Positions 1-36,692 of a DNA stretch of 36,692 nt are shown here, one piece after another. A model generated the notes under the pieces. That model had not been told where the DNA came from and searched no databases. It saw only the letters and a program-made list of their open reading frames with translations. The stretch is from Desulfobacterales bacterium (lineage in GTDB: Bacteria; Desulfobacterota; Desulfobacteria; Desulfobacterales; DTYH01), in NCBI GenBank assembly GCA_012961955.1, contig DTYH01000162.1, positions 1-36,692 on the forward strand, in the 5' to 3' direction. Numbering within the stretch: position 1 is the first letter of the stretch; each line of letters opens with the position of its first letter. Position numbers and translations under genes: made by a program.

Positions 1-176
1 ATGCCCAAGCCTTCTAGGTCTGACCAATCGTAAGCTGTGGCATTCAGCTTGCTCACCAGTTCCATCAGCTCTTGAAGCTTACTTTCTCGCAAGCGACGGT
101 GGAAGAAGAGAGAACGCAGACCATAATTGGTTCTCTGAGCCTCCCATAGGAGATCTCTTTCGGGATTATCAGGCAT
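1..176 (-). CDS. Partial CDS running off the left edge, translationally overlapped with the upstream DNA methylase; possible restriction-partner protein (function not recognised)
   Basis: Minus-strand open frame from ATG at 176-174: MPDNPERDLLWEAQRTNYGLRSLFFHRRLRESKLQELMELVSKLNATAYDWSDLEGLG..., no stop to the window edge. Its start overlaps the methylase TGA at 171-169. Confidence 0.55.
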   Translation of the reverse strand, partial: MPDNPERDLLWEAQRTNYGLRSLFFHRRLRESKLQELMELVSKLNATAYDWSDLEGLG

Positions 177-1011
177 TTTTCCTCCAAATGCAGATGCTTT
201 CACGCACAGGCACCCTCCCATACCTGCCCATTTGCTGGGAGCTATTGCCCTTATAACGCGCGATGATGATCCTCTCTACTCCAAACCCGGCATCTGCAGC
301 CAACTCCGACAGCAACAAATCAACGGGTATCAGTTCGCCGTGGAATCTGGAATTTCCTATCACCAAAGCCACCCGCGCTCCCGGTTGGCATACTTTGTAC
401 AGCTCTTTAATCGCCAAGTTCATGTCTTCAAAATAGCCCTTGATCATGACCGGGATACGCGGGTTATTCAGGTTTTGACCTTTCAGGTTGTCGAGAACCT
501 CGATTAGGGCCGGATGTTTTACATCGTTTGTGGGGGGCTCGCGGCTTTCAATATGTGACCGGAGAAGGCTGTGCCTAACCTGCTTAAGCTCATTGAAATC
601 CTTACAGAAGGCCAGACATAATTCCAAACTATAAATGCGGCTATAGTCGTAGCGGTTGAGATATGGCGGTGAAGTGATGATTATATCCGCATAATCCTCG
701 ATCTCGCCCGTGAAATGGCGTGCATCGGCCAATTCCACGCAGGCTGTGGGTTTGCTGTCAGCCAAAGGCCGAAGGGCGCCGAAGAGGGGGAGTTGGTGAG
801 GTGGATTTAGGTCTTCGTACATCCGGTTAAGTTGCTCGGCCAAGACCTCCCGCACGGGGGGTATCGGCTTGTTCGGCTTAAGGCGAAGGAATTGGCCATC
901 CTTAGAGGTGTAAGAAACACGTTCTAGGATAGCGAGAAGCCCCAGCAGCAGGAAATCTCGGATATTGTCGTCCCTTTCCTCGAGTATTCTCTCCTTGAAA
1001 AAACATGCGTA
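169..1011 (-). pseudogene. 3' part of an N4/N6 amino-DNA methyltransferase (TSPPY motif), 5' part missing
   Basis: The 228-aa ORF starts at an internal GTG, but the same frame continues upstream as ...FFKERILEERDDNIRDFLLLGLLAILERVSYTSKDGQFLRLKPNKPIPPV-REVLAEQL.... Catalytic motif IIITSPPYLNRYDYSR and VIGNSRFHG are present; no N-terminal SAM-binding motif is visible before the junction with the GT39-like gene. Confidence 0.65.
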
Positions 1012-1870
1012 CCGGGATAAGGATCGTCATCCAGAAACTCTCCCCGTACATCATTCTCCTTCTTTGGAAAAAATCTATTTCTAAAGTCTGGACGATAGCG
1101 CCAAATCCGTCTCCTCCACCCCCTCCTTTATGCAATACCCTAAAAAAACTCTCAAATAACGGATAAAACGGGTTTCCGGTGAGGAGGTAGTTCTTTATAT
1201 ACCATGGAGAGGCAATAAGCAAAGTTATTGTAAAGAACACGAAGCCATATTTCAATGCTGGAAGCTGCCTGCGTGTATCCTTGGCATAATAGTATGCGAT
1301 CATTAAGTTCAGGAAAAACCAAACAATAAGTGCATTATATTTAGTCCCTAAGGCCATTCCCATGAAGGAGGACGATATGATCAGCCATTTTAATCGACCA
1401 TAGCCTGAGCCTCGCCATTTCGTAAAACTAAGGATACTTCCTGTGGTAAAAAAGGTCATTCCAAGATCAACGTAGGCTGAAGTGGATAGCCAGACAACTA
1501 TCGGAGTAGTGATGAAGATTATCATGCCTAATAGTCCCCAGATTCGATCAAACCGTTGTTTCAGATAACAGAATACCAAGAGCCCTGTGCCCAGGCCAAA
1601 AACAAAGTGGATGAACTTGGGGGCTATATCGTTTTTAAAATATAGGGAAACAAGATAGAGAACCTCGATGTTCATTGGATAATACGAGTATTCAGCCCAC
1701 GGGATTTCATAAAACCCGCCATGATTCAGCCAGAGCTTCGGGATGGCCAGATGATGGATCAAGGCGTCTCTTGAAATGGGTGGCGTATCACACAGGAGAC
1801 AAACGATCAGGATATGGAAAAGGAGTACGAAGAGTAATGCATAATAGGCGTATGTGCGCAATCTTAACAT
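1005..1870 (-). pseudogene. 5' part of a GT39/ArnT-like polytopic membrane glycosyltransferase, truncated
   Basis: MLRLRTYAYYALLFVLLFHILIVCLLCDTPPISRDALIHHLAIPKLWLNHGGFYEIPW... with multiple hydrophobic helices. Protein-like character ends near ILIPVRMFFQGE; the remaining residues of ORF 902..1882 are the methylase sequence read out of frame. Likely ATG at 1870 rather than TTG at 1882. Confidence 0.65.
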
Positions 1871-2156
1871 AGAGTCAGGCAATGTCTCAAAAAAACGCCA
1901 TGATTAGCAGGTCTTAAAGGGATAGCTTTTTACAATTTCACCCAATTAAATAGGGGTTCTCCCCCTTGCGAAATTTAACGCCAGAAAATAAGGCAATGAT
2001 CAGGTTCAAGGAGTCGCCAACATATTTTTTTCATGAGGTCAAAGATTTTGTATAGCTAGCATGAACAGCACAGACATAACTCTTGATCGCCCCAGACACA
2101 GCCCGCGTTGACCGAACATTTACCACCCAAATAAAGATGCGAAGACAAAACCAAGA

Positions 2157-2336
2157 TCAGTTATGGAAAAAATCCGGCACGCAGCTCAAGAGTATGCCGA
2201 GAAGCGAGGAGATCAATCCTATGAGTGCGACAAATGCCCCTACGGCAGCCATACAGGATCTTCTGCTGAAGGCGCTCCAGATACCAGAGCCGACCAGAAA
2301 GATTCCGCATATGATTAAGATACAGTTGAATATCAT
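2157..2336 (-). CDS. Small hydrophobic (putative two-TM) protein, 59 aa
   Basis: ATG at 2336, TGA at 2157: MIFNCILIICGIFLVGSGIWSAFSRRSCMAAVGAFVALIGLISSLLGILLSCVPDFFHN. Preceded by a GAGAGGGT Shine-Dalgarno-like sequence. Below the ORF-track length cutoff. Confidence 0.45.
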   Translation of the reverse strand: MIFNCILIICGIFLVGSGIWSAFSRRSCMAAVGAFVALIGLISSLLGILLSCVPDFFHN

Positions 2337-2560
2337 ACCCTCTCTATGTCAACCATTCGGTTATCCCGTTCCGTTTCTCACAGGACCATGGGCAAAAAGG
2401 AGCTGCCAATATATTTTTTTTCATGAGGTCGAAAATTTTATAGCCAGTATGAACGGAATAGATATAATAAGGTTGCCTTACCCCTTCATCATTACCCCCT
2501 AATCCTTGTCCTTTCACGGGTAGTGTACAACCTTTACGGGATAACCTAATATTTACCTCT

Positions 2561-3202
2561 CTATGCCCTTGCCATTCCAATAATCCATAAGGCATAGAAA
2601 ACGACAAACATCGCGCCCCAAATAATGCCGGCTCTTGGTCTGACCTCGGAAGTTCTCCCGCCGGTCAGGGCATGGGTCAAAAACCCGATTACAGATCCTA
2701 TCCAGCCAAGAAATCCTACTTCAAGTACAACCGTCCAAAAGATATTCGGGCAGGGGTCTTTCTTGCGAGCTGAGGGAGTGGAGATAACCTTCTTTGGTTC
2801 TTGTTTTCCCAGCTCTTTGACCATTAACGATGCAATCTTTTTGTCGCATTTGTTAATCCAATCCTTTCCAGGCGTATAGAAGCTCCTGGCACCAAAAAAA
2901 GCCTGCCGTATGGTACGAAGAGCGATAAGGGCAAGCTGGATATCCCCCTGTTTCTCTGCTATATGCCCAATTTCCCAAAGCCGCTCAACAGATTTGTAGA
3001 CGTACGGATTAGAAGGTGTATACCAGTGCAACGAACGGTCAAAGAATGTGATTGCCCTAATATACTCATGTCTCTGAAGATATTTTTCCCCCAGCCGGTA
3101 GTTCTCCACTGATTTCCAAAATGCATTGAGCCACATGAAGGCAATGGTTGTTATACTAGCACCTAATAAAATAACTAAGTTATCTCGAAGCCTTGATGCC
3201 AT
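2561..3202 (-). CDS. Membrane protein with a TPR-like soluble segment
   Basis: MASRLRDNLVILLGASITTIAFMWLNAFWKSVENYRLGEKYLQRHEYIRAITFFDRSL...; N-terminal TM, TPR-like middle, C-terminal TM helices. Overlaps the end of the upstream GT39 gene. Confidence 0.7.
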   Translation of the reverse strand: MASRLRDNLVILLGASITTIAFMWLNAFWKSVENYRLGEKYLQRHEYIRAITFFDRSLHWYTPSNPYVYKSVERLWEIGHIAEKQGDIQLALIALRTIRQAFFGARSFYTPGKDWINKCDKKIASLMVKELGKQEPKKVISTPSARKKDPCPNIFWTVVLEVGFLGWIGSVIGFLTHALTGGRTSEVRPRAGIIWGAMFVVFYALWIIGMARA

Positions 3203-4796
3203 CCGTTGTCTTTTTCTTTACGAGCTTCTCCTGCCTGTCTCGCTGTCTCCAATTATTGAGCCAGCTTCTGTACAGTTCCTCCTTCTCCTTGTTCCCCTCC
3301 AGTCTGAACATCTTTACTAGGTTGAGAAGCGGGTATTCAAAATCCGGTTTAAGCCTCAGCGCAGCGAGAAATTCTCTTTCAGCCTCTGGGATCCTCCCCT
3401 TGTACCAATACACCACCCCAAGATGATTATGGGGTTCAGCGTAGCTAAGCCTTACCAATGGCGTGAATGTAAACCAGTAAAGGGGGACCAATACAAGTCC
3501 AGTCAGAACAATAGGTTTTAAGGCCTTGTTTTTGCACCAAGTTATGGTGTAGGAGCATCCAGCTCCAGCAAACATAATGATTACAGGAACACCAGGGATC
3601 CGTAGTCGGGAAATAACAAAAAAGATTAACACGGTCAACAGAGAGGAGAGGAAAAAGATATATAGTATCATCAATTCGCGACATCTCTCCAGCGTAGCGA
3701 CAAATCCGATGGCGGACAGAGGGAAGACAATACCAAAGGTCAAAACCCAATGTTTCAGGACTGCGGAATAGTCTTTATTGAAATAATAGTTGAAATAGGT
3801 AGGAATCTCCACATCATTAAAGAAGAAGAGTATCTTTTCAAGGATTAGTTTCAGTTCTTCCAACGGATTATGAACTATAAACTTCAACCCTTTCTTGTAC
3901 CAGTAGATTGAAACCTCTCCCGGAGATAGAGGCCTTTTCATATCCTCTTCGGCCTTCTCTTTGTATTTCAGATAGATGGAGCCGATAAACTTCGATCTTT
4001 CATCAAAGACCGGGCTTGCCCCTTTATGATGACCAAAATAGAAATTGTGTCCACCAGATGGGTTGAGAAAGACAATCTCTCCTGATACGACATAGTTTCT
4101 TGCCACAAAGATTCCTGGAATCACCATCACACCTATTAAGAACCAGATGTATGATCGACACCGAAACGCAAGATTCAATTTATCCTTGCCAAAAGTGAAA
4201 TACAGAAAGAGGAGTACCGGAAACAGTATTAGATTAGGTCTACCCATGATGGCCGCGCCAACACACAATCCTGCGAGCCATGACTTTGCAATACTTTGCA
4301 TATCTTTCATGATAAGCACAATCGATGTAAGGCAAAAGAAGATAACCCACGGAAGAACAATGATCTCAGCATCATAGAATATAAAAGGCCCGTATATGGA
4401 AGCCATAAACCCTGATATAAGTGCAGCCCTTGTCCCAAAGTGGTAACGGGATATCGTGGCGACCAAGCAACAATTTAGGCTGCCTAGTATTATCTGCAAA
4501 AAACGGACCGCAAAAAAATCGATTCCAAAGATCTTGAATATTCCTGCTAGCATATAAGAATATATAGGACTATTGTCGTAAAATATCTCTTTGCCTCCAA
4601 GGATATCCCCGTCTACAATCTTAAGTGCGGCCTTAACATATGCGGCATTGCCCCCTAAAGGTAGGTCAAAGGGAGGATATGATGTATAGCTTATAAGATG
4701 AATCAGACGGATAAGAAACGCCAGGGGAAAGACCAAGAAGATAGGTAGGATACCCGTTCTATAAAAGGGGTTATTAATCTCTTTGGAATGTTCCAT
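3180..4796 (-). CDS. GT39-like (GT-C) membrane glycosyltransferase with C-terminal TPR-like repeat
   Basis: Polytopic; ...YPPFDLPLGGNAAYVKAALKIVDGDILGGKEIFYDNSPIYSYMLAGIFKIFG... is typical of the GT39/PMT_2 N-terminus. C-terminal GRIPEAEREFLAALRLKPDFEYPLLNLVKMFRLEGN is TPR-like. Start assigned to MEHSK. Confidence 0.75.
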   Translation of the reverse strand: MEHSKEINNPFYRTGILPIFLVFPLAFLIRLIHLISYTSYPPFDLPLGGNAAYVKAALKIVDGDILGGKEIFYDNSPIYSYMLAGIFKIFGIDFFAVRFLQIILGSLNCCLVATISRYHFGTRAALISGFMASIYGPFIFYDAEIIVLPWVIFFCLTSIVLIMKDMQSIAKSWLAGLCVGAAIMGRPNLILFPVLLFLYFTFGKDKLNLAFRCRSYIWFLIGVMVIPGIFVARNYVVSGEIVFLNPSGGHNFYFGHHKGASPVFDERSKFIGSIYLKYKEKAEEDMKRPLSPGEVSIYWYKKGLKFIVHNPLEELKLILEKILFFFNDVEIPTYFNYYFNKDYSAVLKHWVLTFGIVFPLSAIGFVATLERCRELMILYIFFLSSLLTVLIFFVISRLRIPGVPVIIMFAGAGCSYTITWCKNKALKPIVLTGLVLVPLYWFTFTPLVRLSYAEPHNHLGVVYWYKGRIPEAEREFLAALRLKPDFEYPLLNLVKMFRLEGNKEKEELYRSWLNNWRQRDRQEKLVKKKTTDGIKASR

Positions 4797-4825
4797 GTAG
4801 TTACCCTTCAAGCAATAATCAACGG

Positions 4826-5133
4826 AATATACGATACAGGATGCAAGATAGAAGGTAATACCTCAACGAATGGGGACAACCAATATTTTATTTGTATACA
4901 ACCCTGCCGGCCTACTGGATTCCTGCTTCCGCAGGAACTACACTTGCTTGCCCGGTTTCGTCATTCCCGCGCAGGCGGGAATCCATGATCATTGCCCCCA
5001 AATATCGAGCTGTTACGGATACAAGTACAGTATTTTGCTTACAAAAGGGTCACGCGGATAACTATATTTACGTGCACTGTGTTCCCGCCCGGTGCATCAT
5101 GTGTCCTGTATCTTGCATCCAGTATCGTATATT
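4826..5133. repeat. Intergenic segment bounded by a 25-bp inverted repeat (one mismatch) and containing a REP-like palindrome
   Basis: 4826-4850 AATATACGATACAGGATGCAAGATA; reverse complement of 5109-5133 is AATATACGATACTGGATGCAAGATA. Internal CGTCATTCCCGCGCAGGCGGGAATCCA at about 4961-4986. Confidence 0.6.
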
Positions 5134-5204
5134 GTAACTTTGGCTTATGCCTGCTGCAACCGACCTGTTTCAAAATGCTAAAATGTTACACAAACGTTTC
5201 TCCA

Positions 5205-6863
5205 CTATCTTAATCGATATAGCTCTGAGAGGTGGTCATCTTTTCTCAGTTCCTCAAGATCAAAACCTTTTTTTGGATCAAACGGGACATTATTCTCTTT
5301 GTAATACTTGACAATCTTTTTCAGATTAGTTTTGTTTCGCTTATTTTTCTTAACATACATTGCTGAGTTTACGTTTTCAAATATTAGTATCCAGTCAGCG
5401 GAGTAAAAGGGTCTCCTGTCACCGAACATCTTCTTAAAAAGGAGAATGTCAAATCCGTATGTCTCAAGGAGTCTTTCAAACCCTGGATATTGATATTGGA
5501 TCAACATGGAATTGACCAAAATGGTTTCTCCATGCAGATATGTTCGAGTATCAACAAATACCTTGTACCTCGGGTATAGATGGTATATAAGATAACCACC
5601 CCAACCAGATGGATTGTAGAGCCTACCAGAGAGATTCGTGGCTTTCAATATTCTAACGGGAACGTCAGGGTAGTTCTCGATCTGTATTTCATGTTTTAGG
5701 TTGTACGGTATCCTCGTATAGCATTCATTCATCCAGTAGAGACAAGCAATAATCACCCCCGCACCTACCATTATAAAGCTTATAAAGGTTGTCACCCTTG
5801 GCCTTTCCGGCAGCCCTCTATTCTCCACGTAAATGGTTCCGTACTTTACAATTAAGAGTACTGGAACAAAAAGGAGCCATGCAAATCGTGCTGCGGTTAT
5901 AGCCAAATAGATCGTCAAGAGCCCTATCAGTATGTCCCCAATACTCCATCGTATTCTTCTTGTGTATGACCCGATCAATACTGTGAGGAAGCATGCAATA
6001 ATCCCACTTACAAGCCCTTTCATAATGCACGGGAACGCCAACACCCCACCCGTAATGAATCTGAACAACCGTCTCTGCAAACAGATGAAAATTGGTTGCC
6101 ACTCTTGAATGTACTGCTTGACAACAGGGGTTGCTCCAAAAACGTATCCGTATATATGGTATCCGTAAGGATTGATAATGGACCCTATTAGAAATAACAG
6201 GAAGAGAACGTTAGGATTGAAAGGGAGTTCCGTGATTCTGAACCAACTGGTTATACCACGAACCTTCGTAACCATGCGGGCAAATGACAGTATTGCAACA
6301 ATGACTCCTGCAAACAACATAAAAGGGTGTAAATTAATCCATAAAACACATAGAAGAAAAAAGATTGCGTAATCAACATGCTTGAATCTCTTACGCGTTC
6401 TCGTAAACCACGTGTAGACGAAGGTAAAAAATAGAATTGAAAACAGTTCCGGCCTTATTAGGTAACGGGTTCGGAATAGATATGCCGTGACCAGAAGTAC
6501 AAGAAGTGCAACAAGGAACCGGTTTGAGATTTGAAATGCCGTCCAAAACACGAATGATAGAGCAGCCATCATCAACAAGACACGCATAACACGAAGCCCA
6601 GTAAACCCGAATTCGTTGTAAACAAGATATAGTACAATTTGCGAAAGCCATTCACAAAGTATGACGGGTTTTCCCTTGGTTGTATACGAGAACGGATCAG
6701 ATATAGGGAGGGTATAGTCGTTTTGAACTATGTATTCACCCATCTTAAGGTGAAGCCAAATATCACTGGAAAAGATCGGCTTGTAGAAGATTCCGGAAAG
6801 GCTTAATATGATTAGGATAAATACCAGAACTTCTTTCTTGCTCAGTGAGACTGATCGGCTCAT
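5205..6863 (-). CDS. Polytopic membrane protein, GT-C-like, function unknown
   Basis: 552-aa ORF with about a dozen hydrophobic segments and a conserved-looking N-terminus (FYKPIFSSDIWLHLKMGEYIVQNDYTLPISDPFSYTTKGKPVILCEWLSQIVLYL), similar in style to lipid-linked-sugar GT-C proteins. Confidence 0.7.
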   Translation of the reverse strand: MSRSVSLSKKEVLVFILIILSLSGIFYKPIFSSDIWLHLKMGEYIVQNDYTLPISDPFSYTTKGKPVILCEWLSQIVLYLVYNEFGFTGLRVMRVLLMMAALSFVFWTAFQISNRFLVALLVLLVTAYLFRTRYLIRPELFSILFFTFVYTWFTRTRKRFKHVDYAIFFLLCVLWINLHPFMLFAGVIVAILSFARMVTKVRGITSWFRITELPFNPNVLFLLFLIGSIINPYGYHIYGYVFGATPVVKQYIQEWQPIFICLQRRLFRFITGGVLAFPCIMKGLVSGIIACFLTVLIGSYTRRIRWSIGDILIGLLTIYLAITAARFAWLLFVPVLLIVKYGTIYVENRGLPERPRVTTFISFIMVGAGVIIACLYWMNECYTRIPYNLKHEIQIENYPDVPVRILKATNLSGRLYNPSGWGGYLIYHLYPRYKVFVDTRTYLHGETILVNSMLIQYQYPGFERLLETYGFDILLFKKMFGDRRPFYSADWILIFENVNSAMYVKKNKRNKTNLKKIVKYYKENNVPFDPKKGFDLEELRKDDHLSELYRLR

Positions 6864-7004
6864 CCGTTGTCAATCCTGGTGATTAACCCTTGATCGGGCA
6901 GGATCATTATTTTTACAAATCTTTAACACTACGGCTGCGTTTCATGGCTAACTATCTGAAATTCGTCCTAAATTATCTAAGATGGTTATTTCTAATGTTA
7001 TTCC

Positions 7005-7130
7005 GGCCAAAGCTTGTCCTCGACCCCGATCGGGGGCGGGAATCCAGTGTGTTTTCAACGGGGTTGGGATTTTGGATGACGCTTCCTGACCGTGTCAGGA
7101 ACAGGCTTCGCTGGCATGACGTCGAAAAGT
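7005..7130. repeat. REP-like intergenic repeat region
   Basis: ATTCCGGCCAAAGCTTGTCCTCGACCCCGATCGGGGGCGGGAATCCAG and CTTCGCTGGCATGACG motifs; internal CCCCGATCGGGG palindrome. Confidence 0.45.
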
Positions 7131-7203
7131 GACGCTGTAGATTAATTTAGGGCTCCAAACCCTTCTCCAAAATTTCAAACTCCGATGCAACTATACAAGT
7201 CCA

Positions 7204-8378
7204 TCACTCAACATACCCTTTAGATCTCAAAAATTTAAGTACCTCCTCAGCAGCCAACTGGTGCCCCTCCTTTGTCCAATGAACATCGTGTTTGAAAAAC
7301 AGCGAGACCTTGTGTCCGCGCTCCTTGAAGTACGGATATAGATCAAGTATCGGTATCTTTTCCAGTCGAGCAAAGGCTCAAATCACCCTTTGAGGCAAAA
7401 GGGTATCAACCCGGGTCGCAGACACATCAGGAGGCGAAAAACGGGCTCGAAAAATAGCCTCAGGTAATAAGACTTGTTCCTTGAACGGCACAATGACCAA
7501 CAAGAATTTCGCTCCGTTTTTATTAGCCATTGAACGTATCTCAGAGATCAATTTTAAGGTCAGAATATGCAGTTTTTTTCATAGAATCTTATGTCAAATA
7601 TGGAAAACCGGCTCTGCCTATTTAACGACCTACCAATCTCGACCATGTTTTTAAGACGGTAAAATCTAGTAACTATAAAGCTGGAAAAAAGGCCCTTCGT
7701 GAGATTGTCTGGGACAGGAACGTTTGTCAGGTTAAGACTCCCGTCGGAGCTGAGAACAAATTTCGGCTTAATGAATCCCACCATTAACCGAAAAAAGGTT
7801 GGTGGTATAAAGATCATCTAAGAATAGCACTAGACATACTATGTCCGGGCTGTACTTCAAGGCTTTTTCTTTAAATACGACAAATTCCTGGTCAGTACAG
7901 TAGCCCCAAATCTCCATATTAATAATCCCATAGTTATTAGGAACTCTTTCTTTGATCCTGTCTGTAAACCTGAAACGTCTGTCAATGCCATAACCTATTC
8001 GTAATAGAATCATTACCGTCCTTAAAAATATCCACAAACTTAAACTTTCTAAAAAAATGGCTGGCGCTTTGGAAGATGTTATATCACATATGCCATAGCC
8101 AAGGATCATAATGTCGGGATGATATAATATAGCTTTTGTTCTTAGCACCTCGAATTCTTGATCTATTCCATCGCTATACACTCCAAGATTTAATACTTCA
8201 TATTCTTTTGGGCTGTTACTATTTCCGGTCTGGTGAGAGGCCCCGCTGCCATAGAATCACCTATACAGTTAAGTCCTGCAACAGCCTCTTCTTCCTCTTT
8301 CGCATAATCACAATCCGCTCTTATTCCAACAGGATTGGTGATCCTACCTCCATTGAAAACAATTCTCCCTAAATTCAT
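7204..8378 (-). pseudogene. Degenerate SGNH/GDSL-type hydrolase (possibly a chimera of two)
   Basis: Fragments in different frames: block I-like LNCIGDSMAAG; NSPKEYEVLNLGVYSDGIDQEFEVL (frameshift near 8212); NNYGIINMEIWGYCTDQEFVVFKEKALKYSPDIVCLVLFLDDL; KFVLSSDGSLNLTNVPVPDNL; LISEIRSMANKNGAKFLLVIVPFKEQ; in-frame TGA at 7378-7380; C-terminal LDLYPYFKERGHKVSLFFKHDVHWTKEGHQLAAEEVLKFLRSKGYVE* with the DxxH-type block. Confidence 0.75.
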
Positions 8379-8580
8379 TGATTAATGTCTTGTTATGGGA
8401 AGCCTTCAAATAGGTTATTCCGTTTTTCCCTATCATCTCTGTGTAAATCGACTCTACTCCTTGGAGATACCGGACATACCTCTATAAAACAAACATCAAG
8501 AATAGTATTAGTACGTCGATATTCATGTAATTCGCGAGAATACTGTTTTTCTTAGAATCGTTTCCGCAATTATTACACCT

Positions 8581-10992
8581 CTACATAATTATTTGATTTT
8601 TAGATCGTTTAACAACACTCCTATGTGTCCTTAGAAGATACCATCCAGTCAATGTCATATAGAGAATAACAGCCACGATGGATATCCATTTCCCTACCTG
8701 AAATGTTAGTGGCACGTATTCAACTCGAATCCTGTGATGTCCTCCTGACAGCGGGATGGCACGAAGGATGTAGTTTGCAGGCATAACGTCATACCTTTTT
8801 TGGGTGCTCCCCGGCAAGGCCTTGGCACGCCATCCGTTGCTATATACATCAGTGATCAACAGGATTGAGGGATGAGGGAGATCAGCTTCAATAACAAGAT
8901 AGTCTGTGGATGACGCAACAACCGTTGCAGCCCCCTTTTCCTTTGATATAACGGGTTCAGGGTTCGGGTATGCTTCAAGGATCACCTTTTTGCACGGATC
9001 GAACGAGGCATCCTCCATCATATTGAGAATACGATTACGGTCCTTTATGACAATATAATCCTGAATCAACTGAAGATGGGGCATAATGTTCTTCTCCTCT
9101 ATAATTCCGATCTTGCCTCCTGAAGGAATAAATGCAAAGCGGCATCTTAGCATCCTGTACAGTGGATGAAATCGAGAAAACTTAACATATTGAGTCGCCT
9201 CGTCAGGAGAATACCCCTGAGTAAAGGTCATGAACTCTGCGTAACGTCTCAACACGACAGAATCGTAACCCCAAATATCCTCCATGCGTATAATCATCGC
9301 ACTATTCGGCCTCTCGAGGTTCAGAATCCTGTAATCACCAGGATGTTTCGACAAGATTCTTCTGATCTCAGGGACCCGAATAGATTCAATATCAAACGTC
9401 AAAAGAGAAACCTTTCCAAAGATAAAGATTTCCAGCATGGCCAGCAGCGCAGTAGCATAGACCATTTTTTGGAAAAACATCGAAAGAAAGAGGATAAGGC
9501 ATAATAGGAGACAGGTACCAGCTGAAGTCATCAAAGAGTTCGATGCAAAGTAACCTGCCTCTTGAATAAATTGGGGATTCGCGCAGTATCTTGCCGGAAG
9601 ATATGATTCATGTGTGGAATGTACTGCATGCATGATTTCCTGCCACAGGCCTGCCGAGTCTGTCGAGTTTGCTGAATACCGAATATATGCCCCCACAGTT
9701 CCAACAAATAGACCAAAAACCAGAATCGCGAGGATCGTTCTTCGACGAATATCCCTCCGTCTTATAAGGTTATCAAGACCGATGCCTGCAAGCATTGTGA
9801 TGAAAAGAGATGCCTGAAAGATAAACTTTGAGTAGCCACGAAACCTATCGAAGCCGGGGATCCAGGTATAAAGAAATCCAAATAATGGCGTGTATGCACC
9901 CAAGGCAAGCAAAACCAGGAACACAACCATGCTCAGTGAAAACCGACGGGCATTTCGCTCTCCGTAGATACAACCATATGTTGCTAGAATGAGTCCTGTC
10001 ATGCCTACAAAGATCGACATCTCCCACAGATACCAGCGTCCCCAATAGGGTAAGTCCGTACCATTCCCGAAGAAGTACGGCGCCAGAAATGTGATAAGGT
10101 TTTCAGGAGGAAATGAAAACCTAGAGGCAAATTCAAAGCTAAGGCCACGGCCTCGAATACTCTCTGCTGCTACTTGAATCCCGGTCAATACTTGAACTGC
10201 CCCTAAAGCACTGGCGCCAGCGTACATACTGAGAAACCCGAGACCTATTACTGTCCGTTTATCAGCCGTGAAAACGCAAAACCCACAATAGATCGCACCG
10301 GCAATGGCAGTGAAGAACACATGCTGCGGATATCCGGCAAGTACCTGCATAGTGACGGCAAACATGCCAGTGATACACCATCCCAATGAACGTTTCTCAA
10401 ATAATCCATCGATTGAGAGGAAGACAAGGGGTGCCCATGTCATGGTGCAAAGATGAGGGAGGTGGCCAGCTTGAACATGCATGAAGTAGGCTCCGCAGAA
10501 CATTAACAAGACCGACGAAAGGAGGGAAGCTAGTAGGTGTAACCCGCGATGGGAGGACCACAGGTACATAAAAATGCCGATAAGAAATACATGGAGCGCT
10601 ATACTGAAATTAATCGCCTTTGAGAGTGGCAATATCAGATAGAGAACGTTCGGAGGGTAGAGCAATGCCGACTGAAATCCTCCGAGAAAGGGGGTTCCTG
10701 AAAAGATGTGTGGATTCCATAGTGCAAGATTTCCGTGCTTTAGATGACTGAACCCAAACTCCCTCCAGTAGGCAAATTGCTCAAATACGTCAGCATGCGC
10801 CCTTGACAAGACAATTCCCCCAGTTGAAAAGAGAACGTTAGCAAACATAGCTATCGTTATGCCCAGGAGAAAAGTGATTGGAAGAAGGAGTGAAATCCTG
10901 GGCTTAACCCCCTGCCCCCTGTCTTTTACCGAGTACAATCCGAACATCTTCGTTTTTTCGTCCTTGCAACAGCTCAGTATTGTCTTCATCAC
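8581..10992 (-). CDS. YfhO-family membrane protein
   Basis: 803-aa polytopic ORF: ...HADVFEQFAYWREFGFSHLKHGNLALWNPHIFSGTPFLGGFQSALLYPPNVLYLILP... plus a C-terminal beta-rich domain (...LLITDVYSNGWRAKALPGSTQKRYDVMPANYILRAIPLSGGHHRIRVEYVP), hallmark YfhO architecture. Confidence 0.85.
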   Translation of the reverse strand: MMKTILSCCKDEKTKMFGLYSVKDRGQGVKPRISLLLPITFLLGITIAMFANVLFSTGGIVLSRAHADVFEQFAYWREFGFSHLKHGNLALWNPHIFSGTPFLGGFQSALLYPPNVLYLILPLSKAINFSIALHVFLIGIFMYLWSSHRGLHLLASLLSSVLLMFCGAYFMHVQAGHLPHLCTMTWAPLVFLSIDGLFEKRSLGWCITGMFAVTMQVLAGYPQHVFFTAIAGAIYCGFCVFTADKRTVIGLGFLSMYAGASALGAVQVLTGIQVAAESIRGRGLSFEFASRFSFPPENLITFLAPYFFGNGTDLPYWGRWYLWEMSIFVGMTGLILATYGCIYGERNARRFSLSMVVFLVLLALGAYTPLFGFLYTWIPGFDRFRGYSKFIFQASLFITMLAGIGLDNLIRRRDIRRRTILAILVFGLFVGTVGAYIRYSANSTDSAGLWQEIMHAVHSTHESYLPARYCANPQFIQEAGYFASNSLMTSAGTCLLLCLILFLSMFFQKMVYATALLAMLEIFIFGKVSLLTFDIESIRVPEIRRILSKHPGDYRILNLERPNSAMIIRMEDIWGYDSVVLRRYAEFMTFTQGYSPDEATQYVKFSRFHPLYRMLRCRFAFIPSGGKIGIIEEKNIMPHLQLIQDYIVIKDRNRILNMMEDASFDPCKKVILEAYPNPEPVISKEKGAATVVASSTDYLVIEADLPHPSILLITDVYSNGWRAKALPGSTQKRYDVMPANYILRAIPLSGGHHRIRVEYVPLTFQVGKWISIVAVILYMTLTGWYLLRTHRSVVKRSKNQIIM

Positions 10993-11062
10993 CCATAGCC
11001 AGGTTCCTGGGGATACGTACGTCAGGTCTGCCTATCTGTCTCTAATACCAAACTCTTGCCCA

Positions 11063-13378
11063 TCATTCCTCACCTCTTGCTCCTCGCCTAAATACCCTTT
11101 TCCGTCCCCAGATGATAAACCAGAGAGAACAAACTAATGTCAACAGAGATATTATTCCTCCTATCCGAAAAGACCGTGACACGAATCGCAATTCTATCTC
11201 ATGCCTTCCATGCTCCAGTGGAATAACACGAAACAAGTAATTGCCGCAAAGGATTGGCACCTCTCTTCCATCTACCTCTGCTTTCCAACCAGGATAGAAT
11301 ATCTCGCTTAAAACGAGATAGCACGATTGATTGGCTGAGGTCCTAACTCGAATGCTCTCATTATCATAATATATAATAGAGCATGAACCCTCAAAATCCT
11401 CCTCGTCTTTCTCCATCAGCACGAATTCTTGATACCTGGGTTCAAGTACCACCATCTTAAGGGGATCAAACTCATCGCTCGTCATAAAATCGAGGATTTC
11501 ATTAGATGGTCTGACTACCGCCTTCCTGACTAGGATTGCCCTTGGAAGGTAGGTATCCAGCACAGCTATGTGTTTACCCTCCACTACATACCTTAGGTTT
11601 AGCATCTTCAGAAACCTGTGATTGTGGTCACTAATAAAAGAAGTTGTCACCACATGTTTTTCGGCCGGTAGCCCCTGACTCGCCTCCAAGTAAAGAATAT
11701 ATCGCTTAAGGATAAGCGGGTCGTATCCACCTATACATGGAAAGCGATAGAGGAGACCATCATTCGGTAAAAATATGCTTTTTGATATCAGTACCCTGCC
11801 TGGTCCAGTGTCGTATCTGATTCGGTCGATGAGAGCCTGCTTTTCTTCGGAAGTTGTGAATCTGTAAGGCTTGATGAACTGGAGAGAATATAGCCCCATA
11901 TCCACCATTACCATAGCCAAGACCGCAATCTTGAAGAGGGTTTTGCTTATCTTTTTTTTGTGGAACAGTATCAGGAGCACAACTGACACAAGAAAGAGCA
12001 ATGCAGACCTGTTAACTGAAAAGACAATCTTTTCAGGAATCCTTTGGACACAGGCAGGATCTATGGGCTCCTCAGCAAACGTCTTGAATAGGTAGAAAAA
12101 AAATTTATAAGGAAAGAGATGCATGGTAAGAGTGAACAAAAGGAGAATGATCCCTGCGATAATAAGAAATTCCCTTAAACCTTTTTTGAATGTTAAAGAC
12201 TCCTCTGCGTTCTGAAGGGAAATTCCTGACAATACAGCAACGCCAAAAACATACAGAAATAAGATCTGGGCAGGAACACGAAGGCTATGAAATCCTGGTA
12301 ATCTATAGAAAAGAGGATACAATGGATTATACTTACCCAACGATAGAAACAAGGCCAAAAGAATAAGCCCGGCAAAGAAACGTTGAATATTACGGAGGTC
12401 ACGTGCACTTGAGGTTGAGGCGAATATGAGACAAAGCGGGAATACGCCGACATAACCACACGTCTCCCAAAAATACCAATCCCTGGGGCTCAACCAGTAG
12501 GTTTGATCAACAGTGTTTCCAAAGATGTCAGGGATCAAAAACGACAGGAACATCTTGGGGTGGAGAGAGTCAATAGTTGCAAACCAGCAGCTTACTCCCC
12601 TAGCCCGAGTAGATAGCCTTACAAATTCCAGGGTTGGGAGGATTTGAATAGCAGCAATGGCAAAACCTGCGGATACTACGACTACTGAGCCAATGAATAT
12701 TCTAAGTGCGTTATCGATGTTTCGAACTCTGATGGAAACCCCTATGTGGAGAATCCCGAATGCTAACAGACCCAAGATTGTATAGAATGCAATCTGAGGG
12801 AATCCTCCAAGGATCTGAATTCCAAGGAATAGACCTGCAAATACTGCCCAGCCGAAGGATCTTGTCTTAAGGAATTTATAAAAAAAACAAAATATGAGAG
12901 GTATCCAGACATAATTTTGGACAAATGAGAGATGACCGGCATAAAGGTGCGCCATAAAAAACCCATTATAGGTAAAGATAATGGCAGCAAGGAAAGCGCC
13001 CCACTTATCTACAGAAAGAGAGCGCACAAAGGCATACATGAATAGTATGCCGAGGATGCAGTGGAATACGATGGTAAAACCGTAAGCGTATTCAGCTGGA
13101 ATGAGATAGAACAGGAAGCCGAACGGATAGAATACCGAGGCTTGAATATTTGCAATGAGGGGTGTTCCAGAAAATTGGTATGGATTCCAGAGGGGAAGCG
13201 TGCCGTGAACAAGGACATAATCCCGTACAAACTTCTTTACGGGATAAAAATACAGTACATAGTCTGAGCCAAAAAGAGCTCTTCCTGTAAGAATTACCTT
13301 ACCAAAAAAGATCAATACAGATATGGCGAGGAGAAAGATGGGAACCATTTCGAATAATCTTTGTCTGGCTACACTCAT
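11063..13378 (-). CDS. YfhO-family membrane protein (tandem paralog)
   Basis: ...LFGSDYVLYFYPVKKFVRDYVLVHGTLPLWNPYQFSGTPLIANIQASVFYPFGFLFYLIPAEYAYGF...; C-terminal YLVLSEIFYPGWKAEVDGREVPILCGNYLFRVIPLEHGRHEIELRFVSRSFRIG. Confidence 0.85.
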   Translation of the reverse strand: MSVARQRLFEMVPIFLLAISVLIFFGKVILTGRALFGSDYVLYFYPVKKFVRDYVLVHGTLPLWNPYQFSGTPLIANIQASVFYPFGFLFYLIPAEYAYGFTIVFHCILGILFMYAFVRSLSVDKWGAFLAAIIFTYNGFFMAHLYAGHLSFVQNYVWIPLIFCFFYKFLKTRSFGWAVFAGLFLGIQILGGFPQIAFYTILGLLAFGILHIGVSIRVRNIDNALRIFIGSVVVVSAGFAIAAIQILPTLEFVRLSTRARGVSCWFATIDSLHPKMFLSFLIPDIFGNTVDQTYWLSPRDWYFWETCGYVGVFPLCLIFASTSSARDLRNIQRFFAGLILLALFLSLGKYNPLYPLFYRLPGFHSLRVPAQILFLYVFGVAVLSGISLQNAEESLTFKKGLREFLIIAGIILLLFTLTMHLFPYKFFFYLFKTFAEEPIDPACVQRIPEKIVFSVNRSALLFLVSVVLLILFHKKKISKTLFKIAVLAMVMVDMGLYSLQFIKPYRFTTSEEKQALIDRIRYDTGPGRVLISKSIFLPNDGLLYRFPCIGGYDPLILKRYILYLEASQGLPAEKHVVTTSFISDHNHRFLKMLNLRYVVEGKHIAVLDTYLPRAILVRKAVVRPSNEILDFMTSDEFDPLKMVVLEPRYQEFVLMEKDEEDFEGSCSIIYYDNESIRVRTSANQSCYLVLSEIFYPGWKAEVDGREVPILCGNYLFRVIPLEHGRHEIELRFVSRSFRIGGIISLLTLVCSLWFIIWGRKRVFRRGARGEE

Positions 13379-13394
13379 TGTGTTATATCGTTAA

Positions 13395-14852
13395 CTAAGA
13401 GGTCGGCCTCGGCGTAAAATAGAAATATCTCCCCACCTTGTTTAGCCGGCAATACACAAAAACGGATTGTATAAGAGAGTCCGATGGCCTCTCAACCTCT
13501 CTGTTCGGATACTGATCCTCCCGTAACACGATAAGGTCAGAATACCTTTCCTTAATCTTATTTAACATCGGCTTGACACTCAGGACTCCACTATTCCACA
13601 AAATCTTATATGGATAAAGATCATTCATGACCGCATCCTGTTGAAATTCAAAAATAAATTGAGAACAGACAAGATTAAGGATTTTACGATTTCCAGGTCG
13701 AAAGTCTCTGATTTCCCTTTTTACCTGATCAGAATACCTGACCATCCCCAGATCGTTCTCAGATTTTGTAAAAGAATAGTCAGGTCTTTTTGCAAACGCA
13801 AATTCCACTACTAAAGAGATGCTGAGCAGCCCAAGAAGTACAAGAAAAAACGTAGATGTCTTCGCCGAATAGATCCTTTTTGTAAGAAAAACCAGCCAAA
13901 ACAGGCTCAAAAAAAATATATCGCACTTGCCCCCCTACCTTGCCCACCGTTATTATCAGCACCGATACAGAAAAAATAAAATACATAAAATAAGGGGACT
14001 CTATGATAATCCTCTACCGTTTCGATCCGAAAAGGTAAAATGAAGGCGTAATTACAGAAAACAAAAAAGACAAAAAAGAAGCTGCTTAAGCATATGGGCC
14101 CAATTTCTAATAAAATATTCCCAGAACACCGGATTTCTCGGAACAACAAAGACACTGAACCAAAACCCGTCCCCCCAGTAATAATGAGCAAAGATGGCAA
14201 AAAGTGTGGACAAAAAAAGACGACGTCCCAAACAGGAAAGCATCTGCCCGTACTCTTATAAGGAGATAGGAAAGACGTGAACCTGTTGCGGTCATGAAGG
14301 ACTCTTTGCAAGTAAATCCGACAAAACAACACACAAGGAAACAAGGATGCTTTTCCAAGGTGTCTCATTGTTCTTTTCGGCCAAGATAACGGCTAGCCCA
14401 GAAAAAAAGAACCATGGAATCATTTCTAAAATAAGCGGTGCGGGAAACGATCGCGCAATTGAGAAAAAAAGCAAGCCACAGCAAGTATGGAGACAAGGAG
14501 ATTCTCGTGAAGTTTGTAAGGAAAAAGGAGGTAAAATGCCGACAGAATCATGAAAACCATGGCGACTTTTCTACCTGTAATGAACTTGTTATTCTGTTGC
14601 TGGGGGGAAGCCAGCCACCAAGAAGTGATAAGCAGGTGTGTAATTAGTTAATATAAATTAGGGATTACTGTAATTAGCTGGACCGTATAAGTTCTTACCC
14701 TTTTGTATTGCGCTAATTGTACAGAGGTTAAGAGTTTCAAAAGTTGGGTCAAAAGGAGCGGAAAGGTGATCCCTTGCCCTACAAAACACCCTGCTTAAGG
14801 AAGTGATAATGACTATTATATAGACAACCAATACAATTCTATCGGCTGGCAT
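13395..14852 (-). pseudogene. GT39-like membrane glycosyltransferase pseudogene with many frameshifts/stops
   Basis: Collinear fragments in three frames: MPADRIVLVVYIIV...SAIQKGKNLYGPANYSNP* / FILTNYTPAYHFLVAGFPP / MVFMILSAFYLLFPYKLHENLLVSILAVACFFS / LAVILAEKNNETPWKSILVSLCVVLS / LFAIFAHYYWGDGFWFSVFVVPRNPVFWEYFIRNWAHMLKQ / YFFEPVLAGFSY / SLFWLVFLTKRIY...GRYFYFTPRPTS*. The order matches a single GT39-like protein. Confidence 0.75.
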
Positions 14853-15606
14853 CTGTATTCCCTTTCCACTTTTGAAGGATCAACAAAAAAGACACCCCGA
14901 AAGGAAAACTCAGGAATTGAAGACAACAAATCTCAGAGGTAAATAGGAAGGTTAGCAGAGCATTAAGCCATCGCGGTATACGCATAAAAAAATCAGAGCG
15001 GACAACCTGTTTCTTTGAAAAGAGTCTTTTTAACTTTCTCACTACCAGGATTGGGAGAATAAGAGCTGTGTTATAATAGCTGCTCTTTATCACCTTACAG
15101 TTGAGTTGATCAACCTTCTCAAGCAACCGATTCCGCGTGTAGCGTCGTCTGTGGTGCAGGGCGTCATCATGAACGCTCCACAACACGTTAAAGGCTGGTA
15201 CCGTGATGATGATATGCCCCCCAGGTTTGCAAACCCGCACCAACTCCTTTATTAGGAAAAAATCATTGTCAACGTGTTCGAGGACGTCAAGGCACGTGAT
15301 TGCTGAGAAACTATTATTCCTGAATGCAATGGGTGCATTGGCATCTGATCTTACAACAAGTTTTAGGTCTCTTCGACCCAAGAATTGGATTGCCTCTGGT
15401 GAGAGTTCCATACCGTATGCTGTTCCAAAGCCTGACAGGAGTTTCAGTATGATTCCGGTGCCACACCCGATGTCGAGTATGTTTCTCTCCTTAGTACCCT
15501 TTGCATAGAGTCGTCTTAGGATACTTTTTATCAGAAACTGTTTCCCAACAAACCACCAATGGGTTTGTTCGATCTGGTACATAATTGCGTATTCATCGTT
15601 TTCCAT
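14839..15606 (-). CDS. Class I SAM-dependent methyltransferase (Methyltransf_11-like)
   Basis: ILDIGCGTGIILKLLSGFGTAYGMELSPEAI ... FSAITCLDVLEHVDNDFFLIKELVRVCKPGGHIIITVPA. Start assigned to MENDEYAIM; longer alternative start at 15651. Confidence 0.85.
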   Translation of the reverse strand: MENDEYAIMYQIEQTHWWFVGKQFLIKSILRRLYAKGTKERNILDIGCGTGIILKLLSGFGTAYGMELSPEAIQFLGRRDLKLVVRSDANAPIAFRNNSFSAITCLDVLEHVDNDFFLIKELVRVCKPGGHIIITVPAFNVLWSVHDDALHHRRRYTRNRLLEKVDQLNCKVIKSSYYNTALILPILVVRKLKRLFSKKQVVRSDFFMRIPRWLNALLTFLFTSEICCLQFLSFPFGVSFLLILQKWKGNTDASR

Positions 15607-15733
15607 AGATTTATGAGTTATACCCCCACTCCCGACCAACAAGCGTCCCAATGGTAACTGTTTGACCGGTGAGGTTTTTTCTTTGGCCTGTGGACAGTTA
15701 CCCTCACGTTTAACTGTACCGGAAAGACTAGCC

Positions 15734-15756
15734 TTTTGATGTGTTGAGCATCAAAA
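15734..15756. other. Perfect inverted repeat TTTTGATG-N7-CATCAAAA (hairpin)
   Basis: 8-bp perfect arms 15734-15741 / 15749-15756 in the gap downstream of the minus-strand GT2 gene. Confidence 0.4.
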
Positions 15757-15819
15757 ACTCTTCAGCAGTTGCATCGTCTGTCTTTTTACGGACCTTTTGC
15801 TATCCGTCATCGGGATGAG

Positions 15820-16563
15820 TCATAAATGATAATAATTCGCAAAATAGTAGTAATATACACGAAAGATTTCAATAAGTGTTCCTATTGAGTCTCTACTCAC
15901 TCTCACCTTAGAATCGAAGGAATGATACCAATCAACAGGTATTTCTCTTATAGTGTATCCGAGTTTCTGGGCAAGAAAGATAATCTCTGCATCATAGCCC
16001 CACCTTTCAATCCTTGATCGAGAAAATATGTCAAAAGCAGCCTTTCTTTCAAAGCCTTTTAACCCGCATGTAATATCAGAGACTCTCAAGCCAAGGACGA
16101 GTTTTGCGAACCTTCTAAATACCTCCCCCAGAAACTCCCGAAGCGGATTCTCACGCACCTTAAAAGACGACCCAGGGAGATGCCTGGATCCGATCACAAC
16201 GGGGGTACTGGCTTCCAGATGTTTTAAACATCTGCCGATAAACTTGACCGGTACAGCAAGATCGGCATCAGTAAAAATGACGCATCTCCCGAGCGCATCC
16301 AGAACGCCCGTTCTTACTGCATACCCTTTCCCACGGTTTACATGACAGCTTATCAAGCGTACATGCGAATTTCTATTGACAATACTGTTACAGATAGCTC
16401 CTGTGGAATCGGTGCTGCCATCATTGACAAGTATCATTTCATACCTCAACTGTAATCTTCTCAAATAGTCATCTAAGATCTCAAAATTGGGTTCTATACA
16501 AACTGACTCATTGTAGAGGGGAATTACAATAGACAACTCCGGATAGTATTGTTGCAGGTACAT
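15820..16563 (-). CDS. GT2-family glycosyltransferase, dolichyl/polyprenyl-phosphate hexose synthase (ALG5/DPM1-like)
   Basis: LSIVIPLYNES...YEMILVNDGSTDST...RGKGYAVRTGVLDALGRCVIFTDADLAVPVKFI...VIGSRHLPGSSFKVRENPLREFLGEVFRRFAKLVLGLRVSDITCGLKGFERKAAFDIFSRSRIERWGYDAEIIFLAQKLGYTIREIPVDW. Confidence 0.88.
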   Translation of the reverse strand: MYLQQYYPELSIVIPLYNESVCIEPNFEILDDYLRRLQLRYEMILVNDGSTDSTGAICNSIVNRNSHVRLISCHVNRGKGYAVRTGVLDALGRCVIFTDADLAVPVKFIGRCLKHLEASTPVVIGSRHLPGSSFKVRENPLREFLGEVFRRFAKLVLGLRVSDITCGLKGFERKAAFDIFSRSRIERWGYDAEIIFLAQKLGYTIREIPVDWYHSFDSKVRVSRDSIGTLIEIFRVYYYYFANYYHL

Positions 16564-16565
16564 GC

Positions 16566-18659
16566 TTATTGGAGCCCTCTTGTGGTCATAAATCTAATCA
16601 GTTTTTTCTGTTTTGGATTTAGCGATAGGGATTTCTTAAACGCTTCTTTTGCCTCGCTACGTCTACCAATTTCCAAATACATCAGCCCCAAATTATTATA
16701 AGTACCAAATTCTTTTGGATTGGCAGCGATCGATTTCTTGAATGCCTCAATTGCCTTATCAATATCTCCTATCTTAGCATAATAGTATCCCCATGTATCG
16801 TATAGCATGCCAACGTCCGTTGCATTCCTTGAATAGATTCTCAATTCAGCCAACGCCTCTTTATACATCTTCATGTCAGTGTACAAAACGGCAAGGTCTC
16901 TGTGGAGGACTTTATCATTAGTGCCAATACTTGAGGCCTTTCTTAGAAGTCCTATTCCTAGTGATTTTTGCCCCATAAATACCATCTCTCTCCCCATCTT
17001 AAAGAAAAAGTAACACGTAACCGATCTATTCATATAGTCTCGATAAAACGAGCCATTCATGCTCTCTGCTACATAATAAGGCCACGGATTGGTCTCTTCC
17101 TGAAGTGCTGCCTCGAACCTCTCAGGAGTTACAGCCCTGCATGTGAGGCCGTGTGGAATCAGGTCAAATCCTCGGTCTAAGGCAACCCTATCGTTAAATA
17201 ATGCCATATAGACATTCTTCCTGGTCCTTACTAATTCTTCTTCTATGATGTACCTCAGCTCTTCCCACTTGCCGAAAAAAGCGTGTCCCCCTTTGTACAG
17301 GAATGGCATCTTAAAAAACAGATTGTGACGGTCGTATATCTGGAGGTCAGGCCGAGCATTTTCCACCAGTCTGAGATAGGTGATTGGAAAGAGTATGTTA
17401 TCCCCCGCAATAATCAGGGTAGCGCCTCCTGAAGCACTTCTTAATATATTTATCCCATATTCGTACGCAGTGTAGTTTGTATGTTGGTCATTCCTGTACA
17501 GATTCATGCTTAGCAGAAGTACTGGTAAGAGTAAAAAACCGGGCTTAAGGCACAGTATCCAGATACGGTTCAAGGGTTCACAAGCGAATTGGTATTTCAA
17601 TATATTTGCCATTCCCTTGCCAATAAGAATTGCCACTACGATCGAGGTCGGAATCTCGAAAGGGGTGATCTCTAAAGAGATGATATTCAGAAATATGGTA
17701 TAAACCAGATCAAAAAGGATTATAAGGGCCCAAAATATCTTCCACTTCAAGCCTTTCTCACTGATCCATCCAACGGCTGCAAAGATCCAGAATATGTTGA
17801 ATTGTAGGTACATCTCTCTGACGGCCCCCAAAAACCGTGTGCCATATGTTGCCCAGGGCCTTCCAAACACATAAGCGTGTCGATGCGCGCTGGCACTCAC
17901 GTGGTTGATGAATCGCCACAACGTATCAGGATCTCCCCAGTGAATGGCAGCCCCTGCATGCGTTCTAATTGGAAGATAGATGTAGACAGAAAGGCCAACG
18001 ACAAAGAAAAAGGTTAACAGTAAAATATCTCTAACATTCAACACGGTTCTGCGGTCCGATAATATAATAAAGGTAAATACCGCAGGAGCTAACATTATGA
18101 TCTGCAAGTGGTTTCCAAAACTGAGCCCAACTATGAATGCAAACACAAGTAGCCTATCGCGGGATATGGTCTCATGCCACCAGCAGAGCAGTGTTATGAT
18201 AAGAGCAACAAAAAAGGCGTGGAAAGTGTAGACCTCCGCGCAGCATGCTTGTGACCAGAGGTTTACAGAAAAGGCAAGCAACAGCGATGCAGAAAATGCG
18301 GCCACCTTAGAACCTGTGCTTTTGATAATAATCCTGTAGGTCAGCCAGACGGTAAGGCTAGCAAAAAAAGCGGACATGACGTTCAAACGTAAGGCCACAT
18401 TTCCAACAGGAATCAGCGCGAATATCTTGCCGATCAAGGCATATAGGGGATAGCCTGAGTTGTGGGCATTACCAAGGCAAAAAGCGGATGCGATGAATTC
18501 ACCACTGTCGCCCGCATAGACGGTCGGGGACGTGGTAAATAAGTATGTTAGGAAACTAATTTCGAAAACCGACAGACCTATCAAGGACTCGTGGTCTCTA
18601 TGTTCGTTAGTCTCAGTGTATAACATCATCCCCGCCCGCCTCTCTTGATCGCTCGTCAT
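16566..18659 (-). CDS. DUF2723 (TMEM260-like) membrane protein with C-terminal TPRs; putative GT-C glycosyltransferase
   Basis: SPTVYAGDSGEFIASAFCLGNAHNSGYPLYALIGKIFALIPVGNVALRLNVMSAF ... LWSQACCAEVYTFHAFF is the DUF2723 signature; TPRs in ...YDTWGYYYAKIGDIDKAIEAFKKSIAANPKEFGTYNNLGLMYLEIGRRSEAKEAFKKSLSLNPKQ. Confidence 0.85.
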   Translation of the reverse strand: MTSDQERRAGMMLYTETNEHRDHESLIGLSVFEISFLTYLFTTSPTVYAGDSGEFIASAFCLGNAHNSGYPLYALIGKIFALIPVGNVALRLNVMSAFFASLTVWLTYRIIIKSTGSKVAAFSASLLLAFSVNLWSQACCAEVYTFHAFFVALIITLLCWWHETISRDRLLVFAFIVGLSFGNHLQIIMLAPAVFTFIILSDRRTVLNVRDILLLTFFFVVGLSVYIYLPIRTHAGAAIHWGDPDTLWRFINHVSASAHRHAYVFGRPWATYGTRFLGAVREMYLQFNIFWIFAAVGWISEKGLKWKIFWALIILFDLVYTIFLNIISLEITPFEIPTSIVVAILIGKGMANILKYQFACEPLNRIWILCLKPGFLLLPVLLLSMNLYRNDQHTNYTAYEYGINILRSASGGATLIIAGDNILFPITYLRLVENARPDLQIYDRHNLFFKMPFLYKGGHAFFGKWEELRYIIEEELVRTRKNVYMALFNDRVALDRGFDLIPHGLTCRAVTPERFEAALQEETNPWPYYVAESMNGSFYRDYMNRSVTCYFFFKMGREMVFMGQKSLGIGLLRKASSIGTNDKVLHRDLAVLYTDMKMYKEALAELRIYSRNATDVGMLYDTWGYYYAKIGDIDKAIEAFKKSIAANPKEFGTYNNLGLMYLEIGRRSEAKEAFKKSLSLNPKQKKLIRFMTTRGLQ

Positions 18660-18783
18660 GGGGGCAGATCAGGATCTGCACGCAAGGACCGTTGGAAGTA
18701 GTTGCAATCTACTATCTTTACAGGTGTGACTTTATCTGTTATTAACGAAATAATGTGGTCATTACGAAGGAAAATCATGCACC

Positions 18784-20679
18784 ATGAAAGAGTTGGCCCA
18801 AACTGGATGCGTTATTAACACAAAAAAGGACTCATTACAAAGGAAAAGAGTATCTACCAAGGACCTCCTGACCGTCTTGGCTCTTGTTGCTGCATCGTTT
18901 CTAATATATGCGAACACGCTTCAGGGAGATTTTGTATGGGACGATAGGGCCCTGTTTGTGGAGCATTTCAACGTCTGGCAATGGAAGAATCTCAAGCAGT
19001 TAGTCACCTCTCAGGATAACCTGTTTGTAGGCCGATATACCGGCTACTACCGGCCATTTCCCAACCTGACCTTCCTCCTGGACCGATATCTCTGGGATCA
19101 AAACCCCGCAGGGTATCACCTGACCAATATAATCTTCCATGTCCTTGCAACACTCTGTGTATACTGGATGGCTGTTATCCTTTTTAAGCAACGGGGGCTC
19201 GCATTTTTGGGCGCGTTATGTTTTGCATGGCATCCCGTGCATACGGAGGATGTTGCCTGGATCAATGGTCGAAACAACGTTATCTCAAGCCTTTTCTACA
19301 TCCTTTCTTTTATTCTCTACGTTAAGTACGTAAAAAATGAAAAATCTAAGGCCAGGTATTACTGGCTATCCCTTCTTTCCTTTTCGCTCTCTCTTTTTAG
19401 CAAAGAGTATGCCCTCACATTTCCTCTTATTGTGGCTTGCCGCGAATGGACTCTCCGGTGTACAAGCTTAAAGGAAAGGGTTTCGAGAATTGCCAATAGA
19501 ACATCCCCATACATTATTATTATCCTGTTATATCTCCTTGTAAGGTCGATGGTACTCCCGGCCCATGGTATAAAATTCATGCACTGGGATACTTTTTGGA
19601 TGAGGGTTCTTACGCTCCCTAAGACGTTTGTGATTTATCTAAGGCTACTCATTCTTCCTTCTAATCTCTCGGTCCATCACGAGACCACGCTTATTACATC
19701 GATACTTGACCCTATGCTCTGGATAGGATTGGCGGTTTCTGCGTGTTATGGTGCCATACTCTATTATGTGTATTCATACTCAAAAGCATCTTTTCTGATG
19801 CTTGCATGGATCATTCTTACACTGACACCGGTCCTTAACATTATTCCGCTCTCAGATGATGGCAGATTCGTAGCTGAGCGCTATCTCTATCTACCGTCAG
19901 CGGGTTTTTCCATCATCGTAGGTCAGTTGGTCGTACGCTTCTGGCATATATGGCGCAGCCGAAAGGAAAAGCTGGTATCCGTCCTTCCTTTTCTTTTCGG
20001 ATGTCTGTTACTCGAATGGTACGCATTCGGGACCCTCAACAGAAACCTATCCTGGCGAAGCGAACTTGCCTTATGGAAAGACGCAGTAGCCAAAAGGCCC
20101 ATCTCCTACAGGCCGTACTTCAATCTCGCTGTTGCTTACAGGAATGCAAAAAAATATGAGGCTGCTGTTGAGATGTTTGAAAGGGCCTATTGGATGGCCT
20201 CGAGGCCCGAAGACAGAGGGCTTATCCTTAGCAATATCGCTAATGTTTATTACGCCATGAAGGTATACGATATTGCTGAGGCACGCCTTAAGGAAGCCAT
20301 TTCCCTGTCACCAGGGAATGATGGGATTTACAATCTGCTAGGAAACGTGTATTTCATGGAACATAATTTTACAAAGGCGCTTGAACAGTACATGAAGTCC
20401 GTGGAGATTAATCCAACAAATAAGGATGCTCTGATAAATATTGGTATGACATATTTTAAGATGGGAAAGATAAACGAAACAATTGAACATCTTCAAAGGG
20501 TTAAATCTATGATTCCCGATGACGGGAGGCTCTATTACTATTTAGGTTCGGCCTATGATATGAATGGCATGTATAATGAGGCTGCAATATGTTATGCTAT
20601 CTATCTGAAGCTTTTACCATATGATCTAAACCATCAACGGATTGCTATCCGTCTGAGGAGAATGGAAGCAGCCCCTTGA
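18784..20679 (+). CDS. TMTC-like polytopic membrane protein with C-terminal TPRs; putative O-glycosyltransferase
   Basis: LIYANTLQGDFVWDDRALF ... YYRPFPNLTFLLDRYLWDQNPAGYHLTNIIFHVLATLCVYWM ... ALCFAWHPVHTEDVAWINGRNNVISSLFYILSFILY ... LFSKEYALTFPLI, closely following the TMTC family pattern; four or more TPR motifs at the C-terminus. Confidence 0.85.
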   Translation: MKELAQTGCVINTKKDSLQRKRVSTKDLLTVLALVAASFLIYANTLQGDFVWDDRALFVEHFNVWQWKNLKQLVTSQDNLFVGRYTGYYRPFPNLTFLLDRYLWDQNPAGYHLTNIIFHVLATLCVYWMAVILFKQRGLAFLGALCFAWHPVHTEDVAWINGRNNVISSLFYILSFILYVKYVKNEKSKARYYWLSLLSFSLSLFSKEYALTFPLIVACREWTLRCTSLKERVSRIANRTSPYIIIILLYLLVRSMVLPAHGIKFMHWDTFWMRVLTLPKTFVIYLRLLILPSNLSVHHETTLITSILDPMLWIGLAVSACYGAILYYVYSYSKASFLMLAWIILTLTPVLNIIPLSDDGRFVAERYLYLPSAGFSIIVGQLVVRFWHIWRSRKEKLVSVLPFLFGCLLLEWYAFGTLNRNLSWRSELALWKDAVAKRPISYRPYFNLAVAYRNAKKYEAAVEMFERAYWMASRPEDRGLILSNIANVYYAMKVYDIAEARLKEAISLSPGNDGIYNLLGNVYFMEHNFTKALEQYMKSVEINPTNKDALINIGMTYFKMGKINETIEHLQRVKSMIPDDGRLYYYLGSAYDMNGMYNEAAICYAIYLKLLPYDLNHQRIAIRLRRMEAAP

Positions 20680-20697
20680 GTTCGAAGCTGCTTCCAT
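20662..20697. terminator. Hairpin at the convergent gene ends (11-bp perfect stem, no obvious U-tract)
   Basis: ATGGAAGCAGC (20662-20672) - 14 nt - GCTGCTTCCAT (20687-20697), spanning the TGA of the TMTC-like gene and facing the pilin gene end. Confidence 0.45.
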
Positions 20698-20747
20698 CAA
20701 TGACTGGCAATTATTTCTAGCCATAGTCAAAAATAGTAAGGAGCATA

Positions 20748-21122
20748 CTAGCTACTGCTGCCGGTTGAACCATCATCAACAACACTGAAGGTATAATCAC
20801 CACTGGCATGTTTGGCAGTTATTGTAAATACATCAGCGCCAGAGGCTGCAACATGTGTTTCAACATTCGCAGTGCTCCTGAAACCACCTAGAGACAAAGC
20901 GGCATCGTCTATTGAAACACCTGGATGATCCGTTAGATAGGCCATTGCTGCTGTGTAGGCGTTCTTCACATCTGACTGGGCCGCCTTTTCATACGCCCGT
21001 TTCCGATAGCTGATAAAGTTCGGTATAGCAATGGCTGCCAGGATACCGATGATGGCAATAACGATCATCAGCTCAATCAGGGTAAAACCTTTTTCGTCCT
21101 TTTTTCTGAGTCTTTGTAACAT
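20748..21122 (-). CDS. pilA: Type IV pilin (PilA-like)
   Basis: MLQRLRKKDEKGFTLIELMIVIAIIGILAAIAIPNFISYRKRAYEKAAQSDVKNAYTAAMAYL...: G/FTLIEL prepilin peptidase motif. GAGGAGGGG RBS just upstream of the ATG at 21122. C-terminal tail VVDDGSTGSSS. Confidence 0.93.
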   Translation of the reverse strand: MLQRLRKKDEKGFTLIELMIVIAIIGILAAIAIPNFISYRKRAYEKAAQSDVKNAYTAAMAYLTDHPGVSIDDAALSLGGFRSTANVETHVAASGADVFTITAKHASGDYTFSVVDDGSTGSSS

Positions 21123-21239
21123 ATTAAGTCCCCTCCTCAGTAATTTTTGTTTATGTTTACAAATTGGCGCCAATCAAATCTTTATCATTGCTTACCCGTC
21201 AACCACCTCCCCTCTTACTTGATATTTGTCAAATAAAAA

Positions 21240-21254
21240 GCAAAAATCGTACCG
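21240..21254 (-). promoter_or_regulatory. Candidate sigma-54 (-24/-12) promoter for the pilin gene
   Basis: Minus strand CGGTACGATTTTTGC: GG and GC separated by 10 nt as in TGGCACGNNNNTTGC; about 118 bp upstream of the pilin ATG and correctly oriented. Confidence 0.5.
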
Positions 21255-21367
21255 TAGCTAACGAAAAGTAGATAGAAACTCTGTAACCTGTTGATAATTT
21301 AGGGGGTATGATACAAAAGTCATGCTGCTACAGATGAATAAGTTTTAGTCACTTGACATGACTAAGA

Positions 21368-21382
21368 TGACAAAAATTGTCA
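21368..21382. promoter_or_regulatory. Palindromic candidate enhancer-binding site (UAS) upstream of the sigma-54 promoter
   Basis: TGACAA-AAA-TTGTCA perfect inverted repeat, about 130 bp upstream of the -12 element. Confidence 0.35.
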
Positions 21383-21488
21383 TATCCCTTACAAATTTTG
21401 CAAAATCTCGAAGAAAGAAAGATAACAAGCTGTTAGGATTTGATAAATCCGCCCAGCCCCCAGGCTAGGCGATACAATAGACAGGCAA

Positions 21489-22890
21489 CTATCGATCTCT
21501 GGTCTCCGACCCTTTATCCCCAATCCCCAGCTTTTCCATTCGGTACCTTAGTGACCGAAGGCGTATACCGAGAAGCTCAGCAGACTTCTGTTTCGATCCA
21601 CCGGTTATCTCCAAGGCACTTGTAATATACCCCCCTTTTTCTATTTCAGCCAGCACCTCATCCAGGTTTATGCCAGCAGGGGTTACTTCAAGCCGTGGAC
21701 GGCTCTCTTTTACCACCCCTTTCCGATACAGAGAGAGCCAGGCTTTCAGGCAATATAATTTGGTAGTAGAGAGCGCCACACTTCGCTCAATCATATTTTC
21801 AAGCTCCCGAACATTGCCCGGAAAATCGTACCTACTGAGAAGATCGAGAGCATAAGACGAGAGTTTGTTTATCGATTTCCCGATCTCATTCGAGTACTTT
21901 TCCAAAAAATGTTGAGCGAAAGCGGGGATATCTTCTTTTCTCTCTCTCTCAAGGGCGGGACCCTGATATGGATAACATTCAATCGATAATATAAGTCTTC
22001 TCTAAAGTTACCTGCGATAACCTCATCTTCCAGGTTCTTGTTTGTGGCCGATATAATCCTGATATCCACACCAAGATCGTGTGTTTCTCCTACCGGCTTG
22101 AATGCCTTCTCCTGAACTACCCGAAGTATCTTTATTTGAATAGAAGGGGAAAGATCACCTATTTCATCCAAAAAAACAGTGCCACCATTTGCCAGCTCAA
22201 ACAGACCCCTCTTATCCTCAAGTACTCCAAGTAAACGCACCTTTTCTGTGACCAAAGAGCTCGATCTCCATCAGGGTTTCAGGTATTCCCCCACAGTGGA
22301 TAATCACAAAGGGTTTATCCTTTCTGTCACTGTTATTGTGGATGGCCCTAGCGATCAATTCTTTTCCAGTTCCGCTCTCCCCACTGATCAATATATTGGC
22401 CTTGGTGCTAGGCTACCTGCCTGATCATACCGTATATCTTCATCATCTCAGGGCTATTGCCTATAATAGTCCCAAAATGGCATGTCTCCTTTAACCTAGC
22501 GTCTATGACCTTCTTTTCGTGTTCGAGAGTCCCCCTCTCCAGTGCATTCTTGATCGTCTCTCTCAACTCATTAACGTTGAAGGGCTTTGGAATAAAATCG
22601 TAAGCTCCGTCACGTACTGCTTCCACAGCAGCCTCAGTCGTGGCAAAAGCCGATATCATTACTGCTACAACCTCTGGCTGGAGCTTTTTTGCAGCCCGTA
22701 ACACTTGTAGCCCATCTATCTTACGCATCCGTATATCACAAAGCACAAGATCAAAAACGTTTTGCTCAAGCAGATGGATAGCCTCCTCTTCGTCTCGTGC
22801 ACAAACCACTCCATACCCTTCCCTGGTTAGCATAAGTTCTAAGAATTCCCTCATGCTCAAATCGTCGTCTACGATTAATATATTCGGCAT
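21489..22890 (-). pseudogene. NtrC-family sigma-54-dependent response regulator (receiver-AAA+-Fis HTH), frameshifted
   Basis: Receiver [27 protein letters not shown]...; AAA+ pieces [23 protein letters not shown] and GAFT/ELANGGTVFLDEIGDLSPSIQIKILRVVQE; ALDLLSRYDFPGNVRELENMIERSVAL; Fis-type HTH SALEITGGSKQKSAELLGIRLRSLRYRMEKLGI. Split over several frames by indels near 22411, 22229, 21940 and probably 21757. Confidence 0.85.
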
Positions 22891-24200
22891 GACTCATCTT
22901 TGAATACAATGTTACCCTCTACCATGGTTAAAACCGCTTTTCCTTTTAAATTCCAGCCCTGGAATGGCGTATTGCGGCTCTTCGAGCGAAAGGTATTTGG
23001 ATCTACAGTGAACCTCTTTTCAGGATCGATAATGGTGAGGTCTGCAGGGGCATCTGGTTTTAGGCCGACATGACCAAGGCTCAGTATCCGGGCGGGATTT
23101 ATTGACATCTTAGAAACAAGATCAGATATATCCAAGGCTCCACTTTCTACCAGCTTTAATCCTAAAGGGAGGGATGTCTCAAGACCAACAATACCGTTTG
23201 CTGCAGCATCGAATTCCAGGTCTTTTTCTATACTACTGTGAGGAGCATGATCTGTAGCTATCACATCAATGGTTCCATCCGCAAGTCCTTCTATTATTGC
23301 TTCACGATCCTTAGCTGCCCTTAACGGAGGATTTACTTTGGCCATGGTGCTGTAATCAAGAAGAGCCTCATCAGTCAATGAAAAATAATGAGGCGCTGTT
23401 TCAGCCGTAACCCGAACACCTCGAGCCTTAGCCATTCTGATCAGGTCTACCGATTCTGCTGTACTGACATGAGCTATATGGAGCGGAGCATCTGTCAATT
23501 CACAAATGGCAATATCCCTTGCAACCATCACCGTTTCCGCAGCATTGGGTATCCCCCGAAGCCCAAGGCGCGTGGCAACAAATCCTTCATTCATTACTCC
23601 CTTTGCAGAAAGATAAAGGTCTTCACAGTGGGATATTACCGGAATACCAAACCGCTTTGCATACTCCAAGGCGCGCCTCATTAACCGACTGTTCATTACC
23701 GGACGGCCATCGTCAGATACCGCTACCACACCTGCTTCCTTTAACTCACCGTATTCAGCCAAAGCCTCTCCAGAAAGTCCGCAGCTAACCGCCCCAATGG
23801 GGTAGACCCTGACCGAACCCGCCTCTTTCGCCTTTTTCAAGATAAAGTCAGTGACAGACCTGTTGTCGTTCACAGGATATGTATTGGGCATACAGCATAT
23901 GGCCGTGAACCCTCCGTGGGCAGCTGCCAGGCAACCAGACCTAATCGTTTCTTTATACTCGTGGCCAGGTTCGCGAAGGTGTGTATGCATGTCAATAAGT
24001 CCTGGCACCACCCATTTCCCCGAGGCGTCAATAACTTTGACTTCGCGTTCTTTGAGATCATTCCCCTGTCCGCTTTTTCCTCTTTTTTGTACTGGATCAC
24101 AGATATCAACAATCCTGCCATCCTCTATCAGTATATCCTTCAATCCATCGATACCAGTCTCTGGATCAATGATCCGCCCACCCTTAATCAGCAAAGGCAT
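22875..24200 (-). CDS. pyrC: Dihydroorotase
   Basis: [28 protein letters not shown]...[44 protein letters not shown]...[20 protein letters not shown]; full length. Confidence 0.95.
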
Positions 24201-24295
24201 TCTAAACACCCCCGCGGGAAAATTATGAGTGAAAAGGAATCATGAACAGCATTGTGGTGTTCTCCTCAGTCATTCTGGACGTGTTTTATGTTTTT

Positions 24296-24363
24296 GTCAT
24301 TCTGAACGGAGCTAAGCCGACTCAAGAATCTCCTGAGATGCTTCGCTTGCGCTCGGCATGACG
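24296..24363. repeat. REP-like inverted repeat between pyrB and pyrC
   Basis: GTCATTCTGAACGGAGC...GAATCTCCTGAGATGCTTCGCTTGCGCTCGGCATGAC; ends form an imperfect inverted repeat of the common GTCATTCTGAACG type. Confidence 0.5.
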
Positions 24364-24391
24364 GCCCTCTTCACTTTCCACTCTTCACTTT

Positions 24392-25327
24392 TCACTCCTT
24401 AACCCGGTTACAGACAAGATAGAGCAGGGCCATTCGCAAGGCGACACCGTTTGCAACCTGTTCCAATATAACCGAATGCGGCCCATCTGCCACCTCGGGA
24501 GATATCTCAACACCACGATTTAGAGGCCCAGGGTGCATAATGAGCACGTCATCTTTTGCTCGGGACAGACTGTCTCTATCCAACCCGTAGAGCCGGGCAT
24601 ACTCTCTCTCCGAGGGAAAAAGAAAAGTCTCCTGTCGCTCTTTCTGGATGCGGAGCACCATTATCACGTCAGCATTAGAAATGGCCTCATCAGGATCAAA
24701 TGTCACTTTGGCCCCCATCCTTTCTATCCCTTTAGGAATCATCGTGGGAGGACCAGTCAATATCACCTCAGAGCCCATCTTTGTAAAACCGACAATGTTT
24801 GATCTTGCCACGCGGCTGTGCGCAATATCTCCAATGATGCTAATTCGCAGCCCATCGAGTCGTCCTTTCTTTTCCTTCACAGTCATCAAGTCAAGCAGAG
24901 CCTGCGTTGGATGGGCGTGCATTCCATCCCCGGCATTGATTATGGAGGACTGAACCAATTTGGCAAGCATATGCGGCACCCCTGACGCATTGTGCCGAAT
25001 CACAATTACGTCAGGATTCATAGCCTCCAGATTCTTAGCCGTGTCAAAGAGTGTCTCTCCTTTTACCATACTGCTTGTGGAACCAGAAAGACTGACCGTG
25101 TCTGCACTCAGCCTTTTGGCTGCAACCTCAAACGAGGTCCTTGTCCGGGTGCTCGGTTCATAAAAAAAGAGTACGATGGTTTTTCCTCGCAGGGTTGGAA
25201 CCTTCTTAATAGAACGGGTAGATATCTCTTTAAGGGATTCCGCAGTATTAAGGATAAATTCTATCTCCTCAACACTTAGGGATTCCATATCTAGGATATC
25301 TTTCCTTGTAAAATTCATAAATCGCAA
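24392..25327 (-). CDS. pyrB: Aspartate carbamoyltransferase catalytic subunit
   Basis: [40 protein letters not shown] ... [42 protein letters not shown] ... [13 protein letters not shown]. Confidence 0.96.
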
Positions 25328-25449
25328 AAAAAAACCTTAACCCCGAAAAGGAAAAAGTTTTTCAAACATAACGAATGCCATGATTATGGACTATATCTTT
25401 TATGATTAACACTTTACAGCCTGCCAAGTCAAGACCAAAAAAGACCCCT

Positions 25450-26097
25450 TCAGTGGAGTATCTTTCCCAACCTATTCCACCGTACATCAAACCTTTCCTT
25501 ATCCCATGACCAGTAGATAATAAAGGCCTTACCCCTTATTGCAGAGAAGTCCACAACCCCCCAGAATCTGCTGTCATAGCTATGATCTCGATTGTCACCC
25601 ATGACAAAGAAGGAATGGGGAGGAATTTTCATCGGCCCAAAATTATCACGCGGCCTGATCGACTTAGGCATAATGAAGGGATCTGAATACATCCCGTAAG
25701 GGTCATTAAATGGTCTGTTATTAATAAATATCTTCTTGTCTTTGATCATTAGGAGATCACCAGGCAATCCAATAATTCTCTTGATGAAATCCTTGTTTGG
25801 GTCTTCCGGAAATTTAAATACAATAATATCTCCTCTCTTCGGCTGTTTGATAGAGATTATTGGCTCGCTTACAAAAGGTATCCTGATCCCATAAATAAAC
25901 TTATTTACTAGGATATGATCTCCAATCAACAGTGTGGGCTCCATTGACCCTGAAGGAATCTTGAATGCCTGTACCACAAAAGTCCGGATAAAAAGAGCTA
26001 AGATAACGGCAATTAGAATTGCCTCTACATATTCTCTCAGAACACCCTTTTTAGTATCCTTTTCTGGATAGCTATCCGATTTCAAAACGTTTAACAT
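25450..26097 (-). CDS. lepB: Signal peptidase I
   Basis: FKIPSGSMEPTLLIGDHILVNKFIYG...GDIIVFKFPEDPNKDFIKRIIGLPGD...FVMGDNRDHSYDSRFWG. Confidence 0.95.
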   Translation of the reverse strand: MLNVLKSDSYPEKDTKKGVLREYVEAILIAVILALFIRTFVVQAFKIPSGSMEPTLLIGDHILVNKFIYGIRIPFVSEPIISIKQPKRGDIIVFKFPEDPNKDFIKRIIGLPGDLLMIKDKKIFINNRPFNDPYGMYSDPFIMPKSIRPRDNFGPMKIPPHSFFVMGDNRDHSYDSRFWGVVDFSAIRGKAFIIYWSWDKERFDVRWNRLGKILH

Positions 26098-26239
26098 TCT
26101 ATTTCAAAAGTCAGTCTATTCTCCCTAGTACCGGTTGTAAGAATTGAAAGCTCAAAGTTGAAAGCGCACCGGTTGATCGACTTTCAGGTTTGAGCTTTAA
26201 ACGTTCACCTTAAAAGCTTTGGATAACCACTTAACCCTC

Positions 26240-27415
26240 TCAACGTAAGACACCTGGTAATGGGTGTTGGGGTTGGCTCAAGAAAAACTTTCCGTTCTGA
26301 ATCCATTCTTTAAGAATTTCAGCGATTTCTCTTGCCTTAACAACACTTGAGAGAGGAACGGTGGGAACATTTTGTCCATTAAATTCTATTGTCCCGCTTT
26401 TGAGTTGAGCATAACTGACCGTGCCATAGCTTTTTGAGATCCCATTTGGATAATCGTTACTGTAATCTACAATCTGAGTAAATATTTCCTCGTCAGACAC
26501 GGCTGTATACTCTACAATCTCTTCGTTCAGTATTGGTATAGGTACACCCAGTCCAACCGCCAACGAACACCCGTATCCCTGCAGGCTTACCCCAACAAGC
26601 CACTTTGGGCTCATCTTTTTTAGATCTCCCATCACAAACAATGTTCCTGCTGGGACCATCGGGACCCCTTTCTTCGTCCGTTTTACTCGGGGCCTGTGCT
26701 GGGTACCATGCCAAGCCACAAAACCCTGAGCACCACCCAGGAATATCCTTGTGCCAATACCTATCGTTTTATAATACGGATCGTTTAACAGGGGACTCAA
26801 TTGACCAGCTGAACAATAGTTCGCATTCCCCGCATTAGGTCTTAGTGTACCCATGTAGGTATAGATAGTCCTTTCGGATAGATTTATGGCGCAATTGTAG
26901 TTCTGATACCCATTCCTAGGATTGCACAGTATTGCCTGTGGCAAGTCTTTCAGGGTGACCTCTTTCTCAATTCCCCGATTTGGGTAACAATTGGTGCCGT
27001 ATGCCGTGGCCTTCAAATGTACCTTCTTTCCAGCTACTAGATCCTGAATCACGTGACCTCCGCCATAATTAAATTCTCCTGGAAAAACCCTGTTCAGCGG
27101 ATCTTCCTCGCATGGTTCTGTGGCTCCGATATAAATATCTACTGCTGCTAACCCCGCATAGGCAGGTACATTGTTGAGCCATACCTTAGATGCCTTGATG
27201 GTAGGCACTGATTGTCCAAAGTTGATGAACGCGCCAGAGGAGCACATGGGGGCAAATGTACCTGTTGTAACCACATCCACCTCGGCTGCAGCCTCAACTG
27301 GCCCCTTTTTTCTAACAATGTCAATGATTTCCTCTGCTGTAACTACCACCACCGTCCCTTCCTTAATCTTTTGGTTGATTTCCTGGTAAGTCTTTTCTAC
27401 CTGGTATTTCTTCAT
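26240..27415 (-). CDS. DUF39 / homocysteine biosynthesis family protein
   Basis: MKKYQVEKTYQEINQKIKEGTVVVVTAEEIIDIV...AAAEVDVVTTGTFAPMCSSGAFINFGQSVPTIKASKVWLNNVPAYAGLAAVDIYIGATE; matches the DUF39/HcyBio pattern. Confidence 0.88.
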   Translation of the reverse strand: MKKYQVEKTYQEINQKIKEGTVVVVTAEEIIDIVRKKGPVEAAAEVDVVTTGTFAPMCSSGAFINFGQSVPTIKASKVWLNNVPAYAGLAAVDIYIGATEPCEEDPLNRVFPGEFNYGGGHVIQDLVAGKKVHLKATAYGTNCYPNRGIEKEVTLKDLPQAILCNPRNGYQNYNCAINLSERTIYTYMGTLRPNAGNANYCSAGQLSPLLNDPYYKTIGIGTRIFLGGAQGFVAWHGTQHRPRVKRTKKGVPMVPAGTLFVMGDLKKMSPKWLVGVSLQGYGCSLAVGLGVPIPILNEEIVEYTAVSDEEIFTQIVDYSNDYPNGISKSYGTVSYAQLKSGTIEFNGQNVPTVPLSSVVKAREIAEILKEWIQNGKFFLSQPQHPLPGVLR

Positions 27416-28797
27416 CTCTCTTCTCCTATTGAAAGTAAAACGGAGTCTATCTTCTCTGTGACATTATGTTTCACCCAGAGGGGGTCCCACCACTCCCTTG
27501 GGTTAACAAAGGTACCCTGAACAATCATCCCAAAATGGAGATGATCGCCACCAGCCAAGCCTGTACTGCCAGTATTACCGATTATGTCCCCCCTCTCAAC
27601 CGTCTGACCCGTCTTTACGCGAAGGCGAGAAAGATGGGCATACATGCTGAAAAGACCAAAGCCGTGATCTATTATTACCGTATTACCATAAATTCCAAGT
27701 CTACCAGTAAATATAATCCGGCCGGTATTAGCTGCCTGTACAGGAGAATGGACCAGGGATGCAAGATCGATCCCCAGATGAACCTGATGATCAACAATGT
27801 GTCCTTTATACCTGTACGTCCTATAATCCGCGAAACCAGCTTTTTGCTCCGAACCCTTCATGCGTAGAAAGCGGCCCTTCCAAAGCATCGTTGATGCCGA
27901 GGTTTGACAAACGTTTGAAATGGTCTCCATGTCAGATCTTCTAAGATCTCTATTGACTCTTAGGAACGTATCTATGAGAGATTCTGAACTTTCTACCTGA
28001 CCTTCAAACTCTGGCATCTTACATCGCAAGAAATCATCGGTTATGTTGATCATATCCTTGTGAAATCTCTTTGAATTGATATGAAACGGGATACTTGCTA
28101 CCGAGCGGTTTCCTGCAAGATCAGTAGCGGTAAGTAAGATCCTCGTGCCTGAGCCTTTATTGTATGGAAGGGCAAAAAAGGCTAGATAGATATCATGATC
28201 AGAAAAATATCCTGAATAGCCGCGAAAAAGTTTTTCCTCCACGAGAACACCACTTTCCGCAACCGGTTCAAAAAGGCGATAGATAGCCAAGCAAGTTCCT
28301 CCCTGGTTGATGTTATGGGCACGAGTCAATATCTGAATCTCAGGCGGACAGGTGTCGATGGTTACTCTTTTGTTCAGCTTGAGACAATTTCCATCCCGCC
28401 CCCTCCACGAATAGTCCCATATTCTTACCTTGAGTATAGCCTCTCCGTCTGAAACCCCGATTCTTTGCGGCTGTATTTGAATACGAATAATCTTGTTATG
28501 AACAGCGCTTCCTCTCAAGAACCCTGTAGAAGGATAACTTTCGTCGTAAAGCGTTATCTCATTGCCGTCCTTTGATAGTGAAATCAGAATCCTTTTTAGG
28601 CCGGTCTTCTGATCTGTGGCCTTGCCTGTAACTATGGTAGACACTCCGATATTGTCTATTTGATCTTGAAACTCAAACCTCGGAATCTCTCCTTCCCATT
28701 TCTTAGATACTAACCAGAATAGCGGAATAGACATTGGTAGCAACAAGAAAATGAATATTCCGACTAAAACACGTTTTTCTTTTTTCTTCTTTTTCAT
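27412..28797 (-). CDS. M23-family metallopeptidase, membrane-anchored
   Basis: N-terminal TM; HQVHLGIDLASLVHSPVQAANTGRIIFTGRLGIYGNTVIIDHGFGLFSMYAHLS...GDIIGNTGSTGLAGGDHLHFGMIV (HxGxD and HxH). Confidence 0.92.
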   Translation of the reverse strand: MKKKKKEKRVLVGIFIFLLLPMSIPLFWLVSKKWEGEIPRFEFQDQIDNIGVSTIVTGKATDQKTGLKRILISLSKDGNEITLYDESYPSTGFLRGSAVHNKIIRIQIQPQRIGVSDGEAILKVRIWDYSWRGRDGNCLKLNKRVTIDTCPPEIQILTRAHNINQGGTCLAIYRLFEPVAESGVLVEEKLFRGYSGYFSDHDIYLAFFALPYNKGSGTRILLTATDLAGNRSVASIPFHINSKRFHKDMINITDDFLRCKMPEFEGQVESSESLIDTFLRVNRDLRRSDMETISNVCQTSASTMLWKGRFLRMKGSEQKAGFADYRTYRYKGHIVDHQVHLGIDLASLVHSPVQAANTGRIIFTGRLGIYGNTVIIDHGFGLFSMYAHLSRLRVKTGQTVERGDIIGNTGSTGLAGGDHLHFGMIVQGTFVNPREWWDPLWVKHNVTEKIDSVLLSIGEER

Positions 28798-28990
28798 ATA
28801 CACTTCCCTTTTATACCCAAATTCGCCAGAGACCATAACAGGTTGACCTTAAAGAATCAAGTCTTGTTTTTCGTTCCTTGACTTTTCCATGTCCGTGCGG
28901 TAGATGATTGGTAGATCGTTAAGTTTTAATCTTGCTTTGCGCACCCCCTTGGGATAGAATTAATCATTATCAGTCCTTAAGGATAGAGTA

Positions 28991-29836
28991 ATGGAGGTTA
29001 AAAAAGGAGGGTATCGCTCTGTTAAGATAGGTGACATCGTAGTTGGTGAAGGGCAACCCCTATTATTGATCGGCGGCCCCTGTGTTATTGAAGGCATGGA
29101 AATTACCTTAGAGATTGCAACCGTTCTCAAGGAGATAACAGGAGAATTGGATATCCCTTTTGTCTTTAAGACGTCGTATGATAAGGCCAACCGTACCTCC
29201 CTTTATTCCTATAGGGGCCCGGGCCTTAAAGACGGTCTTAGGGTAATTGATCGAGTTAAGTCAAAGCTGGGGATACCTGTCCTGTCGGACGTTCACCGGT
29301 TTGATGAAATCGCCCCTGCTGCTGAAATCCTGGATGTTCTTCAAATTCCAGCCTTTTTGTGCCGTCAAACGGATTTCATCCTGGCGGTTTCAGAAGCGGG
29401 AAGGCCTATCAACATAAAAAAAGGACAGTTTTTGGCCCCGTGGGATGTCCGCCATGTCATTGATAAGGTTACCTCTACGGGTAATCAAGATATACTGATA
29501 ACAGAAAGAGGGACAACGTTTGGATATAATAATCTGGTAGTCGATTTCCGGGGTCTGGCTATCATGAAAGGGCTTGGCTGGCCTGTAATCTTTGATGCCA
29601 CCCACAGTGTTCAACTTCCAGGTGGAGAAGGTAAGAGCTCTGGCGGTCAGAGAGAGTTTGCGCCACTCTTGGCTCGAGCGGCAGCGGCTTGCGGGGTACA
29701 CGGGATATTCCTTGAAGTCCATAAGAACCCTGACCGTGCCCTTTGTGACGGCCCAAATTCGATCGCGCTGGATAGTTTGGAATCGCTTCTGAAACAATTA
29801 AAGGCCATCTGTCATGCGCTCGAGACATGTGTGTGA
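28991..29836 (+). CDS. kdsA: 3-deoxy-8-phosphooctulonate synthase (KDO-8-P synthase)
   Basis: LLLIGGPCVIEGMEITLEIATVLKEI...FKTSYDKANRTSLYSYRGPGLKDGLRVIDRVK...LSDVHRFDEIAPAAEILDVLQIPAFLCRQTD. Confidence 0.95.
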   Translation: MEVKKGGYRSVKIGDIVVGEGQPLLLIGGPCVIEGMEITLEIATVLKEITGELDIPFVFKTSYDKANRTSLYSYRGPGLKDGLRVIDRVKSKLGIPVLSDVHRFDEIAPAAEILDVLQIPAFLCRQTDFILAVSEAGRPINIKKGQFLAPWDVRHVIDKVTSTGNQDILITERGTTFGYNNLVVDFRGLAIMKGLGWPVIFDATHSVQLPGGEGKSSGGQREFAPLLARAAAACGVHGIFLEVHKNPDRALCDGPNSIALDSLESLLKQLKAICHALETCV

Positions 29837-29872
29837 ACGATTATGTAAAAGTCTTTACACTTCGGGAAGTCA

Positions 29873-30436
29873 ATGATATATCTTATGAGGATAAAGATCA
29901 TGCTTGGCATCTTCATTCTCTTCTTTGCCGTAGGGGTTGTAACTACGTTCTTAAGCTACCAGCACCATTTTAGAGCGTCTTTCCTCCTGAGTGATACAAA
30001 AGTGGTAGAGGAATCAGGAATCGTCCTCAAGAATATACATCACGAGGCCACATCCAATGGGAAGCGAGAGTGGGTCCTGGATGCCCATAGAGTGAAATAC
30101 TTGAATGAAAGAAGAATAACACTCTTTGAAGGAATCTCAGTAGTATTCTTTCTGAATAATGGAGGGAAGGTACAACTCACTGCAAAAGAAGGGAGTCTTC
30201 AAAATCAGACTCATGATATTGATATAAGGGGGGACATAATAGTCCGAACCGGCCTGTTACAGATGAAGACGGAAGCCATGCATTATAATCATCGTCGACA
30301 CACTATCATCACAACCTCTCCTGTTCTTCTTGAGGGAAAGGGTATTAAACTTAAAGGGAAGAGGATGACCTTTGACTTAGAGACTGATCTTATAACCTTA
30401 GAGGGAGGGGTTCAGGGGAGCCTCAGTCCATTGTAA
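29873..30436 (+). CDS. lptC: LPS export ABC transporter periplasmic protein LptC
   Basis: N-terminal TM, LptC-type beta-rich domain; position kdsA-lptC-lptA-lptB. Confidence 0.85.
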   Translation: MIYLMRIKIMLGIFILFFAVGVVTTFLSYQHHFRASFLLSDTKVVEESGIVLKNIHHEATSNGKREWVLDAHRVKYLNERRITLFEGISVVFFLNNGGKVQLTAKEGSLQNQTHDIDIRGDIIVRTGLLQMKTEAMHYNHRRHTIITTSPVLLEGKGIKLKGKRMTFDLETDLITLEGGVQGSLSPL

Positions 30437-30496
30437 TGTTCGCACGGTTTGATGTACCTGGATCAATCAAATACTGTGGAACCCCAATAAAGACCT

Positions 30497-31030
30497 ATGA
30501 AGAGGTTACGCTATATCGTATGTACAATCACGCTCTCCGTGATATTCTATCCGTGGGTTGTCTCACAGGTTGAGGCAAAAGGTAAGGCAGGATCACAGTA
30601 TCCGGGATCCAGTCGCAATGAAGCCATCCATATAACTTCAGACAAGATGGAATCCAACAGCAAGCTAAAATGGATAGAATTTGTGGGACATGTTCGGGCT
30701 ACACAAAGAGATATTGTAATCACAGCAAATCGTATTAAAATATTCTACAAGTCAGAGTCTACCGCGGATCGGGATATCAATAGACCAGAAAGGATTGTTG
30801 CCACGGGAAGAGTGAGGATATTTACGGGGGACGGAAGGGCAGAGGCAGAGATGGTGGTGTATACTGTCGAAGATGATACCTTAGTCCTTTCAGGAAACCC
30901 AAGGGTATGGATAGGTAAGAATATGATTTCGGGGCAGAGGATTACACTCTTTGGGTCTGAGGAACGGAGCCTGGTAACAGGAGACGAAAAAAATCAGGTG
31001 AAGGCCAATATATTTCTAGGGAGCAAATAG
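30497..31030 (+). CDS. lptA: LPS transport periplasmic protein LptA
   Basis: Signal peptide then IHITSDKMESNSKLKWIEFVGHVRATQRDIVITANRIKIFY; OstA-like domain; next to lptB. Confidence 0.88.
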   Translation: MKRLRYIVCTITLSVIFYPWVVSQVEAKGKAGSQYPGSSRNEAIHITSDKMESNSKLKWIEFVGHVRATQRDIVITANRIKIFYKSESTADRDINRPERIVATGRVRIFTGDGRAEAEMVVYTVEDDTLVLSGNPRVWIGKNMISGQRITLFGSEERSLVTGDEKNQVKANIFLGSK

Positions 31031-31045
31031 GTCATTGAAAGGTAA

Positions 31046-31768
31046 ATGCCCTTACTATCAGCCAGCAAACTGGTTAAGACATACAAACGCAGGCGTGTAG
31101 TCGATTCTGTCAGCCTTCAAGTACGTGACAGGTCTGTAGTAGGACTTTTAGGGCCAAATGGGGCTGGCAAGACTACCACATTCTACATGATAATCGGGTT
31201 GATACGCCCTGACAGCGGTCATGTCTTTCTGGACGGAGAAGAGATAACGCATTGGCCCATGTATCTAAGGGCACGTAAAGGGATTGGATATTTGCCACAG
31301 GAAGCCTCCGTGTTCCGTAAACTTACGGTTGAAGAAAACATACTTGCCATTTTAGAGACCATGCCTATTTCTAAAGAAGAACGACAAAGGAGGCTGAAAG
31401 CTCTCCTTAAGGAATTGAATATCATGCACCTAGGTAAGCAAAAGGCCTATGCCTTATCAGGCGGAGAAAGGAGGAAGCTTGAAATTACGCGAGCTCTGGT
31501 TACAACCCCTTCTTTTATCCTGTTAGATGAGCCTTTTGCAGGGATTGATCCGTTAGCCATAATCGATATTCAGAATATTATTAGAAAGCTCAAGGAGAAA
31601 GGGATAGGCGTTCTTATTTCGGATCATAACGTTCGTGAGACCTTAAGTGTCTGTGACCAGGCGTATATCTTAAATGGAGGTACGTTGATTGAATCAGGGC
31701 CTCCAGAGGACATTGCATCAAGTGAAACGGTCAAAAAAATCTATTTAGGAGAGGACTTTAGGCTATAG
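31046..31768 (+). CDS. lptB: LPS export ABC transporter ATP-binding protein LptB
   Basis: LLGPNGAGKTTTFYMIIGLIRPDSG...IGYLPQEASVFRKLTVEENI...ALSGGERRKLEITRALVTTPSFILLDEPFAGIDPLAI. Confidence 0.97.
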   Translation: MPLLSASKLVKTYKRRRVVDSVSLQVRDRSVVGLLGPNGAGKTTTFYMIIGLIRPDSGHVFLDGEEITHWPMYLRARKGIGYLPQEASVFRKLTVEENILAILETMPISKEERQRRLKALLKELNIMHLGKQKAYALSGGERRKLEITRALVTTPSFILLDEPFAGIDPLAIIDIQNIIRKLKEKGIGVLISDHNVRETLSVCDQAYILNGGTLIESGPPEDIASSETVKKIYLGEDFRL

Positions 31769-31774
31769 ATAATC

Positions 31775-33187
31775 ATGGCTCTTGAGGTTAGACAGCAGCT
31801 ACGTATTACACAGCAGTTGGTTATGACACCCCAGCTGCAGCAAGCAATTAAAATACTGCAGCTCTCTCGTCTTGAGCTCATCGACATGATCACGCAGGAA
31901 TTGCAGGAGAATCCAGTTCTGGAAGAAGAAACAGAGGAGGTGAAAGAGACCAACCCTGTTAGGGAATTAGTAAAAGAGGTTACTATAGAAGAAAAGGTCC
32001 CCGATGATATCGACTGGAGTAACTATCTTGATGAATATAATACCCCCGGGCCAATAAGTTACATCAATGAAGAGCAAGAAGCTCCAAGATTCGAAACCTT
32101 CCTAACCCGGCGCGAGACCCTGGCTGAACACCTCAAATGGCAGTTACTTCTTTCTTTTGACACTCTAAGGGAGAAAGAGATCGGTACCCTCATTATCGGC
32201 AATTTGAACGAAGATGGTTATCTTCAGGCTACAATAGAAGAGATTGCAGCGACAAGCGGCTATACGGTCGACGAAGTTAAAGAAGTTCTGTCCAAGATGC
32301 AAACCTTTGATCCCCCAGGAATATGTGCCAGAGATTTAAAAGAATGCCTTTTGATCCAAGCGAACCTATTAAACCTGGGGGATTCTATTGTAGTCCAGAT
32401 AATCAAGGACCATCTCAAGCATCTGGAGAATAAGAATTACAAAGCTATTGCTCAATCTTTGGGTATTAGTGTATCAGAGGTACTCTCTGCTGTCGAAATC
32501 ATAACAAGAATGGAGCCAAAGCCCGGCCGTCCATTTGCAGAAAACGAACCTATATATATCAGCCCTGACGTTTTTATTCATAAAGTGGATAAAGAGTTCG
32601 TAATCACATTAAACGATGATGGCATGCCCAGACTCCGGGTTAGTTCTCTATATAGAGATGCGGTTGTCAAAGATAAATTTTCACCTGAAACCAGGGAATA
32701 TATTCAGGAAAAATTGAGATCGGCAGTCTGGTTAATTCGGAGTATTCACCAACGTCAAAGGACCATCTACAACGTGGTAGAAAGCATAGTTAGGTTTCAG
32801 AGAGAATTCTTGGAAAAAGGTATTGCCTACCTGAAACCAATGGTTCTGAGGGATGTTGCCGAAGATGTCGGAATGCACGAATCTACAATAAGTCGTGCTA
32901 CTACCAACAAATATGTACACACCCCTCAAGGAATATTTGAACTCAAATATTTCTTCAATAGCCCCATCAACCGTTTTCATGGGGACGCTATTGCTTCAGC
33001 CAGCGTCAAAGAAAAGATCAGAGAGATTATTCAAAACGAAGACCCTCATAAACCGTACAGTGATAAAAAAATCGCATCCCTTTTGAGACAGAACAATATC
33101 GATATTGCTCGTAGGACCGTGGCTAAGTACAGGGAGATGCTCGGTGTACTTCCATCCAATAAGCGCAAAAAAATCAAGGAGGCGTAA
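31775..33187 (+). CDS. rpoN: RNA polymerase sigma-54 factor
   Basis: Region I LRITQQLVMTPQLQQAIKILQLSRLELIDMITQELQENPVLEE; RpoN box ARRTVAKYREMLGVLPSNKRKK. Confidence 0.97.
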   Translation: MALEVRQQLRITQQLVMTPQLQQAIKILQLSRLELIDMITQELQENPVLEEETEEVKETNPVRELVKEVTIEEKVPDDIDWSNYLDEYNTPGPISYINEEQEAPRFETFLTRRETLAEHLKWQLLLSFDTLREKEIGTLIIGNLNEDGYLQATIEEIAATSGYTVDEVKEVLSKMQTFDPPGICARDLKECLLIQANLLNLGDSIVVQIIKDHLKHLENKNYKAIAQSLGISVSEVLSAVEIITRMEPKPGRPFAENEPIYISPDVFIHKVDKEFVITLNDDGMPRLRVSSLYRDAVVKDKFSPETREYIQEKLRSAVWLIRSIHQRQRTIYNVVESIVRFQREFLEKGIAYLKPMVLRDVAEDVGMHESTISRATTNKYVHTPQGIFELKYFFNSPINRFHGDAIASASVKEKIREIIQNEDPHKPYSDKKIASLLRQNNIDIARRTVAKYREMLGVLPSNKRKKIKEA

Positions 33188-33190
33188 AGT

Positions 33191-33733
33191 ATGCAAGTTT
33201 CGGTAACCTTCAGGAATATTAACCCTTCAGATTCTCTTAAGGAATATGCTAGCGAAAAACTCTCTAGAATAGACAAATACCTGGACAATCCGGCGGAGGC
33301 TAATATAGTCCTTTCTATTGAAAAATTCCGACATATCGCTGAAGTGAATATCGTAGGTGACGGCCTAAAAGTCAACGGACAGGAAGAGACGTCGGATCTG
33401 TATTCAGCCATCGACATGGTCGTTGACAAACTCGAAAAGCAGGTCAAAAAAGCCAAACAGAAATTCCGAAAACGGAGGTCCTCCGTTAGGTCAAAACCAT
33501 CAAATTATAAGAGTGAGGCTCTATCTCCTGAAACATCAAAAGAGGGTAACGTACCACGGATTGTAGAAATAGAAGATATCGATTTTAAACCGATGCACGT
33601 TGACGAGGCCATTATGCAGATGGATCTCGTAGACCATATGTTCCTTGTCTTCACCAATGCTCAAACCAAGCAGGTAAATGTTATATATCGCCGAAAAGAT
33701 GGGAATTATGGACTAATCAAACCAAGCCCTTAA
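33191..33733 (+). CDS. hpf: Ribosome hibernation-promoting factor (long form)
   Basis: MQVSVTFRNINPSDSLKEYASEKLSRIDKYLDNPAEANIVLSIEKFRHIAEVNI plus C-terminal VPRIVEIEDIDFKPMHVDEAIMQMDLVDHMFLVFTNAQTKQVNVIYRRKDGNYGLI. Confidence 0.94.
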   Translation: MQVSVTFRNINPSDSLKEYASEKLSRIDKYLDNPAEANIVLSIEKFRHIAEVNIVGDGLKVNGQEETSDLYSAIDMVVDKLEKQVKKAKQKFRKRRSSVRSKPSNYKSEALSPETSKEGNVPRIVEIEDIDFKPMHVDEAIMQMDLVDHMFLVFTNAQTKQVNVIYRRKDGNYGLIKPSP

Positions 33734-33759
33734 CGAGCATTTTATTTAGGCGGTCCTTT

Positions 33760-33785
33760 GCATGGACAAACGAGTTTGTCCATGC
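33760..33785. other. Perfect 11-bp hairpin downstream of hpf
   Basis: GCATGGACAAA-CGAG-TTTGTCCATGC; no U-tract immediately after it on either strand. Confidence 0.5.
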
Positions 33786-33860
33786 CACCCTAAAGAATAC
33801 CCCCGTGGCCGCCCTTTGATTGCGTAAAGCTAGGATGTTACATTTTTCGCACTATTACTC

Positions 33861-34090
33861 GAGACCTTTGCACAACCCCCTTTCACTCGCTCCTAAAGGC
33901 TTTTTGAACCAACCATGGGCTCGGAAACTTGTTCCTGAAACCGGGTCTCGTGGCCCCAAACAGGTCAGGATTTGCCCACTTAGGTGGCCTGTTCACTCCG
34001 GTAAATTTCTATTTAACGGGGAGGACTTCGCCGGGGCGGGTACCCCGAAAAGCTCATGATGGTCTTTCCAACTGGTTATGCAAAAGTCTC
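33861..34090. mobile_element. MITE-like element, 230 bp, 17-bp terminal inverted repeats (15/17)
   Basis: Left end GAGACCTTTGCACAACC; reverse complement of right end GAGACTTTTGCATAACC. No recognisable transposase inside; inserted between hpf and ptsN. The GAGACnTTTGCA end resembles termini of transposase-encoding IS elements. Confidence 0.65.
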
Positions 34091-34180
34091 AACTAAAAAA
34101 GAATTGTAGCATACCGCGAATAAGTGGTAGGTTACGACTAAGTTTGACAAAATTGAACCAGGGATATAAGAATCAGGTTT

Positions 34181-34639
34181 ATGAAAATCTTAGATAGATT
34201 AAAAAAAAGGGCGATTATTCCTGGGTTGAAGTCTCAAAGCAAGGAAGGAGTATTAGAAGAACTAGCCAAACCGCTTGCGGAGATATCCCATATCCCGGTG
34301 GAAGATCTGGTACAGGTTCTTTTGGAGCGAGAACATCTTGGAAGTACGGGGATTGGAGGTGGGGTCGCGATCCCACACGGAAAGGTCAAGTCTTTACGCT
34401 CGCTATTGATCGCTTTCGGCCGGAGCGAAAAAGGGATTGATTTTGAAGCAATTGACGGCAAACCAACGCACATCTTTTTTCTTATAATTACGCCGGAGGA
34501 TTCTACTGGAATGCATCTTGAAATCCTTGCCAAGATCTCAAAACTCCTTAAGGACAATACATTTAAGGAAGAGCTTATGGCAGCTTCTGATCGTGAGGAG
34601 ATCTACGAAATCATAAAGAGGGTGGATGAGGAATTCTAA
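34181..34639 (+). CDS. ptsN: PTS IIA-like nitrogen regulatory protein PtsN
   Basis: LLEREHLGSTGIGGGVAIPHGKVKSL...FDAIDGKP-type sequence (FEAIDGKPTHIFFLIITPEDSTGMHLEILAKISKLL). Confidence 0.95.
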   Translation: MKILDRLKKRAIIPGLKSQSKEGVLEELAKPLAEISHIPVEDLVQVLLEREHLGSTGIGGGVAIPHGKVKSLRSLLIAFGRSEKGIDFEAIDGKPTHIFFLIITPEDSTGMHLEILAKISKLLKDNTFKEELMAASDREEIYEIIKRVDEEF

Positions 34640-34654
34640 AAGTTCCATAACATC

Positions 34655-35521
34655 ATGAAAAATTTAAATATTATTATCATCACTGGCCTATCAGGGTCTG
34701 GAAAGAGTACTGCAATAAAGGCACTGGAAGATGTGGGATACTTCTGTATAGATAACCTCCCTATTTTCCTGCTCCCCAAATTCTTAGAATTACGACTTGA
34801 AGGTGCATGTGAGATTACGAAGCTTGCCCTTGTAATGGATCTGCGCGAAAAAGAGTTTCTCCACAAATATTCTGAAGTCTTTAGTGAGTTACGAAAACAG
34901 GGCTACAAGTTTGAGATCCTATTTCTAGAAGCCTCTACAGAGACCCTTTTACGGCGCTACAGCCAGACAAGAAGATATCATCCTCTGGCAGGAGACAAGA
35001 CTATTCGAGAAGGAATCGAGAAAGAAAGGGAACAGCTGAAAGATTTAAGAAAGATTGCCGACAAGGTTGTCGACACCTCCTATTTTAATGTACACGACCT
35101 TAAAAGCTTTATCGAACAATATGTCTCAAAAACCGGTCCCACAAACCAGTTAAGGGTTCATATTCTCTCTTTCGGATTTAAATATGGTATACCAAACGAT
35201 GCTGACATGATTATGGATATTCGTTTTTTGCCAAATCCCTATTTTGTTCCAGAGCTAAGACCTCTGGATGGAAGATCGTCCAAGGTTAAGGCCTACGTTA
35301 AGAGATGGAAAGAGACCAATATTTTTTTAGAAAAGTTCATGGATTTATTATATTATACCATTCCTCTTTATCAAAAAGAAGGTAAATCTCATCTCACGAT
35401 TGGCATTGGTTGTACTGGAGGAAAACACCGTTCAGTAACGGTTGCAGAAGAGATATTTTCACTATTAAGACAAAAAGTTGAACATATTGATATAAACCAT
35501 AGGGACATTGACCTAGCCTAA
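34655..35521 (+). CDS. rapZ: RNase adapter RapZ / YvcJ-family P-loop protein
   Basis: IIIITGLSGSGKSTAIKALEDVGYFCIDNLPIFLL...FLEASTETLLRRYSQTRRYHPL...IGIGCTGGKHRSVTVAE. Confidence 0.96.
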   Translation: MKNLNIIIITGLSGSGKSTAIKALEDVGYFCIDNLPIFLLPKFLELRLEGACEITKLALVMDLREKEFLHKYSEVFSELRKQGYKFEILFLEASTETLLRRYSQTRRYHPLAGDKTIREGIEKEREQLKDLRKIADKVVDTSYFNVHDLKSFIEQYVSKTGPTNQLRVHILSFGFKYGIPNDADMIMDIRFLPNPYFVPELRPLDGRSSKVKAYVKRWKETNIFLEKFMDLLYYTIPLYQKEGKSHLTIGIGCTGGKHRSVTVAEEIFSLLRQKVEHIDINHRDIDLA

Positions 35522-35534
35522 CAGAATATGAATC

Positions 35535-35609
35535 AGGGAGCAAGGGGTCAGGGATTCTTCTTTAAGCCACCTTATTACCTGATTACCTGGCCACTGACCT
35601 CGGCTCCCT
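35535..35609. repeat. Imperfect inverted repeat downstream of rapZ (long stem-loop)
   Basis: AGGGAGCAAGGGGTCA (35535-35550) versus reverse complement AGGGAGCCGAGGTCA of 35595-35609. Confidence 0.35.
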
Positions 35610-35870
35610 TAGGCCAGTTATCTCAACCCATATTCTGCAAGCGCCGAGTTTGCCGAAAAAACAAGACGGATTTGCTCTTATCTAATTGAAATTTAATAAG
35701 AAAGTATACTTTTAAAATTTGCGATTCAGGATTCAGAGTCGAGAAGATTTTTCAAGAAACCGCAAAGCAAAGTATTAAGAAAGGGGGTAGGGCCTACGCC
35801 TTAGATTGAACTCAGCTCATTGTAAAAAGAGCCAATTATGGAGCAAATTAATTAAGGGTCTTAACATCTT

Positions 35871-36284
35871 ATGGTAGGAATTGTAATAGTTGCTCATGGT
35901 CGTTTGGGCGAAGCATTGATTGAAGCTACCGAATTTATACTGGAAGACTCATGTGAGGCCACAGTTGCTGTCTCCATTGACGTAATTGAGGGGACTGAAA
36001 TGTTAAGGGACAGAATAAATACAGGGATTAAGAGAGTTGATCAGGGAGATGGCGTTCTTGTCCTAACTGATATGTTTGGAGGGACGCCTTCTAACCTGAG
36101 CCTATCTTTTCTCGAAGAAGGCAGGATCGAGGTGATTACTGGCGTTAATCTACCCATCCTGGTTAGAGCAGCCAGCTTGCGGAAAAAGATGGAGCTAAAA
36201 GAGCTGGCCCAATCGGTCCAAAGCTATGGAAAGAAAAGCATCTATCTCGCAAGCGATATCTTGAAAGGAAACAAACGGGCCTGA
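35871..36284 (+). CDS. PTS EIIA component, mannose family (single domain)
   Basis: MVGIVIVAHGRLGEALIEATEFIL...GDGVLVLTDMFGGTPSNLSLSF; phosphoacceptor-type His and DMFGGTPxN signature. Confidence 0.92.
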   Translation: MVGIVIVAHGRLGEALIEATEFILEDSCEATVAVSIDVIEGTEMLRDRINTGIKRVDQGDGVLVLTDMFGGTPSNLSLSFLEEGRIEVITGVNLPILVRAASLRKKMELKELAQSVQSYGKKSIYLASDILKGNKRA

Positions 36285-36286
36285 AA

Positions 36287-36692
36287 ATGTCCATAGGGGA
36301 TTCCTCACTTCCCTCCATCTTTATAACCTCCATGTCTGAGGCTGACATTGACGACGTAATTGAGATTGAAAGAGCCTCGTTTTCAACTCCGTGGACCAGG
36401 ATGGCTTTTAGACAGGAGATGGCCTTAAGAAATTCCCGTTGTATGGTAATTAAAAAGGAGGAGGGAAGAGATCCGCCCCGGCTAATTGCCTATATCTGCC
36501 TTAGATTCGTGGTAGATCAAATTCACATACTGAATCTGGCCGTAGCTCCTAGTTTTCGAGGAATGCGGTTAGGTACAATTCTCCTTGAAGAAAGCTTTGT
36601 TTTAGCAAAAAAACATTCCATCAAGTATTTAACCTTAGAGGTAAGGGCTAACAACAAACGCGCAATCGCTCTTTACAAAAAATGTGGCTTTA
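36287..36692 (+). CDS. rimI: Ribosomal-protein-alanine N-acetyltransferase (GNAT), partial at right edge
   Basis: MSIGDSSLPSIFITSMSEADIDDVIEIERASFSTPWTRMAFRQEMAL...QIHILNLAVAPSFRGMRLGTILLEESFVLAKKHSIKYLTLEVRANNKRAIALYKKCGF; open to the window end. Confidence 0.85.
   Translation, partial: MSIGDSSLPSIFITSMSEADIDDVIEIERASFSTPWTRMAFRQEMALRNSRCMVIKKEEGRDPPRLIAYICLRFVVDQIHILNLAVAPSFRGMRLGTILLEESFVLAKKHSIKYLTLEVRANNKRAIALYKKCGF

Follow-up and report, generated by a model that had tools for sequence, protein, structure and literature searches.

A pilin-adjacent gene cluster for TMEM260-like and TMTC-like GT-C proteins in a Desulfobacterales bacterium, a candidate O-glycosylation locus

GT-C enzymes use polyprenyl-phosphate sugars, and the donor of the Pseudomonas pilin arabinosyltransferase TfpW is lipid-linked. 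In humans, the protein O-mannosyltransferase TMEM260 belongs to CAZy family GT117 and TMTC1-4 to GT105; polyprenyl-phosphate-sugar use by both families is described in excerpts of PMC11292533, and motifs M1-M7 of human TMTC1-4, the reference set for our comparison, are given in excerpts of PMC7801869. In Pseudomonas, TfpO and TfpW each act on the pilin with which they are associated, modifying it (PMC11841053, in part), and in Streptococcus mutans the substrate gene cnm is co-transcribed with pgf genes (PMC5856776, in part); these systems are precedents for an acceptor and its enzyme being encoded together.

The window analysed in this study, a stretch of 36,692 nucleotides from a Desulfobacterales bacterium, can be compared with each of these systems (Table 1). 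Its DUF2723 protein resembles TMEM260 in having a homologous GT-C domain, the GDSGE motif and C-terminal TPRs, but, unlike the human enzyme, it is bacterial and its gene adjoins a pilin gene. A second GT-C protein shares with TMTC1-4 the DD, YRP, KE and ERxxY motifs and the GT-C plus TPR layout, whereas it has no match to PF08409 and no recognisable SHKS (M2) or DW (M5). Similar to TfpW, which was compared by description, GT-C genes are sited here with a pilin gene; different from TfpW, the TMEM260-type and TMTC-type enzymes bear TPRs and belong to a multi-enzyme cluster. The likeness to the S. mutans Pgf system (PgfS-PgfM1-PgfE-PgfM2) lies in a PgfS-like GT2, a YfhO-family pair with weak resemblance to PgfM1 and PgfM2, and a possible substrate gene alongside. 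The window proteins, however, score far under the NCBIfam cut-offs, the TMEM260-like and TMTC-like enzymes are extra, and no PgfE epimerase was seen in the window cluster.

A sequence-only reading of this DNA had placed a GT2 gene 2 bp from the DUF2723 gene, with the TMTC-like gene divergent from the latter (124 bp between starts) and a pilin gene next to them. The ORF table, Pfam and alignments recovered all of these genes, spacings and motifs at the same positions, and the neighbouring pilin proved the most informative feature. The locus is larger than that reading had described: two YfhO-family enzymes, a methyltransferase and more GT-C-like genes extend it down to approximately position 900.

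Table 1. Features of the locus, in positions of the window.
Feature	Position	Strand	Remarks
PMT-type GT-C protein	902..1882	-	relative in L013
PMT_2-type GT-C protein	3180..4811	-	in the downstream extension
GTC5205, polytopic membrane protein, possible GT-C	5205..6863	-	no Pfam match; syntenic in L013 and L014
YfhO1, YfhO-family GT-C protein	8581..10992	-	weakly PgfM2-like
YfhO2, YfhO-family GT-C protein	11063..13378	-	weakly PgfM1-like
Class I SAM methyltransferase	14839..15651	-	conserved neighbour of GT2
GT2	15820..16563	-	ORF table
TMEM260-like DUF2723 (PF11028) GT-C protein with C-terminal TPRs	16566..18659	-	697 aa
GDSGE motif, residues 50-54	18498..18512	-	candidate catalytic D51/E54; same as human TMEM260
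TMTC-like GT-C protein with TPRs (residues ~443-618)	18784..20679	+	631 aa
DD motif, residues 53-54, TMTC motif M1	18940..18945	+	published TMTC motifs
Pilin ORF	20748..21173	-	68 bp beyond TMTC-like stop
Type IV pilin (N_methyl)	20748..21122	-	probable ATG 21122; Ser-rich C-terminus DDGSTGSSS
Possible sigma-54 -24/-12 element (GG-N10-GC) upstream of pilin	21239..21254	-	two-mismatch pattern match
PilR-like sigma-54 response regulator	21489..22890	-	three ORFs, frame disrupted

The strongest result is the non-random linkage of DUF2723 and TMTC-like genes to pilin genes. Among 396 Desulfobacterota genomes, DUF2723 is present in 44 and TMTC-like GT-C domains in 208, often several per genome, in a census that scored few TMTC-like candidates per genome. 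A pilin gene lies within 1.5 kb at nine of 29 DUF2723 loci and 11 of 26 TMTC-like loci, percentages that are not unbiased rates because hits in the TMTC and pilin searches were ordered by their similarity to profiles partly built from pilin-linked members. The corresponding control counts are one of 30 for YfhO loci and none of 30 for PMT_2 loci (Fisher p 5e-3 to 5e-5; the Fisher and binomial values treat the rows, which are related, as independent, and several loci, the window's own included, are shared between linkage sets), and the density of pilin-like genes (0.0032 per kb in 44 genomes) leads to an expectation of approximately 1.1-1.4%. Wider stretches around TMTC-like genes (about 7 to 9 kb per side, some ended by the contig) contain a pilin in nine of 20 higher-scoring and six of 20 lower-scoring cases. 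In the reverse direction, 19 of the 30 top pilin loci have a TMTC-like (11) or DUF2723 (8) gene within 1.5 kb, and at a twentieth, L233, a fragment is possibly derived from the TPR end of a TMTC. The linked GT-C gene is usually found immediately 3' of the pilin. Pilin linkage recurs in separate DUF2723 clades and, independently, for TMTC: 24 of the 52 rows of the DUF2723 tree are pilin-linked, with seven label changes, and one clade of 12 rows is entirely so. Neither pilin nor TMTC occurs near the nine rows of clade L053-L061, which include the top PF11028 scorers, and the DUF2723 family therefore has other roles too.

Gene order is conserved in related MAGs, so the arrangement is not due to chance. 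L013 and L014 keep the order pilin, TMTC, DUF2723, GT2, methyltransferase, YfhO2, YfhO1 and GTC5205; most of it is kept in L015, in which TMTC is divergent, and L016 retains pilin, DUF2723, GT2 and both YfhO genes without TMTC and methyltransferase. The linkage of DUF2723, TMTC-like and GT2 genes in the sequence-only reading is conserved in close relatives but not general across the phylum. The data do not support a single fixed three-gene system, considering the absence of TMTC from L016, the presence of DUF2723 and TMTC within 5 kb of each other in only eight of 52 rows, and the common occurrence of TMTC-like genes alone. DUF2723 and TMTC-like genes are mostly alternatives at pilin loci, and the three-gene set is therefore lineage-specific.

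Several transmembrane segments are predicted by hydropathy in the GT-C proteins. The TMEM260 homology of the DUF2723 protein is clear: in addition to TPRs it matches PF11028 ("TMEM260-like") at 3.1e-33 (115.5 bits against a curated cut-off of 24.2), and phmmer aligned its residues 28-451 to the solved TMEM260 chain 9rql (4.2e-36), with its GDSGE (G50-E54), invariant in A1, falling on the GDSGE of that chain. For the TMTC-like protein, TPR models are the only Pfam matches; PF08409 (TMTC_DUF1736) gave no match at E<=1, and matched one of nine relatives (E 0.92). The "TMTC pattern" consequently rests on motifs and architecture. DD (53-54), YRP (89-91), KE (207-208) and ERxxY (365-369) are present. 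Of the published set, M1, M4, M7 and the YRP of M2 are therefore kept, M6 is probably present, and M3 is altered (RNN instead of RxD), whereas an alignment inspected by eye showed neither the SHKS of M2 nor the DW of M5. The protein keeps most of the published TMTC motifs and the GT-C plus TPR layout but is matched by no Pfam TMTC model. A TMTC GT-C domain profile matched no solved structure. AlphaFold, given alignments of four sequences, produced models too weak for a three-dimensional comparison of the active site (mean pLDDT 60.8 and 59.1). Among the Foldseek matches of the DUF2723 model are oligosaccharyltransferase GT-C chains, at low TM-scores, and those listed for the TMTC-like model are mostly TPR proteins; these matches were set aside as active-site evidence.

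The GT2 protein (247 aa; PF00535, 9.9e-28) has no predicted transmembrane segment by hydropathy and carries DAD at residues 99-101 and a conserved HSFDSKV. It is likely a polyprenyl-phosphate-sugar synthase, because dolichol-phosphate mannose synthase and enzymes of the ArnC type are among its relatives of solved structure. Its best NCBIfam match is PgfS, at 80 bits far below the cut-off of 500. Polyprenyl-phosphate-sugar synthesis, as suggested previously for this protein, is therefore plausible from its resemblance to such synthases and to PgfS, whereas mannose as the sugar is not supported; nothing in the analysis bears on sugar identity.

We consider it fairly probable that the locus encodes a pilus-linked, polyprenyl-phosphate-sugar-dependent O-glycosylation system, with the pilin as the likeliest acceptor; in its action it would be comparable to TfpW of Pseudomonas, and in gene layout it is similar to Pgf of S. 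mutans. The cytoplasmic GT2 would load a sugar onto polyprenyl phosphate, and a flippase would bring this lipid-linked donor to the periplasmic side; a search of the genome for a GtrA-type flippase gave none, which counts against this proposal. Judging from homology, the TMEM260-like and TMTC-like GT-C enzymes would then place the sugar on Ser/Thr residues of an exported protein, acting through D51/E54 and D53/D54 in their first periplasmic loops, and the TPRs may help to hold the substrate. The conserved linkage points to the major pilin encoded alongside as the most likely acceptor, although the window's TMTC-like gene converges on the pilin gene and does not follow it, which counts against this assignment. 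The two YfhO-family enzymes probably lengthen the glycan or add more sugars, and the methyltransferase may cap it.

It is unlikely that the GT-C enzymes instead make or decorate a polysaccharide of the cell surface (LPS O-antigen or exopolysaccharide), with the pilin a mere neighbour in a region for surface structures. The clustering of several GT-C genes with a methyltransferase does suggest a multi-sugar product, teichoic acid glycosylation is a known role of YfhO-family enzymes, and many TMTC-like genes lie away from pilins; such a role, however, fits poorly with a pilin linkage that recurs in separate lineages, usually directly 3' of the pilin, and that YfhO (1/30) and PMT_2 (0/30) loci hardly share. 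Somewhat less likely still is a general O-glycosylation of exported proteins in which the pilin is at most one substrate, comparable to TMTC/TMEM260 acting on animal adhesion proteins and Pgf acting on Cnm and WapA. TPR domains suit protein substrates (excerpts of PMC11292533) and Pgf has more than one surface protein as its target (excerpts of PMC5856776), but a general system would not need to be placed repeatedly next to a pilin. It is very improbable that these membrane proteins lack transferase activity and serve the pilus as accessory factors in the manner of TfpY, whose relatives each go with particular pilins and help with assembly (PMC11841053, in part), considering that both window GT-C proteins and their close relatives keep the catalytic acids (GDSGE, DD) named in the sequence-only reading and that a candidate donor synthase gene is only 2 bp away.

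More tentatively, the favoured role in pilin glycosylation may extend beyond this locus: across Desulfobacterota, TMEM260-type and TMTC-type enzymes may form a widespread class of O-glycosyltransferases for type IV pilins that has so far gone undescribed. Searches of an open-licence library, assessed from titles and abstracts, gave no paper evidently describing a link of TMEM260 or TMTC to pilins. If the proposed class is real, two animal O-mannosyltransferase families would have bacterial relatives that serve a filament protein, and these homologues would gain a likely physiological acceptor. Enzymes with links to human disease could then be studied in simple bacterial models, and a new kind of pilin glycosylation would be added for a phylum in which electron transfer and syntrophy are the reasons for work on pili.

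Against NCBIfam, the YfhO pair reached 25 bits for PgfM1 (cut-off 1400) and 16-22 bits for PgfM2 (cut-off 1500). Between YfhO2 and the methyltransferase, two ORFs at 13395-14368 have no Pfam match (at E<=0.01 for one and E<=1 for the other) and are possibly the remnant of another gene; in L013 the YfhO2 and methyltransferase genes are almost adjacent.

The pilin start at 21122 is accompanied by a Shine-Dalgarno-like GGAGGGG. The Ser/Thr content of GT-C-linked pilins shows a weak upward trend that is not significant (p=0.07), which counts against the favoured reading. Prepilins beside TMTC-like genes in L110, L112, L115, L117 and L133 have a non-PilA-like N-terminus, FTLIEI or FTLIEL followed by (I/V)AVL. 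The sigma-54 match near the pilin is weak evidence and not clearly above chance, with 22 pattern matches in the window against a shuffle mean of 14 and five of 100 shuffles reaching 22. The PilR-like regulator ORF is intact in L015 (459 aa) and L016 (469 aa), and its three-frame split in the window is, as judged from the sequence, the product of frameshifts or assembly errors.
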